From: Lachnospiraceae bacterium
Lineage (GTDB): Bacteria; Bacillota; Clostridia; Lachnospirales; Lachnospiraceae
Direction of reading: 5' to 3'
DNA: 64,000 nt
Assembly: GCA_017556805.1 (NCBI GenBank)
Contig: JAFYMC010000028.1
Location: 1 to 64,000 of the forward strand
Part shown: positions 1-64,000 of the stretch, one piece after another
Numbering within the stretch: position 1 is the stretch's first letter
Layout of the letters: each line of letters opens with the position of its first letter
Made by a program: the position numbers and the translations under genes
Notes under the pieces: generated by a model
Told to the model about the DNA's origin: nothing
Databases searched by the model: none
Seen by the model: the letters and a program-made list of their open reading frames with translations, nothing else

Positions 1-1203
1 ACAGATGGTATCACCGGTAGTAGTAAACTTGAAGCCTACTGCTGCAGCGATATCACCGGAGTAAACCTTTTCAAGGTCCTCTCTCTTATTTGCGTGCATC
101 TGGAGAATACGTCCTACACGCTCCTTCTTATTCTTCGTAGCATTGAGTACGTAAGAACCTGCGTTCATCGTACCGGAATATACACGGAAGAATGCTAACT
201 TACCAACAAACGGGTCAGCCATAATCTTGAATGCAAGAGCTGCGAACGGCTCTTCATCGGAAGACTTTCTGGTAACTTCGTTACCATCCTCGTCAACACC
301 CTTGATGTCCGGTACATCGGTCGGAGCCGGCATGTACTCGATAACTGCATCAAGAAGCTTCTGAACGCCCTTGTTTCTGTAAGCGGAACCACAGCATACC
401 GGAATGGTCTGGCAGTTGATGGTTGCCTTTCTGAGAGCCTTCTTTAACTGAGCAACGGTCGGCTCATTACCCTCGAGATACATCTCAAGGAGCTCATCGT
501 CGGTCTCACAAATCTTTTCGATTAACTCTGCGCGATATAACTCACAGTCGTCAACCATATCAGCCGGGATATCGGTAATCTCGATCTGATCGCCCTTATC
601 ATCAAGATAGATATAAGCCTTCATCTCAAACAAGTCTACAAGACCCTTGAAGGTATCTTCCTTACCGATCGGGAGCTGTAAAACAACCGGGTTCTTACCC
701 AGTCTGGTCTTAATCATTTCTACTACATTGAAGAAATTTGCACCGGAAATGTCCATCTTATTAACGAATGCCATTCTCGGTACGTTATACTTATCAGCCT
801 GACGCCATACGGTCTCAGACTGCGGCTCAACGCCGCCCTTTGCACAGAATACACCAACGGCACTATCAAGTACACGTAAGGAACGCTCAACCTCTACGGT
901 GAAGTCTACGTGACCCGGGGTATCAATGATGTTGATACGCTGCTCTTCTGCCTTCGGCATGCCTTCATACGGATACATCTGTGTCCAGTGACAGGTGGTA
1001 GCTGCGGAAGTAATGGTGATACCTCTCTCCTGCTCCTGCTCCATCCAGTCCATGGTTGCATTACCCTCGTGGGTATTACCGATCTTATGATTTACACCGG
1101 TGTAGTAAAGAATACGCTCGGTAAGAGTGGTCTTACCTGCATCGATGTGCGCCATAATACCGATATTTCTGGTTCTCTCTAACGGATATTCTCTTCCAGC
1201 CAA
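1..1203 (-). CDS. fusA: Elongation factor G, N-terminal part (cut by window edge)
   Basis: Translational GTPase that drives ribosomal translocation and, with RRF, ribosome recycling. Only the first ~401 residues lie here; the reading frame runs open off position 1. Visible motifs: G1 AHIDAGKTT near residue 20, the switch segment [10 protein letters not shown], and the G3 and G4 regions further on. The start is a TTG at 1201-1203: its RBS GGAGGA at 1211-1216 is well spaced, and translation from it gives the normal EF-G N-terminus ([20 protein letters not shown]). Third gene of rpsL-rpsG-fusA, read from the promoter at 2486-2514. Confidence 0.97.
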
Positions 1204-1280
1204 GATTTTGTCCTCCTATTCTCAATTCTGATTCCGATTAACTGCATTTACGCAGATAGTATTGCCTGTTTAGGCAAATA

Positions 1281-1829
<549 letters not shown>

Positions 1830-1945
1830 TTAATCTATTCTTCAAGGCTGCGCAGCCACCTGCAATCTCTCATGAAAAATTAACCCTGGCACCGTCTGCT
1901 TATTAAGCAAACACAATCTGTAATGGAAAACTATTTGTTACTGAT

Positions 1946-2365
1946 TTATTTTGCGTCCTTCGGTCTCTTTGCACCGTACTTAGAACGAGCCTGGCGTCTC
2001 TTAGCAACACCTGCGGTATCCAAGGTACCTCTGATGATATGATATCTGGTACCCGGAAGGTCCTTTACACGGCCACCACGGATAAGCACAACGCTGTGCT
2101 CCTGAAGGTTGTGACCTTCACCCGGGATATAGCTGGTTACTTCGATTCCGTTGGAAAGACGTACTCTGGCAATCTTTCTTAATGCAGAGTTCGGCTTCTT
2201 CGGGGTCGTTGTTCTTACTGCGGTACATACACCACGCTTCTGCGGGGAGGAAGTATCCGTACTCTTCTTGTGTAAAGAGTTGAATCCCTTCTGTAATGCC
2301 GGAGCAGTAGACTTCTTCTCTAAGGACTTTCTGCCTTTTCTAACTAACTGATTAAATGTAGGCAT
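1946..2365 (-). CDS. rpsL: 30S ribosomal protein S12
   Basis: Decoding-centre protein of the 30S subunit. The start at 2363-2365 follows GGAGGTGA and gives [12 protein letters not shown], the usual S12 N-terminus, for 139 residues. The conserved [15 protein letters not shown] and [19 protein letters not shown] segments are intact. Lys is present at the position of streptomycin-resistance changes (TPKKPNS), as in sensitive wild types. First gene of the str operon. Its ~110-nt leader carries several small inverted repeats, whose role is unclear. Confidence 0.97.
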
Positions 2366-2485
2366 TAATTTTTCACCTCCTATAATTTTAAGAAAAAAAC
2401 TATGTGGCTGCCTGGCAGACTTAAAATCTGCATATTCCTTTGCGTTTGCACGCAAAAATAGCCGCGTTTAGCACGCGCAATCTAT

Positions 2486-2514
2486 ATTATATCTGTATCG
2501 GGAAATCTTGTCAA
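2486..2514 (-). promoter_or_regulatory. Consensus sigma-A promoter of the str operon
   Basis: On the minus strand: -35 TTGACA (2509-2514), a 17-bp spacer, and -10 TATAAT (2486-2491). Both boxes match the consensus exactly, as expected for ribosomal protein genes. Confidence 0.93.
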
Positions 2515-2544
2515 GCACTTTTTCGTAAAAATAACAGTAAAAAA

Positions 2545-2587
2545 ACACCCTGAAATCCTTGTGTTACCGCTTCTGATTTCAGAGTGT
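2545..2587 (-). terminator. Intrinsic terminator after recJ
   Basis: A 13-bp stem pairs 2545-2557 with 2575-2587 with one mismatch. On the minus strand it is followed by seven T residues. It separates recJ from the str promoter. Confidence 0.85.
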
Positions 2588-2598
2588 TTTCCGCTGTT

Positions 2599-4392
2599 TC
2601 ATCCCACGGTATACTTCTTGTAATTACCGATAATAATCTGCGGATACTTTTCTCCCCGGAATTCATCCACCGACGGAGAAAAGGCAAGTGTCAGTCGTAC
2701 TTCTCCTCTGCCACGGTACAATTCCTGCACCGCCGCTTCTCCGCACGCCTCCGTAAGATATGCTTCAAATCCGTCCGCATCCTGAAAATACAGGCCGGTC
2801 AGAGATGTTCCCGCCGTATCCGTTATCTGCAGTCTCAGGGAGCTTCCGTCCTTTCCGATACGCCGCATTCCTTTTACGTACACTCCGCTTGCCGCAAACA
2901 CCGGTTTCGGATTTCCGTTGCCGAAAGGCTCTAACTGTGCCAGTTCCTCCATAAGTTCTTCCGAAATCGCCCCGAACGGAAGCACCGCATCCAGATAAAG
3001 CTTCGGTGTTAACTCTTCTGCAGTCAACCCCGCTGCCGCATTTAACCGTTCCTCCAACAGACTCACATGTTCCTCCGGCAAAGAAAGCCCCGCCGCCATA
3101 GGATGGCCGCCGAAGGCCAAGAACAAATCTTTCTGCTCCGACAGTTTTTCAAACATAGAGTAGCCTTCGATAGAACGACCGGAGCCCTTTACGCAAGTTT
3201 CTCCCTTTGTAAGAACCAGTGTCGGCAGGTAAAACTTCTCTCTGATCCGTCCGGCCACAATGCCTGCCAGACTTTCGTGGCACTCCGGCAAATAGAGTAC
3301 CAGCACCTGTACGCCTCCCTGTGCTATCTTTTCTTCCGCAAGCTCTACCGCCTGTCTCGTTGCCGCAAGGGTCATTTCTTTCCGAATATCATTCAGTTCC
3401 TTTAAATGAGCCGCCCGGCTTGCCGCTTCGGCTCCGCTGTCGCAAAGAAGCAGCTCCAACCCCAAAAGTGCGGTATCCAGTCTTCCCGCCGCATTAAAGC
3501 ACGGCCCCAGCAAAAAGCCCGCATGGTACGCCGTCAGTTCCTTATCCTCCAAGTCATAGGCAGCTATCAACGCCAGGATTCCCGCATTGTCACATTTTTT
3601 TGCCTGACGTAACCCTTGTGCTACCGCCACACGGTTCTCCCCCGTCAATTCCATCACATCACACACCGTAGCAAATGCCACCGGCACCAAAAGCTCCCGA
3701 AGCAAATACTCCCGTTGCTCCTTTGTCACCAGGTCGTCTGCCTTTTGCAACAGGAGACAAATCACCTTATAGGCCACCATTGCCCCGCAAATTCCCGTTT
3801 GCGGATAGGTCTCTCCCGGCTGCTTCGGATTTACAATCACATCCGCCGGCGGAAGTTCGTAGCAAACCGTATCCTCGTCCTTCCTGCATGGAATTTCATG
3901 ATGGTCGGTCACCACCACGGTCATGCCCAGCTCCTTCGCCCGGGCAATAGGCTCTGCCGCCGCAATTCCGTTATCACAGGTAAGAAGCAGAGCAATGTTA
4001 TCCTGCTCTGCTTCCTCTATCATCCGCATATTCATGCCGTATCCGTCCGCTATCCGGTCCGGAATCCGGTAATCCGCAAATGCTCCCAGAACATGAAGTA
4101 CTTTATATAGAAGAAACGTTGCCATCACACCGTCCACATCATAGTCTCCGATGATACGGATGCGCTTCTTTGCCCGGATATACCGTAACAGCAATTCTGC
4201 CGCCTCATCCGCATTCTTCAATAAGGAAGCTTCTGTAAGTCCTACTTCCTGTGGGTGCAGATAGCAAAGAGCTTGCGGCACTTCCGTAATCCCTCTGTTT
4301 GCCAGCACCCGGCAAACCGCCTTCGAAAGACCCAACTCCTGTTCCAGTCGTTCTACATCTGCTTTTTTATTCTTCAGTATCCATTCCGTCAT
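2599..4392 (-). CDS. recJ: Single-stranded-DNA-specific exonuclease RecJ
   Basis: 5'-3' ssDNA exonuclease of the DHH phosphoesterase superfamily, used in recombinational and mismatch repair. Metal-binding motifs are visible: GDYDVDG at about residues 82-88 and TDHHE around 162-166. The later GRLD and GGHPMAAGL motifs (DHHA1 domain) and a C-terminal OB-like region are also present. 597 residues, within the family range. The start at 4390-4392 follows GAGGAG; an upstream in-frame ATG would place that RBS inside the gene. It overlaps the end of the DUF4349 gene by 26 bp, suggesting translational coupling. Confidence 0.95.
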   Translation of the reverse strand: MTEWILKNKKADVERLEQELGLSKAVCRVLANRGITEVPQALCYLHPQEVGLTEASLLKNADEAAELLLRYIRAKKRIRIIGDYDVDGVMATFLLYKVLHVLGAFADYRIPDRIADGYGMNMRMIEEAEQDNIALLLTCDNGIAAAEPIARAKELGMTVVVTDHHEIPCRKDEDTVCYELPPADVIVNPKQPGETYPQTGICGAMVAYKVICLLLQKADDLVTKEQREYLLRELLVPVAFATVCDVMELTGENRVAVAQGLRQAKKCDNAGILALIAAYDLEDKELTAYHAGFLLGPCFNAAGRLDTALLGLELLLCDSGAEAASRAAHLKELNDIRKEMTLAATRQAVELAEEKIAQGGVQVLVLYLPECHESLAGIVAGRIREKFYLPTLVLTKGETCVKGSGRSIEGYSMFEKLSEQKDLFLAFGGHPMAAGLSLPEEHVSLLEERLNAAAGLTAEELTPKLYLDAVLPFGAISEELMEELAQLEPFGNGNPKPVFAASGVYVKGMRRIGKDGSSLRLQITDTAGTSLTGLYFQDADGFEAYLTEACGEAAVQELYRGRGEVRLTLAFSPSVDEFRGEKYPQIIIGNYKKYTVG

Positions 4393-5398
4393 GTTGCTCC
4401 TCATCCGGCCGCATCATTAAATCCGTTTTTATCGCAGCTCGCTTTACCTTTCCTGCCTTGACAGTCTTTTTTACTACCACAACCACTGCCACGATAATAA
4501 CTGCCCAGATGATGAGATACAGGAAGTTGGTTACCAGCCATACCGCAAAATTTGCCAGACCTTCCTTAATCTCATACCAGGTATCCGCAAAACCGTCCTT
4601 CATTCTGGACCAAAGGGTCGGGTCCTGCTCCACCGGCACAATCCGCTTCACCTCGGACACATCAATCGTTACTGTGGAATAATTCACTTTATTATCATAG
4701 AGCTTTAAGGTGGACGCATAGGACTCTATTTCGTAGCGAAGCTCCGTTAAATGCTGCTCCAATACAAGAATATTTTCTACCGTATCCGCCTTTTCCAATA
4801 ATGCTAAAAATCTCTCCTGCTCAATTTGCAAAGACTTCAGTCTTGCTTCGGTATCCGCATATCTGAGTGTAATATTCTCCGCATTTTCGGACTTTCTGAC
4901 CACCGTTGCGGTCTCGCTGACACCGGACACAAACAAATCCAGCTTACTCTGCGGAATCCGAAGGGTCATGGACGCCGAACGATATCCGTAGCTGTCCATT
5001 CCGTTGCCGAAAATCTGAGAACTCTGTATGTAGCCTCCGAACTCAGCCACTTTCCCGTTCAAATAAGAAATGAGTGTATCGAATTCCTTTGTCTGTAACT
5101 GCATAGTAACGGTACGAATCAGCTTTTCGCTTTCCGAATTATACAATTCCGTTTCTCCGGCGCCGTCTGTCATGCCGATCCCGTTTCCGTACTCTCCTCT
5201 CGTTGTAGAAGAAGTCATACCGTCCGACTCCGGTGCTTCGGATTTGGAATAATAGTAATCCCCATCCGCCGTGTCCGCCAGAAAATAGTTTCCGCCGTTT
5301 ACAGACTCCGCCATCATATCCGTTGTTTTTGCCGCACCGCAGCCGCTAAGAAGCAGTGCACCGATAACTCCGATCACCAACCATTTTTTCTTTTTCAT
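4367..5398 (-). CDS. DUF4349 lipoprotein
   Basis: Predicted surface lipoprotein of unknown function. The signal peptide MKKKKWLVIGVIGALLLSGC ends in a lipobox with Cys20. The body matches the DUF4349 pattern: a beta-rich N-terminal part, then a long amphipathic helix pair (about residues 180-235, rich in E, L, Q and R) resembling an extracytoplasmic coiled coil, a C-terminal transmembrane helix (about 295-317) and a short basic tail. The start at 5396-5398 has GGAGAGGAG upstream. It overlaps recJ and is probably co-transcribed with it. No catalytic motif is visible. Confidence 0.85.
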   Translation of the reverse strand: MKKKKWLVIGVIGALLLSGCGAAKTTDMMAESVNGGNYFLADTADGDYYYSKSEAPESDGMTSSTTRGEYGNGIGMTDGAGETELYNSESEKLIRTVTMQLQTKEFDTLISYLNGKVAEFGGYIQSSQIFGNGMDSYGYRSASMTLRIPQSKLDLFVSGVSETATVVRKSENAENITLRYADTEARLKSLQIEQERFLALLEKADTVENILVLEQHLTELRYEIESYASTLKLYDNKVNYSTVTIDVSEVKRIVPVEQDPTLWSRMKDGFADTWYEIKEGLANFAVWLVTNFLYLIIWAVIIVAVVVVVKKTVKAGKVKRAAIKTDLMMRPDEEQHDGMDTEE

Positions 5399-5532
5399 AA
5401 TATCTCCTCTCCGCACAATATACTTCTGTGCTCTAACCGATTAAAGTGAGCCGTTATAAAAAACAATACCCTCTCTACTGATTAGACGAGACACGGTTGC
5501 TGTCGGTTCCGTTTTTATGAAAAATTTCTATT

Positions 5533-6930
5533 TTATTCTTTCGACTCTGTTTCTTCTCTTAACTCTGCTTCCAGTTGATCCTTATCCCGCAGCATTCCCT
5601 CCTCGGTAAAGAACATAGCCGCATTCCAAAGAAGCCACTCATCATAACCGGCGGAATAGGTTGCGGATATCTGGGCACGAATCTCCTGTGGGCCGTAAGT
5701 AGCATACCGCCCCGCACCCAGATAGCTTGCCGTAAAATCTTGTAACCACGGACGCACCTCCGCACAATGTTGCTCTTCCGGAATTACGGAAAGCTTCTTT
5801 ACGGAAGACTTTAACTCCGTCAAAAGCAGCTGGAACGGCTTCGTGTCCGGATACTTTAGTCCGGCGTATCCGAAGCTGTAATGGGACGGATATACCATCG
5901 GACAAATATAATCCAGATAGCGGCTTAATTCCACATAACTCTGGCCGATGCTTTCGCCGTCCGCCTTGCTGTTAATAATCGTACCGAATACATCACCGCT
6001 GACAAACACGCCCATCGGCTTTAATTCCTGACAGGCATACTTTACAAATCCGGTAATGGCATCAATCTTCGTCTTTCCCTCGTTCAGGCCTCCAAAATCC
6101 GCCTGAGTAAAGGATCCGGACGCTGACGTACGCAGATAGTCGAAATTTATCTCGTCAAAGCCTGCCTCCGCAGCCTCCTTCGCAACCTCTACAATATACT
6201 CCCATGCCTTCTCGCTGTACGGATTCAGCCACCGTTCGCCCTCTTTATCCACATAAATGGAACCGTCATGATTCCGCACCGCCAGCTCCGGATTCTTCAT
6301 CGTTGCCACCTGATCCTTAAAGCATACGATACGTGCGATACAATAAATATCATGTTCTTTCAGCTTTCCCACAAAGGCCGGTAAATCTCTGATATACAAG
6401 GTCTCCGAACCGATTTCGTTTACAAGAGGATGTTGGGCGTCAAATAAAATACTTCCCACGTCATCCTTAATATCGATTACCATGGCATTTAACTCGGTCT
6501 CATCTAACATCTCAATCAATTCATCAATGGTCGGATAATCTCCCCTGCCCAGATATGCGGTGTTCACATAAATCCCCTTGGCATCCACCCGCTCTCTGGT
6601 ATCCACAAAATCCGCCATAAATCCGTCCGGATACACGCTTGTCGGCATCCCGGTCACATCCGGCGTTATCTCCGGCTCCTGTGTCACCACCGGCGTCATC
6701 TCCGGTACCGGTGTCGGCGTCGTATTCTCGCTCTTTGCTTCCTTCTTATCTAAATGGTAATCCGCCACAAAATAAGCTCCCACGCCGATGCCCGCTGAAA
6801 TCAGAAGCACTACAAAAAAACCGAGCAAACGGTTACTTTTCTTTTCCTTATATAATTTTCCGAAATCCGGCCCCGCATAACGGTTTCTGCTCCGTCTGCG
6901 TCGTCCGTTTCCATAACTTCGTCTACTCAT
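5533..6930 (-). CDS. Membrane-anchored putative glycoside hydrolase, DUF4015 family
   Basis: A 465-residue protein with a basic cytoplasmic N-terminus, one transmembrane helix (about 34-54), a Thr/Pro-rich stalk (about 69-95) and an extracellular TIM-barrel-like domain. The domain matches the DUF4015 family, classed as putative glycosyl hydrolases. Conserved features include GIYVN, AMVIDIKDD, FDEINFDYLR, which carries likely acidic catalytic residues, and DYICPMVYPSHY. The substrate is unknown; attachment outside the membrane suggests a cell-wall or capsular polymer. The RBS (GGAAAG) is weak. About 130 bp separate it from the DUF4349 gene, with no clear terminator between them. Confidence 0.85.
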   Translation of the reverse strand: MSRRSYGNGRRRRSRNRYAGPDFGKLYKEKKSNRLLGFFVVLLISAGIGVGAYFVADYHLDKKEAKSENTTPTPVPEMTPVVTQEPEITPDVTGMPTSVYPDGFMADFVDTRERVDAKGIYVNTAYLGRGDYPTIDELIEMLDETELNAMVIDIKDDVGSILFDAQHPLVNEIGSETLYIRDLPAFVGKLKEHDIYCIARIVCFKDQVATMKNPELAVRNHDGSIYVDKEGERWLNPYSEKAWEYIVEVAKEAAEAGFDEINFDYLRTSASGSFTQADFGGLNEGKTKIDAITGFVKYACQELKPMGVFVSGDVFGTIINSKADGESIGQSYVELSRYLDYICPMVYPSHYSFGYAGLKYPDTKPFQLLLTELKSSVKKLSVIPEEQHCAEVRPWLQDFTASYLGAGRYATYGPQEIRAQISATYSAGYDEWLLWNAAMFFTEEGMLRDKDQLEAELREETESKE

Positions 6931-7033
6931 AATTCAATCCCAACTTTCCTAATACATGGTATAATCTTTCCCACTTTCTATCTTATTGCAAAGCCCTTAT
7001 TTTGTCAACGGTATTTCCGATAAAGCCAAAGAA

Positions 7034-7067
7034 GGCGGATATCCTGCATTTCCACAGGACATCCGCC
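7034..7067 (-). terminator. Hairpin terminator after the SEC-C gene
   Basis: A 13-bp stem (7034-7046 with 7055-7067, one wobble) with an 8-nt loop lies just downstream of the SEC-C gene. On the minus strand it is followed by a T-rich but interrupted tract (CTTCTTTGGCTTT). Confidence 0.7.
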
Positions 7068-7106
7068 CAAATAACTTCTTAACAAAGGAAGTCTCTGCCC
7101 ACACAA

Positions 7107-7607
7107 TTATGCGCCGCAGCACTTCTTATACTTCTTGCCGGAACCGCACGGACACGGATCGTTACGACCGATTTTCTTATCCTTTACTACCGTACCGGAC
7201 TTCTTCTGCTCTAAGTACAACTCTTTTCTACGCTCCGGGGTAAGGAGGTTGTCCCACTGCGGAAGCTCGTAAAGCCAGGATGCATCAGCGCCTACCATGT
7301 TGTAGTAAAGCTTTTCCTTATCCCATGCAAGAGAAACCTTCGTATCCTCGGTCATCTCTTCAATCGGATTCGGAGTTACGAGGCTCTCGTTGATACCATC
7401 TAAGAAACCAACCATAATCTGAAGCGGGGTCTCATACTTTTCAGCTAACTGCTTTACGGTACCTTCCTCTACCATCTCCGGTGCGGAAAGAAGCTTCTCG
7501 TAAATGCCCTTCTCGATTACAAAATAATTATTCCAGAATGCCTGTCCCTCTTTGGAATTGATGTCAAGTGAATATGCGGCCTCACGCCACTCCTGTAATA
7601 AGCTCAT
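7107..7607 (-). CDS. SEC-C motif protein
   Basis: A 166-residue soluble protein. The last ~20 residues, [17 protein letters not shown], form the SEC-C zinc-binding motif (CxC-x8-CC) first known from the tail of SecA. The N-terminal ~140 residues are helical and acidic, and I do not recognise them beyond similar Clostridial proteins. It could be a ribosome- or SecB-associated adaptor, by analogy with other SEC-C proteins; this is inference. The RBS AAAGGGAC precedes the ATG. It is monocistronic, with its own terminator. Confidence 0.85.
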
Positions 7608-7875
7608 AATTCTGTCCCTTTCAAAAAAATAAAATCTTTTGTATAAGCGGTGTAATCCCGGCTATACTATACTCAGGTACATCAAACGATGTACAACCGA
7701 CACAAAACAGTCGGGGCTTCTTTTCCGACTCCCCCTCAGAAGAGAAGCACACAAAAGAAAGCAAAAACTTATCCTCCCCCTTTATATCGGACAAAGGCTG
7801 TTATTCCGACGGAATAGCGGTCTTTGTTTATTTTAACCGTGCTTCGCTGTTTTGTCAAGCAAAACAGACGTATCC
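7608..7875. other. 268-bp gap with an inverted repeat
   Basis: No gene seen. A perfect 7-bp inverted repeat with a 4-nt loop (7677-7683 / 7688-7694) lies upstream of the SEC-C gene and could be an operator. An imperfect hairpin near 7798-7830 lies just past the sufB-like gene on the minus strand and may be its terminator. I could not find a convincing promoter for the SEC-C gene here. Confidence 0.4.
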
Positions 7876-8793
7876 TTACTTTAAAAATCCGTTCACAATC
7901 TGTGCTTCCGCTTCCTCTTCCGTAAGTCCCAGCGTCATCAGCTTAATAATCTGCTCTCCGGCAATTTTACCGATGGCTGCTTCGTGAATGAGACTTGCCT
8001 CCAGATGGTTTGCGGTAATCTCCGGAATCGCGCGTACACTGGCGGAATCCATAATAATGGCGTCACACTCCGTATGACCTGCACAGGCATTGTTTCCGTT
8101 AATCTTGGATAAGAACACCTGATGGGAGGTATCCTTTGCCACAGAACGGGAAATCACGTTTGCGGAAGAGCCCGCACCGTTTAAGTCTACCGTAAACTCC
8201 GTCTCGGCAAACTGCTTGCCGTGAGTCATGAGCTTTTCCTTAATCACAAGGGTCGCTCCCTCGCCAAGCTCTGCCTTCGTGACACGCTTCGTGGAATCCA
8301 CACCCTTAATCTGCACGGTGTCCATCTCCATGTAAGCGCCTTCCTCCAGTACCATCTCCGTGGTCGGATTCATAATACGCTCGCCGGTACCTTCCCCGCT
8401 GCCGTAATGCTTCTCTACATATTTAATCTTCGCATTCTTCTTTAAAAAGAAGCGATGAATACCGGAATGCTCGGAAGCCGCATCGCCGCCGTTGTGAATA
8501 CCGCAACCCGCAACAATGGTCACGTCGCAGTCCTCTCCGATATAAAAATCGTTGTATACCAGTTCCTTTAAGCCGGTCTGGGAAAGAAGAACCGGAATGT
8601 GTACACTTTCGTTCTTGGTACCCGGCTTAATGATAATATCGATACCGGACACATCCTCCTTCGGCACGATATCAATGTTTGCGGTAGTGTTTCTGCCGCC
8701 GAGACCACCGTTAATACGGAGATTATAAGCCCCCTCCGGTACCTCGTGCAGACCCGCAATCTGTTCCAGTAATGTTCTTTGTATCTCGTCCAT
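7876..8793 (-). CDS. SufB/SufD-family Fe-S assembly scaffold (short SmsB type)
   Basis: A 305-residue member of the SufBD family, about two thirds the length of E. coli SufB. It has the C-terminal beta-helix core (AGCGIHNGGDAASEHSGIHR and GHTECDAIIMDSA) and the helical end with HEAAIGKI. The family acts as the scaffold on which Fe-S clusters are built, with the SufC ATPase. The start is ATG with GGAGAG upstream. It lies 30 bp after the sufC-like gene, and no sufS, sufU or sufD is nearby. This is the minimal two-gene (SMS-type) arrangement known from anaerobes. Confidence 0.88.
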   Translation of the reverse strand: MDEIQRTLLEQIAGLHEVPEGAYNLRINGGLGGRNTTANIDIVPKEDVSGIDIIIKPGTKNESVHIPVLLSQTGLKELVYNDFYIGEDCDVTIVAGCGIHNGGDAASEHSGIHRFFLKKNAKIKYVEKHYGSGEGTGERIMNPTTEMVLEEGAYMEMDTVQIKGVDSTKRVTKAELGEGATLVIKEKLMTHGKQFAETEFTVDLNGAGSSANVISRSVAKDTSHQVFLSKINGNNACAGHTECDAIIMDSASVRAIPEITANHLEASLIHEAAIGKIAGEQIIKLMTLGLTEEEAEAQIVNGFLK

Positions 8794-8823
8794 AAAAACT
8801 CTCCTGTCTCTGCCTTACTATGT

Positions 8824-9537
8824 CTACTTCACCTTAATACATGCCCCTGCCTTATTTAAAAGTCCCGGCAGGATTTCTTCCTTGGTACCCACATTGCTCA
8901 GCTCGCCGCCCGCAATCACCACAATCTTGTCCGCAATATTTAAAATACGCTCCTGATGGGAAATAATCAAAATCGAACCCTGAATCTTGTCATGCATCTC
9001 TTCGAATACACGAATGAGATTCTGGAAGCTCCAAAGGTCGATACCTGCCTCCGGCTCGTCGAAAATGGAAAGCTTCGTTCCTCTTGCCATTACCGTTGCA
9101 ATTTCGATTCGCTTTAACTCACCGCCGGAAAGGCTGGCATTCACTTCACGGTTCACGTAATCCTTTGCGCAAAGTCCCACTTCGGAAAGATAATTGCAAA
9201 CCTCTGCCACGGAAAGCTTTTTTCCGGCCGCCAGACTGATTAAATCCTTTACGGTAATTCCCTTAAAGCGAACCGGCTGCTGGAATGCAAAACTGATTCC
9301 TTTCTTGGCACGCTCTGTTACGGAAAGATTCGTAATATCCTCTCCGTCAAATAAAATCTGACCGCTTGTAGGCTGTATAATACCCGCCAGCACTTTTGCC
9401 AGTGTGGACTTACCGCCGCCGTTCGGGCCGGTAATGGCCACAAAACGGTCCTCTATGGTCAAACTGATATCCTTTAAAATGTATTTTTCCACGCCCTCAT
9501 TATCTACACGATAAGAAACATTTCTTAATTCAAGCAT
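8824..9537 (-). CDS. SufC-like ABC ATPase (SmsC type)
   Basis: A 237-residue ABC ATPase. Walker A GPNGGGKST is at about 37-45, the Q-loop at FAFQQP, the signature LSGGE at 136-140, Walker B LSIFDEPE at 156-163, and the switch His in ISHQER. FDEPEAGID is typical of SufC rather than of transporter ATPases, and the partner gene is a SufBD protein. The start at 9535-9537 (MLELRNVSYR) has AAAGGA upstream; the frame extends 17 codons further without a better site. Read from the promoter at 9599-9627. Confidence 0.9.
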   Translation of the reverse strand: MLELRNVSYRVDNEGVEKYILKDISLTIEDRFVAITGPNGGGKSTLAKVLAGIIQPTSGQILFDGEDITNLSVTERAKKGISFAFQQPVRFKGITVKDLISLAAGKKLSVAEVCNYLSEVGLCAKDYVNREVNASLSGGELKRIEIATVMARGTKLSIFDEPEAGIDLWSFQNLIRVFEEMHDKIQGSILIISHQERILNIADKIVVIAGGELSNVGTKEEILPGLLNKAGACIKVK

Positions 9538-9598
9538 AACAACAGGTCCTTTCTCTGTTTGTCGGGGTCTTTCCTCCCTCTTTCCCACATACCTTTAT

Positions 9599-9627
9599 AG
9601 TATATCCGCAGTTTTTCGTTTTGTAAA
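9599..9627 (-). promoter_or_regulatory. Promoter of the sufC/sufB-like pair
   Basis: Minus strand: -35 TTTACA (9622-9627), 17-bp spacer, -10 TATACT (9599-9604). It faces away from the yigZ promoter. Confidence 0.8.
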
Positions 9628-9664
9628 GATATTCATTACAAATTTATTAAATCTGCTATTATTC

Positions 9665-9693
9665 TTGCAGTATCCGCCTGTTTTTGATATACT
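9665..9693 (+). promoter_or_regulatory. Promoter of yigZ
   Basis: -35 TTGCAG (9665-9670), 17-bp spacer, -10 TATACT (9688-9693). Transcription should start near 9700, giving a leader of about 58 nt. Confidence 0.75.
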
Positions 9694-9710
9694 GTTTTCA
9701 TGCAAAAACA

Positions 9711-9741
9711 ACAAGAGTTCCCCGCCGGAGCTCCTGTTTTT
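9711..9741 (+). terminator. Terminator-like hairpin inside the yigZ leader
   Basis: An 11-bp imperfect stem (9711-9721 with 9727-9737, one mismatch and one wobble) with a 5-nt loop runs into five T residues (9737-9741). It sits between the promoter and the RBS of yigZ, so it could act as an attenuator or end a very short RNA. Confidence 0.45.
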
Positions 9742-9757
9742 CGAAGGGAGAACCGTT

Positions 9758-10414
9758 ATGTCTGAGGCCTACCGAATTGTTTACCGGGGCGGCGTAGGAG
9801 AGATTGTGGAGAAAAAGTCCCGCTTTATCGCCACCGTCATTCCGATTACCTCGGAAGAGGAGGCGCTAGCCTTTATCGAACAAATGAAGAAGCAATATTG
9901 GGACGCTTCCCATAATTGTTCTGCCTACACCTTAGGTATGCGCCATGAAACCGCCCGTTGCAGCGATGACGGCGAACCGCAAAAGACCGCAGGCCGTCCC
10001 ATGCTTGATGTACTTCTTGCGGAGGATGTTCACAACGTCTGCGTGGTAGTTACCCGGTATTTCGGCGGTACCCTGCTCGGTACCGGTGGCCTGGTACGGG
10101 CCTATCAGGCAGCTACCAAGGCCGGTCTTACCGCCAGCACCGTCACGGAAAAACGTTACGGCATCCCGGTTACCGTAGTGACCGACTACAACAGCATCGG
10201 CAAGCTTCAATACATCATTGCCCAAATGGAGCTGTTCACACAGGACACCCTCTACACCGATATTGTTACCTGTACGGTACTTACCACACCGGATACCCAT
10301 GGCGCCTTCATCAAAAAGGTAACGGAGGCCACCTCCGGCAAAGCGGAAATTACCGAACAGGACCCGGTATGGTTTTGCATGATTGACAACTCGCCTGTAT
10401 TCTTTTCCGAATAA
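9758..10414 (+). CDS. yigZ: YigZ / IMPACT family protein
   Basis: A 218-residue protein of the UPF0029 (IMPACT) family. The N-terminal domain carries the family signature VTRYFGGTLLGTGGLVRAY after the conserved EKKSRFIA and CSDDGEPQKTAGRPML segments. The C-terminal part matches the DUF1949 ferredoxin-like domain. The role in bacteria is unclear; eukaryotic IMPACT regulates the Gcn2 kinase and binds ribosomes. The start at 9758 follows AAGGGAG and gives MSEAYRIVYRG; upstream codons in the frame lie in the leader. Monocistronic and divergent from the Fe-S genes. Confidence 0.92.
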   Translation: MSEAYRIVYRGGVGEIVEKKSRFIATVIPITSEEEALAFIEQMKKQYWDASHNCSAYTLGMRHETARCSDDGEPQKTAGRPMLDVLLAEDVHNVCVVVTRYFGGTLLGTGGLVRAYQAATKAGLTASTVTEKRYGIPVTVVTDYNSIGKLQYIIAQMELFTQDTLYTDIVTCTVLTTPDTHGAFIKKVTEATSGKAEITEQDPVWFCMIDNSPVFFSE

Positions 10415-10468
10415 CCTTGTTTTTTTCGGAAAAGCTTTTTATAGAAAGTATGTAAGGAAGGGATATCC

Positions 10469-13339
10469 ATGAATTTCAGTAAAGACGAAACCAATAAAAA
10501 AATACGAAATCTAAAGACCCGCTCCAAGCGCTTCTCCTCCAAGTTAAACGTTACGGCTTTCCGTTTGTTTTTGCTCGGAGTTGTATTCGTTGTGGCTGTG
10601 GGAGTTGCCGCGGTTGCCGGTATTGTAAAAGGGCTTTCCGCCACCGTACCGAGCATCGACTTAATTAACGTAGTTCCTTCCGGCTACGCTTCCAACACCT
10701 ACTTCAGAGACGGTACCCACGCCGAGATTTTGGCAGGTGTGGAAGCAAACCGTGACTATGTGGAAATCGTAGAGCTTCCGGAATACATTAAGTTTGCTTT
10801 TGTAGCAATGGAGGACGAGCGATTCTACGAGCATGACGGTATCGATATGCGAGGCATCATGCGCGCATTAGTATCCAACCTAAGCACAAAAAGTCTCGAC
10901 TTCGGTGCCAGTACCATTACCCAGCAGCTCCTGAAAAATCAGGTATTCGGCGGCGGTAACGAGGACAATCCGATTGTGAAGCTTTCCCGTAAGATACAGG
11001 AGCAGTTCCTTGCGGTAGAACTGGAAAGCAGATTGTCCAAGGACACCATTCTGGAATACTACATCAATACCGTAAACTACGGTAATACCGCCTACGGTCT
11101 CCAGACCGCAGCCAAAGTTTATTTCAGCAAGGATGCCAAGGATTTAACCCTCTCGGAGGTTACCGTCCTGGCGGCCATCCCGTACTCTCCGACCTTCCAG
11201 AATCCGATTCACTATCCGGAAGATAACAAGGAGCGTCGTGATAAATGTCTTGAACTTATGTTAAAGAACGGGCTTTGTACCCAGAAAGAATATGACGAAG
11301 CCATGGCTGACGACCCGTACAGCCGTATTCAGATGGTAGCTCAGGAAAAGACCGAGACCTCCTACTACAGCTACTTTACCGACGCTGTCATCGACTCCGT
11401 CATCAATGATCTGGTGGAGCGCAAGGGATACACCCAGGCACAAGCCACCTCCATGGTATATACCGGCGGCTTAAGTATTTACACCACTCAGGACCGCCAG
11501 ATTCAGGACATCTGCGATGAAGTCTATACCGACGAAAGCATGTTTCCGGCCTTCGGTACCGGCTCCAAGGAAGGTTCTCTTTACGAGCTAAACTATGCAC
11601 TTTCCGTACAAAAACCGGACGGTACCGCGGTTCACTACCAGCTCTCCGATTTAATTTCCTATTTTGACGGTTTCAAAAAGGACTCTAAGGTTGTGGTTCA
11701 ATTAAACCAGGGCGTGTACCAGTTGCTTTGTGCCAGCGATGAGGATATGACCGCATATCTGGACGAGTTCTACGCAGCACATGTAACCGAAGCAAACGAG
11801 GAAACCGGCGAACCGGGAGATCTGGTTTTGGGTGAACGTCGTACCTTTACCCCGCAACCGCAGTCTTCCTTCTGTATTATGGATCAGTCCACCGGACAGA
11901 TTATAGCTCTCGTGGGCGGCCGTGGCGAGAAGACCGGTAGCCGTACCTTAAACCGTGCCACTACCACCACCCGTGCGGTAGGTTCCACCTTTAAGGTGCT
12001 TGCTTCCTTCCTGCCGGCCATCGACAGCGCAGGCATGACACTGGCCACTCCGATTGACGATACTCCGTACTATTATCCGAATTCCCAGAAAGAAGTTATT
12101 AACTGGTGGGCAAAAGGAAAGCAAGAGTTTTTCAACGGTCCGTTCTACGGCTTAAACACCATTCGTCGCGGTATCTCCTACTCCATGAATGTAGTTGCCG
12201 TAAAAACTATGGAAAGAGTTACCCCTCAGATTTCCTTTAATTATTTAAAGAAGCTGGGCTTCTCCACATTAGTTGACTCCCGTTATGATGAATCTACCGG
12301 CCAAACCTTCTCGGATATCAACCTTTCCCTGGCTTTGGGCGGTCTGACCGACGGTGTTACCAATCTGGAGCTGACGGCAGCATATGCAACCATCGCGAAC
12401 AACGGCATTTACAACAAGCCGTATTTATACACAAAGGTTTTGGACCATGAAGGCAGAGTGATTCTTTCCAACGAACCGCAATCCTCCCAGGTTATCAAAA
12501 CCTCCACCTCCTATCTTCTGACCAGTGCCATGCAGGATACCGTTTCCGGCGGCACCGGCGTAGGTACCGGTAGCAGATTACGTTTCAAGGAATATAAAAT
12601 GCCGGTAGCAGGTAAAACCGGAACCGCATCCAACAATAACGACCTTTGGTTCTGCGGTTACACTCCGTACTATACCGCATCCATCTGGTCCGGCTTTGAC
12701 AACAACTTTTCTCAGATTAACCAATCCTATCAGCAGGATATGTGGCGTACGATTATGGAACGCATCCATGCAGAGAAGCAACTTCCTTATAAGGAGTTTA
12801 CCATCCCGGATTCCGTTGTTACCGCAAAGATTTGTACCAAATCCGGAAAACTGGCAGTAGACGGTGTCTGCGACCATGCAGAGGGCGGTTCTACCGTTCG
12901 TACCGAGTACTTTGCCAAGGGTACGGTGCCGTTAGAAAAGTGTGATGTTCATATCAAGGCTTCCGTCTGCTGGTTGACCGAAAAGCTGGCAGGACCAAAC
13001 TGTCCGGCGGAAGATGTGGTTGAAAAGGTACTTCTCGTAAAGACCGAGCCGGAGCTTTTGGACTGGGAAGGAAATGTCATTGAATACACCACTACCGATA
13101 CTCCGAATCTTCTCCCGACCGGTGAAGATGCCATCTGTTATATTCATAACGAGGTTATCGTTACTCCGGACCCATTTAACCCGGATGTAACTCCGGATCC
13201 GTTGAATCCGATCGACCCGAATGCCACACAGACACCGACACCTGATTCCCCGCTTCCGGGTGACAGTACTACGGAAACACCGGATGTCAACACACCTCCG
13301 GTTCCGACACCAACAAGCGCACCTATAATTTTTCAATAA
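10469..13339 (+). CDS. Class A penicillin-binding protein (transglycosylase/transpeptidase)
   Basis: Bifunctional peptidoglycan synthase of 956 residues: short basic cytoplasmic tail, one transmembrane helix (about 31-53), a GT51 glycosyltransferase domain with the EDxxFxxH motif at 115-122, and a transpeptidase domain. The transpeptidase has SxxK at Ser506 (STFK), SxN (SMN) and KTGT at Lys716. The C-terminal ~65 residues are a disordered Pro/Thr/Asp-rich tail, perhaps wall-spanning. The RBS AGGAAGGG precedes the ATG. luxS follows after 18 bp, so the two are probably co-transcribed. Confidence 0.96.
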   Translation: MNFSKDETNKKIRNLKTRSKRFSSKLNVTAFRLFLLGVVFVVAVGVAAVAGIVKGLSATVPSIDLINVVPSGYASNTYFRDGTHAEILAGVEANRDYVEIVELPEYIKFAFVAMEDERFYEHDGIDMRGIMRALVSNLSTKSLDFGASTITQQLLKNQVFGGGNEDNPIVKLSRKIQEQFLAVELESRLSKDTILEYYINTVNYGNTAYGLQTAAKVYFSKDAKDLTLSEVTVLAAIPYSPTFQNPIHYPEDNKERRDKCLELMLKNGLCTQKEYDEAMADDPYSRIQMVAQEKTETSYYSYFTDAVIDSVINDLVERKGYTQAQATSMVYTGGLSIYTTQDRQIQDICDEVYTDESMFPAFGTGSKEGSLYELNYALSVQKPDGTAVHYQLSDLISYFDGFKKDSKVVVQLNQGVYQLLCASDEDMTAYLDEFYAAHVTEANEETGEPGDLVLGERRTFTPQPQSSFCIMDQSTGQIIALVGGRGEKTGSRTLNRATTTTRAVGSTFKVLASFLPAIDSAGMTLATPIDDTPYYYPNSQKEVINWWAKGKQEFFNGPFYGLNTIRRGISYSMNVVAVKTMERVTPQISFNYLKKLGFSTLVDSRYDESTGQTFSDINLSLALGGLTDGVTNLELTAAYATIANNGIYNKPYLYTKVLDHEGRVILSNEPQSSQVIKTSTSYLLTSAMQDTVSGGTGVGTGSRLRFKEYKMPVAGKTGTASNNNDLWFCGYTPYYTASIWSGFDNNFSQINQSYQQDMWRTIMERIHAEKQLPYKEFTIPDSVVTAKICTKSGKLAVDGVCDHAEGGSTVRTEYFAKGTVPLEKCDVHIKASVCWLTEKLAGPNCPAEDVVEKVLLVKTEPELLDWEGNVIEYTTTDTPNLLPTGEDAICYIHNEVIVTPDPFNPDVTPDPLNPIDPNATQTPTPDSPLPGDSTTETPDVNTPPVPTPTSAPIIFQ

Positions 13340-13357
13340 CCCCAAAGGAGACTACCG

Positions 13358-13834
13358 ATGAAACCGATTGCAAGCTTTACTATTAACCATTTGACTTTAT
13401 TACCGGGTGTTTACGTATCCCGCAAGGATGCGGTAGGCGATTCTGTGGTAACCACCTTTGATTTACGTGTTACCAGACCGAACGCAGAGCCGGTTATGAA
13501 TACCGCAGAAGTACACACCATGGAGCATCTGGCGGCTACGTTCCTTCGCAACCACGCAGAATTCGGTTCCCGTATCGTCTACTTCGGACCGATGGGATGC
13601 CGTACCGGCTTCTACCTCCTGCTCGCGGGAGACTACGAATCCGCAGATATCCTTCCGCTCCTTCGTGAGTTGTTCGCCTTTATCCGTGACTACAAGGATA
13701 CCGTTCCGGGAGCTTCTGCCATCGAATGCGGCAACTATCTGGACATGAACCTTCCGATGGCAAACTATTACGGAAAGAAATATCTGGATGTGCTGGAGAA
13801 TATTACACCGGAGCAAATGACCTATCAGGCATAA
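13358..13834 (+). CDS. luxS: S-ribosylhomocysteine lyase LuxS
   Basis: Cleaves S-ribosylhomocysteine to homocysteine and DPD, the precursor of autoinducer-2, in the activated methyl cycle. 158 residues. Metal ligands are His53 and His57 (HTMEH) and Cys124 (ECGNY); Glu56 and Cys81 (GCRTG) are also in place. AAAGGAG precedes the ATG. It sits directly behind the PBP gene, and a strong terminator follows. No Pfs or MetE-type partner is in the window. Confidence 0.96.
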   Translation: MKPIASFTINHLTLLPGVYVSRKDAVGDSVVTTFDLRVTRPNAEPVMNTAEVHTMEHLAATFLRNHAEFGSRIVYFGPMGCRTGFYLLLAGDYESADILPLLRELFAFIRDYKDTVPGASAIECGNYLDMNLPMANYYGKKYLDVLENITPEQMTYQA

Positions 13835-13859
13835 ATATCGGCACAGGATTGACCTACAC

Positions 13860-13903
13860 AACAAAGAAGCAGTTGCATCTCATCTTGCAACTGCTTCTTT
13901 GTT
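13860..13903 (+). terminator. Terminator after luxS
   Basis: A perfect 18-bp stem (13860-13877 / 13886-13903) with an 8-nt loop lies 26 bp past luxS. The T residues are mostly within the 3' arm (TTCTTTGTT). It may also serve the convergent DUF4097 gene. Confidence 0.85.
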
Positions 13904-13976
13904 CTACTCCCGATTCATTTTTCACGTATCCCGCACTTTCTTCTCTCCCCTACACTTCCTACTCTCATCTTCTTAC

Positions 13977-14981
13977 TTACTCTTCTTCCGGCGTATTGAA
14001 CTCCACATTCACCGAACCGCTACCGGAATCAATCAAAATCTCACCCTTTACATTCATACCGTAGCTTCCGTCATCCACCTTCTTGCCGTTAATACGGAAG
14101 GTCCCGGAACCGCACTCCGCCTTCACCTTATAGTCTTCTTCCTTTCCGTCCAGGCGAAGGGTAAGGGTACCGCTACCGGTCTCAAACTCACACGTTCCGG
14201 TCAATACGCCCACATAGGAAACCCTGCCGGAACCGGTATCTACCTCTGCATCCCTTGCCTCTACGTTATCCATGTGCACTCCACCGGACCCGGTATTTAG
14301 AAGAAGCTTACCCAAAGCGGAGGCATCTATCGCCACGCCGCCGGAACCGCTGTTTATCTCCGTTTCCGACAGTCTCGCACCTGCAAGCGTCACCATACCG
14401 GAACCGCTGTCCACATACAGTCGGTCCGCATCCACATTCTCCAGAATTACTCTGCCGGAACCGCTGTCGATACTAAGATTCTCAAGCATAATAAGGTTTT
14501 CCGTCATAAGATTCTTCACCGTTACCTCACCGGAACCGCTCTTAACCTCGATTTTTTCCATAGAAAGCTCTGCCGGAATCGTCACCACAACCTTTTCCTG
14601 CTCCGAAATGTCATCAAACCAGAAACCGATTTTAATCTCCGGTCTGTCCTGCACAATACTGAATCTTCCGTTGTTCTGACGAATCTCATAGTCCTCGGTC
14701 ACATCCACCGCTTCTATGGAAAGCTCCTCTCCCGGCTGTACCACGATTTCCGCACTGCAATCCACCAGAATCGAGGTGATTCCGAGCTCTCTCGCTTCCT
14801 CTAAAGTATACTCTTCAGACAAATTGATACGTTCTTTATCATCATCCAACAGGAAATTTACTCCCGCAATCCCTGTAGTCACTCCAACCACCACAGAAAT
14901 AATCGTTCCCAAAATCACCACCGACAAAAACACAGCAAATGCCATGGCACAATACTTAATTACCTTTTGTAATCCGTTCAT
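13977..14981 (-). CDS. DUF4097-type beta-repeat membrane protein
   Basis: A 334-residue protein with a single N-terminal transmembrane helix (about 12-38) and an extracytoplasmic domain of nine repeats ending in the pattern [SNDEK]-[STC]-GSG, spaced about 20 residues apart from ~150 to the end. This fits the right-handed beta-helix of DUF4097 proteins, which often accompany LiaF/LiaX-like envelope-stress components. No enzyme motif is seen. Its ATG overlaps the stop of the upstream LiaF-like gene by four bases, so the two are translationally coupled. Confidence 0.82.
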   Translation of the reverse strand: MNGLQKVIKYCAMAFAVFLSVVILGTIISVVVGVTTGIAGVNFLLDDDKERINLSEEYTLEEARELGITSILVDCSAEIVVQPGEELSIEAVDVTEDYEIRQNNGRFSIVQDRPEIKIGFWFDDISEQEKVVVTIPAELSMEKIEVKSGSGEVTVKNLMTENLIMLENLSIDSGSGRVILENVDADRLYVDSGSGMVTLAGARLSETEINSGSGGVAIDASALGKLLLNTGSGGVHMDNVEARDAEVDTGSGRVSYVGVLTGTCEFETGSGTLTLRLDGKEEDYKVKAECGSGTFRINGKKVDDGSYGMNVKGEILIDSGSGSVNVEFNTPEEE

Positions 14982-15634
14982 TTAATATCCACTCCTCCAA
15001 ACATACATAATGCATTGACATACAGCACCGGACCGCCGCTCTGATTGCTCACATGACTTTTCGCTCCGCCGAACAACTCCGTGCGCTTTAACTTGACATT
15101 GACTCCCGCCGGTACCTTAATATCGATTCCTCCGAAAATGGCAGAAGCCTCAATCACAGCACCGTCCTCTACGGTTACACCGGTCAAATCCAAATCCAGA
15201 CCGCCGAAGACCGCATCCGCCTCACAGCCCGTAAACGGAGAATCTGTGGCTGTCACTACATTTCCTGCGAAAGTAGCCGAATATCCTTCGGTACCGTTAT
15301 AATGCCGCTTCGTTCCTCCCAACAAGCTTCGCAGCAGGATACTGACTCCTATCACAAAAAAGATGGCCGGAACCAAAAGCTTTCCCAATGTTCCGCTCTC
15401 GATGACATCATTCCGCTCCAATAAAAGAAGCACACCGCACAGCATAAAAATGGAATTCACCGGTCGGATACCATTTTTAATCATGCTCACAAAGCTCGGG
15501 AAAATAATAAGTAATGTCCACCACCCCGGAAACAGCACCGGAACATCCCAAAAGCCCATCACCTTTCCAAACACAAAGACACCGATGGCAATCCACACCA
15601 GGCCCCATAAAACATTCGCCAGTTTTTCTCTCAT
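14978..15634 (-). CDS. LiaF-like membrane protein
   Basis: A 218-residue protein: four N-terminal hydrophobic segments (about 5-25, 35-52, 58-73 and 86-103, DUF5668-like), then a soluble domain with repeated GG[LIV]D motifs (FGGLDLDL, FGGIDIKV, FGGVDIK). That domain matches the C-terminal part of LiaF, the cell-wall-active-antibiotic response family. In Bacilli LiaF restrains the LiaRS system; no liaRS pair is adjacent here, so the local partner is probably the overlapping DUF4097 gene. AAAGGGG precedes the ATG. Confidence 0.78.
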   Translation of the reverse strand: MREKLANVLWGLVWIAIGVFVFGKVMGFWDVPVLFPGWWTLLIIFPSFVSMIKNGIRPVNSIFMLCGVLLLLERNDVIESGTLGKLLVPAIFFVIGVSILLRSLLGGTKRHYNGTEGYSATFAGNVVTATDSPFTGCEADAVFGGLDLDLTGVTVEDGAVIEASAIFGGIDIKVPAGVNVKLKRTELFGGAKSHVSNQSGGPVLYVNALCMFGGVDIK

Positions 15635-15670
15635 AAATAATCCCCTTTCACTGTTCTCTGACTTGTCTTA

Positions 15671-15699
15671 ATTGTACATCACGCAGTGTCAGAGTGCAA
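15671..15699 (-). promoter_or_regulatory. Promoter of the LiaF-like/DUF4097 pair
   Basis: Minus strand: -35 TTGCAC (15694-15699), 17-bp spacer, -10 TACAAT (15671-15676). Confidence 0.75.
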
Positions 15700-15751
15700 G
15701 TTAGAAGCTCATTAGGTTTTTCTAATCGTTTTCTAATCTTCGCGTTAGCAC

Positions 15752-15839
15752 CGAGCTAAGAATAAGAACGCGAGAACCCCGAGGAGAACTTCATGTTCTC
15801 AACCGGGGTTCTTGTGTTCTTATCGCGGCGACTGCCGCG
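15752..15839. repeat. Hairpin element shared with 44.0 kb (copy 1)
   Basis: A nested hairpin: outer stem 15762-15769 / 15816-15823, middle stem 15773-15781 / 15804-15812, inner stem 15784-15789 / 15795-15800. A GC-rich mini-hairpin (15824-15829 / 15834-15839) follows. The left flank (CGAGCTAAGA) and the right part from 15812 to 15832 recur at 44009 and 44070, while the core stem differs there. Confidence 0.7.
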
Positions 15840-15951
15840 ACCGAGGGAATACTCAGCATTCGCGAGGTTGGCTCGTTGCGTATGTCTTACCCGCGGCGAC
15901 TGCCGCGACCTAGGGAATGCGCAGCATTCCCTAGGTTGGCGAGTTGCGTAT
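15824..15951. repeat. Tandem pair of ~60-bp hairpin repeats
   Basis: Two copies, 15824-15883 and 15892-15951, start 68 bp apart. Each begins with a CGCGGC/GCCGCG mini-hairpin, continues with a GGGAAT...ATTC arm and ends in GTTGCGTAT. In copy 2 the arm is a perfect 11-bp palindrome stem (CCTAGGGAATG); in copy 1 it is partly decayed. Confidence 0.75.
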
Positions 15952-16090
15952 TACGTGCAGGCGGTGCTTCGCACCAAGCCCTCACCTCGTGACTTCGTCA
16001 CTCGGTCGTGGGCGCGTTCGCATTTCGCCGCTTTCTGCAAGCACGCTTGCAGCAGCGGCTCAATGCTCACTTTGCCTGCACGCAAAAAAA
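15952..16090. repeat. Structured intergenic element, copy 1 (downstream of rplT)
   Basis: The part 16001-16090 matches 48846-48933. Conserved blocks at 16001-16023 (23 bp identical) and about 16064-16088 (two mismatches) bracket three nested stems: P0 16020-16024/16062-16066, P1 16027-16031/16055-16059, P2 about 16035-16040/16047-16052. Additional small hairpins lie at 15963-15975 and about 15990-16000. Stem sequences differ from copy 2 but remain paired, and the P0-to-P0 span is 47 nt in both. Confidence 0.75.
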
Positions 16091-16115
16091 GCTCCCGCAC
16101 ATTACGTGCGAGAGC
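16084..16115 (-). terminator. Terminator after rplT
   Basis: A 10-bp stem (16106-16115 with 16091-16100 on the minus strand, one wobble) is followed by seven T residues. The repeat element begins directly in this T tract. Confidence 0.88.
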
Positions 16116-16131
16116 CGTTTCATTCATAACC

Positions 16132-16488
16132 TTATGCAAGCTTAGCCTTTGCAACTTCAACCAATGCGGTGAAACCTTCCGGATCGTTGATAGCCATCTC
16201 GGAAAGCATCTTTCTGTTAACCTCAACCTCTGCTAACTTCAAACCGTACATGAACTTGCTGTAGGAAAGACCGTTCATTCTTGCTGCTGCATTGATACGA
16301 GCAATCCATAACTGTCTGAACTGTCTCTTTCTTTCCTTTCTACCTGCGAAAGAAGAAGTGAGAGCTCTCATAACAGACTGCTTTGCAATTCTGTACTGCT
16401 TACTTCTGGCACCTCTGTAACCCTTAGCCAGCTTTAATACTCTATTATGTCTCTTTTTTGCGTTTAAACCGCCTTTAATTCTTGCCAT
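16132..16488 (-). CDS. rplT: 50S ribosomal protein L20
   Basis: Early-assembly 23S rRNA-binding protein; in Firmicutes it also represses its own infC-rpmI-rplT mRNA. 118 residues, the standard length, starting [23 protein letters not shown] with GGAGG upstream. Last gene of the operon, with a terminator 17 bp on. Confidence 0.97.
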
Positions 16489-16515
16489 TCTGTTTTGCCT
16501 CCTTTACACCAAATC

Positions 16516-16713
16516 TTAGAGATAAGGTAAAATCTTCTTCATATTCTTTTCGTTCGTCTTGTCGGTCATGGTAGCTTTTCTTAAATCTCTCTTCGTCTTG
16601 GAAGACTTCTTGGTTAAGATATGCTGCTTACCGGTCTTCATTCTCTTTAACTTACCGGTACCCGTCATTGTAAAACGCTTTGCTGCTGCCTTATTGGTCT
16701 TTAACTTCGGCAT
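16516..16713 (-). CDS. rpmI: 50S ribosomal protein L35
   Basis: Small basic 50S protein of 65 residues. The start at 16711-16713 follows GGAGGATTCACC and gives [14 protein letters not shown], the family N-terminus; the nine upstream codons of the open frame are leader. It lies between infC and rplT. Confidence 0.97.
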
Positions 16714-16795
16714 GGTGAATCCTCCTTCATGGTACGGCAAACGCCGTAATAATAATTATCTGTCTGAAGCACAATACTGTGCGTTCATGCATCTT

Positions 16796-17302
16796 TTACC
16801 GCTTCTCGGCAAGCACCATAATCATGCTTCTGCCTTCTAACTTAGCCGGCTTTTCCACTACGGCAACATCGGAAAGCTTCTCAAAGAAGGAATCCAACAC
16901 TTCCTTACCGGTTGCCATATGTGCCATCTCACGACCGCGGAAACGAAGTGCAACCTTTACCTTATTGCCCTTCTCCACGAACTTGCGTGCCTGATTTGCC
17001 TTGGTGGTCAAATCGTTCACATCAATATTCGGAGACAGATGAATCTCTTTTACTTCGGTTACTTTCTGCTTTTTCTTAGCTTCCTTCTCACGTCTTGCCT
17101 GCTCGTAACGGTACTTACCGTAATCGACAATCTTGCATACCGGCGGCTTTGCGGTCGGCGCAATCTTAACAAGGTCAAGACCGGCTTCCTTCGCCATCTT
17201 CAATGCGTCCTTTGCAGACATGATACCAAGCTGTTCGCCGTCTTCACCAACCAGACGGATCTCTTTGTCTCTGATTTGCTCGTTCAACATTAACTCGCTA
17301 AT
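16796..17302 (-). CDS. infC: Translation initiation factor IF-3 (AUU start)
   Basis: Binds the 30S subunit and proofreads start-codon selection. 168 residues with IF3-N (GEQLGIMSAKDALKMA) and IF3-C (VNDLTTKANQARKFVEKG; HMATG) domains. The first ATG (17288-17290) is 21 nt from the RBS GGAGGT. The ATT at 17300-17302 lies at normal spacing in frame, giving (M)SELMLNEQIRDKE. AUU is the conserved self-regulatory start of infC, so I annotate it here. First gene of infC-rpmI-rplT. Confidence 0.93.
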   Translation of the reverse strand: MSELMLNEQIRDKEIRLVGEDGEQLGIMSAKDALKMAKEAGLDLVKIAPTAKPPVCKIVDYGKYRYEQARREKEAKKKQKVTEVKEIHLSPNIDVNDLTTKANQARKFVEKGNKVKVALRFRGREMAHMATGKEVLDSFFEKLSDVAVVEKPAKLEGRSMIMVLAEKR

Positions 17303-17491
17303 GGTTTTGTACCTCCGTATAATAATATGAGATCGTTTTGTACCTTTTTATATCAATAGACATAGAAAGGCGGATAATCACAGATTATCCGCCTAATAAT
17401 CCCGTCCTCGGGAAATCATCTTTACCAGACCTTTTTGCGGTACAACGTACGCGGAAGGTGAGAGCGGATACTCTGCTTTTGCTTACACAGC
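17303..17491 (-). ncRNA. Structured infC leader, candidate L20 autoregulatory leader
   Basis: The ~190-nt 5' leader contains a perfect 12-bp stem with a 3-nt loop (17368-17394) followed by a T-containing tract, plus upstream pairing regions. In Firmicutes this operon is controlled by L20 binding its leader and causing premature termination, and the position and layout fit. I have not matched the L20-leader consensus in detail, so the class is inferred from context. Confidence 0.6.
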
Positions 17492-17497
17492 TCTTAG

Positions 17498-17526
17498 ATT
17501 ATACCACGCTCTGATTAAGATGTCAA
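17498..17526 (-). promoter_or_regulatory. Consensus promoter of infC-rpmI-rplT
   Basis: Minus strand: TTGACA (17521-17526), 17-bp spacer, TATAAT (17498-17503). Perfect consensus. Confidence 0.93.
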
Positions 17527-17630
17527 GAAGTTTTTATCTTCTTCGAGAAAGATTTTTCAAATCTTTGAGAATATTTTTCTTTCCTTTTAAACTTTTACTT
17601 CTTTTCATCAATGAACACGCATCTGCATTC

Positions 17631-17843
17631 TTAATCTATAACTCCCGTCAGCATAAAAGCCAACAAAACAACCTCCGCAACAAACAAGACAACACATATC
17701 ACAAGAAGTCTCAGATGGCGTTTTGGACTTATTTTTTCTCGTAATACTTCATTATTGCTTACATTCTTGTAATAACCGATTTGTCCGATTATCTGTAAAA
17801 CAGTGAGTACCATTAAAATAATAATAGAATAGTAGTTTTTCAT
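17631..17843 (-). CDS. Small two-helix membrane protein, unknown
   Basis: About 70 residues with two hydrophobic helices (about residues 4-22 and 46-66) separated by a polar, basic loop. I do not recognise a family. The start ATG at 17841-17843 has GGGTGG eight bases upstream; a GTG 12 bases earlier lies inside that RBS. It begins two bases after the stop of the broken secreted-protein gene, so it once shared its transcript and perhaps its function. Confidence 0.6.
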   Translation of the reverse strand: MKNYYSIIILMVLTVLQIIGQIGYYKNVSNNEVLREKISPKRHLRLLVICVVLFVAEVVLLAFMLTGVID

Positions 17844-17845
17844 TG

Positions 17846-18813
17846 CTATTTCCACCCAAATTTTTGCCTTAATTGTTCTGTATGGGTTTTATCGATTCTT
17901 TCAAATCGTTCGGTTATTAAAACTGTACCGTCACTTCCGATTTTATTTACATACGGTCTTGTCTCCCATGCCCCCCATAAATTCTGCAAACCCATACCTC
18001 TAGAATTGCTACAGTAAATGTCATATCGTCCTGCCTTGTTTTCGCATTCTTTAAAAGTGTCTTGTAAATCTATCTTTTCCATATAATTGAGCACATTTTC
18101 AAACAACTCGATATTCGGCTTACAAACAATTTGATACACAGTTCCCACTACAGTACCCAGTGTACCCTCAGTAGCATACTTTGTCCCAAACAAAGCAGCA
18201 TATGCTTCCGCACCACTTCCTGCTGTAATCACAGATCCTGCTAATGAATATATACCTACAACCAGAAGCACATCTCCTAAAATAACACCTCCCACTTCGC
18301 TAGGTGTAATCACATAATCCTCTCTGTCATACCCCAAATCATTCATAATTTTTTCTATGGATTCAATGTCGGTTATAAACGGAGCTCCAACAATATCTGC
18401 AATCGTTATAAACAACATATCCTGACTAAGATAGTATCTACTTGATAATGGAAACGCATTGATTGCGGTATGCTCAACCGCTGTTTGAATACAACCATTC
18501 GGCGCTTCTACCCAATTATCCTGTTCTACAGTGAATAAATACTTACCTGTCTGATAACCGTTCACCTCAATTTTGTATTCCGTCCCAGTGTACAACAGAT
18601 ACGTTCCATCCGCTTCTGGCTCAACAGTTACCGTTTCCTTGGCAAAAAAACCTTTCTTGTACGTAACCTTTACGCGCCCCGAAGTTGCATGGCTATTCAA
18701 CTTATAAAAAGAAGTACTCTCCGGTTTCGCGGAATTGCTGTCACCATCATTACCAGTGCCAGCAAACCAGCTAACAACCTCTTAGCTTTTCTCTAGAAAC
18801 ATCTGTTTTTCAT
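17846..18813 (-). pseudogene. Disrupted gene for a secreted protein, unknown family
   Basis: The open frame (TTG at 18698-18700 to 17846, 284 residues) has no RBS. Upstream, an ATG at 18811-18813 with AAGGAG nine bases before it starts a signal peptide. That peptide is interrupted by TAG at codon 7 (18793-18795) and then shifts frame: its core RKAKRLLAGLLALVMMVTAI is in one frame, and the continuing SAKPESTSFYKLNSH is in the next. Restoring both gives a plausible exported protein of ~310 residues with two hydrophobic segments in the middle (about ILGDVLLVVGIYSLAGSV). No known domain is seen. The defects could be real decay, phase variation or sequence error. Confidence 0.6.
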
Positions 18814-18991
18814 ACCCTTTTTCTCCTTGTCTTTCCCTTTACATCTAACAGAAGAAGTGGTATACTTTTCCTAGGCACTACTTCTGTTAGTGTCAACCTG
18901 TTGACGTCCGGTCCCTCCTTGCGCATGGTAAGACCGGACACCTTTATATATTACAGCTATTATTTATCGAATACTGAAATATATCATACTC
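18814..18991. other. Gap upstream of the broken gene, two inverted repeats
   Basis: No convincing gene. A 15-bp inverted repeat with one mismatch (18845-18859 / 18876-18890) lies just upstream of the old RBS and could be an operator or leader hairpin. A second 8-bp stem (18906-18913 / 18932-18939) lies behind it. The stretch up to 18991 is AT-rich; I could not define a promoter. Confidence 0.4.
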
Positions 18992-19033
18992 AAAAAAAAG
19001 TTCGATTACAAACTATCTTGTTTGCAACCGAAC
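18992..19033 (-). terminator. Terminator downstream of galK
   Basis: On the minus strand a 14-bp stem with two G-U pairs (19020-19033 with 19000-19013, 6-nt loop) is followed by eight T residues (18992-18999). It lies about 190 bp past galK; the sequence between (19034-19219) shows no gene. Confidence 0.85.
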
Positions 19034-19219
19034 TATCATTGGAATTATTTTTCACTTTTCCTTTAGACTCCCAGCTTTGCGTCATCACATTTCTATGATT
19101 TTGCCCACTATTGTTTTATACCTTTTAAACATCACAAACAGATTCTATCATATGATCTGAAGAGTGTCAAGCAAAACCATTCATTTTTTTAAATTTGTTA
19201 ATTTTATTACATCTACGAT

Positions 19220-20509
19220 TCATTCCTTCTCCGTCACTTCCACGCCCCCTACCGGCCGTATCCGAAACACATAGCAGGCCCCTTCACCAAACACTCGCTC
19301 CATCTCCGCCACATATGCTTCCGCAAACGTAAGCGGCACAAAGGCCTGAATGGTCCCGGCAAATCCGCCGCCGTGGACACGTACCGCGCCCTTTCCCGCA
19401 AGGATACGTTTACTTACCGCTACGCCAAGCGGTATCGCCTGCTCTGTCGGTGCAGAGGTGGAATATAGGTTTTGAAGCAAGGCTTCCGAAGAGTCTCCGG
19501 ACTGCTGTACCAAAGTAAGAAAACGCTCTACCTCTCCTGCACGCAACGCCTCTGCCTCTTCCTTTGCCCGACGGTTATCTCCGAAGAAATGCATTGCGCG
19601 AAGCACTGCACGGTCGGAACAGGTCTTACAAAGCTTCGGCAACTCCCTGTAAAATTCCCCTTCGTCCACCTGACGCAAATAGTCCTTTCCGAACTGTGCC
19701 GCAATTGCTTCCATCTCTTCACGCACTGCCACATAATCCGGCGTCAGATTCACATGGCTGCCTCCGGTATTCGTGACACAGATGCAATACCCCTCCTGTT
19801 CAAAATCAAAAGCAAAGGGCTCAATGACCGGAGCTTCCGTGTCCGCAAAGTCAATAAATACCAGGCCTCCCACGGAGCTTGCCATCTGATCCATGAGACC
19901 GCACTTTTTCCCGAAATACACATTCTCTGCATACTGACCGATTTTCGCAATTTCCACTGCACCGGCCTGTCCCTTATTATAATGAAGGTCAATGATGGTG
20001 CCGATTAACGTCTCAAAGGCCGCCGAAGAGGAAATGCCGCTGCCGGAAAGCACATCGGAAGTACAATATAGGTCAAAGCCGCCCACCTGCACTCCAAATG
20101 CCGCAAATCGCGCCACAATGCCCCGCACAATGGCCGCAGAGCCTTTTTCTTCTTCCTGTACCGACAAGTCGGACAATTCCACGGTAAACGGACGGTACCC
20201 TTCGGAGCATACGCGAATGACTCCGTCCTCATGGAATGCCACTACACCTAGCACATCCAACTGTACCGCTGCCGCCAGCACGCAACCGTGCTGGTGATCC
20301 GTATGATTGCCTCCGATTTCGGTTCTGCCCGGTGCGGAGTATACAAACAGTTCCTCTCTTCCCGGATACTCCTCCGCGAAGCGCTCCACCGCCTTTTCAT
20401 AGCGCGCCTTTTGGGCAGAAAGTGCTTCTTCCTTTGTTCCGTATAAGGTTTCAAAAACCGGCCGGAATGTATCCTGCGCAAGCTTTTCTTTTAGTTCTTC
20501 TATGTTCAT
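19220..20509 (-). CDS. galK: Galactokinase
   Basis: GHMP-family kinase that phosphorylates galactose to galactose-1-phosphate, the entry step of the Leloir pathway. 429 residues from the ATG at 20507-20509, which has AGGAGGAG upstream. Motifs: GalK signature GRTEIGGNHTDHQHG, ATP-binding LSGSGISSSAAFE, and C-terminal RVHGGGFAGTIQAF. The Asn in GNHTDHQ replaces the usual Glu-His of the signature, a variant I associate with Clostridial GalKs. No galT or galE is adjacent. A lacZ remnant lies directly upstream, so a lactose/galactose locus has probably been trimmed here. Confidence 0.94.
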   Translation of the reverse strand: MNIEELKEKLAQDTFRPVFETLYGTKEEALSAQKARYEKAVERFAEEYPGREELFVYSAPGRTEIGGNHTDHQHGCVLAAAVQLDVLGVVAFHEDGVIRVCSEGYRPFTVELSDLSVQEEEKGSAAIVRGIVARFAAFGVQVGGFDLYCTSDVLSGSGISSSAAFETLIGTIIDLHYNKGQAGAVEIAKIGQYAENVYFGKKCGLMDQMASSVGGLVFIDFADTEAPVIEPFAFDFEQEGYCICVTNTGGSHVNLTPDYVAVREEMEAIAAQFGKDYLRQVDEGEFYRELPKLCKTCSDRAVLRAMHFFGDNRRAKEEAEALRAGEVERFLTLVQQSGDSSEALLQNLYSTSAPTEQAIPLGVAVSKRILAGKGAVRVHGGGFAGTIQAFVPLTFAEAYVAEMERVFGEGACYVFRIRPVGGVEVTEKE

Positions 20510-20612
20510 TCTTTTCTTCTCCTCCTGGTCATTTTTATACCGAATGGACCGGCAAACCGGTTCCTCTATTCTGCTTTCCCGACTGTCTCTATCTTTCAGT
20601 CTACCACTCTTT

Positions 20613-20980
20613 TTATCTTTCCGCAACCGGACTGATGACAAACGTAAGACGGATCGGCTTTCTCGGGTCTATTTTAAACTCCTTATGCACCGGTGAACCC
20701 CAGCTATCGTCTCCGCCCATACCCATCTGCTTTGCTGCCAGACGTACCCAGGTATAGGACGGCTCCTTTAACTCCTCCAAATGCATGGCCGTTTCCAGCT
20801 CCGCCGCACTGTAAGGCAGTACGCTCATCATAGACTACCTTGTAGGTAAAGGTCGGCACCGTCGGCGCATCATACGGGAATATCAGTTCCAGACAGTCAC
20901 TCTTTTCCTCCCATGAAATCAAATCCCTGCGGTATTTTGCGTACTTCCCGGCCAATTCCCACTGTGCCGCAAAGGTATGG
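20613..20980 (-). pseudogene. Beta-galactosidase (lacZ-type) remnant
   Basis: Two fragments in different frames read as the C-terminal end of a GH2 beta-galactosidase. The first (about 20980-20835) reads FAAQWELAGKYAKYRRDL, then PYDAPTVPTFTYKVVYDE. The second (about 20831-20613) reads LPYSAAELETAMHLEEL and GGDDSWGSPVH, the hallmark end of LacZ. The ~100 residues normally between them are missing, so there is an internal deletion plus a frameshift, and everything upstream is gone. It sits next to galK and head to head with a truncated araC-type regulator. Confidence 0.75.
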
Positions 20981-21004
20981 AAGCTCTTTCAGGGGCAGGA
21001 GCAT

Positions 21005-21667
21005 GTGATTAACGAGGGGACCATGGTTCTTTATTATCCCGGCGAAGCCCAGAAGTATTTCTACTATGCCTCTGATAAAACCGAGGTATATTGGATTCAC
21101 TTTACAGGTTCCGAGGTGGAATCCCTTCTTTCCGACTGCGACCTGCCGGCAACAGAGAATGTATTTTATACCGGTACCTCTCCGGATTATCCGCAACTGT
21201 TTCTCAACATTATCAGAGAACTTCAGCTTTGCAGACCAAACTATGAAGAGTTTTTGTCCCTGTATTTACGACACATATTTCTGCTCATGAACCGTTCCGT
21301 AAAAGAAGGACAAAAAACAGGCAGCGACATCCGAAACGAATTCGAACGCGCTACCCATTATTTTAATGAACACTATTCCGCTGAAATTAATATCGAGGAG
21401 TACGCCAAATCCAGACATTTCAGCACTTGTTGGTTCATCCGGAACTTCAGACAGATTGTAAAGGTTACTCCGATGCAATATATTTTGTCCCTGCGAATGA
21501 TGAACGCCCAACACCTGTTGGAAAACACCGATTACAACATTACAGAGATTTCCGAGGCCGTAGGCTACGACAATCCGTTGTATTTCAGTCGGCTGTTTCA
21601 CAAGCACACCGGCCTTGCACCTTCCTCCTACCGGAAACTGCGCAGAGAATTACCTGCCTCTCATTAA
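21005..21667 (+). pseudogene. AraC-family regulator, N-terminally truncated
   Basis: 220 residues from a GTG at 21005-21007. The C-terminal AraC domain is complete: two helix-turn-helices in NIEEYAKSRHFSTCWFIRNF and ITEISEAVGYDNPLYFSRLF, then KHTGLAPSSYRK. The N-terminal cupin sensor domain starts in mid-fold (GTMVLYYPGEAQKYFYY), so roughly 50-60 residues are missing. The break coincides with the end of the lacZ remnant. Such regulators commonly sit beside, and control, beta-galactosidase genes. It might still be translated, but sugar sensing is probably lost. Confidence 0.65.
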
Positions 21668-22884
21668 TAAATGACTCTCTTGGCGCTGTGCGGCGTCCGG
21701 TAATTATATTTGGAGATGATTACTCCCGTTTCATAGCCGGAAGCATGCACTACCTTGCCGTCACCGATATACATAGCCACATGGTCCACTCTGCCGCCAG
21801 AGGCGTAGAATACCAAATCTCCCGCCCTTAGATTCGAGGTGTTCGGGGTTACGGACAACAAGTTCTTGCTGGCTGCCATATCTCTGGACACTCTCGGCAG
21901 CGTATAACCGTACTTTTTATAGGCTGCATAACATAAACCGGAGCAATCCACACCGGAGGACATATTGGTCCCGCCCCAGACATAATCGACACCTACCGCT
22001 GTCTTTGCATAATCCGCTACCTGCTTTGCCTTATCCCTCTTGGCCTGTTCGGCGGCTGCCTTTCTAGCCTCTTCCGCCTTTTTGGCCGCTTCTGCCGCCG
22101 CCTTTTGTTCTGCCTCGATACGCGCCTTTTCCTCCGCAAGGGTCTCGCCGCACTTCGGCTCACCGCTTACCTTTACATAGGTTGCATATACATATCCGGT
22201 CTTTGTCTGTCCGCCGGAGGTAAAGCGAATTTTCATCCATTCTCTGCCCTGTTCCAAAAGCTCTGCGGTGTCCCCTTTATGAAAGGTATCCAGCACATTA
22301 TAACCGGTGCCTGCTCCGGAGCGTACATTTAACACGTTTGCGGTCACCTCAATCTTCGGTGCGTACATTTTAGCGATTGCCGCTTCCGCCTCGTCTCCCA
22401 ACAGCAAATAATCCTTCACTACATAGCCCGTTACATTGCCGGAATTCACATATACCCATTTTCCATCTTCCTCAATGACCGTAGCTACACACCCGGCATA
22501 CAGCTTTCCTACAATATCCGAGGATGTAGTACCGCTTTTCCTCACATTGACATAATTGCTCACATTGGCAAAAACTCTTGTTCCGCTAAGATCTCTGACT
22601 CTGGCAAAGAGTACGATTTCCTCTCCCGACTCTTCTGCCTCGGCAAGCTTTTGTAATACCTCGCCGCCGATATCTTCCAAGCCGTCTATGTACGGATGTT
22701 CCGCTCCGACACTTCTCCAAATCTCCTTTATACCTAGTAAGGATGTCTGTGCCTGCGGCAATTCCTGCACAGTCACTAAATTCTGTTGTGCATCTGCCAC
22801 ACTTACATCTCCCCCGTTTATGACTCCTGCGATTGCTGCCGCGCCCACACACAGCAGTATCCTGTTATACTTCCGACTACCCAT
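21664..22884 (-). CDS. Secreted NlpC/P60 endopeptidase with two SH3b domains
   Basis: Cell-wall hydrolase of 406 residues: signal peptide (about 1-31), a linker, SH3b domains at about 104-160 and 178-240 (both with the VNVR/LNVR motif) that should bind peptidoglycan, an Ala/Lys/Glu-rich helical linker (about 250-288), and a C-terminal NlpC/P60 domain. The catalytic Cys is 314 (DCSG), with His368 and His380. It would cut gamma-D-Glu-diamino acid bonds. GGGAGG precedes the ATG, and it has its own consensus promoter. Its stop overlaps the AraC-type gene by four bases, tail to tail. Confidence 0.94.
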   Translation of the reverse strand: MGSRKYNRILLCVGAAAIAGVINGGDVSVADAQQNLVTVQELPQAQTSLLGIKEIWRSVGAEHPYIDGLEDIGGEVLQKLAEAEESGEEIVLFARVRDLSGTRVFANVSNYVNVRKSGTTSSDIVGKLYAGCVATVIEEDGKWVYVNSGNVTGYVVKDYLLLGDEAEAAIAKMYAPKIEVTANVLNVRSGAGTGYNVLDTFHKGDTAELLEQGREWMKIRFTSGGQTKTGYVYATYVKVSGEPKCGETLAEEKARIEAEQKAAAEAAKKAEEARKAAAEQAKRDKAKQVADYAKTAVGVDYVWGGTNMSSGVDCSGLCYAAYKKYGYTLPRVSRDMAASKNLLSVTPNTSNLRAGDLVFYASGGRVDHVAMYIGDGKVVHASGYETGVIISKYNYRTPHSAKRVIY

Positions 22885-22934
22885 ACAACGCCTCCCTTAT
22901 AATTGTTACAAAATTATTACAAAGTTGTAACGCA

Positions 22935-22972
22935 ATTATAACAAACCCCACATGTTTTGTCAACATGCGGGG
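22935..22972 (-). promoter_or_regulatory. Consensus promoter superimposed on the trxB terminator
   Basis: Minus strand: TTGACA (22958-22963), 17-bp spacer, TATAAT (22935-22940), serving the NlpC/P60 gene. The same bases form an 11-bp hairpin (22962-22972 with 22946-22956, one wobble) followed by TTTGTT, which looks like the terminator of trxB. The -35 box straddles the hairpin arm and loop. Confidence 0.8.
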
Positions 22973-23006
22973 TCCTCCAATTTCTTCCTATTCCGTTTTT
23001 TACCTA

Positions 23007-23915
23007 TTACTGCTCGTTCAAATACGCTTCGATTTCGTAAATTGCCGTTGCTCCGTCTGCCGCTGCGGTCACTACCTGACGCAAATGCTTCGTACGCAAA
23101 TCTCCTGCCGCGAACACGCCCGGAACATCCGCACGACAATCCTCTCCCGCAATTACATACCCGGATGCATCTAACGATACCAGTCCCTGCAGAAGTTCGG
23201 AATTCGGGAGCATTCCCACCGCTACAAACACGCCGGATACCGGCAACTCTCTTTCTCCGGCTTCCGTATTAACCACAAGACGCTCCACCTTTCCGGCACC
23301 CTCGATTCTTGCCGGAGTCGCCTTTACCACAAACTCTACATTCTCACAGGCGCGGAGACGATTTACCAATGTCTTTGCAGCACGGAATTCATCTCTTCGA
23401 TGTACCAGATATACCTTTTTACAAATGCGGGCCAGGAATATAGCATCCTCGATTGCCACATCGCCGCCGCCTATTACAGCCACCTCTTTGCCTCGAAAAA
23501 AGGCTCCGTCACAGGTTGCACAATAGGACACTCCGCTTCCGGCGAACTCTGCTTCTCCCGGAATCTCAAGCTTTCTGTGCTTTGCTCCGGTAGCAAACAA
23601 TACAGTCTTCGAAGAATAAGTCTCTCCGTCCTCTAAAGAAATCAAAAATCCGCCATCCTGCTTTTCTACCTTTACTACCTTGCCGTCCCGAAACTGTACT
23701 CCGCAGGCATCGCAATGTTCCCGGAACTTCATGGCCAGTTCAAAACCACCGATTCCTTTCAGTCCCGGATAGTTGTCTACCTCAGAAGTATTCACAATCT
23801 GTCCGCCGCTCATCAGACCGCTTTCCAACACCAAATGAGAAAGCTCCGCTCTTGCCGCATAAATCCCTGCCGCCATGCCCGCCGGACCTGCACCGATAAT
23901 CATTGTATCTAACAT
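23007..23915 (-). CDS. trxB: Thioredoxin reductase
   Basis: NADPH-dependent FAD flavoprotein that reduces thioredoxin; 302 residues. FAD-binding GAGPAGMAAGIYAAR is at the N-terminus and the redox-active pair is Cys132/Cys135 (CATC). The NADPH site is GGGDVAIEDAIFLA, with the family's usual Ser replaced by Val, and HRRDEFRA follows. The C-terminal FAD motif GVFAAGDLR is present. AAAGAGG precedes the ATG. No thioredoxin gene is adjacent. Confidence 0.95.
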   Translation of the reverse strand: MLDTMIIGAGPAGMAAGIYAARAELSHLVLESGLMSGGQIVNTSEVDNYPGLKGIGGFELAMKFREHCDACGVQFRDGKVVKVEKQDGGFLISLEDGETYSSKTVLFATGAKHRKLEIPGEAEFAGSGVSYCATCDGAFFRGKEVAVIGGGDVAIEDAIFLARICKKVYLVHRRDEFRAAKTLVNRLRACENVEFVVKATPARIEGAGKVERLVVNTEAGERELPVSGVFVAVGMLPNSELLQGLVSLDASGYVIAGEDCRADVPGVFAAGDLRTKHLRQVVTAAADGATAIYEIEAYLNEQ

Positions 23916-23949
23916 AAAAACCTCTTTCCGCGCCTTATGGCGCTTTTTC

Positions 23950-23978
23950 TTGCTTTTTTTACTTTTTCATGATATAAT
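23950..23978 (+). promoter_or_regulatory. Promoter of the YjfB-family gene
   Basis: -35 TTGCTT (23950-23955), 17-bp spacer, -10 TATAAT (23973-23978). It looks like sigma-A, not the sigma-D motif common for motility genes. Confidence 0.7.
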
Positions 23979-24036
23979 AATTTTAGAAACAAACCGTTCT
24001 GTACGCATTCCGCTACAGAAGAAAGGAGGATGCCTT

Positions 24037-24213
24037 ATGGATATTGCCGCACTTTCTATGCAGGCTTCTGCATTACAAGCTTCCGACATGGTCGGTGTTG
24101 CGGTTTTCAAGAAGACTCTTGAGACCATCGAAGGCACCGGAGAAAACATGATTAAGATGATGGAACAGTCGGTTCAGCCGAATCTTGGCCAAAACATCGA
24201 CCTTCGTGTGTAA
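24037..24213 (+). CDS. YjfB-family putative motility protein
   Basis: A 58-residue protein that reads MDIAALSMQASALQASDMVG, followed by VAVFKKTLETIEGTGENMIKMME and a short tail. This matches the small YjfB motility-associated family of Firmicutes, whose function is unknown. AAAGGAGG precedes the ATG at 24037. Monocistronic, with a promoter and an immediate terminator whose stem includes the stop codon. It fits with the flagellar genes at 27 and 31-33 kb. Confidence 0.82.
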   Translation: MDIAALSMQASALQASDMVGVAVFKKTLETIEGTGENMIKMMEQSVQPNLGQNIDLRV

Positions 24214-24241
24214 GCTCATGCTGATGCATGGGCTTTTCTTT
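24212..24241 (+). terminator. Terminator after the YjfB-family gene
   Basis: A 10-bp stem (24212-24221 / 24226-24235, one wobble) with a TGAT loop, followed by TTCTTTT. Confidence 0.85.
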
Positions 24242-24251
24242 TGTTCTTTTC

Positions 24252-25181
24252 TCAGTTTCCCGCACGCAATATCATGTACACAACGCAAATAAATACCCCG
24301 GCAATAAGCGCCGGCGAATACACGGTACCGAAACCGCCCCGCTCTTCCTTCGGTTCGATTTCTTCTTTGCAAAACAAGGATACTCTTTCCTGCACCCTCT
24401 TCTCTTTGCACTTCAATAACAAAAACAGAATCAAAACCGTTCCCGCTACCGCCGCTATGGTCCACGGCAAATTTCCAAGAAGATGCGCTCCTATCATCGC
24501 CGCATCCGGCTGTACCTGCTCCTGTAACAACTCCTCATTGCCCTTTACTGTCAAGTATAACATCACCACGGAGCGTCCGTTGACATACATGTGTAAAAGT
24601 ACCGACGGAAAAATCGACCCGGTAATATCATTTACCAGTGCAAAAATAATTCCCAACGCAAAGGCATAAAAGAACTGGTTCGGATTCATATGCAAAATTC
24701 CGAACAAAAACGCCGTCAAAAGAATCGCCACCCATCTACCGCATTTACGATAGCCCCAAAACAGCATTCCCCGGCATAACACTTCCTCGCAAACCGCCGG
24801 TACCACCGCAATGGTGAAAAAGGCAAACGGAAACGGATAACTAAGAATCAATTCCGCCATACTCTCCCCTATGGTATTTACGGTAAACAACTGGGAGAAC
24901 GTATTGATGAACTCCGCAAGCTTATTGATACACACCGCAAGCGGAATAAGCAACAGCCCTTCTTTCCAACCGATTGTGTTTAGTAACAATCCTTCTTTTA
25001 AGGACAGCCTTTGCAGGTAAAGACAGGCCACCGCGGGAAACGCAATAAACAACTGCACCAGAATCTGAAGCACCATCCTATCCCGCACTCCCAAACCGGC
25101 AACCAAATACAGCATTGCTTGTGAGAATATCACACTAACCAGAAACACCCGGTTTGCCTCTAAGGCACGCACTCGTTTCAT
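24252..25181 (-). CDS. CPBP-family intramembrane metalloprotease
   Basis: A 309-residue polytopic membrane protein of the CAAX protease/Abi family with about eight hydrophobic helices. The conserved motifs are present: CEEVLCRG (EExxxR), GILHMNP and HMYVN, which carry the putative metal-binding Glu and His residues. In Gram-positives such proteins have been linked to bacteriocin immunity and protein processing; no bacteriocin gene is nearby. The start at 25179-25181 has GGGAGG upstream. The C-terminal ~60 residues add a charged loop and a last helix. Confidence 0.88.
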   Translation of the reverse strand: MKRVRALEANRVFLVSVIFSQAMLYLVAGLGVRDRMVLQILVQLFIAFPAVACLYLQRLSLKEGLLLNTIGWKEGLLLIPLAVCINKLAEFINTFSQLFTVNTIGESMAELILSYPFPFAFFTIAVVPAVCEEVLCRGMLFWGYRKCGRWVAILLTAFLFGILHMNPNQFFYAFALGIIFALVNDITGSIFPSVLLHMYVNGRSVVMLYLTVKGNEELLQEQVQPDAAMIGAHLLGNLPWTIAAVAGTVLILFLLLKCKEKRVQERVSLFCKEEIEPKEERGGFGTVYSPALIAGVFICVVYMILRAGN

Positions 25182-25333
25182 AGAGCTTCCTCCCGTCAAA
25201 ATCACTCCCTCTATCAGTATACAATTTTTTCCGCACTATTTCTAGCTTTTTTTGCGAAATTATGCTATACTTGTGTGCATATGAGAAAAATACGGTTTCG
25301 CCGGTAGGTTCTGCCGGCACACAAGGAGCAGTT

Positions 25334-26035
25334 ATGTATTCGTTTTCCACAAGAGTCCGATACAGCGAAGTGGATTCCACTCTGCGTATGTCCTATCCGG
25401 CAATTATCAATTACTTTCAGGATTGCAGCATTTTCCACTCGGAAGACCTTGGTATCGGCATTGACTTTTTAAAAGAAGCCCATCGTGTCTGGCTGATGAA
25501 TTCCTGGCAGATCCGGATTCATCGTTTTCCGACGTACGGGGAATTGTTACAGGTCAGCACCTGGCCTTATGATTTCAAGTCCATGTTCGGCTATCGTAAT
25601 TTCACCCTGACGGACAAGGCCGGAGAAATTTTGGTGGTTGCCAACTCCATCTGGGTCTTTGCGGACACCGACACCGGACGTCCGGTAAAACCGGATCCTG
25701 ATTACGCTTCCCGTTACCCGCTGGAGCCGCCCTATCCTATGGAAGCTGCTCCGCGAAAAATCGAGCTTCCTCCGGAAGGAACCCTACTGACTCCGATTCC
25801 GGTCAGCGTATCCCATCTGGACTCCAACCATCACGTGAACAACGGCCAATATGTAGCCATGGCTGTTGCATTGCTTCCGGATACCGATTACACCGGTCTC
25901 CGGGTAGAATATAAAAAGTCCGCACAACTGGGCGATACCATTTATCCCCGCCTTACACAGACCGGGGACAAGTGCACCGTAGTACTTGCCGCGCAGGACG
26001 GCACACCTTATGCCGTTGCGGAGTTTACAAAATAA
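25334..26035 (+). CDS. Acyl-ACP thioesterase
   Basis: Hydrolyses acyl-ACP to free fatty acid. 233 residues, two hotdog folds of the FatA/FatB family. The N-terminal hotdog has TRVRYSEVDSTLRMSYPAIINYFQD and SWQIRIHRFPTYGE; the C-terminal one has SHLDSNHHVNNGQYVAMA with the likely catalytic Asn/His. AAGGAG is five bases before the ATG at 25334; earlier codons of the frame lie in the leader. cvfB follows after 48 bp. Confidence 0.88.
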   Translation: MYSFSTRVRYSEVDSTLRMSYPAIINYFQDCSIFHSEDLGIGIDFLKEAHRVWLMNSWQIRIHRFPTYGELLQVSTWPYDFKSMFGYRNFTLTDKAGEILVVANSIWVFADTDTGRPVKPDPDYASRYPLEPPYPMEAAPRKIELPPEGTLLTPIPVSVSHLDSNHHVNNGQYVAMAVALLPDTDYTGLRVEYKKSAQLGDTIYPRLTQTGDKCTVVLAAQDGTPYAVAEFTK

Positions 26036-26083
26036 TAGTTTGCTTCCTATTAACTCATTTTATTACAGAGAGGATTTACAGTT

Positions 26084-26953
26084 ATGATTATGCTTGGACA
26101 AGTGCAGACTCTTACCGTCTGCAGGTCAACCGAAAACGGTGTTTATCTGGAAAGCAAAAGCGAAGGCACCCCTTCCTTTTCCACCGACACCGCTGCTATT
26201 GAAGAAACCAGAGTACTTCTTCCCCGCAATCAGGTACCTCAGGGCATCAAGCACGGGGACACCCTTCGCGTGTTTGTTTATCGCGATTCCGAGGACCGTG
26301 CCATCGCCACCACCACCGTTCCGCCTCTTACCTTAGGCGAAACTGCGGTGTTAACCGTCAAGGAGACTTCCCAAATCGGAGCCTTCTTAGATTGGGGTCT
26401 GGCAAAAGATTTACTTCTTCCGTTTAAAGAGCAGACTGCAAAGGTAAAGCAGGGAGAACGCGTCTTAGTCGCTCTATACATCGACAAGAGCGGCCGTCTT
26501 TGTGCCACCATGCATGTCTATGATTATCTTTCCGGAAATGCACCGTATCAGAAGGATGACCGGGTTACCGGTATTGTATACGAGCACATTGACGAATTCG
26601 GCACCTATGTGGCAGTAGACGATATTTACTCTGCCCTGATTCCGCGCCGGGAGGTTATCACGCCTCTTCGTCCGGGCACTGTCATCAATGCCCGTGTCAC
26701 CAAGGTACAGCCGGACGGACGCTTAGAGCTCTCTATTCGCGAAAAAGCCTACCTCCAGATGGATAACGATGCAGAGGGCGTTCTGGCTCTGTTAAAAGAG
26801 GCCGGCGGCTTCCTTCCGTATCACGATAAATCAAATCCGGAGGCCATCAAAGCAAAATTCGGTTTGAGCAAAAACTCCTTTAAGCGGGCCATCGGACGTC
26901 TTTATAAGGATAGTATCATTACCATTGAAGAAGACGGTATTCGTCTGAAATAA
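26084..26953 (+). CDS. cvfB: CvfB-family S1 RNA-binding protein
   Basis: A 289-residue protein with three S1-like domains (about 1-65, 68-135 and 145-215; the last shows GIVYEHIDEFGTYVAVDD and RLELSIREK) and a C-terminal winged-helix domain (KFGLSKNSFKRAIGRLYKDS). This is the layout of CvfB/YitL, an RNA-binding regulator affecting virulence genes in Staphylococcus. AGAGGA precedes the ATG. A strong terminator follows. Confidence 0.9.
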   Translation: MIMLGQVQTLTVCRSTENGVYLESKSEGTPSFSTDTAAIEETRVLLPRNQVPQGIKHGDTLRVFVYRDSEDRAIATTTVPPLTLGETAVLTVKETSQIGAFLDWGLAKDLLLPFKEQTAKVKQGERVLVALYIDKSGRLCATMHVYDYLSGNAPYQKDDRVTGIVYEHIDEFGTYVAVDDIYSALIPRREVITPLRPGTVINARVTKVQPDGRLELSIREKAYLQMDNDAEGVLALLKEAGGFLPYHDKSNPEAIKAKFGLSKNSFKRAIGRLYKDSIITIEEDGIRLK

Positions 26954-26993
26954 AAGGCTGCAGACGCATTCCAACGCAGTCCCATAACAACAA

Positions 26994-27029
26994 AGCGCTG
27001 TAGGCATCACACCTACAGCGCTTCTTTTC
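26994..27029 (+). terminator. Terminator after cvfB
   Basis: A perfect 11-bp stem (26994-27004 / 27012-27022), 7-nt loop, then TCTTTTC. It lies between convergent genes. Confidence 0.9.
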
Positions 27030-27046
27030 TATCCGTTACTTACGAA

Positions 27047-27457
27047 TCATTTCCCTCTGTCCAGGAAACGAATCTGCGGTCCTGCCTTCGTTGCAAGTTT
27101 CGGTTCCGCATCAAGCTTCGGGCGGGAATATGCCGAAAAATCGTTGATATACTTGGCCTTACAGGTATCACAGAACCGGCCGGTACGAATCATCTTGCCG
27201 CAGCCTTCGCACTCCAAGCCCACCTGAGCCTCTTCACTAAACGCCAGACGCTCTTCACGAATCCAACGCTTAATCTGAGCTATGGTAACATCATTTTCTT
27301 CCGCCACCTCCTGCATACCTGCGCGCGGATGTTCATACACGTAGTCACGTACCTCGTCAAACTTCACATCCAGCGCCTTAATACACTCCGGACAAAGCGG
27401 CTGTCCGCCAATATAGTTAAACAAACGGCTACATCCTTTACAATTTCGTACATCCAT
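27047..27457 (-). CDS. YvyF-like flagellar operon protein (TIGR03826 type)
   Basis: 136 residues with two zinc-ribbon-like Cys pairs at the N-terminus (CKGC...CPEC) and two later (CEGC...CDTC), separated by a helix-turn-helix-like segment (MQEVAEENDVTIAQIKRWIREERL). This matches the family annotated as flagellar operon protein YvyF in Bacilli. There too it lies directly downstream of comF, supporting the call. It could be a DNA-binding flagellar regulator (inference). The comF gene ends 26 bp upstream. Confidence 0.82.
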   Translation of the reverse strand: MDVRNCKGCSRLFNYIGGQPLCPECIKALDVKFDEVRDYVYEHPRAGMQEVAEENDVTIAQIKRWIREERLAFSEEAQVGLECEGCGKMIRTGRFCDTCKAKYINDFSAYSRPKLDAEPKLATKAGPQIRFLDRGK

Positions 27458-27483
27458 GACATCTTCCTCCTCTTTTTTACAAT

Positions 27484-28191
27484 CTATTCGCTACCGATAC
27501 AAACACAAATTCCGTATACAGCTGAAATCCCGTGAGCCATCAGCACCTCCGTACAAGCCTCCATCGTCGCTCCTGTGGTAAAAATATCATCCACCAGTGC
27601 CACTACCCCCGACAATCCCTCTAGGTGCTTGGCTTCCCTTTCGTCCCATGCCAGCGAAGCCGCCAGATTCTGTTTCCGTTCCTTTGGCGATAAGCCGCTC
27701 TGGGGCCTTGTATTCTTCACACGTTTTATCAGCCGAACCGAGGACATTCCCAGTTCCTTTGCCAGTCCGTCCGCCAGAAGCTCTGCCTGATTAAACCCAC
27801 GATACCGACGTCGCTTAACCGAAATCGGAACCGGGACCAGCGCGGTCACTCCGGCACGATGTAACTGTTTCCCAAAGCACTGCTTCATATGCTGTATATA
27901 AAACTCTGCGTACTCTTTCCGTCCGTTATACTTAAAATCCGCGATGGAACGCTTCATGCGCTTGTCATACTGCCATACCGCAAAGTTCCGTACAAACGAC
28001 ATGCGTTGCGTTTCACACCTGCCGCAATACTCCTTGGTCTCGTCCGATATTTCCCTGCCGCAGCAAAGACAAACCGGTGATTTCACATACCGGAGTTTCC
28101 CCGCACAGTCGGGACACGTACTGCTTTCCCACGGAATCCGTAAATCCCCGCAAACCGGACACCTGGGCGGAAATATACAACGTAATATCAA
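27484..28191 (-). CDS. comFC: ComF-family phosphoribosyltransferase-like protein
   Basis: About 235 residues: a double zinc ribbon (CPVCGDL...CPDC; CLCCGRE...CGRC) followed by a type I phosphoribosyltransferase fold with the PRPP-loop motif VVALVDDIFTTGATMEACT. ComFC supports natural DNA uptake in competent bacteria; the family is also widespread in non-competent ones. Start uncertain: the TTG at 28189-28191 has only two bases between it and a GGGGGG tract. A strong GGAGG at about 28220 sits eight bases before an in-frame CTG near 28205. Confidence 0.87.
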   Translation of the reverse strand: MILRCIFPPRCPVCGDLRIPWESSTCPDCAGKLRYVKSPVCLCCGREISDETKEYCGRCETQRMSFVRNFAVWQYDKRMKRSIADFKYNGRKEYAEFYIQHMKQCFGKQLHRAGVTALVPVPISVKRRRYRGFNQAELLADGLAKELGMSSVRLIKRVKNTRPQSGLSPKERKQNLAASLAWDEREAKHLEGLSGVVALVDDIFTTGATMEACTEVLMAHGISAVYGICVCIGSE

Positions 28192-28298
28192 TTCCCCCCT
28201 GTTACTTTCGTTCAGACTCCCATCCTCCTTTTCTTCTTTTCTCTATTTTATAATATTTTGGACGTAAATACAATAGTTTTCTGACAAAATTACGAAAT

Positions 28299-30518
28299 TT
28301 ACGGCGCCATTTCCTCTAAATGACGTCCCAGACCCGAATAGCGTTTCATCTCGTCTGTATTCTCTATCATGGCCCATACCGTAGCCGCATTGCCCACAAT
28401 CATAACACACTGCTTTGCTCTTGTTACTGCAGTATATAACAAATTTCGGTTCATCAAAAGCCGCGGTCCGGAGAGTAGCGGTAATACCACCGCCGGATAT
28501 TCGCTTCCCTGAGACTTATGAATGGTTGCCGCATAGGCCAGTTCCAGCTCATCCAGCTGAGAAAACGGGTACTCCGCGATACGGCCTTCGTCAAAGCATA
28601 CACTGAGCCGCTCCGAAAAGAAATTTATCTCTGTAATCGTTCCGCAGTCTCCGTTAAACACACCGGTACCGGACTCCATCGGGATCCCGTAACGACTGCG
28701 AATCTCCCATTCTGTCTGATAGTTATTCTTAATCTGCATGACCTTGTCGCCCTCGCGAAAGACACCCTTGCTATGCTCTTTCTCCTTTTTTCCCGGGTCC
28801 GCCGGATTAAGATGCTCCTGCAACAATACGTTCAGTCGCTCCACCCCCAGCTCACCCTTTCGCATCGGTGTCAGCACCTGAATTTCCTGCGGTTTTACCT
28901 TCAAATGCTTCGGAAGCTTCTCCTTCACCAGATATAAGATCGACTGCTGGATTACCGCCAAATCCTCTCTCTGCAAAAAGAAAAAATCCTTGCTCTTATT
29001 ATCCAGACGAATCTCTTCCCCTGCATGGATTTTATGGGCATTGGTTACAATATCACTCTCCTGCGCCTGCCGGAAAATCTTATCCAGTGTCACCACGGAA
29101 AAACATCCGGAATCAATGATGTCCCTCAGTACATTTCCCGGTCCCACACTCGGAAGCTGGTTTACGTCACCCACCAGCACCAGTCTGGTCCCGATAGGAA
29201 TGGCTTTCAATAACGCATGCATCAGGTAAATATCTACCATGGACATCTCATCGATAATAATCAAATCACACTCTAGCGGATTCTCTTCGTTCCGCTCAAA
29301 GCTCATGCGATTCCCCATGCCCTCCGATACCTTAAGCTCCAACAACCGATGAATTGTCCTGGCCTCTCGTCCCGTGGTCTCCGTCATACGCTTTGCCGCC
29401 CGCCCCGTCGGTGCCGCCAGCAAAATATCCAGACCTTCCTTTTCAAAAAAATCCAGCATCGTACGAATCGTGGTCGTTTTACCGGTACCCGGACCGCCGG
29501 TCAATACAAACACACCATGCCGGGCCGTTTCAAATACCGCTCTTTGCTGCAGCTCGTCCAGTTCGATTTCCTCACGCCGCTCCAATGCAACCAGTCTGGT
29601 TTCCAGAACGGAATCCGGCAACTCATAAAAAACATTTAAATCCAACAGCATCCGGGCTGTATTTAGCTCCGTATAATAGGCGGTGGAACCGTACAACAGA
29701 CGGTCGCCGTCCACATCCTTTACAATCAGCTTTTTTTCCAGTTGTAACATATCAATCTGACGTTTTACCGTTTCCCGGCCCAGTTCCAACAATTCACAGG
29801 TCTGTACCAGCACTTCTTCCTCCGGCAAATAAACATGACCGTTGCTCCCCGCCTGGGTCAATACATAAAAAACCGCCGCCTGTACCCGGTATTCCGAATC
29901 ACTGCGGAGTCCCACTTTCGTAGCAATCTCGTCCGCAATCCGGAAGCCGATACCGTCGATATCCTCTGCCAGACGGTAAGGGTTCTCCGTCAACACCACT
30001 TCCATCTGACTTTTGTAACGCTCGTATATCTTTACCGCCAAAGTATTGGAAATGCCGTACTGCTGTAAAAACAACATAGCATGACGCAGTTCTCTTTTTT
30101 CCACAAACTGCTCGTAAATAGCATGGGCCGACTTTTCGCTGATGCCCGACACCTCCGCAAGACGCTCCGGTTCCTCCTCCATTATCCGGAAGGTATCTTC
30201 TTTAAATCGGCGAACAATACGCGCCGCCAGCTTGGCTCCTACACCCTTAATTGCACCCGAGGCCAGATATCGCTCCATAGCCACCGCATTTTCCGGCTCC
30301 TGTACCTCATACTGCTCCATCAGAAACTGTTCCCCATACACGTTATGTACCGTATAGGTTCCGGTCACGGAAAGCAAATCCCCCTCACTGACCGCAGAAA
30401 AACAGCCGACGCACACTACATCATCCTCGTCGGTCTCCAATGTCAATATGGTATATCCGTTTTTCTCGTTGCGATACTTTATGTGGGTCACATACCCTTT
30501 GATGCTTTCCATTTCCAT
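28299..30518 (-). CDS. recD2: RecD2-type ATP-dependent 5'-3' DNA helicase
   Basis: Superfamily 1B helicase of 739 residues, of the RecD2 type that works without RecBC. An N-terminal OB-like domain comes first, then helix-hairpin-helix repeats (SGAIKGVGAKLAARIV; VSGISEKSAHAIYEQF; IDGIGFRIADEIA). Walker A GGPGTGKTTT is at about residues 338-347, Walker B is DLIIIDEMSMVD, and QLPSVGPGN and the C-terminal ATIHKSQGSEYPAVVLP and LLYTAVTRAK motifs follow. GGAGCAAC precedes the ATG. No other repair gene is adjacent. Confidence 0.95.
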   Translation of the reverse strand: MEMESIKGYVTHIKYRNEKNGYTILTLETDEDDVVCVGCFSAVSEGDLLSVTGTYTVHNVYGEQFLMEQYEVQEPENAVAMERYLASGAIKGVGAKLAARIVRRFKEDTFRIMEEEPERLAEVSGISEKSAHAIYEQFVEKRELRHAMLFLQQYGISNTLAVKIYERYKSQMEVVLTENPYRLAEDIDGIGFRIADEIATKVGLRSDSEYRVQAAVFYVLTQAGSNGHVYLPEEEVLVQTCELLELGRETVKRQIDMLQLEKKLIVKDVDGDRLLYGSTAYYTELNTARMLLDLNVFYELPDSVLETRLVALERREEIELDELQQRAVFETARHGVFVLTGGPGTGKTTTIRTMLDFFEKEGLDILLAAPTGRAAKRMTETTGREARTIHRLLELKVSEGMGNRMSFERNEENPLECDLIIIDEMSMVDIYLMHALLKAIPIGTRLVLVGDVNQLPSVGPGNVLRDIIDSGCFSVVTLDKIFRQAQESDIVTNAHKIHAGEEIRLDNKSKDFFFLQREDLAVIQQSILYLVKEKLPKHLKVKPQEIQVLTPMRKGELGVERLNVLLQEHLNPADPGKKEKEHSKGVFREGDKVMQIKNNYQTEWEIRSRYGIPMESGTGVFNGDCGTITEINFFSERLSVCFDEGRIAEYPFSQLDELELAYAATIHKSQGSEYPAVVLPLLSGPRLLMNRNLLYTAVTRAKQCVMIVGNAATVWAMIENTDEMKRYSGLGRHLEEMAP

Positions 30519-30592
30519 AGTTGCTCCTTATACCAAACACCGCTTGCTGAAATAACATTAATCTCCGTTTCGGAAGATTCTATGATTTTCTG

Positions 30593-30626
30593 AAAAAAGG
30601 CGCTACGAGCTTCTGCCCGTAACGCC
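30593..30626 (-). terminator. Terminator of the mbl-flagellar rod operon
   Basis: Minus strand: a 12-bp stem with two G-U pairs (30615-30626 with 30599-30610, 4-nt loop), followed by six T residues (30593-30598). Confidence 0.92.
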
Positions 30627-30652
30627 CGTACTGCCTGCTTACATATTATATT

Positions 30653-31081
30653 CTACTCTGCCTCTTCCTTCTTTTCGGAAGCAAGTGCCGCTGCCGCACC
30701 GGCTGCTTCACTTGTCGCCTGCAGACCGGCCTGTACCGGAGATACGGTATTGCGCTTCATGGACTCGTACAACTGCTGCGCCAGGCCCAGTTCACCGTTT
30801 TGTGCAATCGTATTTGCATACTCCTGATACATCATATCACCGAAATAATTTAAGTAATCGCTTTCCTCTTCTTCGCTGTCCGTCATAGCATCCTTCATCC
30901 GGTCAAACACCTGCTCCACCAGATAGGCCTCGAACTCCTTGCATACCTCCATCAACTCCTCATCCGTTGCAGACTCCTTGTTGATGCCGGAAAGCTTATT
31001 CTGAAGACCAACCGCCTTTGTGTCGTTCTTGCTGTTTTGCATTTGTGTAAAAAGAAGCTCACTGCTTAATCCGATACTCAT
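30653..31081 (-). CDS. Flagellar rod-binding protein (FlgJ N-terminal type)
   Basis: 142 residues. The central part (EELMEVCKEFEAYLVEQVFDRMKDAM and YQEYANTIAQNGELGLAQQLYESM) matches the rod-binding domain of FlgJ. The peptidoglycan-hydrolase half of proteobacterial FlgJ is absent, as is usual in Firmicutes. The tail is Ala/Glu-rich. The start at 31079-31081 follows GGAGGAAGC; a longer frame starting at 31111 has no better RBS. It follows flgG by 51 bp and ends the operon. Confidence 0.88.
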   Translation of the reverse strand: MSIGLSSELLFTQMQNSKNDTKAVGLQNKLSGINKESATDEELMEVCKEFEAYLVEQVFDRMKDAMTDSEEEESDYLNYFGDMMYQEYANTIAQNGELGLAQQLYESMKRNTVSPVQAGLQATSEAAGAAAALASEKKEEAE

Positions 31082-31131
31082 GCTTCCTCCTATCGTAAGA
31101 CTATGTAACACCTACATAATCACTCTGTCTG

Positions 31132-31980
31132 CTAGCCTCTCAGGTTATTTGCCTGCTGTAACATCTGATCGGAAGCGGTAATCACCTTAGAATTCATTTC
31201 GTAGGCACGCTGTGCCACAATCAAATTTACTATCTCGTCTACCGTCTGCACATTGGAAGCCTCCAAATAACCGGATCGAATGGTGCTGCGCTTTAACGCC
31301 TCATCCTCCACCTCCATACGCGGTTCACCGGAAGCCATGGACTGCTGATACATACTGCCGGACACCTTAAGTAAGCCGGACGGATTGTTAAACTGTACAA
31401 TTGCCAACTGGGCACGTTCCACATGCTCCGTATTATACTTAGTGGAACCGTCCGCTGCCGTATACGGCACATCAACCGCTTCAATCAACTTACCGTCCAC
31501 ATCAACGGAAAGCTTGGAAGCATCCGTGGTGGCCGGAAGCACAATCGGTGTCCCCGTGGTATCCAAAAGCGGATAGCCCTCGGAATTCGTCAACGCCAAC
31601 CCGTCGGTAGCAATAGCAAATACCAAAGAACCGTTACGAGTATACGCCGTCTCACCGTTCGGAGTCTGTACAGAGAAAAATCCCTCGCCATCAATGGCCA
31701 AATCTGTCGGATTCTCCGTAGCGGTCAGATTGCCCTGGGTAAAACGTGAGGTAATGGCACCGGTACGTACACCGGAGCCCACCTGGCCGATGACCGGCTT
31801 CGGATCCCCGTTATGGTCCGTGGTCTCCGTCTGAAGCTTTTGGTATAAAAGCGAACGGAACTCCACGGTCTCCTTCTTATAGCCAACAGTATTCACATTG
31901 GCAAGGTTATTTGAAATCGTATCTACATTGGTCTGCTGTGCAATCATTCCCGATGCACCGGTCCACAAAGATCTTAACAT
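31132..31980 (-). CDS. Flagellar hook-basal body rod protein, FlgG/FlhP type
   Basis: 282 residues. The N-terminal rod signature SLWTGASGMIAQQTNVDTISNNLANVNTVGYKK and the C-terminal coiled-coil segment NVQTVDEIVNLIVAQRAYEMNSKVITASDQML are the conserved ends that form the D0 domain of axial proteins. It forms the distal rod outside the membrane, exported through the flagellar type III apparatus without a signal peptide. It lies 20 bp after the FlgF-like gene, an order equivalent to flhO-flhP of B. subtilis. Confidence 0.93.
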   Translation of the reverse strand: MLRSLWTGASGMIAQQTNVDTISNNLANVNTVGYKKETVEFRSLLYQKLQTETTDHNGDPKPVIGQVGSGVRTGAITSRFTQGNLTATENPTDLAIDGEGFFSVQTPNGETAYTRNGSLVFAIATDGLALTNSEGYPLLDTTGTPIVLPATTDASKLSVDVDGKLIEAVDVPYTAADGSTKYNTEHVERAQLAIVQFNNPSGLLKVSGSMYQQSMASGEPRMEVEDEALKRSTIRSGYLEASNVQTVDEIVNLIVAQRAYEMNSKVITASDQMLQQANNLRG

Positions 31981-32000
31981 AACGTCACCTCTTTCTTACA

Positions 32001-32777
32001 CTATACGCGTCCAATAGAGTTTGCGGAATTCTCCAACGTCTGGTCAACAGACTGGATGACCTTCTGGTTTGCCTCGTAGGCTCTGGTAATGGCAATCATA
32101 TTCACCATCTCGCTCACTACGTTTACATTGGACTGCTCGGTATAGCCCTGACGAATCAAGCCCGTGGCATCCTTTTCCACAGCGCCGTCTACCGGCTCAT
32201 ACATCACATCGCCGAACTTCTTCAGATAATTATAATCTTCAAAGTCGAACAAGTTAATCTTGTCTACATACTCACCGTCGGCATAAATACTGCCGTCGAT
32301 ATCCACTAAAATCTCTCCCGCGTCTGTCGGCACCAACACATCTCCGGACTCCCCCTGCAGGTGATTTCCCTCGGAATTTACCACATACCCGTCACTGGTC
32401 ATATGGAATCCGCCCGCACGGGTATACCGCATATGGGTATCGCCGTTCCGGTCCGTCACTGCCACTTGGAAGAATCCTTCTCCGTCAAGTGCCAGATCAA
32501 ATGTATTACCGGTCTCTCGTAAAGAACCGCCGGAATAATCCGTATACACCTCGCCGATTTTCACACCGAGGCTCATACTACCGATAATACGGTCGCCCGT
32601 AATCGGCTCGGACCGGTCCTTAATCTTAATGGACAACTGCTCGTCAAAAGACTGAGAGGTTACACCTTCCTTTTTGTAGCCTACTGTTGCCGAGTTTGCC
32701 AAGTTATTCGAGATAACATCCAGACGCTTCTGTTCGTTTGCCATGCCTGTCCATGCTGTATATAATCCTCGAACCAC
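32001..32777 (-). CDS. Flagellar hook-basal body rod protein, FlgF/FlhO type
   Basis: 258 residues with the same family ends: GLYTAWTGMANEQKRLDVISNNLANSATVGYKKEG and NVVSEMVNMIAITRAYEANQKVIQSVDQTL. By order (mbl, this, FlgG-like) it is the FlhO/FlgF equivalent of the rod. The start is a GTG at 32775-32777 with AAAGGAG six bases before. It follows the MreB/Mbl gene by 68 bp. Confidence 0.92.
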   Translation of the reverse strand: MVRGLYTAWTGMANEQKRLDVISNNLANSATVGYKKEGVTSQSFDEQLSIKIKDRSEPITGDRIIGSMSLGVKIGEVYTDYSGGSLRETGNTFDLALDGEGFFQVAVTDRNGDTHMRYTRAGGFHMTSDGYVVNSEGNHLQGESGDVLVPTDAGEILVDIDGSIYADGEYVDKINLFDFEDYNYLKKFGDVMYEPVDGAVEKDATGLIRQGYTEQSNVNVVSEMVNMIAITRAYEANQKVIQSVDQTLENSANSIGRV

Positions 32778-32845
32778 TTTTTTCTCCTTTCTGTAAAAAG
32801 CTCTATCTCGCCTCCATGCAGGTTACGGACAGCATCATTGCTGTC

Positions 32846-33835
32846 TTAGTCACGCTTGCCGCTTAACAATTCCACATATCTTCCGGTACCGATGGCAACT
32901 GCGGTCATCGGATCTTCCGCCGTCATGGTCGGAATACCGGTCTTCTCCTCGATTAACTCTTCCAAACCGTATAATAAGCTACCGCCGCCGGTTAATACAA
33001 TACCGCGCTCTGCGATATCCGCAGCCAGCTCCGGCGGAGTCTTCTCCAGTACGGAATGTACCGCCTCTACGATCTGGGATGTGGTCTCACGAAGAGCTTC
33101 TTCCGTCTCCTCGGAGGTTACGGAAATGGTCTTCGGAAGGCCGGAAACAAGGTTACGTCCCTTTACGTCGATGGAAACAGACTCCGGACGACGATATGCG
33201 GAACCGATACGAATCTTAATGTCCTCTGCGGTTCTTTCACCGATCAAAAGACTGTTCTTTTTCTTCATGTAACGAACGATTGCTTCATCGAAGTCATCGC
33301 CCGCAATCTTAATGGAGGTACTAACTACCGTACCGCCCAAGGAAATCACCGCAATATCCGTGGTGCCACCACCGATATCCACCACCATGTTACCGCATGG
33401 TCTGGAAATATCGATACCCGCACCGATAGCTGCCGCAATCGGCTCCTCGATAATCGCAACTTCCTTTGCACCTGCCTGTAAGGTAGCATCCTCTACTGCC
33501 TTCTTCTCTACCTCGGTAACTCCGCTCGGTACACATACGCTGACACGTCTGCCGCGGAAACGGCGCTTACCTACCGCCTTCTGTAAGAAGTACTTTAACA
33601 TCTTCTCCGTAACGGTATAGTCGGAAATAACTCCGGCACGAAGCGGACGCACCGCAACAATATTCCCCGGTGTACGGCCAAGCATAAGTCTTGCCTCTTC
33701 ACCGATTGCTTTAATCTTGTTCAAATCGCGGTCAAACGCCACTACGGACGGCTCCTTTAATACCACACCCTTGCCTTTTATATATACAAGAACACTTGCG
33801 GTTCCGAGATCAATTCCGATATCACTGCCTAACAT
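32846..33835 (-). CDS. mbl: MreB/Mbl actin-like cell-shape protein
   Basis: 329-residue bacterial actin that guides lateral wall synthesis from the inner face of the membrane. Phosphate 1 motif GIDLGTASVLVY is at the N-terminus; phosphate 2 GNMVVDIGGGTTDIAVISLGG and adenosine motif GIVLTGGGSLLYGL follow. The link to flhO/flhP points to Mbl rather than MreB, since mreB normally precedes mreCD. GGAGA precedes the ATG. First gene of a four-gene operon. Confidence 0.93.
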   Translation of the reverse strand: MLGSDIGIDLGTASVLVYIKGKGVVLKEPSVVAFDRDLNKIKAIGEEARLMLGRTPGNIVAVRPLRAGVISDYTVTEKMLKYFLQKAVGKRRFRGRRVSVCVPSGVTEVEKKAVEDATLQAGAKEVAIIEEPIAAAIGAGIDISRPCGNMVVDIGGGTTDIAVISLGGTVVSTSIKIAGDDFDEAIVRYMKKKNSLLIGERTAEDIKIRIGSAYRRPESVSIDVKGRNLVSGLPKTISVTSEETEEALRETTSQIVEAVHSVLEKTPPELAADIAERGIVLTGGGSLLYGLEELIEEKTGIPTMTAEDPMTAVAIGTGRYVELLSGKRD

Positions 33836-33883
33836 TTTCCCATTCTCCTTTCATATGTGAGTGCTGTTACAGCCTCCGTATCT

Positions 33884-33912
33884 ATTATATACATATTTGG
33901 GAGATTTTTCAA
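33884..33912 (-). promoter_or_regulatory. Promoter of the mbl-flagellar rod operon
   Basis: Minus strand: -35 TTGAAA (33907-33912), 17-bp spacer, -10 TATAAT (33884-33889). Confidence 0.8.
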
Positions 33913-34032
33913 AGCCTTTTTTAAAGAATATGATATTTTTTTACGTTATTTATTATATCGGCCTAAAATCCTCGTTTCTTCACTGTTTCTTCGACTATTT
34001 TTTACATAGGATTCCGTTTTTTCCCTATTGTT

Positions 34033-34061
34033 TTGACAAGCCTTACGGTCTATGTTACACT
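34033..34061 (+). promoter_or_regulatory. Promoter of the 163-residue membrane protein gene
   Basis: -35 TTGACA (34033-34038), 17-bp spacer, -10 TACACT (34056-34061). The predicted transcript start is about 20 bases before the start codon's RBS. Confidence 0.8.
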
Positions 34062-34084
34062 GATAGGGAAAAGGAGGTACTATC

Positions 34085-34576
34085 ATGACACATTCCGAAC
34101 AAAACGATACCGCATCCGCACAGCGCGACCGGCTTTTTACGCTTTGCCGGTTTCTCGGCATACGTCTTTCCTACCGTATCATGCTCCTTCTTTTATCCGG
34201 CACAGGTCTGCTTCTTACCGTACTCGAAAAATCTCAGTTTGCCCCATACGGCATCGCACTGATTTGCCTTTTGCTTCCGGTATTTTTAAGCGGCGCCGAA
34301 AAAGAGCCGAAAGAAAAGGAGAACAGTGACCTTGCGCTGTCTGCATTATTCAAGCGCTACCACTATTCTCCCGTTATGTATGTTTCTTATCGCATCACCT
34401 ATATTCTGTGTATGCTTCTGCTCCTTATCTGGCATCTGACACAAGCGACACCGCTTACACTGTTCGGCGTATCCGTTCCGCTCCTTTACTTGGCTTTGGG
34501 ACTGGCACTTTCCGTCGTTCTCGGCCGTGTACTGTTTTTCTTATTCCATCGCAGACTGATGAACGGCATTCTATAA
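34085..34576 (+). CDS. Small polytopic membrane protein, unknown
   Basis: 163 residues with four likely transmembrane segments (about 31-45, 55-70, 105-120 and 127-153), a hydrophilic charged loop between the second and third (EKEPKEKENSD), and a basic C-terminus. I do not recognise a family. GGAGG precedes the ATG at 34085. It has its own promoter. Its stop overlaps the end of the GGDEF/EAL gene by six bases, tail to tail. Confidence 0.7.
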   Translation: MTHSEQNDTASAQRDRLFTLCRFLGIRLSYRIMLLLLSGTGLLLTVLEKSQFAPYGIALICLLLPVFLSGAEKEPKEKENSDLALSALFKRYHYSPVMYVSYRITYILCMLLLLIWHLTQATPLTLFGVSVPLLYLALGLALSVVLGRVLFFLFHRRLMNGIL

Positions 34577-36832
34577 GCTCTTATCGCTCTTATATAAAAG
34601 CTCGAACTCATTTATCGGCATCGGACGTGCATAATAATACCCTTGAATCATATCACATTTTGCGTTCTGTAAAAACTCCTTCTGATTGGACGTCTCTACG
34701 CCTTCTGCCAATACTTCCATCTTCAAATCCTTCGCCATGGAAATAACATGTGTAACGATTCTCTTACCGCGGGTTTCGTCTTCTCCTTCTTCACAATCCT
34801 CCAAAAATACCTTGTCCAGCTTTAATACATCTACCGGAAGTCTGCGCAAAAGATTCAAAGAAGAATAACCGGAACCAAAGTCATCCATGGACAAACGGAA
34901 GCCGGATGCCTTAATCTCCGCCATAATCCGTAACAAATTCTCCGTCTCCTCGTAAAACGCCGATTCGGTCAATTCAAACTCGATATACTCCGGCGGAACG
35001 TTGTGCCTGCTTACCACTTCGGACAAACGCTTTACCAAATCCCGTTCATACAAATGAATTCTGGATAAGTTCACCGAAATACAAATCGGAGGTACTCCGT
35101 TCTTTATCCAACTTTCAATCAACTCACACACTCTGTCCAATACATACAGGTCAATCTCGGTGATAAAACCGTTTCCTTCAAACAACGGAACAAACAAGGC
35201 CGGGGACAGCATTCCCTTGACCGGATGAAGCCACCGCACCAAAGCCTCCGCTCCGATAATTTTCTCTGTCTCTACATCGTACTTCGGTTGGAAATATACC
35301 AGAAAATCGCCGTTTATCAAAGCGCCTTCCGCTTCATACTCCAATTCCTTTTCCTCTACTCTGCGGGCTTTCAGCTTCTCATCATAGAAGATAATCTCAT
35401 CTATCACACTCTTCTTGTTCTCGGTACGGGCCAGATTGGCATTTGCACGTACCACATTAATATCCTGTTTTCCGTCAATCCGATATACACCACAGGAAAA
35501 ATTCAGAGAGCAGATATTTAACACCTCTCCCGGCTTTCCAGGCTCCGTAATCTTTTTAAACAAATCGTAAATACGGGTTTCCAACTCCTTTTGCGTTCCT
35601 TCATCAATCAAAAGCATCGCAAAATTGTCCGATGCAATCCGGGCACAAAGCTCGCCGTTTTTTACAAACTCCCTTATATTCTTTGCAATATGATTCAGCA
35701 CCTTATTTCCGTACTCATATCCGAACATTTCGTTGACGTATTTAAAATTATCCACATCAAAGGTCACATATGCATACTTGTCTTCATTCTTATTAATGAG
35801 CTCCTGCGCATCCATCTTATGCTTTGCCTTGGACGGAAGACCTGTCAGCTGATCTACATATGCCGTATTATATATTTCCACACGATTCCGTACACATACC
35901 ACTAACGCGGAGGCCACCACACCACCGATTGAAATGGCCATAATTACCATAAGAAAATAAATACGATCCATGGATTGACGGATTTCCTTTTCCACTACCT
36001 CCGAGCTGGTGAGACGCACCACAAAGAAATCCTCGTAGCCATCTACCTTTGCCGCAGCAAAATAAATTTCTTTCCCGGCCTTGCTCATAGCAGCGGCCAC
36101 CGCACATCCCTTCAGCTGCATTTCTTCATCAAATTCCTTTTTCGGTTTCCAGGAATCTCCTTTTTGAGAGAATTCGTCCCATGACATTCCCTCCAAATAA
36201 TTTCCGAAATCATCTGCCATCAAAACAACATTACCGTAGGTATCCACCACAAGATCGGTTCCTTCCTGTGGCTTGACACTTAGTTTGTCAAGCAATTTTT
36301 CTCTGGATGTCTTTGCTGCAAGTACACCAACGATCTCTTCTCCGTCCTTACACGGTACCATGAATACCACACCATCTCCGGATACTTCATCTACCGAACG
36401 GGCCACAACCCTCTTTCCTGCCATAGCTGCCTCGATATTAACCGTCTGGGTATCCGGTATTATGTCTCCTTCATTATCATAGTATGTATACTCCGTATCT
36501 ATCATCGCAAGATAATCCATTCCATATCTGATTTTCGTGGCCGCCAATGTTTTCATTGCTTCCGGTCCGATTCCACAGGTCTGAACAATCATCTCCTGTA
36601 TCGTCTCCAAGGCAACAAACCTATTCTCAATATCATCGGAAACCTCGCGAGCTGTCAGCTGTACCTCCCAAAGCAGCGCATTTTCGCAGTCTTCAACGAG
36701 ACCTTTTCTGGTATTGTCTAAACCGAACATTATACCGACACCGACAATAATGAAAAGAAGGCACAACAATAAAAGACCCGTCGTGTGTCTTTTCCTGTTT
36801 GCCTTCTTATCGGTCTTATAATCTCTGCTCAT
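34571..36832 (-). CDS. Membrane GGDEF-EAL protein, probable c-di-GMP phosphodiesterase
   Basis: 753 residues: transmembrane helix 1 (about 17-38), a large extracellular region (about 40-290) that looks like a Cache-type ligand sensor, helix 2 (about 293-316), a GGDEF domain and an EAL domain. The GGDEF active-site motif is replaced by ASDNF at about 400-404, so it should not make c-di-GMP. EAL is intact (EALVRW at 529-534, DDFGSGYSSL, KLDKVF, AEGVET), so hydrolysis is likely. Such enzymes favour motility, in keeping with the neighbouring flagellar operon. The RBS lies in AGGGGATGAGGT. Confidence 0.9.
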   Translation of the reverse strand: MSRDYKTDKKANRKRHTTGLLLLCLLFIIVGVGIMFGLDNTRKGLVEDCENALLWEVQLTAREVSDDIENRFVALETIQEMIVQTCGIGPEAMKTLAATKIRYGMDYLAMIDTEYTYYDNEGDIIPDTQTVNIEAAMAGKRVVARSVDEVSGDGVVFMVPCKDGEEIVGVLAAKTSREKLLDKLSVKPQEGTDLVVDTYGNVVLMADDFGNYLEGMSWDEFSQKGDSWKPKKEFDEEMQLKGCAVAAAMSKAGKEIYFAAAKVDGYEDFFVVRLTSSEVVEKEIRQSMDRIYFLMVIMAISIGGVVASALVVCVRNRVEIYNTAYVDQLTGLPSKAKHKMDAQELINKNEDKYAYVTFDVDNFKYVNEMFGYEYGNKVLNHIAKNIREFVKNGELCARIASDNFAMLLIDEGTQKELETRIYDLFKKITEPGKPGEVLNICSLNFSCGVYRIDGKQDINVVRANANLARTENKKSVIDEIIFYDEKLKARRVEEKELEYEAEGALINGDFLVYFQPKYDVETEKIIGAEALVRWLHPVKGMLSPALFVPLFEGNGFITEIDLYVLDRVCELIESWIKNGVPPICISVNLSRIHLYERDLVKRLSEVVSRHNVPPEYIEFELTESAFYEETENLLRIMAEIKASGFRLSMDDFGSGYSSLNLLRRLPVDVLKLDKVFLEDCEEGEDETRGKRIVTHVISMAKDLKMEVLAEGVETSNQKEFLQNAKCDMIQGYYYARPMPINEFELLYKSDKSL

Positions 36833-37032
36833 ACCTCATCCCCTGCTTCCGTGCATACGATTGTCGAGACTACAACTGCTATAAAATCGAACGAATACTC
36901 CCCGAAAAAAAAATATACTTTGTCTATTTCACCCATTATACCATATTTTTACAACATTTTCAAGATTTATGTGATTATTTTAGAAAAAGACAAGACACCG
37001 GCAACGCCTGCCGTTTTCCTGCCTTTTCTATG

Positions 37033-37404
37033 CTATTCATTGTTCTGTTTGTATTGCTCCACACTGTCCTTCTGCGCTTCTGCAATAATTGCCCCGACGG
37101 TCTGCAAAACCTTGACATAATGCGCCGAATAATCCGCCGGCATCTCCTGAAGCACATGGTCCAACGGATTTTTGAGCTTATCCTTCTTTACCTTGCCTAA
37201 AATCAAATAATCCGCAGACAAATCACTGCTGCTGCAAATTTTATAAATACTTTCCGCAGACAGACCCTTTTTCCCCGATTCCGCCTCTGCAAGAAACTGA
37301 GGAGATAAACCGACCTGCTCCGAAAAAGACTCTCTGTTCATCCCAAGGCTCTCTCTGTATGCCCGGATTCTTCCACCGATTGCTTCATTAATCTTCTTGC
37401 CCAT
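37033..37404 (-). CDS. XRE-family transcriptional regulator
   Basis: 123 residues. The N-terminal helix-turn-helix (IGGRIRAYRESLGMNRESFSEQVGLSPQFLAEAESGKKGLSAESIYKICSSSDLSADYLILG) is the Cro/CI type. The rest is a short helical tail that may dimerise. GGAGA precedes the ATG at 37402-37404; the open frame extends 17 codons upstream without an RBS. Direct repeats upstream of its promoter (37483-37512) may be its operator. Target genes are unknown; aroC is divergent. Confidence 0.88.
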   Translation of the reverse strand: MGKKINEAIGGRIRAYRESLGMNRESFSEQVGLSPQFLAEAESGKKGLSAESIYKICSSSDLSADYLILGKVKKDKLKNPLDHVLQEMPADYSAHYVKVLQTVGAIIAEAQKDSVEQYKQNNE

Positions 37405-37454
37405 CGTTTCTCTCCTTTCCGCTTTTTTCAAGGCTTCTGTATATGTTTTTCCCA

Positions 37455-37481
37455 ATTATACCTTTTTTATTTTCCTTGCAA
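37455..37481 (-). promoter_or_regulatory. Candidate promoter of the XRE gene
   Basis: Minus strand: -10 TATAAT (37455-37460) and -35-like TTGCAA (37476-37481), but only 15 bp apart, so the -35 assignment is uncertain. Confidence 0.5.
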
Positions 37482-37482
37482 C

Positions 37483-37512
37483 ATAAGCTATAGACGAACT
37501 TATACGCTATAG
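37483..37512. promoter_or_regulatory. Direct repeat, possible operator
   Basis: ATAAGCTATAG (37483-37493) and ATACGCTATAG (37502-37512) match at 10 of 11 bases, 19 bp apart start to start. They lie between the XRE promoter and the divergent aroC promoter. Confidence 0.5.
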
Positions 37513-37562
37513 TTGTCTTCTTTTTGCTTTTATCACGAAAAATGATTGCAAAGTTTCGCCTC

Positions 37563-37591
37563 TTGCTTTTTTTATAGGATTGGACTAAAAT
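37563..37591 (+). promoter_or_regulatory. Candidate promoter of aroC
   Basis: -35 TTGCTT (37563-37568), 17-bp spacer, -10 TAAAAT (37586-37591). Confidence 0.6.
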
Positions 37592-37621
37592 ATTTTTAGC
37601 ATGCATTTCGGAGGTATTTTT

Positions 37622-38761
37622 ATGAACGGATCATCTTTCGGAACTTCTTTTAAAATCACGACATTCGGCGAATCCCACGGTGCGGCCCTCGGTGTTATCG
37701 TAGACGGCTGTCCGGCGGGAATTCCGCTTTCAGCAGAATATATCCAGACCTTTTTGGACAGAAGAAAACCGGGACAAAATGTTTATTCTACCCCGCGCAA
37801 AGAAAACGATACGGTAGAAATATTGTCCGGCGTTTTTGAAGGTAGCACCACGGGCACGTCCATTGCCCTTCTGATTCGCAACGAAGCCCAACGTTCCGGC
37901 GACTATTCGGAGATTGCCTCCTATTACCGCCCGGGACACGCGGATTTTACCTTTGATGCCAAGTACGGCTTCAGAGACTACCGGGGCGGCGGACGTTCCT
38001 CCGGCCGCGAAACCGCAGCCAGAGTAGCAGCCGGTGCCGTTGCCTGTGCGCTGCTTGATACACTTAACATCAAGGTTTGTGCTTATGCAAAATCCATCAA
38101 CGAATACGTTTGTTTTGATACCAAGGAATACTTGGCGGAACGGTATTCCGTAGAGGAAATTGCTTCCATGAGAGATAAAAGTCCCCTTAACATGCCGGAT
38201 GCGGACGCTTCCGCAAAGGCCGAAGCATATTTACAAAGGTTGCGTGAAGAGCACAACTCCGCCGGCGGCACCATCGAATGCGTTCTCACCGGTCTCCCGG
38301 CGGGCCTGGGCGACCCGGTATTTGAGAAGTTCGACGCGCGCCTTGCCCATGCCATGTTGTCCATCGGTGCGGTAAAGGGCTTTGAGCTGGGTTCCGGCTT
38401 TGAAGCTGCCCTTCTTACCGGCACGGAACAAAACGACCCGTTTTATACCGACGAAGCCGGCAACATCAAAAAGCGTACCAACCGGGCAGGCGGAGTTCTG
38501 GGCGGTATGACCGACGGCTCGGATGTCTTATTCCGTGTTGCGGTAAAACCGACACCATCTGTATACGCCCCGCAGGAAACCGTGAAGCAAGACGGTTCTG
38601 CCTACACCTGTCAGATTACCGGCCGTCACGACCCGATTATCGTTTCCCGTGCCGTTGTGGTGGTGGAATGTATGGCTGCTCTGACTGCGGCAGATGCACT
38701 GCTTAGTAATTTAGGAAGTAAGCTGGAGCATTTAAAAATGATTTACGGCACGGAACAATAA
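37622..38761 (+). CDS. aroC: Chorismate synthase
   Basis: Converts 5-enolpyruvylshikimate-3-phosphate to chorismate, the last shikimate step; needs reduced FMN. 379 residues. Signatures: TFGESHGAALGVIVDG at the start, RGGGRSSGRETAARVAAGA in the middle, GGVLGGMTDGSDVLFRVAVKPTPS near the end. The ATG at 37622 follows GGAGG; an in-frame ATG at 37601 would put the RBS inside the gene. No other aro gene is in the window. Confidence 0.96.
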   Translation: MNGSSFGTSFKITTFGESHGAALGVIVDGCPAGIPLSAEYIQTFLDRRKPGQNVYSTPRKENDTVEILSGVFEGSTTGTSIALLIRNEAQRSGDYSEIASYYRPGHADFTFDAKYGFRDYRGGGRSSGRETAARVAAGAVACALLDTLNIKVCAYAKSINEYVCFDTKEYLAERYSVEEIASMRDKSPLNMPDADASAKAEAYLQRLREEHNSAGGTIECVLTGLPAGLGDPVFEKFDARLAHAMLSIGAVKGFELGSGFEAALLTGTEQNDPFYTDEAGNIKKRTNRAGGVLGGMTDGSDVLFRVAVKPTPSVYAPQETVKQDGSAYTCQITGRHDPIIVSRAVVVVECMAALTAADALLSNLGSKLEHLKMIYGTEQ

Positions 38762-38827
38762 GCAAACACGTCTGCGTTTACGCCTTTATGTTACCGATTC
38801 ACCGTACTTTAGGAAGGGAGCTTTCCT

Positions 38828-39529
38828 ATGAAACTGAAACTCGCCATCTGCGACGACGACGCCAAACAGCGGGACTATCTCACCGATATTGTTACCGCCT
38901 GGGGAAAGAAAAATCGTCATCTCATTGAATTAAAACAATATGTCAGTGCCGACTCCTTCCTTTTTGATTACGAAGAGGAAAAGGATTATGACATTCTGCT
39001 CCTTGACGTGGAAATGCCGGGTCGAAGCGGAATTGAACTGGCAAAAGAAGTCCGAAAAGAAAATCAGGCGGTACAGCTTATCTTCATCACCGGCTTTTAC
39101 GAATACTTCAGCGACGGCTTTGATGTATCCGCGCTTCATTATCTCATAAAGCCTGTGGATGCAGGAAAACTTACCCCTGTACTTGACAAAGCCGTAGGGA
39201 ACCTTACCAACCGCATGCGCTCGGTACTCCTCTCCACCTCGGAAGGTGATGTAAAACTTTCCTTGGCAGATATTGTTTACGTGGAAGCAGAAAATGTATA
39301 TTTAAATATTCACTCCACCCACGGAGACTACCGCACTCGCATGACACTCGGAAATTTCTACGAGGAGCTGGACGACACCTTCTTTAAAGCCCACCGTTCC
39401 TTCCTCGTAAATTTAAAATACGTGAAACTGATTACCCGCACCGATGTTACCATGACAAACGGTGCCGTCATACCTTTGAGCCGCGGTGTTTACCATGACA
39501 TTCACGCCGCATTGGTGAAATATTTATAA
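38828..39529 (+). CDS. LytTR-family response regulator
   Basis: 233 residues. The receiver domain has acidic Asp9-Asp11 and phospho-acceptor Asp60 (LLLDVEMPG). The C-terminal LytTR DNA-binding domain (about 138-233) contains the conserved FFKAHRSFLVNLKYV segment. GAAGGGAG precedes the ATG. The histidine kinase gene follows after 10 bp and the ABC pair after that, so this regulator probably drives the exporter promoter. Confidence 0.93.
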   Translation: MKLKLAICDDDAKQRDYLTDIVTAWGKKNRHLIELKQYVSADSFLFDYEEEKDYDILLLDVEMPGRSGIELAKEVRKENQAVQLIFITGFYEYFSDGFDVSALHYLIKPVDAGKLTPVLDKAVGNLTNRMRSVLLSTSEGDVKLSLADIVYVEAENVYLNIHSTHGDYRTRMTLGNFYEELDDTFFKAHRSFLVNLKYVKLITRTDVTMTNGAVIPLSRGVYHDIHAALVKYL

Positions 39530-39539
39530 AGGGGACCTT

Positions 39540-40184
39540 ATGTTATTTGAAAAACTGATTGCGAAAAAGGTTGCGGCCTTTGAAACAGAATTGATTCAAA
39601 AATATTATTTGGAAGTAGAAAATATGTACCAAAAGATGCGAGGCTGGCGTCACGACTACCGCCACCACATCCAGACCATGAAGGTGCATATGACAAGTGG
39701 CGAAATCGATGAAATCGGCGCTTATCTGGATATGCTGGACGACGATTTAACCAACGTGGAAACGGTAATTAAGACCGGCAACCGCATGGCGGACGCCATC
39801 CTAAACAGTAAGCTTTCCTTAGCTTCCCAAAAGGAAATCACGGTAAAGGCAGAGGCAAATATTCCGGTGTCTCTTACCGTGTCGGAGCTGGATCTCTGTA
39901 CCGTTATCGGCAATCTCCTTGACAACGCCATGGACGCCTGCATGGAGCTTCCTGTTGCGGAACGCCTGATTCGCATTTACATGGAAATGAAAGGAAATTA
40001 CCTTTACATCTCCGTCACCAACACCGCCGGCGGCAAGAAAAAGAACAGCTACCGCTCCACCAAAGGGGAAGGCCACGGCTTCGGCCTCAAGCGTATCGAC
40101 ATGATAGTAAAAAAATACGGTGGGTATATCACGCGAGCTTCGGAAGACGGAGCCTTTTCCACCGAAGTACTGTTACCACAGTAA
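39540..40184 (+). CDS. Cytosolic GHKL-type sensor histidine kinase
   Basis: 214 residues, only the kinase core. A short N-terminal helix leads into the H-box (RGWRHDYRHHIQTMK, likely phospho-His38). The ATP-binding domain has N-box IGNLLDNAMDAC and G-box GHGFGLKRIDMIV, as in AgrC/DcuS-like kinases. Typical LytTR partners have five to seven membrane helices ahead of this; none exist here, and the start, with AGGGGA upstream, follows the regulator closely, so nothing is missing. It must sense through another protein, perhaps the adjacent exporter. Confidence 0.88.
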   Translation: MLFEKLIAKKVAAFETELIQKYYLEVENMYQKMRGWRHDYRHHIQTMKVHMTSGEIDEIGAYLDMLDDDLTNVETVIKTGNRMADAILNSKLSLASQKEITVKAEANIPVSLTVSELDLCTVIGNLLDNAMDACMELPVAERLIRIYMEMKGNYLYISVTNTAGGKKKNSYRSTKGEGHGFGLKRIDMIVKKYGGYITRASEDGAFSTEVLLPQ

Positions 40185-40195
40185 AATCAAGAAAG

Positions 40196-40262
40196 TGCAT
40201 TTGGCATCAAATTTTTGCATTTGACAACAAATTGCACTTTTTCTTTTTGTATTTGGTATAGT
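40196..40262 (+). promoter_or_regulatory. Direct-repeat operator and -10 box before the ABC genes
   Basis: An 18-bp sequence at 40196-40213 (TGCATTTGGCATCAAATT) recurs at 40216-40233 with two changes, exactly 20 bp apart. Each copy contains a TTTG-N4-CAAA mini-palindrome. A -10-like TATAGT is at 40257-40262 without a good -35, as expected of an activator-dependent promoter. Same-face repeats fit dimeric LytTR binding (inference). The ends AAGTGCA and TGCACTT also form a stem before a T tract, so part of it may terminate the kinase gene. Confidence 0.6.
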
Positions 40263-40344
40263 AAGGTCAAGCAAAGGGCAAACGCCTGATGCAAATACAT
40301 ACCGGCAGAACGAAAAACTTCTGTCGACTTAACGGAGGGGAATT

Positions 40345-42177
40345 ATGAGACAAAACAAAAAAGAAACAAAGAAGGAGAAAAAGTATTCCAAAATCGGCAA
40401 TCTTGCCTGGGCATTAAAAAAGCTCTGGCGTTTGGATCGATGGTTTGTCTTTTTCATGTTTGCGGTAGTGCCGATTGCGGTGGTACAGCCGTTACTAAAT
40501 TCCTTCTTTTCCAAAGAACTGATTGACCGCATCGGAGGCGGTGCAACCTTTTCGGAGCTGACTCGGTTCACTGTAAGCTTTTTACTGCCGCTTGTTTTTC
40601 TGGAACTGTTACGAGGTTTTATCAATTCCAGATGCAGAGCCAGACAATACTATCCGACTTCCATCTATCAGACGGAGATGGGACATATCTATCATTACGA
40701 AACCGACTTTGAAAACACGGAAAAGCAGGAATACCGGAAAATTCACGAATATGCCTCCGGCGACTCCCGTCAGGGTAACTGTGCTTTAGAATTTCTATGG
40801 CTGGATTTAAGCGAAGCACTGATTCATTTCCTCGGCATTTTCACTTATGCTTCCCTTCTTATCGTACTGAACCCGATTATTTTTGCCGTGGTTGCAGTGG
40901 TATCTGTGCTGTCCTACTTTACCACCCGCTGGCAACCGGCCTATTTCGAGAAAAACAAACACCACTGGGAAAAGGAGGTTCGGAAAAGGAATTACTTACG
41001 GGGACTTTCCGAGAACTTCTCCATGGCAAAGGATATTAAGCTATACAACTTAGAAGGCTGGCTTGACAAAATGATGCGGGATTATCAAAGCTACCTTCTG
41101 ATGTGGAACAAGCGCTGTACCTTAAGAGGTCTGTTTGCTTCTATTCTTGCGGGACTGATGACCTTTATCCAGAACGGTGTAGCCTACGCGGTATTAATCG
41201 GACTGCTCCTTGCCGGAAAGATTACCGTGGGTGAATTTGTGTTTTACTTCGGTCTCACCGGCAGCATCGCAGGCTTTTTACAGGGCATCATTACCAGCGT
41301 AGCAAAGCTGAATACCAGAGCCGAAAAGATTGCCTACTACCGTGACTTCTACAACTACCCGAACACCTTTAACCACGGCGAAGGGTGTCCTCTTCCGACA
41401 GGTCCGGTGACCATCGAGTTAAAGGATGTACACTACCGCTACGACGGTGCGGAAAAGGATACCATCAATGGATTAAACCTGACCATTTCCGCAGGAGAAA
41501 GCCTCGCTCTTGTAGGTATGAACGGCGCCGGAAAAACCACTTTAATCAAGCTGATTTGCGGTTTGTACGCTCCCACCTCCGGTGAGATTTTGGTAAATGG
41601 AAAACACATCAACGAATATAACATTGAGGAATACTATTCCATGATTTCCGCAGTATTCCAGGATATCAAAACCATTGCCTTTTCCATGTTTGAGTTTGTG
41701 GCAAGCGTGGACCTTACCCGTCCCACCGCAAGAGAAGATGCTATCGCTGCCATGAAACTTGCAGGAATTTATGAAAAAATCGAAAAACTGCCGAACGGCA
41801 TTGACACCCATTTAATGAAGGGCATTCACGATGACAGCGTCGACCTCTCCGGCGGCGAGATGCAAAAGCTGGTGTTGGCAAGAGCTATCTACAAAAACGG
41901 CTCCATTTTAATCCTTGACGAACCGACCGCAGCCTTAGACCCCATTGCGGAAAATAACTTATATTTACGTTACAGAGAATTAACCGAAGGAAAAACTTCT
42001 ATCTATATTTCCCACCGTTTTGCCTCCACCCGCTTCTGCGACCGTATCATTTTACTGGAGGACGGCGTCATTGCAGAATCCGGTACCCATGAAGAACTGA
42101 TGGCTACCGGTGGCAAATACGCCGAAATGTTTGAAGTACAAAGCAAATACTATAAGGAGGGCGAAGTCCATGCATAA
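40345..42177 (+). CDS. ABC exporter half-subunit A
   Basis: 610-residue half-transporter. The N-terminal membrane domain has six predicted helices in about residues 33-310. The ATPase domain has Walker A GMNGAGKTTL, signature LSGGEMQ, Walker B ILILDEPTAALD and a switch His in ISHRFAS. Type IV exporter fold, as in peptide and lipid exporters. GGAGGGG precedes the ATG. The next gene overlaps by eight bases, so a heterodimer is likely. The substrate is unknown. Behind a LytTR system, a peptide or antimicrobial is a reasonable guess. Confidence 0.9.
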   Translation: MRQNKKETKKEKKYSKIGNLAWALKKLWRLDRWFVFFMFAVVPIAVVQPLLNSFFSKELIDRIGGGATFSELTRFTVSFLLPLVFLELLRGFINSRCRARQYYPTSIYQTEMGHIYHYETDFENTEKQEYRKIHEYASGDSRQGNCALEFLWLDLSEALIHFLGIFTYASLLIVLNPIIFAVVAVVSVLSYFTTRWQPAYFEKNKHHWEKEVRKRNYLRGLSENFSMAKDIKLYNLEGWLDKMMRDYQSYLLMWNKRCTLRGLFASILAGLMTFIQNGVAYAVLIGLLLAGKITVGEFVFYFGLTGSIAGFLQGIITSVAKLNTRAEKIAYYRDFYNYPNTFNHGEGCPLPTGPVTIELKDVHYRYDGAEKDTINGLNLTISAGESLALVGMNGAGKTTLIKLICGLYAPTSGEILVNGKHINEYNIEEYYSMISAVFQDIKTIAFSMFEFVASVDLTRPTAREDAIAAMKLAGIYEKIEKLPNGIDTHLMKGIHDDSVDLSGGEMQKLVLARAIYKNGSILILDEPTAALDPIAENNLYLRYRELTEGKTSIYISHRFASTRFCDRIILLEDGVIAESGTHEELMATGGKYAEMFEVQSKYYKEGEVHA

Positions 42178-43972
42178 TTACAAAACCACAAGACGGGCGT
42201 TTCGGCTGTATCATTCCTACAATCCGCACTATTTCCCGCTTCGCCTGTTCCAGATTCTTTTTACCAACCTGACACCGTTTTTTACCCTTTGGATGTCGGC
42301 GGAAATCGTTACCGCATTATACGAAAAGAAAACTAAGGAAGAACTGTTCCTATTGGTAGCCATCGCCTTGTGCGGAGCCCTTTTTATTCACATCATGGGT
42401 GCGCTTTTGGGAAGATGTGTGGACAATGCCCTGAAGCAGTTAGAAAACAACGAAGCAGCAGCCTTTAACAAAAAGACGTTATCCTTAGATTACGACAAGT
42501 TAGAAAACCCTGAAATTCGACACCTTCGCCGTAAAATCATAGAAAACTCCTGGATTAACTGCTACGGTGTAACACATATGCGTGAGGGGTTAGAATACAT
42601 TGCCACTTATTTGATAAACATCCTCTATTGTACTGTTTTATTTGTAGAGATGGTATCCTTAATCCTGAAACTTTCCTTTGATATTCGCGGTATCCTGCTC
42701 CTTGTTGCCATGGTCGTCTGCGTCATTCTTACGGTAGTGATACAGTCCCGTTGTGGCAAGAAACAGGCAGAAACCTGGAATCTCGGCGGAGACTTGATGC
42801 TCCGGGAAAACCGCCTTGCCGGCGGCTACAGCCAGTCCGGCATGGACAGTCGTTTTTACAAGCAACAGGCCATTGTAGAAGAAATCGACAAAAGTCTTGC
42901 GAAGGAACATAAAGCACTTTACAGCAAAATCAATCATATCGACTTTTTGCTTCGCGTTCCGATTTTTCTGTCCACGAAAGCCTCGGAGCTATGCTCCTAT
43001 CTCATCATCGGCTTATACTGCACCTTGGGAGCCTTCCCGGTAGGCAGTGTCATTAAGTATGTAGGATATCTCGGCATCCTGACCAACAACATCGCCGGTT
43101 TATTCTATACTTTGGGTTCTCTGAAAACCAACGAGCAGTTCCTTGAAACTTACTTAGAGTACTTCGATATCCAAAACGACATGTACCAGGGTAGCCTGTC
43201 CGTGGAAAAGCGCAGCGACAAGCAGTTTGACATCGAATTTAAGAATGTCAGCTTCCGCTACTCAGGTTCCGAAGACTTTGCCTTAAAGGACATTAACTTA
43301 AACTTAAAGGTAGGCGAGCGCCTTGCGGTGGTAGGACAAAACGGCAGCGGAAAAACCACCTTTATCAAACTTCTCTGCCGTCTCTACGACCCGACGAAGG
43401 GAGAAATCCACATGAACGATTTCAACGTCCGCAAATACGATTACAGACAGTATCTGGACTTATTCTCCGTGGTATTCCAGGACTATAACCTTCTGGCAAT
43501 GCCACTCGGTAACAACGTAGCTTCCGCCGAGAAATGGGATGCCATCAAAGCGGAGCAAATGTTATACGAAGTAGGCTTCGGAGAACGCTACGAAGAAATG
43601 CCGAAAAAGTTAGAGACCTCTCTTTACAAAAACTTCGATGAAGAAGGCGTCAACATTTCCGGCGGTGAAGCCCAGAAAATCGCATTGGCAAGAGCACTTT
43701 ATAAGGACGCGCCGTTTATCATCTTAGACGAGCCGACCGCTGCCTTAGACCCGATTGCGGAGGCAGAAATCTACTCCAAATTCGATGAAATCGTAGGAGA
43801 CAAAACCGCCATCTACATCAGCCACCGCCTCTCCTCCTGCCGCTTCTGCGACAAAATTGCGGTATTCGACGAAGGCCGGATTGTACAGGTGGGTACCCAT
43901 GAGGAACTACTGAAAAACACAAACGGAAAGTACTACGAACTTTGGAATGCACAGGCGAGCTACTACGCGTAG
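42170..43972 (+). CDS. ABC exporter half-subunit B
   Basis: 600-residue half-transporter, similar in layout to subunit A: membrane domain about 25-320, ATPase with Walker A GQNGSGKTTF, signature ISGGEAQ, Walker B FIILDEPTAALD and ISHRLSS. The catalytic Glu after Walker B is present in both subunits, so no degenerate site is apparent. The start ATG at 42170 lies within the last codons of subunit A with GGAGG upstream. A terminator follows at 44033-44064. Confidence 0.9.
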   Translation: MHNYKTTRRAFRLYHSYNPHYFPLRLFQILFTNLTPFFTLWMSAEIVTALYEKKTKEELFLLVAIALCGALFIHIMGALLGRCVDNALKQLENNEAAAFNKKTLSLDYDKLENPEIRHLRRKIIENSWINCYGVTHMREGLEYIATYLINILYCTVLFVEMVSLILKLSFDIRGILLLVAMVVCVILTVVIQSRCGKKQAETWNLGGDLMLRENRLAGGYSQSGMDSRFYKQQAIVEEIDKSLAKEHKALYSKINHIDFLLRVPIFLSTKASELCSYLIIGLYCTLGAFPVGSVIKYVGYLGILTNNIAGLFYTLGSLKTNEQFLETYLEYFDIQNDMYQGSLSVEKRSDKQFDIEFKNVSFRYSGSEDFALKDINLNLKVGERLAVVGQNGSGKTTFIKLLCRLYDPTKGEIHMNDFNVRKYDYRQYLDLFSVVFQDYNLLAMPLGNNVASAEKWDAIKAEQMLYEVGFGERYEEMPKKLETSLYKNFDEEGVNISGGEAQKIALARALYKDAPFIILDEPTAALDPIAEAEIYSKFDEIVGDKTAIYISHRLSSCRFCDKIAVFDEGRIVQVGTHEELLKNTNGKYYELWNAQASYYA

Positions 43973-43975
43973 TCG

Positions 43976-44009
43976 CTCGCGAAGCAACAGATATGACTCG
44001 CGAAGCAAC
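43976..44009. repeat. Direct repeat CTCGCGAAGCAAC x2
   Basis: Identical 13-bp copies at 43976-43988 and 43997-44009, 21 bp apart, just past the ABC genes. The sequence resembles the left flank of the element at 15.74-15.76 kb. Confidence 0.7.
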
Positions 44010-44097
44010 GAGCTAAGATAGAACAAGAAAAAGGCCGACAAGAACCGCAAGGTTCTTGTCGGTCTTCTTTTGTGTTCTTATCGCGGCGACCGCCGCG
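44009..44097. repeat. Hairpin element shared with 15.8 kb (copy 2)
   Basis: Left flank CGAGCTAAGA (44009-44018) and right part from about 44070 to 44090 match 15752-15761 and 15812-15832. The shared right part includes the CGCGGC/GCCGCG mini-hairpin (44082-44087 / 44092-44097). Between them sits the terminator of the ABC operon instead of the different stem seen at 15.8 kb. Confidence 0.7.
44033..44070 (+). terminator. Terminator of the ABC exporter operon
   Basis: A 14-bp stem with one wobble (44033-44046 / 44051-44064), GCAA loop, then TTCTTTTG. Confidence 0.9.
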
Positions 44098-44113
44098 GGC
44101 TAACTCTCTTTCT

Positions 44114-44128
44114 ATAACTTTCGGTTAT
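44114..44128. promoter_or_regulatory. LysR-type box (T-N11-A), upstream site
   Basis: ATAACTTTCGGTTAT: inverted ATAAC/GTTAT with a 5-bp centre, a T-N11-A LysR box. It lies about 86 bp upstream of the -35 box of the LysR gene. Confidence 0.55.
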
Positions 44129-44213
44129 GCCCCTTATTCAGAGCCATCCCGGCGATTTCTCAATAAAAAGCGTCCATTTCCTCCACATTTCCATATTTTT
44201 TTCCATTTTCCCC

Positions 44214-44242
44214 TTGCTTTCCTCGCATTCCTCTGCTATAAT
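44214..44242 (+). promoter_or_regulatory. Promoter of the LysR-membrane protein pair
   Basis: -35 TTGCTT (44214-44219), 17-bp spacer, -10 TATAAT (44237-44242). Confidence 0.75.
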
Positions 44243-44268
44243 TAAAATACATATCAAAGTTTCGTATT

Positions 44269-44283
44269 ATAACTTTTAGTTAT
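44269..44283. promoter_or_regulatory. LysR-type box (T-N11-A), downstream site
   Basis: ATAACTTTTAGTTAT, the same motif as at 44114, located 26 bp after the -10 box. Binding there should block transcription, suggesting autorepression. Confidence 0.6.
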
Positions 44284-44349
44284 ATCTAAAAGTATTGTTT
44301 TTGTCCCTTTTTTCGTAACCTTTGGGGACCTACATACAAAGGAGGGAAT

Positions 44350-45261
44350 ATGGAAGTCGAATCCACCTTATCCTCCTACCGAATTTTTAACGCAGTCGCG
44401 GAAGCGGGCAATCTTTCCAAAGCAGCCAAAGAGCTTTTTATCAGCCAACCGGCCATCAGTAAGGCGGTCAGCAAGCTGGAACAGAGTCTTTCGGTAAAGC
44501 TTTTCACCCGTAATTCCCGAGGCGTCAAACTAACGGAGGAGGGTGCCCTGCTGTACGAGTACACCTGCTCCGCGTTCGAGTCCTTGCGCCGGGGCGAGGA
44601 AAGCATTAAAAAAATACATACGCTCGGCATGGGCCATATCAAAATCGGAGTCAGCACTACCCTTTGCAAGCATCTGCTGCTCCCTTATTTACAAGGCTTT
44701 ATGAATGCCTATCCTCACATCAGACTCAGCATCGAGTGCCATTCCACAAAAGAGACTCTGGCACTTTTGGAAGAAGGAAAGCTAGACATCGGACTGGTCG
44801 GAAAGCAGTTCCGCAGCTTCGAATTTTTCCCACTGAAAAGTATTCAGGATACCTTTGTTGCCAGTCCCACTTATCTTGCAAACCTCAAGGAACGTGAACC
44901 GGGACTTGCAAAGGATTCCGTCTCGCTACTGCAACAGACAAACCTCATGCTGTTAGACGACAAGAACCTCTCCCGTCTGCATTTGGAGGACTATTTCTCA
45001 AAACATAACCTGCACCCCGGTCAAACTTTAGAAGTCAACAACATGGATCTTCTCATCGAGTTTTCCAAAATCGGCCTCGGCGTAGGATGTGTCATCCGTG
45101 AATTTGTAGAAAAAGAATTGGCAGAAGGTTCCTTGATAGAGCTTACCCTTCCCCATTCTATTGCAAAACGTACCGCCGGCTTTGCCTACAACAAAACAAC
45201 TGCCCAAAGCGATTCCGTAAAGCGGTTTATTGACTTTTACAAAGGAGAACAAAGCGAATGA
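44350..45261 (+). CDS. LysR-family transcriptional regulator (first)
   Basis: 303 residues. An N-terminal winged HTH (RIFNAVAEAGNLSKAAKELFISQPAISKAVSKLEQSLSVKLFTR) is followed by a periplasmic-binding-like effector domain (about 92-295, with GLGVGCVIREFV). Two matching T-N11-A boxes upstream suggest it controls itself and the next gene. GGAGGG precedes the ATG. The next gene's ATG overlaps its stop by four bases. Confidence 0.92.
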   Translation: MEVESTLSSYRIFNAVAEAGNLSKAAKELFISQPAISKAVSKLEQSLSVKLFTRNSRGVKLTEEGALLYEYTCSAFESLRRGEESIKKIHTLGMGHIKIGVSTTLCKHLLLPYLQGFMNAYPHIRLSIECHSTKETLALLEEGKLDIGLVGKQFRSFEFFPLKSIQDTFVASPTYLANLKEREPGLAKDSVSLLQQTNLMLLDDKNLSRLHLEDYFSKHNLHPGQTLEVNNMDLLIEFSKIGLGVGCVIREFVEKELAEGSLIELTLPHSIAKRTAGFAYNKTTAQSDSVKRFIDFYKGEQSE

Positions 45262-46277
45262 TAAAAAAACTGACACGTTTTGTCCGATATCGGGCAAAGC
45301 TCTTTCGTCGAAAACTCAAACAGCAACTCTATCGCCTTCTGGTAGACATTCACGAAGGTGAAATTCGCATTTCACTTTTCCATATTGTGTGTACACTATT
45401 TTTCCTGTTTTTATGTGTCGGTTGCTTATTCCGCACCGATTTCAAAAAAGAAAACGTCACGACCGAATCCGTTCTCGGCAGCGAGCTGACGCATGCATTA
45501 CGTCATACCGCAAACACCCGACGAACGGAAGCATCGGCCGATGTTACATTGTTCCTTCTTCCCGATACGGAAGACGGCGATGCCCTATCCTCTTTTCTTG
45601 ATGCCCCGCTCTACGGATTTTACCTGACCGGAAAGGAAGTCTCCTATTTACCGGAGTATTATGCTTCTCTTTCCGAGTCATTCGTAGCGGGCACCCCGTA
45701 CATCGGTGGATTGTCCTTTTCTTACAATCCGAAGCGGCTCATCTATAACCGTGCCACGGACATTATGTTGCTTACCAAAGAAGGTACCTACAGCCCTCTT
45801 TCGGAAGATACCTTATATTACGTAGTCGGTACCGATACGGTATTCAGTATGTTTTCCTACTTATCCGAGCGTACCTTCCACTTAATAAGCATTCAGCCGA
45901 AGGACGCTTCCGGCACACCGATTTCGGATTATTCCTGCGGACTGCTCCGGGGCTCGGACGGCATCCGAACGGTATCCGATGTTTACGGTTCCTACTTGAC
46001 ACAAAACACTTCGTCTACTCCCCTTCAGAGCGCAAGCGAAGTTTTCCTTTGCACTTCCATAAATACCTTGGTACTGTATTCGGAACTCAACATTGCGGGA
46101 TATTTTCTGGTAGGCTGTGCGGTTCTGTTTGTAACACTTGCTGCCATTGTCCGTCCGCATTTACATCGCACCATGATCTGGTTCCGCCTTTTCCTGTTCC
46201 ATCAAAAAAAGCGGGGAAAACTTTCCATCCGCGGTCGCATTTACGCTGCCCGCACTGCCAGACAACGTGCCGCTTAA
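45258..46277 (+). CDS. Membrane-anchored protein with a 5'-nucleotidase C-terminal-like domain
   Basis: 339 residues: very basic cytoplasmic N-terminus, transmembrane helix about 39-58, extracytoplasmic domain, second helix about 276-298, basic tail. The segment IGGLSFSYNPKRLIYNRATDIMLLTKEG, with SEDTLYYVVGTDTVF after it, resembles the C-terminal domain of 5'-nucleotidases (GLxFxYNPxRxxxNRVTDV). The catalytic metallophosphatase half is absent. It may be a binding or regulatory relic, not an enzyme. It overlaps the LysR gene and is probably its target. Family call tentative. Confidence 0.6.
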   Translation: MIKKLTRFVRYRAKLFRRKLKQQLYRLLVDIHEGEIRISLFHIVCTLFFLFLCVGCLFRTDFKKENVTTESVLGSELTHALRHTANTRRTEASADVTLFLLPDTEDGDALSSFLDAPLYGFYLTGKEVSYLPEYYASLSESFVAGTPYIGGLSFSYNPKRLIYNRATDIMLLTKEGTYSPLSEDTLYYVVGTDTVFSMFSYLSERTFHLISIQPKDASGTPISDYSCGLLRGSDGIRTVSDVYGSYLTQNTSSTPLQSASEVFLCTSINTLVLYSELNIAGYFLVGCAVLFVTLAAIVRPHLHRTMIWFRLFLFHQKKRGKLSIRGRIYAARTARQRAA

Positions 46278-46291
46278 TCAGACCTCCTCGC

Positions 46292-46340
46292 ACTGTCTTT
46301 CCGCTGTCTTTCCACAGAAGCGGAAAGGCAGTCTTTTTAT
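46292..46340 (+). terminator. Terminator after the LysR-membrane protein pair
   Basis: A 13-bp stem (46292-46304 / 46320-46332, one bulged mismatch) followed by five T residues (46334-46338). Confidence 0.85.
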
Positions 46341-46404
46341 TCTTCGCATTCTCCTACCTCAAAAACCTCCCCCTAAAAAAATTTTATTTTTTTCAAAAAA
46401 GTTG

Positions 46405-46433
46405 TTGACAGAATCCTTGTCATAGGTTATAAT
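46405..46433 (+). promoter_or_regulatory. Consensus promoter of tRNA-Gly
   Basis: TTGACA (46405-46410), 17-bp spacer, TATAAT (46428-46433). Confidence 0.92.
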
Positions 46434-46463
46434 ACTCCTTGCTTGAAGAAAGCAACACACCAT

Positions 46464-46535
46464 GCGCAAGTGGCTCAGTGGTGGAGTATCGCCTTGCCAA
46501 GGCGAGGGTCGCGGGTTCGAATCCCGTCTTGCGCT
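46464..46535 (+). tRNA. tRNA-Gly (GCC)
   Basis: 72 nt with a complete cloverleaf. Acceptor stem GCGCAAG/CTTGCGC (46464-46470 / 46528-46534), anticodon loop TTGCCAA with anticodon GCC at 46496-46498, T-arm GCGGG-TTCGAAT-CCCGT, discriminator T at 46535. CCA is not encoded. It has a consensus promoter and a strong terminator, so it is transcribed alone. Confidence 0.97.
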
Positions 46536-46542
46536 TGTAAAA

Positions 46543-46579
46543 AATAAGAATCGGTCAAACGACCGGTTCTTATTTTTTT
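46543..46579 (+). terminator. Terminator after tRNA-Gly
   Basis: A 14-bp stem (46543-46556 / 46561-46574, one wobble), AAAC loop, then a run of seven T residues. Confidence 0.93.
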
Positions 46580-46580
46580 G

Positions 46581-46623
46581 TAAGCGCAAGCGCTTACGAA
46601 CCAATACGTTCCGTATTGGTTCG
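46581..46623. repeat. Two hairpins at the start of the post-tRNA repeat region
   Basis: A 6-bp stem (46581-46586 / 46591-46596) is followed directly by a perfect 11-bp stem (46597-46607 / 46613-46623). Neither has a T tract. Confidence 0.6.
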
Positions 46624-46640
46624 AAGTCTCCGCTCCGCTT

Positions 46641-47021
46641 CGGTCGGCGCATTACCGAGGTCCACCGGACCTCGTGCGCCCCGTCTTGCGCTATTGTCCT
46701 AGTCAAGTGCAAAACACATCCGTGCTCCGAAGGGTTCGATGTCGTCTTCGCTTCGCTCCGGTCCGTCCAATACTGATATCCACCGGATGTCATGGACCCT
46801 GCCGGCTCGGTCGGCGCTAAACGGTCTCCACCGGAGACCAGCGCCCCGTCTTGCGCTATTGTCCTAGTCAAGTGCAAAACACATCCGTGCTCCGAAGGGT
46901 TCGATGTCGTCTCCGCTTCGGTCGGCGCATTACCGAGGTCCACCGGGCCTCGTGCGCCCCGTCTTGCGCAAGCGCTCACGCCCCAAGGTTCAAGGTCTCG
47001 CCTGCCGGCTCGGTCGGCGCT
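46641..47021. repeat. Array of four two-tier hairpins after tRNA-Gly
   Basis: Units: 46646-46680, 46760-46798, 46813-46845, 46924-46958. Each has an outer 5-6-bp stem, an inner 7-8-bp stem, and the same apex CC-ACC-GG (loop ACC). Outer stems are GGCGC/GCGCC or GGTCC/GGACC. Inner stems differ between units (CGAGGTCC, GATATCC, GGTCTCC, CGAGGTCC) with matching changes on the other arm. CGGTCGGCGC precedes units 1, 3 and 4 and recurs at 47011. No coding gene is seen from 46536 to 47107. Confidence 0.75.
46676..46912. repeat. 72-bp direct repeat with a tRNA-Gly 3'-end segment
   Basis: 46676-46747 and 46841-46912 are identical over 72 bp, 165 bp apart. Each begins with CCCGTCTTGCGCT (46680-46692 and 46845-46857), identical to the last 13 bases of the tRNA-Gly gene. 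A third, 12-base copy is at 46958-46969. The repeat also ends with a T-arm-like GGGTTCGAT. Confidence 0.85.
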
Positions 47022-47107
47022 TGCTTTTCCTTCAACACACTTTTAACACATTTGCGCGTTATACTGTATGTACTTTGTGCTAACATGCACAGTTTTAGGA
47101 GGATGTT

Positions 47108-48325
47108 ATGAAAAAGAAACTTTTATCGGTCATTTTACTGTCTGCCGTTGTACTGGCTGTTTCCGGCTGCGGTAAGAAGGATGACGTTTCCGACAACAAC
47201 GGCGACATTACCAACACTGCATTATTAACACAGCAGTCTGAGGAACTCCTGTCCGGTCAGTACGGTGTGGAAATCGAAATCGAGGAGTACGGTACCATTG
47301 CACTTACGCTGGATGCGGATTTAGCTCCTGTTTCCGTTACTAACTTCGTCAATCTTGCAAATGATAATTTTTACGATGGCCTTACCTTCCATCGTATTAT
47401 GGACGGTTTTATGATGCAGGGCGGTGACCCTGAGGGTACCGGTATGGGTGGCTCTGCTCAGAATATTCAGGGAGAATTTGCCGCAAACGGTGTTACGAAT
47501 ACCTTAAATCATACCCGCGGTGTCATCTCTATGGCCCGTGCCACCGATCCGAACAGTGCCAGCTCCCAGTTCTTCATTGTACATGAGGATTCTACCTTCT
47601 TAGACGGTAATTATGCTGCTTTCGGCTGGGTTACGGACGGCATGGACATTGTAGATACCATTTGTACCTCTGCACCGGTTGTGGACAACAACGGTACGGT
47701 CCCTGCAAAGAATCAGCCGGTTATCAAGGATGTACGTATCATCGGAGAACTTGGCAAAGATGCTTTGTCCACCAAACCTACCCTACTGACCCCTTCCATG
47801 CTGACCAGGGACTCCGAAGGACTTCTTTCCGGCAAACACAAGGTGGAAATCGAAATCGAAAATTACGGCACCATCGCGCTTACCTTAGACGCGGATTTGG
47901 CTCCGGTTACCGTTACCAACTTTATCAATCTTGTAAAGGACGATTTTTACAACGGTATTACCTTCCACCGCATTATCAGTGGCTTTATGATACAGGGCGG
48001 TGATCCGCAGGGTACCGGTATGGGTGGCTCCGAGCAAAAGATTCAGGGTGAGTTTGTGGCAAACGGTATTGTAAACAGTCTTTCTCATACCCGTGGTGTC
48101 ATCTCTATGGCCCGCACCAACGATCCGAACAGTGCCAGCTCCCAGTTCTTCATCATGCATCAGGACTCTCCGCATTTAGACGGGTCCTATGCAGCCTTCG
48201 GTCAGGTTACAAGCGGTATCGAAGTAGTAGACGCCATTTGTAAAGCCACACCGGTCCAGGATGGAAACGGCACCGTTTCAAAAGCTGACCAGCCGAAAAT
48301 CAAAGAAATTCGTATCGTCGAATAA
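47108..48325 (+). CDS. Lipoprotein with two tandem cyclophilin domains
   Basis: 405-residue peptidyl-prolyl isomerase. The signal peptide ends in a lipobox (LAVSGC, Cys21), so it is anchored outside the membrane. Two cyclophilin domains, about 50-215 and 245-405, are joined by a ~30-residue linker. Both keep the active-site FHRI, GFMxQGGDPxGTGMGGS, ISMARxxDPNSASSQFFI and the DGxYAAFG segment. The domains are highly similar, pointing to a recent internal duplication. It probably assists folding of exported proteins. GGAGG precedes the ATG. Confidence 0.92.
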   Translation: MKKKLLSVILLSAVVLAVSGCGKKDDVSDNNGDITNTALLTQQSEELLSGQYGVEIEIEEYGTIALTLDADLAPVSVTNFVNLANDNFYDGLTFHRIMDGFMMQGGDPEGTGMGGSAQNIQGEFAANGVTNTLNHTRGVISMARATDPNSASSQFFIVHEDSTFLDGNYAAFGWVTDGMDIVDTICTSAPVVDNNGTVPAKNQPVIKDVRIIGELGKDALSTKPTLLTPSMLTRDSEGLLSGKHKVEIEIENYGTIALTLDADLAPVTVTNFINLVKDDFYNGITFHRIISGFMIQGGDPQGTGMGGSEQKIQGEFVANGIVNSLSHTRGVISMARTNDPNSASSQFFIMHQDSPHLDGSYAAFGQVTSGIEVVDAICKATPVQDGNGTVSKADQPKIKEIRIVE

Positions 48326-48350
48326 TTCATTTTATTTCAGCATATAAAGC

Positions 48351-48386
48351 AAACAGCCCTGATGCAAAGCACCGGGGCTGTTTTTC
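48351..48386 (+). terminator. Terminator after the cyclophilin gene
   Basis: A 9-bp stem (48351-48359 / 48375-48383) with a 15-nt loop, then TTCTTTC. Confidence 0.8.
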
Positions 48387-48494
48387 TTTCCCTTCTGTCG
48401 TATTCCGGATTTCCATTTTTTTATACAAGCTCTTCAGAATGAGAACCATCGCTGGTACACACACTATCAAAAATAACCGAAAGGCGGTGAACTC

Positions 48495-48791
48495 ATGTCT
48501 CACTTGGAAGACAGCACACAAACTCACAGCGCTCCTCAAAAGCTAAAAAACGCCCGCAGCAAGCAGCGTGAAAACGTAAAACGTACTGTAGAAGTATTCG
48601 AAGCCTCCTCTCCTATGGAGGACGACTTTCCGGATATTGATACCATGCAGGTCAGCTCTGCTACGGAGCTTACCGGTATGATGTACCGTCCGCCCATTAC
48701 CACTGCGGAATTGGAATCTTACCACGACTTATATGATATCCAATATGAACCGGCGGCAGCAAAGCAAGGCGCAAAAGACAGCATGAAGTAA
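48495..48791 (+). CDS. Hypothetical protein, 98 residues
   Basis: Hydrophilic small protein. A basic first third (KLKNARSKQRENVKR) is followed by an acidic middle (MEDDFPDIDTM) and a tail with two Tyr-rich patches. No signal peptide, membrane helix or known motif. AAAGGCGGTG precedes the ATG, a reasonable RBS. I do not recognise it. It is convergent with purC and separated from it by the structured element and the purC terminator. Confidence 0.6.
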   Translation: MSHLEDSTQTHSAPQKLKNARSKQRENVKRTVEVFEASSPMEDDFPDIDTMQVSSATELTGMMYRPPITTAELESYHDLYDIQYEPAAAKQGAKDSMK

Positions 48792-48792
48792 G

Positions 48793-48935
48793 TGCGTGCA
48801 GTCCTCGCGCTTTTGCGCTCTCCCACGCACTTCGCGGCACAGACGCTCGGTCGTGGGCGCGTTCGCATCATCAGAGATTTTTGGAAGCAAGCTTCCGAAT
48901 CTCTTCGATGCTCACTTGGCCTACACGCAAAAAGG
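48793..48935. repeat. Structured intergenic element, copy 2 (downstream of purC)
   Basis: 48846-48868 is identical to 16001-16023, and about 48909-48933 matches the 3' block of copy 1. Stems: P0 48865-48869/48907-48911 (GCATC/GATGC, against GCATT/AATGC in copy 1), P1 48873-48879/48898-48904, P2 48883-48886/48893-48896 extended. The span 48865-48911 is 47 nt, as in copy 1. A hairpin on the left (about 48793-48830) replaces the small hairpins of copy 1. Confidence 0.75.
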
Positions 48936-48964
48936 AGCCTCCTGCGTATCCGCAGAAGGCTCCT
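48929..48964 (-). terminator. Terminator after purC
   Basis: Minus strand: a 14-bp stem with one wobble (48951-48964 with 48933-48946), loop GATA, followed by TTTTTGCG. As with rplT, the T tract runs into the structured element. Confidence 0.88.
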
Positions 48965-48986
48965 TTAAAATAACTTTATTCTCTTA

Positions 48987-49670
48987 TTATCTGTTTAAGA
49001 TAAGCTTGGTTAACTCAACCGGCTCTACAATCTTGCCGTCCTTGTAAACACGCATGTTACCGGAAGCGATTTCATCGATTAAGATAACTTCGTTGTTGTT
49101 GTAACCGAACTCAAACTTGATATCCCAAAGATCAAGACCGATGGACTTTAAGTCATCAGCAACAATCTTGGTAATCTTTAAGGTCTGCTCCTTCATGCTT
49201 GCAAACATCTCCGGAGTCATAACGCCGAGAGCTGCAAGACCCTCACCGGTTACAAGCGGATCGCCCAGAGCATCGTTCTTGAAAGTACACTCAACGTAAC
49301 CGCCTTCTAAAACGGTACCGTCAGCCATGTACTCACCGTATCTGCGGATGAAGCTGCCGGTAGCAACCAAACGACAGATAACCTCAAGACCGTGACCGAA
49401 TACAGTAGCAGGAAGAACTTCCATGGTAGCGTTTTCTACATCAGCGCCTACATAATGAGTCTTGATGCCGGCCTTCTTTAATAATTCGAAATAGTGAATG
49501 GAAGTCTGAAGATTAGCCTTACCGATACCCTCGATGGTCAAACCTACGGTATTCTCACCCGGATCAAAAACGCCGTCCTTACCGGTGCAATCGTCCTTGA
49601 ACTTTAACATTACATTACCGTTGTCGAGAGCATAAACATCTTTTGTCTTACCTTCATAAAGCTTTTTCAT
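48987..49670 (-). CDS. purC: SAICAR synthase (phosphoribosylaminoimidazole-succinocarboxamide synthase)
   Basis: Joins aspartate to CAIR in purine synthesis, ATP-dependent. 227 residues with [13 protein letters not shown] at the start, [26 protein letters not shown] and [25 protein letters not shown]. The start at 49668-49670 has GGAGG eight bases upstream; an ATG at 49674-49676 is too close to that site. It stands alone, with its own promoter, about 4 kb from purL. Confidence 0.95.
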
Positions 49671-49720
49671 TTTCATATCCTCCTGCGTTGGGAATAAAGA
49701 TTGTTTCAAATAACATAGAT

Positions 49721-49749
49721 ACTATATCACAATTTTTTCTGCTTGACAA
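49721..49749 (-). promoter_or_regulatory. Promoter of purC
   Basis: Minus strand: -35 TTGTCA (49744-49749), 17-bp spacer, -10 TATAGT (49721-49726). The complementary strand at 49743-49748 reads TTGACA, with a TATAAT 19 bp further (49768-49773), so a divergent promoter may share this -35 region. Confidence 0.75.
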
Positions 49750-49784
49750 TTTATTTTTTTACAGAAATATAATTTTTTTTAAGA

Positions 49785-49813
49785 TAGACAGTTCTCCCCC
49801 CGTGTGATACAAT
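49785..49813 (+). promoter_or_regulatory. Promoter of the MATE gene
   Basis: -35 TAGACA (49785-49790), 17-bp spacer, -10 TACAAT (49808-49813). Confidence 0.65.
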
Positions 49814-49861
49814 ACTTCTTGTGCAAATTAACAAGAAGATTCTATAAAGAAGGTTTTAATT

Positions 49862-51238
49862 ATGAAGAAAGAATGGAAAATAAAAGAGTATCTGGGTGAC
49901 AAAGAACTCTACCTGAAGATGGTAAAAATCGCAATTCCGATTTCACTGCAATCCTTAATCACCGTCGGCATCAACCTGATGGATACCATCATGCTGAGCA
50001 AAATGGGAGACGCACAGATTTCCGCATCCTCTCTGGCCGGCCAGTTTATCAACCTGTTTATGATATGCTGTATGGGTATCGGTATGGGTGCATCCGTTCT
50101 CACCTCCCGGTTCTGGGGCATGCAGGATAAAACTTCCTTAAAGAAAACAATTACCATTATGCTACGCTTCGTGGTAATTTTTTCCTCTATTTTTACAGCG
50201 ATTACCATTATCTCGCCGGAATGGATTATGCGTATTTATTCCGATGAAACGCCGATTATTACACACGGTATTACCTACCTGAAATGGATGATTCCGACCT
50301 ACATCTGTACCGGTCTTTCCCTGACCTGTACCATTGTACTGCGTACCGTAGGTCAGGTTCGAATTCCGCTGTATTGCTCCATTTCCGCATTTTTTGTAAA
50401 CGTATTTTTCAACTGGGTATTTATTTTCGGTAAGCTCGGCGCCCCTCGTATGGAAATCGGCGGTGCGGCTCTCGGCACCTTAATTGCCCGCGTGTTTGAG
50501 CTTATCTTTATCTGCGGCTATTTCTTCTTTATTGATAAACGTATCCGCTACCGCTTAAAAGATATCTTTATGAAATGTCGGGACCTTTTAGGTGAATACA
50601 TACGCATCAGTATCCCGGTATTAATCAGTGACGGACTTTTAGCCTTCGGTAACAATACGGTAGCCATGATTATGGGTCGTATCGGCGAAACCTTCGTGGC
50701 CGCAAACTCCGTGACCACCGTGGTACAGCAGTTAAGCTCTGTTCTTACCACCGGTGTCTGCAACGCCAGCGGAATTATTACCGGTCATACCATGGGAGAA
50801 GGCGATATCAAAAAAGCCCAGAGACAAGGCTATACATTCCTGTTCATCGGTTTTATCATCGGTTGTTTCTCCGCACTGGTTATTTTCCTTCTGCGAGGTC
50901 CGATTATCAATTATTACGATGTATCACCGGAAGCAAAAGCGATCGCATGGGATTTGATGAATGCAATCATTATTATTAACATTTTCCAATCCATGAACTC
51001 CATCCTGACCAAAGGAGTGCTCCGGGCCGGAGGCGACACCACCTTCCTCATGGCCGGCGACATCCTCTTTTTATGGATAGCGTCCATCCCGTTGGGCGGT
51101 CTGGCCGGACTAAAATGGGGCTTACCGTCCTTCTGGATTTATACATTTTTGAAAATCGACCAGATTATCAAATGTGTCTGGTGCTACTTCCGTTTACGAA
51201 GCGGCAAATGGTTAAAGAAGATTAAAGGACAGGCGTAA
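49862..51238 (+). CDS. MATE-family multidrug/sodium antiporter
   Basis: 458-residue membrane protein with about 12 helices in two MatE halves: the first with ISLQSLITVGINLMDTIMLSKMG, the second with IPVLISDGLLAFGNNTVAMIMGRIG. It exports cationic compounds in exchange for Na+ or H+. The substrate cannot be read from sequence. AGAAGG precedes the ATG. Its terminator stem spans the stop codon. Confidence 0.93.
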   Translation: MKKEWKIKEYLGDKELYLKMVKIAIPISLQSLITVGINLMDTIMLSKMGDAQISASSLAGQFINLFMICCMGIGMGASVLTSRFWGMQDKTSLKKTITIMLRFVVIFSSIFTAITIISPEWIMRIYSDETPIITHGITYLKWMIPTYICTGLSLTCTIVLRTVGQVRIPLYCSISAFFVNVFFNWVFIFGKLGAPRMEIGGAALGTLIARVFELIFICGYFFFIDKRIRYRLKDIFMKCRDLLGEYIRISIPVLISDGLLAFGNNTVAMIMGRIGETFVAANSVTTVVQQLSSVLTTGVCNASGIITGHTMGEGDIKKAQRQGYTFLFIGFIIGCFSALVIFLLRGPIINYYDVSPEAKAIAWDLMNAIIIINIFQSMNSILTKGVLRAGGDTTFLMAGDILFLWIASIPLGGLAGLKWGLPSFWIYTFLKIDQIIKCVWCYFRLRSGKWLKKIKGQA

Positions 51239-51256
51239 TGCCTGTCCTTTGTTTTG
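51224..51256 (+). terminator. Terminator overlapping the end of the MATE gene
   Basis: A perfect 11-bp stem (51224-51234 / 51240-51250) has the TAA stop in its 5-nt loop, followed by GTTTTG. Confidence 0.85.
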
Positions 51257-51317
51257 TCTGATAGTATATTGTTTTACTTAATCCTGTTATAGCTCATAGT
51301 CCTTTCTTTATTATTTG

Positions 51318-51848
51318 TTATACCTCGTAGCAATCAAACGATGCTTCGGTTGGGGTTACACGGAAGTCGATGGCAAAGTCCCAGTAATCCATATAATCAA
51401 TGATTCTGACTCTATCACCGGTCGTGTAACTGAGGCTACCATCCGTATTTACGATTCTGCCGTAGGTTCTATCTGCATCAAATGAAGCCAAACGTTCCAC
51501 AGAGATTGTCCGACTATACAAATGTACTTTCCCATCAGTATAATGCCATACGATGCATACTGCTTCTGCACAAGCTACCCATCTTCCTTCTAGACTAAAG
51601 TCAAATTCTCTGGAATATTCATATGCCGTATATGATGCAGTTGTAGCCATCGGCGCCATAAGATTTCCGGTAATATTTTCAACAGAAATCTCCTCAGCGA
51701 ATTGCTCCATCTCCGCTTGAGATAACTGTCTAACATTCAACTCGCCTGCTGTTACTACCATACCGGTTTCTGTGGCATATGCCACAGAACAATCCGAAGT
51801 AATTAGTAGCATCATAATGAAAACCACTATTACCTTTATTCTTTTCAT
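51318..51848 (-). CDS. Secreted protein of unknown function
   Basis: 176 residues. An N-terminal signal peptide (MKRIKVIVVFIMMLLITSDC...AYATE) ends at about residue 27. The mature part has an acidic helical stretch (QLSQAEMEQFAEE) and then a beta-rich, aromatic domain (EYSREFDFSLEGRWV; CIVWHYTDGKVHLYSRT) with three Cys residues. No family recognised. The start at 51846-51848 follows AAAGGAG and sits inside the end region of the M56 gene's transcript, 14 bp after its stop. It could be the substrate or ligand of that protease (inference). Confidence 0.7.
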   Translation of the reverse strand: MKRIKVIVVFIMMLLITSDCSVAYATETGMVVTAGELNVRQLSQAEMEQFAEEISVENITGNLMAPMATTASYTAYEYSREFDFSLEGRWVACAEAVCIVWHYTDGKVHLYSRTISVERLASFDADRTYGRIVNTDGSLSYTTGDRVRIIDYMDYWDFAIDFRVTPTEASFDCYEV

Positions 51849-51861
51849 TATCTTCTCCTTT

Positions 51862-52812
51862 CTATTCTTCATTTTCTTTCACTACTATCTCATGTTTTTT
51901 CATATCCTTTTCAGTAATTTCCATTTCTTTTTTGATATTTCTTTCCCCATACACTACCCTCGGTACCTGCCATGATATCGGAATTGCCAGCACTGCAAAC
52001 AAACAACAAAGAATCAACGTGATAATACAAACTTTTCTTCCTGCCCGCTTGTAGTTCATCACATTCCGAATCCGCGCCTTTATCTCCCCGTTTCCGTAAC
52101 CGATGGCAACTCCACGCACCTTACTTAACCGGCAGGAAAGCTCTACCAGTGAGCGGGCATATTCCTCCCGGAAGTCTTCGCCTTTTTGTCGCAAGACCGC
52201 TTCGTCGCAGGCCTCCTCCATATCGTTGATGAACAAACGATAGGCAAACCATAGAATCGGCTGAAACCAGAACAGTCCCAGAAGACCTATCGCAAGATAT
52301 TTCATCCAGACATCCCGTCTGGCGATATGTACTCTTTCATGCAGGATTACCGGTTCATAGTACATTTCCTGCAAGGAAAACGGAAGATATATTTTGGGTG
52401 CAAATAGCCCGAGCGTAAAGGAAGCATTAATTCGATCCGTAACATAAACACCTTCCCGTATACGGATACTTCCTACCAGTCTCCGCAAAAACAAGAGATA
52501 GTAGAACACCATTCCGAATACTACCACGATTGTCCCTATACACCAACCGTATCTCATCAAAAATACAACTGTTTCATCAACAACTATTTTAGGATAATTG
52601 AAAAAACGATCCGGCACACGCCGGTCAATCATCGCAATAAACCGCATTACCAGATTATACCCAATATTCACCGGTATCGCCGTCCAAAGCAGATAAGAAA
52701 ACAGTCTCGGAACCTTCTTTCGCAGTAGGAATCGGAGGGGTAACAGGCACAGAACAATAACGCCCAGTTCCATTCCCCGGCTGAATATCCATAAAAAAGC
52801 AACATTCGACAT
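51862..52812 (-). CDS. M56-family (BlaR1/MecR1-type) membrane metallopeptidase
   Basis: 316 residues with membrane helices at about 9-29, 36-55, 87-110, 175-198 and 255-275. The zinc-protease motif is HERVH (ILHERVHIARRD), a form of HExxH, and the third ligand region is MEEACDEAVL. BlaR1 homologues sense a ligand and cleave the BlaI repressor. Here there is no beta-lactam sensor domain and no blaI/mecI gene beside it, so its target is unknown. The C-terminal tail is highly charged. A promoter with a leader palindrome lies upstream. Confidence 0.87.
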   Translation of the reverse strand: MSNVAFLWIFSRGMELGVIVLCLLPLRFLLRKKVPRLFSYLLWTAIPVNIGYNLVMRFIAMIDRRVPDRFFNYPKIVVDETVVFLMRYGWCIGTIVVVFGMVFYYLLFLRRLVGSIRIREGVYVTDRINASFTLGLFAPKIYLPFSLQEMYYEPVILHERVHIARRDVWMKYLAIGLLGLFWFQPILWFAYRLFINDMEEACDEAVLRQKGEDFREEYARSLVELSCRLSKVRGVAIGYGNGEIKARIRNVMNYKRAGRKVCIITLILCCLFAVLAIPISWQVPRVVYGERNIKKEMEITEKDMKKHEIVVKENEE

Positions 52813-52875
52813 AAATGTACCTCTTCTGTAGTTTTGATGTTATCTTTTGTCACATTTTATCGGATACTCATCCGA

Positions 52876-52891
52876 ATTTTCACGTGAAAAT
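52876..52891. promoter_or_regulatory. Perfect 16-bp palindrome in the M56 gene leader
   Basis: ATTTTCACGTGAAAAT, a perfect palindrome, lies just downstream of the promoter. A second inverted repeat (CGGAT/ATCCG, 52861-52865 / 52870-52874) lies beside it. Both are good operator candidates; the TACA-N2-TGTA pattern of BlaI is not seen. Confidence 0.6.
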
Positions 52892-52908
52892 CTATCCCAG
52901 GTAAACTG

Positions 52909-52937
52909 AGTGTAACATAGAGCTTATTTGCCGTCAA
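52909..52937 (-). promoter_or_regulatory. Promoter of the M56 gene
   Basis: Minus strand: -35 TTGACG (52932-52937), 17-bp spacer, -10 TACACT (52909-52914). The stretch from 52938 to 53070 is AT-rich without visible genes. Confidence 0.75.
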
Positions 52938-53070
52938 CCTACCATAGTTTGGTTTATTCCCCATGGCGTAGTTTAGTAATTTTAGAGTTTAGCGCAATTT
53001 CGCCAAATAAGGGATGTTTATTGTTTTTAAATATTTTTAAAAAAATACTACATTTACATTTTCGATGACA

Positions 53071-53103
53071 AAAAGGAGGCATCGGAATCTATCCTATGCC
53101 TCC
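53071..53103 (-). terminator. Terminator after purL
   Basis: Minus strand: an 8-bp stem GGAGGCAT/ATGCCTCC (53096-53103 with 53075-53082), then TTTTTG. It lies about 30 bp past purL. Confidence 0.85.
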
Positions 53104-53134
53104 AAATATTTGTTGCTATCCGAATAACGAACTC

Positions 53135-56100
53135 TTACTTAAAGTACTTCACACCGGAAGCAAAGATTCTCTGATCCTGATCACCGTAGATGTTGACTGC
53201 TACAGAGTTACCGCGACGCTCGGAGTGCGCCATCTTACCGAGAACACGACCGTCCGGGCTGGTGATACCTTCGATTGCGAAGTAGGAACCGTTCGGATTG
53301 AAGTCTTCGTCCATGGTCGGGTTGCCGGCGAGGTCAACGTACTGGGTTGCAATCTGTCCGTTTGCTGCAAGCTTTTCAATCCACTCCTTGCTTGCTACGA
53401 AACGACCTTCACCGTGGGAAGCCGGGATGGAGTAAACGCCGCCCAACTCTGCCTCCATGAGCCACGGGGACTTGTTGGTCACAACCTTGGTGTATACGGA
53501 CTTGGAAATGTGACGTCCGATGCTGTTCATGGTAAGGGTCGGGGAATCCTCCTTCTGCGGAGTTACTTCGCCGTACGGTACCAAGCCAAGCTTGATAATT
53601 GCCTGGAAACCGTTACAGATACCGAGAACCAAACCGTCACGCTGCTTTAACATATCGTTTACCGCATCGGTAATCTTTGCGTTACGGAATGCGGTTGCGA
53701 TGAACTTACCGGAACCGTCCGGCTCATCACCTGCGGAGAAACCGCCCGGGAACATGAGAATCTGTGCATTACGAATTTCCTTCTCGAATGCATCTACGGA
53801 CTCTCTGATGTCCTGCTCGTTGCGGTTACGGAATACCACCGTACTCACTTCTGCGCCTGCATCACGGAAGGAACGCATGGTGTCGTACTCACAGTTGGTA
53901 CCCGGGAATACCGGAATGAATACACGCGGCTTAGCCACCTTATTCTTTGCTACATATACAGTCTTTGCATCAAATAACGGATGCTCGATCTTCTCTTCCT
54001 TTACACCTGATCTGGTCGGGAATACCTTCTCTAAGGTATTGGTCCAAGCATCCAGAGCCTCTTCGATGGTTACGGTCTCGTTACCGTATACAAACACCGG
54101 TGCTTCAGTTACGGTACCGATTGCCTTGTAAACCAAACCGCTCTCATTTAATTCATCCAGACAATCCTTGGAAATTTCAGCAATGATTTCACCGTATGCC
54201 GGAGCAAACAATTCCTGAGCGCTTACTGCATCGGAAATCACCGCACCGAGACGGTTACCGAATGCCATCTTGGAAACAGCCTCTGCGATACCCTTTGCAC
54301 CGAGAGCGTACATGGAAGCAATCTTGCCGCTCTGCGCAAGCTTCGTAATCTTGCTCATCTGGTCAGCAAATGCTGCGTAATCCGGAAGGTCATAGGAATC
54401 CTTCTTCATTGCGAACTTTACAAGTACGTTACCGGACTTCTTGAACTCACCGGTTACCACATCGGAGGTCTTTGCCATGTCTACAGCGAAAGATACCAAG
54501 GTCGGCGGAACATCAATATCCTGGAAGGAACCGGACATACTGTCCTTACCGCCGATGGACGGAAGGCCAAGCTGTACCTGAGCCTCGAATGCACCGAGAA
54601 GTGCAGCTAACGGCTCACCCCAACGCTTCGGATCGGTACCTAAGCGACGGAAGAACTCCTGGAAGGTGAAACGAATCTTTGTATGGTCACCACCTGCTGC
54701 TACGATCTTAGCAACAGAGGAAATCACTGCATAAACAGCACCGTGATACGGGCTCCAGGAAGAAAGGTACGGGTCGAAGCCGTAGCTCATCATGGAAACC
54801 GCCTCACTGTCACCGTCAAGTACCGGTACCTTAGCAATCATGGTCTGTACCGGAGTCATCTGGTACTTACCGCCGTACGGCATGGTTACGGTGTTTGCGC
54901 CGATGGAGCTGTCGAACATCTCCACCAAGCCCTTCTTGGAACAGGTATTCAAATCCGCAAGCATGGAAAGCCACTCGCTCTTAAGTCCGGTCTTACCGGA
55001 AAGCACGGTCTCACCCTTTGCGGTCTTTCTTGTAATACGGGATGCGGTATAGGATGCACCCTTCTTAAAGTAATTGTCTTCCTTCTTCGGCATGGTAACC
55101 TGTGCGGTTGCCTCTTGATGCGCACCGTTGGTATCCAGGAATGCACGCTTCAGATTAACGATTTCCTTACCTCTCCAAACAAGTACCAGACGCGGGTCCT
55201 CGGTAACAACAGCCACCGGAACAGCCTCTAAGTTCTCTTCTGCCGCGAAATCAAGCATCTTGTCTACGTCCTTCGCGTCAACTACGATAGCCATACGCTC
55301 CTGGGACTCGGAAATTGCAAGTTCGGTACCGTCAAGGCCCGCATACTTCTTCGGAACCTTGTCAAGCTCTACACGAAGACCGTCTGCAAGCTCACCGATT
55401 GCTACGGATACACCGCCTGCACCGAAGTCGTTACACTTCTTAATGATGCTTGCCACTTCTTCTCTACGGAACAATCTCTGAAGCTTACGCTCGGTCGGAG
55501 CATTACCCTTCTGAACCTCTGCGCCGCAGGTATGGATGGACTCGGTGGTATGTGCCTTGGAAGAGCCGGTTGCACCGCCGCATCCGTCACGTCCGGTTCT
55601 ACCACCCATGAGGATGATTACATCGCCCGGATCAGAGGTCTCACGGATTACGTTCTTTCTCGGAGCTGCACCCATAACCGCACCGATTTCCAGACGCTTT
55701 GCCACATAGTTCGGATGATAAATTTCATCTACAAGACCGGTTGCAAGACCGATCTGGTTACCGTAGGAGCTGTAGCCGGAAGCTGCGCCGGTTACAATCT
55801 TACGCTGTGCCAGCTTACCCTCTAAGGTCTCCGCAATCGGAAGGGTCGGGTCAGCAGCACCGGTCACACGCATTGCATGGTATACATAGCCACGGCCGGA
55901 CAACGGGTCACGGATAGCTCCGCCGAGACAGGTTGCCGCACCACCGAACGGCTCGATTTCCGTCGGATGGTTGTGGGTCTCATTCTTAAAGAAGATTAAC
56001 CATTCTTCCGTCTCCTTCTTACCGTCCGGTCTGGTAATCTCAATCGGAACGATAATGGAGCAGGCATTGATTTCATCGGATACTTCCATATCCTCAAGCT

Positions 56101-56971
56101 TACCGTCGGCACGAAGCTTCTTCATACCAACGAGAGCAAGGTCCATTAAGGAGATGAACTTATCGTCTCTGCCCTTATATAAAATCTCACGCTCTGCCAC
56201 GTACTTGTCATAGGAAGCACGAATCGGAGCAGTATAATCGCCCTCTTCAAAGGTAACATCCGTAAGCTCGGTTAAGAAGGTGGTGTGACGGCAGTGGTCG
56301 GACCAGTAGGTGTCAAGCACACGAATCTCGGTCATGGACGGATCACGCTTCTCATCGTCACGGAAGTAATTCTGAATGTGTAAGAAATCACGGAAGGTCA
56401 TTGCAAGGTTCAAAGAGCTGTAAAGCTCCTTTAACTGAGCCTCCGGCATATCCTTAAAGCCTTCAAAAATAATAACGTCTGCCGGATCTTCGAATACGGA
56501 CTCTAACGTCTCCGGCTTCTCCTCAGCTGCTTCTCTGGAGTCAACCGGATTGATGCAGTAGGACTTAATCGCAGCCACTTCATCCGCATCTAAAATACCG
56601 GATAATACATAGGTGGTAGCGGAACGGATCACCGGCTCCTCGGTCTCATTTAACAGCTTTACACACTGCTCTGCGGAGTCTGCTCTCTGGTCGAACTGAC
56701 CCGGCAAATACTCTACGGAGAAAACGGTATCTTCCGGACAAATCGGGAAGGTTTCCTCATATACAAAATCTACCGGCGGCTCGGAAAATACGGTACCGAG
56801 TGCACGGGAGAGAGTCTCGTCACTTACATTTTCAACATCATAACGGATTAAAACACGTACTGCGGTTACATTCTGAATGTTCAAATACTCTTTGATTTCA
56901 TTCATCAGCTCGCCGGCCTTAACTGCGTATTCCGGCTTCTTCTCAGAATAAATTCTTCTTACTTTACTCAT
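53135..56971 (-). CDS. purL: Phosphoribosylformylglycinamidine synthase, single-chain form
   Basis: ATP- and glutamine-dependent fourth step of purine synthesis (FGAR to FGAM). 1278 residues, fusing synthetase and amidotransferase halves as in the long Clostridial PurL. N-terminal part with YWSDHCRHTTF, ATP-binding NETHNHPTEIEPFGGAATCLGGAIRD, and second repeat GGKDSMSGSFQD. The C-terminal class I glutaminase has catalytic Cys in GICNGFQAI and SHGEGRF. The start at 56969-56971 has AAAGGATG upstream. No purine riboswitch was recognised in the 57 kb intergenic region. Confidence 0.95.
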   Translation of the reverse strand: MSKVRRIYSEKKPEYAVKAGELMNEIKEYLNIQNVTAVRVLIRYDVENVSDETLSRALGTVFSEPPVDFVYEETFPICPEDTVFSVEYLPGQFDQRADSAEQCVKLLNETEEPVIRSATTYVLSGILDADEVAAIKSYCINPVDSREAAEEKPETLESVFEDPADVIIFEGFKDMPEAQLKELYSSLNLAMTFRDFLHIQNYFRDDEKRDPSMTEIRVLDTYWSDHCRHTTFLTELTDVTFEEGDYTAPIRASYDKYVAEREILYKGRDDKFISLMDLALVGMKKLRADGKLEDMEVSDEINACSIIVPIEITRPDGKKETEEWLIFFKNETHNHPTEIEPFGGAATCLGGAIRDPLSGRGYVYHAMRVTGAADPTLPIAETLEGKLAQRKIVTGAASGYSSYGNQIGLATGLVDEIYHPNYVAKRLEIGAVMGAAPRKNVIRETSDPGDVIILMGGRTGRDGCGGATGSSKAHTTESIHTCGAEVQKGNAPTERKLQRLFRREEVASIIKKCNDFGAGGVSVAIGELADGLRVELDKVPKKYAGLDGTELAISESQERMAIVVDAKDVDKMLDFAAEENLEAVPVAVVTEDPRLVLVWRGKEIVNLKRAFLDTNGAHQEATAQVTMPKKEDNYFKKGASYTASRITRKTAKGETVLSGKTGLKSEWLSMLADLNTCSKKGLVEMFDSSIGANTVTMPYGGKYQMTPVQTMIAKVPVLDGDSEAVSMMSYGFDPYLSSWSPYHGAVYAVISSVAKIVAAGGDHTKIRFTFQEFFRRLGTDPKRWGEPLAALLGAFEAQVQLGLPSIGGKDSMSGSFQDIDVPPTLVSFAVDMAKTSDVVTGEFKKSGNVLVKFAMKKDSYDLPDYAAFADQMSKITKLAQSGKIASMYALGAKGIAEAVSKMAFGNRLGAVISDAVSAQELFAPAYGEIIAEISKDCLDELNESGLVYKAIGTVTEAPVFVYGNETVTIEEALDAWTNTLEKVFPTRSGVKEEKIEHPLFDAKTVYVAKNKVAKPRVFIPVFPGTNCEYDTMRSFRDAGAEVSTVVFRNRNEQDIRESVDAFEKEIRNAQILMFPGGFSAGDEPDGSGKFIATAFRNAKITDAVNDMLKQRDGLVLGICNGFQAIIKLGLVPYGEVTPQKEDSPTLTMNSIGRHISKSVYTKVVTNKSPWLMEAELGGVYSIPASHGEGRFVASKEWIEKLAANGQIATQYVDLAGNPTMDEDFNPNGSYFAIEGITSPDGRVLGKMAHSERRGNSVAVNIYGDQDQRIFASGVKYFK

Positions 56972-57190
56972 TTTATCCATCCTTTCCGATGTCCGGTGGA
57001 ACATCCACTGCCTCATTGTTGCTTTTAAGTATACCATTGTTTCGTTTATAAATAAAATTAATATATATTAAATGTTTTATTAGAAATCCTTATGAAATCA
57101 TTTGCGTTTCCAACCTCTATGTGCTATACTTGGCTTAAGTATCGACAAATGACTTTATTCGGCAGTCTTCCTTGCCGGGAAGGAGTTTTT

Positions 57191-58084
57191 ATGGACGTAA
57201 ATTACGAATTATACAAAGTATTTTACTATGTAGCCAAAACCCTCAGCTTTTCCGAGGCCGCATCCGCGCTGTTTATTTCCCAGTCTGCAGTAAGCCAGTC
57301 GGTCAAGGTCCTGGAGCGTCGGCTTGGCCAGGTACTCTTTACTCGAAGCACCAAGCGGGTCACTCTCACCAAAGAAGGAGAAATGCTGTTTAAGCACATC
57401 GAGCCGGCCATCAACCTGATTACCAAAGGAGAAAACCAGCTGGTAAACTCCCAAAACGCCGGTGGAATGCAGCTTCGCATTGCAGCCAGCGATACCATCT
57501 GCCGCTACTATCTGGTGCCGTATTTAAACCGTTTTCATCAGACCTTTCCGGAAGTTCATCTCCGTGTTATGAACGCCACCTCCCTACAGTGTGCGGAGCT
57601 TCTTGCGGAAAACGCGGTAGATTTTATTGTGGCAAATTCTCCGAATCCGGCCTTAAACAATTCCATGCAAATCGAAACCCTTAGAGAGTTTTCCGATGTG
57701 TTTGTTGCAAACAAACACTCCTACGATTATTCCGACCGGGCGCTGTCCTTTGCGGAGTTGTCCGCATTGCCGATTCTGATGTTATCCAAGCGTTCCACCA
57801 CCAGCGAGTTTTTACATGAGCAGTTTTTGTCCCATTCCGTAGAGCTGGCTCCGGCGGTTGAACTCAGCAGTAACGATTTGTTAATCGACCTTGCCAAAAT
57901 CGGCCTCGGCATCGCCTTCGTTCCGGATTTCTGCGTAGAAGGCAAAACCGGCGACGAGCTCTACATCATCAAAACAAAAGACAAGCTGCCGAAGCGAAAG
58001 CTTGTCCTTGCCTATGACAATTCCCTGCCGGTGTCCGAACCGACCGGATATTTTATGCAGTTGCTTAAGGGGGAGCGCAATTAA
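57191..58084 (+). CDS. LysR-family transcriptional regulator (second)
   Basis: 297 residues: HTH (ELYKVFYYVAKTLSFSEAASALFISQSAVSQSVKVLERRLGQVLFTRSTKRVTLT) and a substrate-binding-like effector domain with GLGIAFVPDFCVE. AAGGAG is five bases before the ATG at 57191. It is divergent from purL, and a role in controlling purL is possible but unproven. The terminator at 58118-58148 ends it. Confidence 0.92.
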   Translation: MDVNYELYKVFYYVAKTLSFSEAASALFISQSAVSQSVKVLERRLGQVLFTRSTKRVTLTKEGEMLFKHIEPAINLITKGENQLVNSQNAGGMQLRIAASDTICRYYLVPYLNRFHQTFPEVHLRVMNATSLQCAELLAENAVDFIVANSPNPALNNSMQIETLREFSDVFVANKHSYDYSDRALSFAELSALPILMLSKRSTTSEFLHEQFLSHSVELAPAVELSSNDLLIDLAKIGLGIAFVPDFCVEGKTGDELYIIKTKDKLPKRKLVLAYDNSLPVSEPTGYFMQLLKGERN

Positions 58085-58117
58085 CTTCCCTGATTCCTGC
58101 TGTTACATCACCGACAA

Positions 58118-58148
58118 AAATGCGCCGGCCATCTTCGCCGACGCATTT
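58118..58148. terminator. Bidirectional terminator between LysR and PpiC genes
   Basis: A stem of about 12 bp with one wobble (58118-58129 / 58137-58148). On the plus strand it is followed by CTTTTA and on the minus strand by TTGTCGG, so it can serve both convergent genes. Confidence 0.75.
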
Positions 58149-58151
58149 CTT

Positions 58152-59327
58152 TTACTCCAATATACTCACCGTGGCCCCCATGAGAATATCCTCCCACACC
58201 TCCTCATTGACGGTTACCTCGTATTGCTCTAACAGCACCTCGTAGGCCGCCTGAAAGGCCTCATTCCGCTGCATCTCATACTCTGCCGCAACCGTTGCTT
58301 CGTAGGTCTTTGTGCACTTATCATCCAGCATCCGGATAATATACACTCCGTATTCCGTCTCAACCGGCCCACAGACTTCTCCTACCTTAAGCTTAACCGC
58401 CGCATCCATGTAAGGTGCCTCGGCACCGTTCCCTTCCGCCAGGAAGGTTCTGGTGTTATAGACGATGGTTTCGTCCGTGGCCGCAACCGCCTCAAAAGTG
58501 GCCCCGCCCAATACCTGATCATAGCAGTCCTGCATTTGTGCTTTCCGGGATTCGATTACCTCCGGGCTTTCTTGACAAATATTGTAGTCCTCGTCATAAT
58601 AGGTGGTCGGAAGATATAAATACTCTGTCTCGTATTCCCTATAATCCGCTTTGTCAATGGTTTTGCGGACGCTTTCTTCCGTTACCCCCAGCGTATCGGT
58701 CATCTTTCCGTAGTATTTTTCACCTAACATCATCCACGCACAGGTCTCACGCAAATTGTCCGTGGTAAAACCGCCACGCTCTGCTTCCTCCGCAGACATC
58801 AGTCCCTTTATCTCTTCCACAAAATCGGCATTTTCCTTCGTTTCGTCGTAGGTTAACTCCATGCCGTTCTTTACCGCGCAATCGTAAAGCACCGCATATT
58901 GAATCAGCGCCTCTATGGTTTCTTCTTTGAATACCTCTCTTGTGGTACGGCCCTCCTCATCATACTCCATATCCCAGTAATCCAACCCGTACTGGGATTC
59001 ATAATATGCCGCGTAACTGTTTCCCTGCACCTCCATGGAATAAATAAGAAACATGGCCTTTTGCATGGAAATGTCCGTATCTCCCACGGTTACCGCAATC
59101 AACTTCGCATATTCCTCCGCCCGCTCCTTTACCAGTGCCGGATCGGCATCGGCAAAGCCTTCAAACACCACCTCCGGTGTAGGCGTTGGCTGCGGACCTT
59201 CTTGTTTCGGTTCCTTTTTACACGCCGTAAAAAAGCATGCCAAAACACAAAGTAACACAAGCACGCTTTTTATCACTGATTTTTGATTCCGGCAGTTCCT
59301 ATGCATCTTCCTTCTCAATGTTCTCAT
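58152..59327 (-). CDS. PpiC/SurA-like peptidyl-prolyl isomerase lipoprotein
   Basis: 391 residues (or 384 from the second ATG). Signal peptide with lipobox FTAC (Cys36), a Pro/Thr stalk, a helical SurA-N-like region (about 70-230), and a C-terminal parvulin-type domain (about 235-350: FEAVAA...GAEAPYMDAAVKLKVGEVCGPVETEYGVYIIRML). It resembles PrsA foldases of Gram-positives acting on exported proteins. Start uncertain: the first ATG abuts GGAAAGG; a second at 59304-59306 has GAAGG three bases upstream. Confidence 0.85.
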   Translation of the reverse strand: MRTLRRKMHRNCRNQKSVIKSVLVLLCVLACFFTACKKEPKQEGPQPTPTPEVVFEGFADADPALVKERAEEYAKLIAVTVGDTDISMQKAMFLIYSMEVQGNSYAAYYESQYGLDYWDMEYDEEGRTTREVFKEETIEALIQYAVLYDCAVKNGMELTYDETKENADFVEEIKGLMSAEEAERGGFTTDNLRETCAWMMLGEKYYGKMTDTLGVTEESVRKTIDKADYREYETEYLYLPTTYYDEDYNICQESPEVIESRKAQMQDCYDQVLGGATFEAVAATDETIVYNTRTFLAEGNGAEAPYMDAAVKLKVGEVCGPVETEYGVYIIRMLDDKCTKTYEATVAAEYEMQRNEAFQAAYEVLLEQYEVTVNEEVWEDILMGATVSILE

Positions 59328-59356
59328 CCTTTCCGGGTGTTCCTATCTCGAGCAAA

Positions 59357-60643
59357 CTACTTCACAAAATTCATAAACCGGTAGTATAACGTTTCGAACT
59401 CCGGTTGCTCCGCCAAATTCAGAATCTCTCCTTCACAGTATATCACAGTCTTATTATTTTTCAACACCGAAAGCAAACCACCGATGCAACTGTTTCCCAC
59501 CACCGTTACTTTTCCGTTGAATGCTTCCGGTAATAATCCCGTCTCAAACAAGTCCTCTCTATCGCAATACCGGCCTAAGCCTCCCGCTAAATATACACGG
59601 TCTATCGCGGAAAGCGCCACGCCTCCATACTTACAAACCAACTCGATTCCCGCCCGTAGCGCTCCTTTTGCCAACTGAAACTCCCGCACATCCTCCTGTA
59701 ATAAACCTTTGTACCCCTCGGTAAAGTACGGTTCACAAAGCAAGCCCGTTTCATCCATTATCCCTTGTTTCAGAGCATCCGCAATTTTATGAAAGAGCTC
59801 CGACGCATAGGCATACCGTCCCCCTTCAAAGGCACTTCCCATAGCCGCTGCAGTCCCATACCGGTGCCCCTTTGCGGAAAGCAAAATCTCTCCGTTGGTC
59901 CCCAAATCAATCAGCAACTCATTCCAGTCCGTTCGCCCCGTAAATACCGCTTCCGCACCTGCCACGATATCTCCGCCCACAAAGGCAGACAGACACGGGA
60001 ACACCGTCACCTCCGCATGATTTAGCATCTGCGGCACCTTCGCCGCTTGCGTCGTTCCCCCAAACAATTCAAAAAAATCACACCGCAGCGTTTCCTTCTT
60101 GTACGGTTCAAAGGGTGCTTTTGCCATTGGTTCCAAAGGATATCCCAACAGCAAATGCTGCATGGTGGTATTCCCGGCAATGGCCACCCGTACCGACATC
60201 GACTCCGCACCACTGCCTGTCCCGCACACGGTCTCAAGGCCCCGGTTAAGTACAAAAAGGAAGCCTTTTACCAAGGCTTCCTTTATTTCGTTTGTTAATC
60301 TCTCCCCTTGCCCGTGCAATGCCGCATCGATTCTGCCGACCACATCGGCAGCTACCTTACGCTGAGGATTCTCACATCCATAGGATGCAAGTACCATCCC
60401 GCTTTTGTCCGCACAAACAAAGGCTAACGTTGTGGTTCCTAAATCAGCCGCCAGTAAAAGCTCCTTATTTTCCGAAGCAATTGCATTGTTCCCCGCCACA
60501 TGGCCGCCTTCCGCAGGCCGCCCCTGTGTCGAATCATTACAATGAAACTCCGTCAATCCGGTATACGGTACCAAACCTCCGACTGCCTGACAATCTCTGC
60601 AACCTCTTTCCCCGCGACAGGCTCCACAATACGTTTTACTCAT
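59357..60643 (-). CDS. ASKHA-domain protein, RACo-like corrinoid activator
   Basis: 428 residues. The main part is an actin/hsp70-like ATPase of the DUF4445/RACo C-terminal family: LLAADLGTTTLAFVC (phosphate 1), AIAGNTTMQHLLLGYPLEPMAKAPF, DLGTNGEILLS, AMGSAFEGGRYAYASELFH, YLAGGLG. RACo enzymes reductively activate corrinoid proteins using ATP. The usual N-terminal 2Fe-2S domain is missing. Instead, the first 20 residues have four Cys (CGACRGERGCRDC), perhaps for another cluster. No corrinoid protein is in the window. It starts 15 bp after the Mrp gene, with GGAGG upstream. Confidence 0.82.
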   Translation of the reverse strand: MSKTYCGACRGERGCRDCQAVGGLVPYTGLTEFHCNDSTQGRPAEGGHVAGNNAIASENKELLLAADLGTTTLAFVCADKSGMVLASYGCENPQRKVAADVVGRIDAALHGQGERLTNEIKEALVKGFLFVLNRGLETVCGTGSGAESMSVRVAIAGNTTMQHLLLGYPLEPMAKAPFEPYKKETLRCDFFELFGGTTQAAKVPQMLNHAEVTVFPCLSAFVGGDIVAGAEAVFTGRTDWNELLIDLGTNGEILLSAKGHRYGTAAAMGSAFEGGRYAYASELFHKIADALKQGIMDETGLLCEPYFTEGYKGLLQEDVREFQLAKGALRAGIELVCKYGGVALSAIDRVYLAGGLGRYCDREDLFETGLLPEAFNGKVTVVGNSCIGGLLSVLKNNKTVIYCEGEILNLAEQPEFETLYYRFMNFVK

Positions 60644-60658
60644 AGTCCCTCCAAAGGA

Positions 60659-61933
60659 TTAATGGCAACAACCGCCGCATCCGCCGGTACTGCAATCGCA
60701 GTTTCCGGACTCATGGGAACTGCAATTCGCCTCGGTACTGGTACCAAGCACACCATCCAGATAACCCGCTACAGCCACTTCGATATCACCGGTGAGACCC
60801 GGTACAACTAAAATATCTGCCTGCATCAGAGCCTGCATTGCGCCCATACCGATACCTCCGCAAAGAAGTACCTTTACACCGCGCTCTGCGAGAACACCTG
60901 CCATCGCATCATGACCGTTACCGTCGGTCTCAAGCACGGTCTTTGCCATTAAAATACCGTCACTGAACGTATATAACGTAAACTTCTCACAATGTCCGAA
61001 ATGCTGGAAAATGTTGTTGTTCTCATCGGTGGTTACCGCAAGGGTATAATTGCCCTGCTCCGCCAAAGTCTTTTCCGGCGGCAGAAGCTCCTTTAATACT
61101 AAGGTAACATCCTCAAGCCACTCTCCCTGCAGGCTCTCGATATCGCCGGCGTCCACAGCCTTTGCAATATTCGGATTCAGCGGAAGTCTGCCGAGTACCG
61201 GAACATTAAACTTACGTGCGGTATCTTCAATATGACTCTCGCCGAAGACATACATCTTCTCGCCGCAGCATCCGCACTCGACATAGCTGTAGTTCTCTAC
61301 AAGACCAAGTACCGGAACATCCATCGTACGTGCCATGTTTACAGCCTTTGCCACTACCATGGATACCAGATCCTGCGGGCTGGTTACGATTACGATACCA
61401 TCCACCGGAAGGGACTGGAATACCGTAAGCGGAACATCACCGGTTCCCGGAGGCATATCCACAAACATGTAGTCCACATCGCCCCATACAACCTGGGACC
61501 AGAACTGCTTTACGGTACCTGCAATGACCGGACCTCTCCATACAACCGGAACTTCTTCATCCTCAAGTAACAGATTAACGGACATAATTGCCGTACCGTT
61601 TTTCGTGTACTCCGGTAAAATACCCAGTTCATTTCCCTGTGCCTTCTTGTGTACGCCGAAGGCCATCGGAATGGACGGACCGGTAATATCCGCATCCAGA
61701 ACTGCGGTCTTATATCCCATACGCTGCATCATAACCGCAAGGTAGGAAGTAACAAAAGACTTACCTACACCACCCTTACCGCTGACAACACCGATTACCT
61801 TCTTGACGTTGCTGTACTGGTTCATCGGCTCCGCAAACTGGGACTTATCCGGCTTTCTGGAGCTACAGTTGGAAGAACAACTGCTGCAATCGTGGGAACA
61901 ATTTAATTCCTGCTCATAAATCTCTTCACTCAT
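60659..61933 (-). CDS. Mrp/NBP35 ATPase fused to a NifX/NifB-like cluster-binding domain
   Basis: 424 residues. N-terminal Cys-rich head (CSHDCSSCSSNCSS, 12-25), then a ParA-like Fe-S carrier ATPase with deviant Walker A GKGGVGKS, VDMPPGTGD, and the CxxC-type motif CGCCG. The C-terminal part (about 300-400) is a dinitrogenase FeMo-cofactor-binding fold (IFQHFGHCEKFTLY...VLLCGGIGMGAMQAL), ending in a Cys-rich tail. Mrp proteins deliver Fe-S clusters; the fusion suggests binding or transfer of a larger cluster. Own promoter and palindromic operator upstream. Confidence 0.88.
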   Translation of the reverse strand: MSEEIYEQELNCSHDCSSCSSNCSSRKPDKSQFAEPMNQYSNVKKVIGVVSGKGGVGKSFVTSYLAVMMQRMGYKTAVLDADITGPSIPMAFGVHKKAQGNELGILPEYTKNGTAIMSVNLLLEDEEVPVVWRGPVIAGTVKQFWSQVVWGDVDYMFVDMPPGTGDVPLTVFQSLPVDGIVIVTSPQDLVSMVVAKAVNMARTMDVPVLGLVENYSYVECGCCGEKMYVFGESHIEDTARKFNVPVLGRLPLNPNIAKAVDAGDIESLQGEWLEDVTLVLKELLPPEKTLAEQGNYTLAVTTDENNNIFQHFGHCEKFTLYTFSDGILMAKTVLETDGNGHDAMAGVLAERGVKVLLCGGIGMGAMQALMQADILVVPGLTGDIEVAVAGYLDGVLGTSTEANCSSHESGNCDCSTGGCGGCCH

Positions 61934-61951
61934 GGTTCAAACCTCTCTTAC

Positions 61952-61965
61952 TTAACATATGTTAA
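61952..61965. promoter_or_regulatory. Perfect 14-bp palindrome in the Mrp gene leader
   Basis: TTAACATATGTTAA between promoter and RBS of the Mrp-type gene; a likely repressor site. Confidence 0.6.
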
Positions 61966-61984
61966 AAATCTAACGCTATCCACC

Positions 61985-62012
61985 ATTATACGCCTTAGAA
62001 TTTTTTTGTCAA
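61985..62012 (-). promoter_or_regulatory. Promoter of the Mrp-ASKHA pair
   Basis: Minus strand: -35 TTGACA (62007-62012), 16-bp spacer, -10 TATAAT (61985-61990). Confidence 0.85.
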
Positions 62013-62044
62013 GTTATCCCGTATTTTCATTGGGGTGTTACCTG

Positions 62045-62347
62045 TTATGCCTCATAATCCATGCACAGTCTCACTTCCGTGAACGGACGCACATAGGTAT
62101 TCGCTACCGCCACATGGTCCGGATGAGACTGGTATCCCTTTAAGGCTTCCTCGCTCTCCAGTACACTGTCAAGCATTACATCCGCATTGGAAGAAGCCAG
62201 TGGCTGTGTGACAATTTCCAGGCTGACAAGGCCCGGCACCTTTCCTTTCAATGCTTCCAGATTCTCCTTCATCTCCCGAAGCACCTTTCCTTTTGCATCT
62301 CCCGTTATCTCATCCTTTAATTTCCATAAAATCACATGTTTTACCAT
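62045..62347 (-). CDS. Dabb-family (stress-responsive A/B barrel) protein
   Basis: 100 residues. MVKHVILWKLKDE and the YQSHPDHVAVANTYVRPF segment match the Dabb domain, a small dimeric alpha-beta barrel found in stress-induced plant and bacterial proteins. Biochemical role unknown. GGAGG precedes the ATG. Monocistronic. Confidence 0.9.
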   Translation of the reverse strand: MVKHVILWKLKDEITGDAKGKVLREMKENLEALKGKVPGLVSLEIVTQPLASSNADVMLDSVLESEEALKGYQSHPDHVAVANTYVRPFTEVRLCMDYEA

Positions 62348-62388
62348 TGTTTCCCTCCTAAACTCAATCCTAATTCTTTCTTTACACT

Positions 62389-62423
62389 ATTATAACACTG
62401 AACCGGCCTTTTTCAAGGCCCGG
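62389..62423 (-). promoter_or_regulatory. Promoter of the Dabb gene within a hairpin
   Basis: Minus strand: -35 TTGAAA (62411-62416), 16-bp spacer, -10 TATAAT (62389-62394). The -35 box lies at the tip of an inverted repeat (62403-62410 with 62415-62423, one bulge) just past azlD. Confidence 0.7.
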
Positions 62424-62453
62424 AAATAGTTTACGCATACTTTGCCCGGTTCA

Positions 62454-62780
62454 TCAAAAAATCCATTGCACCAAAAGCATGTAGCACACCGTTCCGCCTC
62501 CGATGGAAAGAAGCATATTCCGTTTCCACAGATGCAGTCCCACCACAAGCGCAATCGCTATCAGTTCCGGCAAACCGTGACTTCCCGTGAACACATTTAC
62601 ATTTTTCAGGCAATACACCACCAGCATGCCGAAAATAGCGGCCGGTAAGGCCTTTCCCAAATACCGGACATACTTCGGCGTCGGCTTATCCGCCCGGAAC
62701 ATAAGAAACGGCAGAAAACGGGTCAGCATGGTAGCAAGGGCACAAAGCCCGATGGTAATTATCTCCTGTCCCAAAGTCAC
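62454..62780 (-). CDS. azlD: AzlD-family branched-chain amino acid exporter subunit
   Basis: 108-residue membrane protein with four hydrophobic segments, reading [13 protein letters not shown] and [17 protein letters not shown], typical of AzlD. It works with AzlC to export branched-chain amino acids. The GTG start (62778-62780) overlaps the azlC stop by four bases. Confidence 0.9.
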
Positions 62781-63508
62781 AGCAAACCACCCGCCTTCTC
62801 AATGGGCTTCCGAAACGCGGTAAGAAAGCACAAAATACAAATCATGGTCGGTATTAAAAAGGAATCCGCACCAAACACAAGCAGGCAGCCCGCAGATACC
62901 ATCACCCCGATCAGTGCGGTATAGTGCTTCTTCTCCTTCAGCCACTGTTCCAAAAATATCACCATAAACATGGCTGTCATTACAAAGTCCAGTCCCTCCG
63001 TATTAAAGGTGAGAACACTTCCCAGAAGTCCTCCAAGCGTTGCTCCCGCTACCCAGTAAAACTGATTCAGAACCGTTACAAAAAAATAAAACCAGCCCTT
63101 ATCCACATTCTCCGGAACCTCGGTGGCACAATTAATGGAAAAACTCTCATCACACATTCCGAAAATCAGGTATGCCTTTTTCATCCCTGTTTCTTTATAC
63201 TTTTCCAGCAATGCGATTCCGTAAAACAAATGTCTTGCCTGAATCATTAATGCCATCAAAAAAGTTTGTACCGGAGCAAAACTCCCCAGCAACATCGTTA
63301 CCGTTACAAACTCCAAGGAACCGCCGAAAATCACCAGACTCATACATAGCGGATAAACAAAAGAAAATCCCGATACCTTCATATAAAATCCGTACGACAT
63401 TCCCAAAAATAAAAATCCCATCATAATCGGGATTGTTTTCGGAAATGCTGCAATCAATGCCTTTTTTACGGCACCGCTCCGATTCCTCTTTCCGGTATTT
63501 TCAGACAT
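62777..63508 (-). CDS. azlC: AzlC-family branched-chain amino acid exporter subunit
   Basis: 243 residues, about seven to eight helices. Conserved AzlC segments: [64 protein letters not shown] precedes the ATG. Coupled to azlD. No Lrp- or AzlB-like regulator is nearby. Confidence 0.92.
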
Positions 63509-63525
63509 ACCCTTCTCCTCCGTTC

Positions 63526-63565
63526 AACCATGCCGCCACACCCGGTTCTGTGTGACGGCATGGTT
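63526..63565 (-). terminator. Hairpin after the epimerase gene
   Basis: A 15-bp stem with one wobble (63526-63540 / 63551-63565) between azlC and the epimerase gene. The longer T tract is on the plus strand, so termination on the minus strand is uncertain. Confidence 0.55.
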
Positions 63566-63573
63566 TCTTTCCG

Positions 63574-64000
63574 TTACTTTCCTTGAAGCTTTGCTTTCGC
63601 TTCCTCCTGCACCGCAATGACTTTGTCACACCATGCATCAAATTCCGGGTCCTCTGTCTGAAGCTCCGGATGGGCCAGCACATTGGCAATGACACGTCTC
63701 ACGCCTTCCTCAAACCGCACCGTCGCTACAAACTCCGGCACCGCCCGTTTTACCTTTGTATTATCAAACACAACGGAACATGCCTTATCTCCCAGAAGCG
63801 CACCGGTAAAGTCATACGGTCCTGCCTCCGCAAGAAATGCAGAGGATACATAATATGGCTTAAACGGCACATTCAATGCATCCGCAATGGTCTGATAAAT
63901 CTGATTCCAGGTCAATGTCTCATCGGAAGTAATCTGGAATACTTCTCCGATGGCGTGAGGATTTCCCATCAAGCCGATAAATGCCTTGGCAAAATCCGTA
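63574..64000 (-). CDS. NAD-dependent epimerase/dehydratase family protein, C-terminal part
   Basis: The last ~142 residues; the frame runs open off the right edge. FAKAFIGLMGNPHAIGEVFQITSDETLTWNQIYQTIADAL, with VVFDNTKVKRAVPEFV after it, matches the C-terminal substrate-binding part of extended short-chain dehydrogenases acting on nucleotide sugars or similar. The Rossmann domain lies outside the window, so the substrate cannot be judged. Confidence 0.8.
   Translation of the reverse strand, partial: TDFAKAFIGLMGNPHAIGEVFQITSDETLTWNQIYQTIADALNVPFKPYYVSSAFLAEAGPYDFTGALLGDKACSVVFDNTKVKRAVPEFVATVRFEEGVRRVIANVLAHPELQTEDPEFDAWCDKVIAVQEEAKAKLQGK

Follow-up and report, generated by a model that had tools for sequence, protein, structure and literature searches.

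The window analysed here, a stretch of 64,000 nucleotides from a Lachnospiraceae bacterium (assembly GCA_017556805.1, contig JAFYMC010000028.1, positions 1 to 64,000), carries two copies of a structured repeat whose family is probably a dispersed, non-autonomous mobile element that settles at terminators. We hold with good confidence that this family is a divergent branch related to Clostridiales-1 (RF01699), and not a member of it by the rule of Rfam.

Results

Two cloverleaf copies behind rplT and purC

An earlier sequence-only reading of the window had described a hairpin with a 23-bp identical block, with three nested stems that differ in their letters and yet pair in both copies, and with a start of both copies at the T-tract of a minus-strand terminator (rplT, purC). 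Direct reading bears these out: the block CTCGGTCGTGGGCGCGTTCGCAT is identical at 16001-16023 and 48846-48868, the nested stems pair, and both terminators are in place. The hairpin taken for the core is just one of three arms (arm A), however, and the closing stem and two further hairpins had been missed. Each copy is a cloverleaf of about 130 nt with a closing stem and three hairpins. On the minus strand both copies run from the terminator T-tract into a closing arm like CGTGCAGGC and then AAAGTGAGCAT or near it, continue through a variable stem, ATGCGAACGCGCCCACGACCGAG and a variable hairpin, and reach a third hairpin, which in copy 1 is GGTGCGAAGCACC, before the other closing arm, GCCTGCACG or a close variant of it. 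The features are:

15951..16085, minus strand: copy 1, whole element (covariance-model match, 138.3 bits)
16074..16082, minus strand: copy 1, 5' arm of the closing stem, CGTGCAGGC on the minus strand (sequence and fold)
15954..15962, minus strand: copy 1, 3' arm of the closing stem, GCCTGCACG (sequence and fold)
16016..16070, minus strand: copy 1, hairpin A, the three nested stems (P0 to P2) of the earlier reading, with a GA/GA internal loop (GU-GA-GCAU / AUGC-GA-AC)
15978..16013, minus strand: copy 1, hairpin B, with a second GA/GA internal loop (sequence and fold)
15963..15975, minus strand: copy 1, hairpin C, GGTGCGAAGCACC (sequence and fold)
16084..16115, minus strand: intrinsic terminator behind rplT, its T-tract touching copy 1
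16132..16488, minus strand: rplT, 50S ribosomal protein L20 (TIGR01032, E 1e-46)
48792..48930, minus strand: copy 2, whole element (covariance-model match, 109.7 bits)
48918..48928, minus strand: copy 2, 5' arm of the closing stem (sequence and fold)
48794..48804, minus strand: copy 2, 3' arm of the closing stem (sequence and fold)
48861..48915, minus strand: copy 2, hairpin A (sequence and fold)
48822..48857, minus strand: copy 2, hairpin B (sequence and fold)
48807..48818, minus strand: copy 2, hairpin C, GCGC-loop-GCGC (sequence and fold)
48929..48963, minus strand: intrinsic terminator behind purC, its T-tract touching copy 2
48987..49709, minus strand: purC, extent from the ORF finder (best NCBIfam model TIGR00081, E 2e-33; 116 bits, under the model's cut-off of 189.9)
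48495..48791, plus strand: convergent ORF of 98 aa without an NCBIfam match, its stop codon directly abutting the far end of copy 2

The cloverleaf is predicted on either strand, with RNA fold z-scores of -8.4 (copy 1) and -4.3 (copy 2) on the minus strand and of -6.4 and -4.0 on the plus strand. A protein-coding repeat was rejected, by inference, as the ORFs that run across copy 1 overlap the terminator and rplT.

Other structured sequences occur in the window. Two tandem 68-nt palindromic repeats, 82% alike, lie directly beside copy 1 (15824-15959); a related 28-nt piece stands at 44070-44097, and related repeats stand at the rplT site of the relatives G004, G005 and G007. Tandem hairpin modules (CGGTCGGCGCATTACCGAGGTCCACCGGACCTCGTGCGCC) follow a tRNA gene at 46620-46980, and by eye some members of the window's family (L018, L020, L266) carry a module of this kind as an additional, optional arm. 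The minus strand of 19020-19115 holds a c-di-GMP-I riboswitch aptamer (64 bits).

Many copies that covary

Searched with BLAST against its own genome, copy 1 gives 60 matches at E<=10, 15 of which cover at least 130 of the 156 query bases. A covariance model (R1) built from 20 near-complete copies of this genome finds 39 matches there at E<=0.1, the 20 training copies among them, and finds copies in all 10 genomes of the genus, 11-40 in each at E<=0.01. Outside the genus it has a weak match in one of 51 other relatives (G016, best E 6.2e-4, under Infernal's stricter filters). In the public genome collection an exact 23-base piece turns up in 58 stretches, whose titles name Lachnospiraceae MAGs (from roe deer, water deer and sheep, among others) and one MAG of 'uncultured Clostridia'; going by record titles, the genus is known from metagenome assemblies only. 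The earlier reading had proposed such a search and had named a lack of further copies, or copies with unpaired stems, as evidence against it; copies proved to be many and their stems pair. Phage or plasmid cargo was rejected, since blastn with copy 1 had no match in 50,697 phage and 72,556 plasmid records. The lone viral-contig match of an exact 19-mer was also set aside, as it lies in GC-rich surroundings with no other likeness by eye and no model match.

Across the 20 copies, standard pairs fill 93.3% of the paired cells (83.9% in shuffles), both sides have changed in 21 of 40 pairs (shuffle mean 12.1), and the covariation score is 0.322 against 0.150 shuffled. None of 500 shuffles reached the paired percentage, the number of both-sided pairs, the covariation score or the cell count (which is not a count of independent events, as the copies are related), and 12 of the 500 reached the count of further pair types. 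When the partner is slid by 1-3 columns, the score falls to 0.03-0.07. Chance palindromes were rejected because of the many copies and the strong covariation, and the compensatory pairs support the selection for shape that had been proposed from two copies. On reading, GA faces GA inside an otherwise paired stem in two arms of most copies, while in 3 of the 20 copies arm B has a three-base loop in its place; such tandem mismatches of G and A are stable in RNA and, with neighbouring bases like those seen here, also in DNA.

Arms could also change together through hairpin-templated mutation (template switching), without selection for shape. The gain or loss of entire arms, the nested copies and the tandem 3' modules do point to hairpin slippage, and an unrelated repeat that occupies the same sites contains host sequence in inverted duplicate. 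Template switching would, however, also erase the GA/GA loops, which are kept within paired arms in most copies, and the flanks outside the model span are no more complementary than random pairings (medians 7 and 7), for which reason complementary flanks beyond the ends of the family were rejected too. We regard this explanation as very unlikely, and selection for shape as the better reading of the compensatory changes.

As to which strand folds, R1 gave 144 matches, from which 25 outside 115-200 nt, 15 identical duplicates and one reverse-strand match of a counted element were removed. Among the 103 copies left are orthologues from sister species, two rows from G016 and a few partial copies that come second at a locus already represented. 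In their 3953 paired cells, G-U outnumbers A-C by 135 to 72 on the terminator's strand, and by 100 to 41 without the two worst-paired positions, which favours the window's minus strand as the folding strand, as RNA or as single-stranded DNA alike.

Docking at intrinsic terminators

Whether copies cluster after terminators, as the two in the window suggested, was judged by a strict rule (a stem of at least 5 bp and a T-rich tail ending at the closing stem). By this rule 71 of 100 copies begin at the T-tract of a same-strand intrinsic terminator. The count is 19 of 29 in this genome, where 1622 of 141,636 other positions qualify (1.1%); when the upstream sequence is shuffled and the real last 10 nt are kept, 429 of 2020 do (a set one row larger), a poorer control than the genomic background. 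Seven of the 29 misses are, by eye, nested copies whose outer copy docks, and the other 22 are partly near misses that have a T-tract, partly incomplete second copies and partly genuine exceptions. An opposite-strand terminator abuts the far end of 10 of 102 copies, eight of which also have a same-strand one and two of which do not, so that the orientation is a strong preference and not a rule.

A T-box or lysine riboswitch closely precedes the element on its own strand at 8 of the 23 loci of the window's family and G016 that were scanned with Rfam (two of these T-boxes score below their cut-off). Some of the docked terminators thus belong to attenuators, and elements placed between these and their genes would become part of regulated leaders. 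This bears on the possibility that the element is a cis-acting RNA useful to the host, which would act behind terminators on read-through or antiterminated transcripts, for example as a protein-binding or processing site. Strong covariation fits such a role, the excess of G-U cells is expected if the terminator's strand folds, and antiterminated leaders would contain the element at those eight loci. Nevertheless, the genes upstream differ, orthologous sites gain and lose the element or swap it for unrelated repeats, and arms are lost or expanded within the genus; we consider a host-useful RNA unlikely. The mobile element suggested in the earlier reading finds support in the copies in all 10 genomes, in terminator docking and in presence or absence between sister species.

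Corresponding sites in sister species

The element is absent from the roughly 450 nt read behind rplT in nine of nine relatives, which keep a terminator there; G003 and G006 have a TwoAYGGAY RNA at this site, and the others have other repeats or nothing recognised. At the mraZ site, filled in this genome, all seven relatives (G001, G003-G007, G009) are empty and keep the terminator, and the insertion lies within the T run: 12-14 T surround the copy against 7-9 T in the empty relatives, a surplus that could hide a T duplication. Of the six relatives in which purC was found, G005 carries behind it a full copy that is nested, two (G004 and G006) carry remnants, and G001, G003 and G009 have no recognisable copy. 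Of the three relatives compared at asnS, G003 retains arm A only, G006 little beyond the closing stem, and G007 is without the element. The flgB site was readable in five of six relatives (the anchor was not found in G007): the insertion is shared by G004, where a further module stands next to arm B; arm A is short in the copy of G005 and has been lost in G006 and G009, and G003 retains little beyond the closing stem. Several of these comparisons return decayed copies and no clean empty sites, a point against the mobile reading. Taken together they indicate that the insertions are polymorphic and decay arm by arm.

The slot between a T-box terminator and a gene that we take to be metQ-like holds the window's family in this genome (L039) and TwoAYGGAY in G003:C19, G006:C5, G007:C22 and G009:C35 (L269, L276, L270, L271, respectively); nothing was seen by eye in G001, and the anchor was misplaced in G004. 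TwoAYGGAY RNA (RF01731) has 148 matches in nine of the 10 genus genomes, 16 of them in this genome. It sits in the middle of long inverted repeats (L349, L346, L091 and others) whose arms match each other and, orthologues apart, do not match the arms of other loci. Among 20 loci used (30 returned, 23 listed), the alignment of a locus's own arms has a median of 31 (n=20), against a cross median of 9 with a maximum of 37 (n=380), and three of the 20 own pairs are no better than cross pairs. At L349, L091 and probably L346 the arms reach through the host terminator, which thus stands in inverted duplicate. This pattern may be a separate and stranger phenomenon.

Relation to Clostridiales-1

At gathering thresholds Rfam has no match within the window's element, and a known family at its cut-off was therefore rejected; relaxed scans led to Clostridiales-1. 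The statement of the earlier reading that no named family fits was not quite right, since several copies align with the full length of the RF01699 model, one of them above its cut-off of 48 bits and most below it. Four of eight loci scanned align to the whole model (1-166) on the element's strand, namely L035 (43.6 bits, E 1.1e-6), L062 (40.0), L006 (36.6) and copy 1, which at 36.0 bits falls short of the cut-off, and copy 2 has no match at E<=5. In a further scan, 3 of 15 loci of the window's family and G016 match at E<=0.01, and L086, a sister-species copy outside the R1 training set, scores 60.1; the two scans together give 7 matches in 23 loci at this threshold, with L086 alone above the cut-off. 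This genome has 10 RF01699 matches at E<=0.1, six of which are R1 copies and three others, and the only one above the cut-off is a separate canonical-like copy at C28:91837. One of 14 control genomes also matches at E<=0.1, below the cut-off. The reverse search is weak, with a best score of 19 bits (E 0.033) for R1 on 91 canonical loci.

The two share a topology, a closing stem and three hairpins in the same order, as well as a GCUUGC-capped first arm in many copies and a third arm of GUGCGUAGCAC/GUGCGAAGCAC. They differ in that the window's copies score under the cut-off or not at all, have no TGATG...CATCA outer ends (canonical ends resemble TGATGYYRGGGTCAAAAG, those of the window's branch TTTGCGTGCAGGC), have no flanking direct repeats and are docked at terminators, which is the case for 5 of 90 canonical copies. 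In G314, of another genus, the above-cut-off Clostridiales-1 copies L194 and L256 abut terminators and have freely changing closing stems, and L194 also has a tandem 3' module, resembling the window's branch.

Terminal and direct repeats of canonical Clostridiales-1

Of 299 Lachnospiraceae genomes, 161 have an RF01699 match at E<=0.001 and 130 have one above the cut-off; at most nine candidates were scored per genome, so that copy numbers are floors. We read 90 canonical copies (30 loci of the survey and 60 fetched). Beyond the Rfam model, many of them have a right end ..CTTTTGACCCCAACATCA that is an inverted copy of the left end TGATGCCAGGGTCAAAAG.. This right end was recognised with up to four mismatches in 60 of the 90, the other 30 being left out of the duplication count, and 44 of these 60 are flanked by an exact direct repeat of 5-7 bp (29 of 5 bp, 14 of 6 and one of 7), against 3.2% of 11,822 shuffled pairings. 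With at most one mismatch, the right end alone occurs 67, 60 and 38 times in three of 12 genomes and 1-18 times in the others, and the reversed pattern occurs in none of the 12. By eye, 38-bp forms (L304, L320) consist of the canonical terminal repeats alone, and 71-bp forms (L309, L314, L319, L328, L330) of terminal repeats and an arm-A-like hairpin, both flanked by direct repeats.

Inverted terminal repeats and flanking direct repeats are marks of a transposable element in canonical Clostridiales-1. Rfam types RF01699 as 'Gene; sRNA', and a table in Weinberg et al. 2010 (PMC2864571) gives Clostridiales-1 as probably an RNA and probably not cis-regulatory. Among the matches listed, from mostly non-subscription literature, no title or abstract opening on Clostridiales-1/RF01699 or on Lachnospiraceae MITEs says that it is mobile. 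The only widely spaced canonical end pair that might enclose an autonomous partner is at L305, and it relies on a poor left-end match.

Discussion

The window's branch behaves like a MITE: it is short, multi-copy and polymorphic between close relatives, and the 9-10 bp of its closing stem, to which TTG/CAA or TTT/AAA is often added, amount to terminal inverted repeats, the first position beyond the stem being paired in 49 of 70 copies (26.0 of 71 expected, in a set one row larger). We have not filed it as one because it has neither the TGATG..CATCA ends nor a flanking duplication, a target-site duplication being seen in at most one of 70 copies at any offset. In 11 stretches around partial matches, covered by a pattern search and by reading 340 nt of each, no end pair encloses a gene, and no autonomous partner was seen; two of the stretches hold ordinary copies, and a third holds what is probably a chance match within a gene. 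Multi-copy insertion sequences are often missing from fragmented assemblies.

We infer that the window's branch transposes by means of an enzyme acting in trans, which recognises the folded single strand, and that the element has no host function. Copies would arise by insertion into, or just behind, the T-tracts of intrinsic terminators, mostly in one orientation; the form recognised by the enzyme would be a folded single strand, of DNA or RNA, and once inserted the copies would gain or lose whole hairpin arms and decay. Two mechanisms are candidates: the canonical enzyme may act and duplicate the T run, the duplication eroding afterwards, or insertion may proceed by a single-strand mechanism. 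A particular form of the latter is a REP-like element of single-stranded DNA moved by a Y1 (IS200/IS605-type) transposase, strand-specifically, after a T-rich target and without target duplication. The preferred orientation, the T-rich left flank, the hairpin ends and the missing target duplication all agree with it. In REP/RAYT systems, however, the repeat flanks the Y1 gene. This genome yielded a single Y1 gene (C29:212223-212570), which has no copy in its neighbourhood: of the model matches listed, the closest on its contig is at 110332-110472. Moreover, the canonical relatives are bounded by 5-7-bp direct repeats, which Y1 enzymes are not known to make. We therefore think movement by a Y1 transposase quite unlikely.

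Group IIC introns insert behind terminators, and the window's element shares with them the position behind terminator hairpins and the preferred orientation; it differs in being only about 130 nt long, and no group II intron was matched in the Rfam scans of the window and of the loci scanned. BOX elements of Streptococcus pneumoniae are also structured, modular, interspersed and MITE-like, with a varying number of inner modules, and one of them forms a composite RNA with two T-box riboswitches; in the part of the source used here, however, nothing ties BOX to docking at terminator T-tracts, and the likeness is one of description only (PMC3049150). SPRITE repeats of the same species, as presented in that part of the source, share the terminator theme and the spread as an interspersed repeat, with the difference that SPRITE itself resembles a terminator, whereas here the terminator remains in relatives without the element (PMC3049150).

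It is possible, and we put it forward tentatively, that Clostridiales-1 is the structured body of a Lachnospiraceae transposon, of which one branch inserts where transcription stops, mostly in one orientation and without target duplication. If so, what has been catalogued since 2010 as a probable non-coding RNA would be a mobile element, and annotations that count RF01699 as an RNA gene would have to be revised. The behaviour of the window's branch suggests intrinsic terminators as a possible landing place, specific and oriented, for structured repeats. If it does insert where transcription stops, insertion would be coupled to termination, through an exposed single strand or the 3' end of a U-tract RNA, and intrinsic terminators would be a niche for mobile elements.
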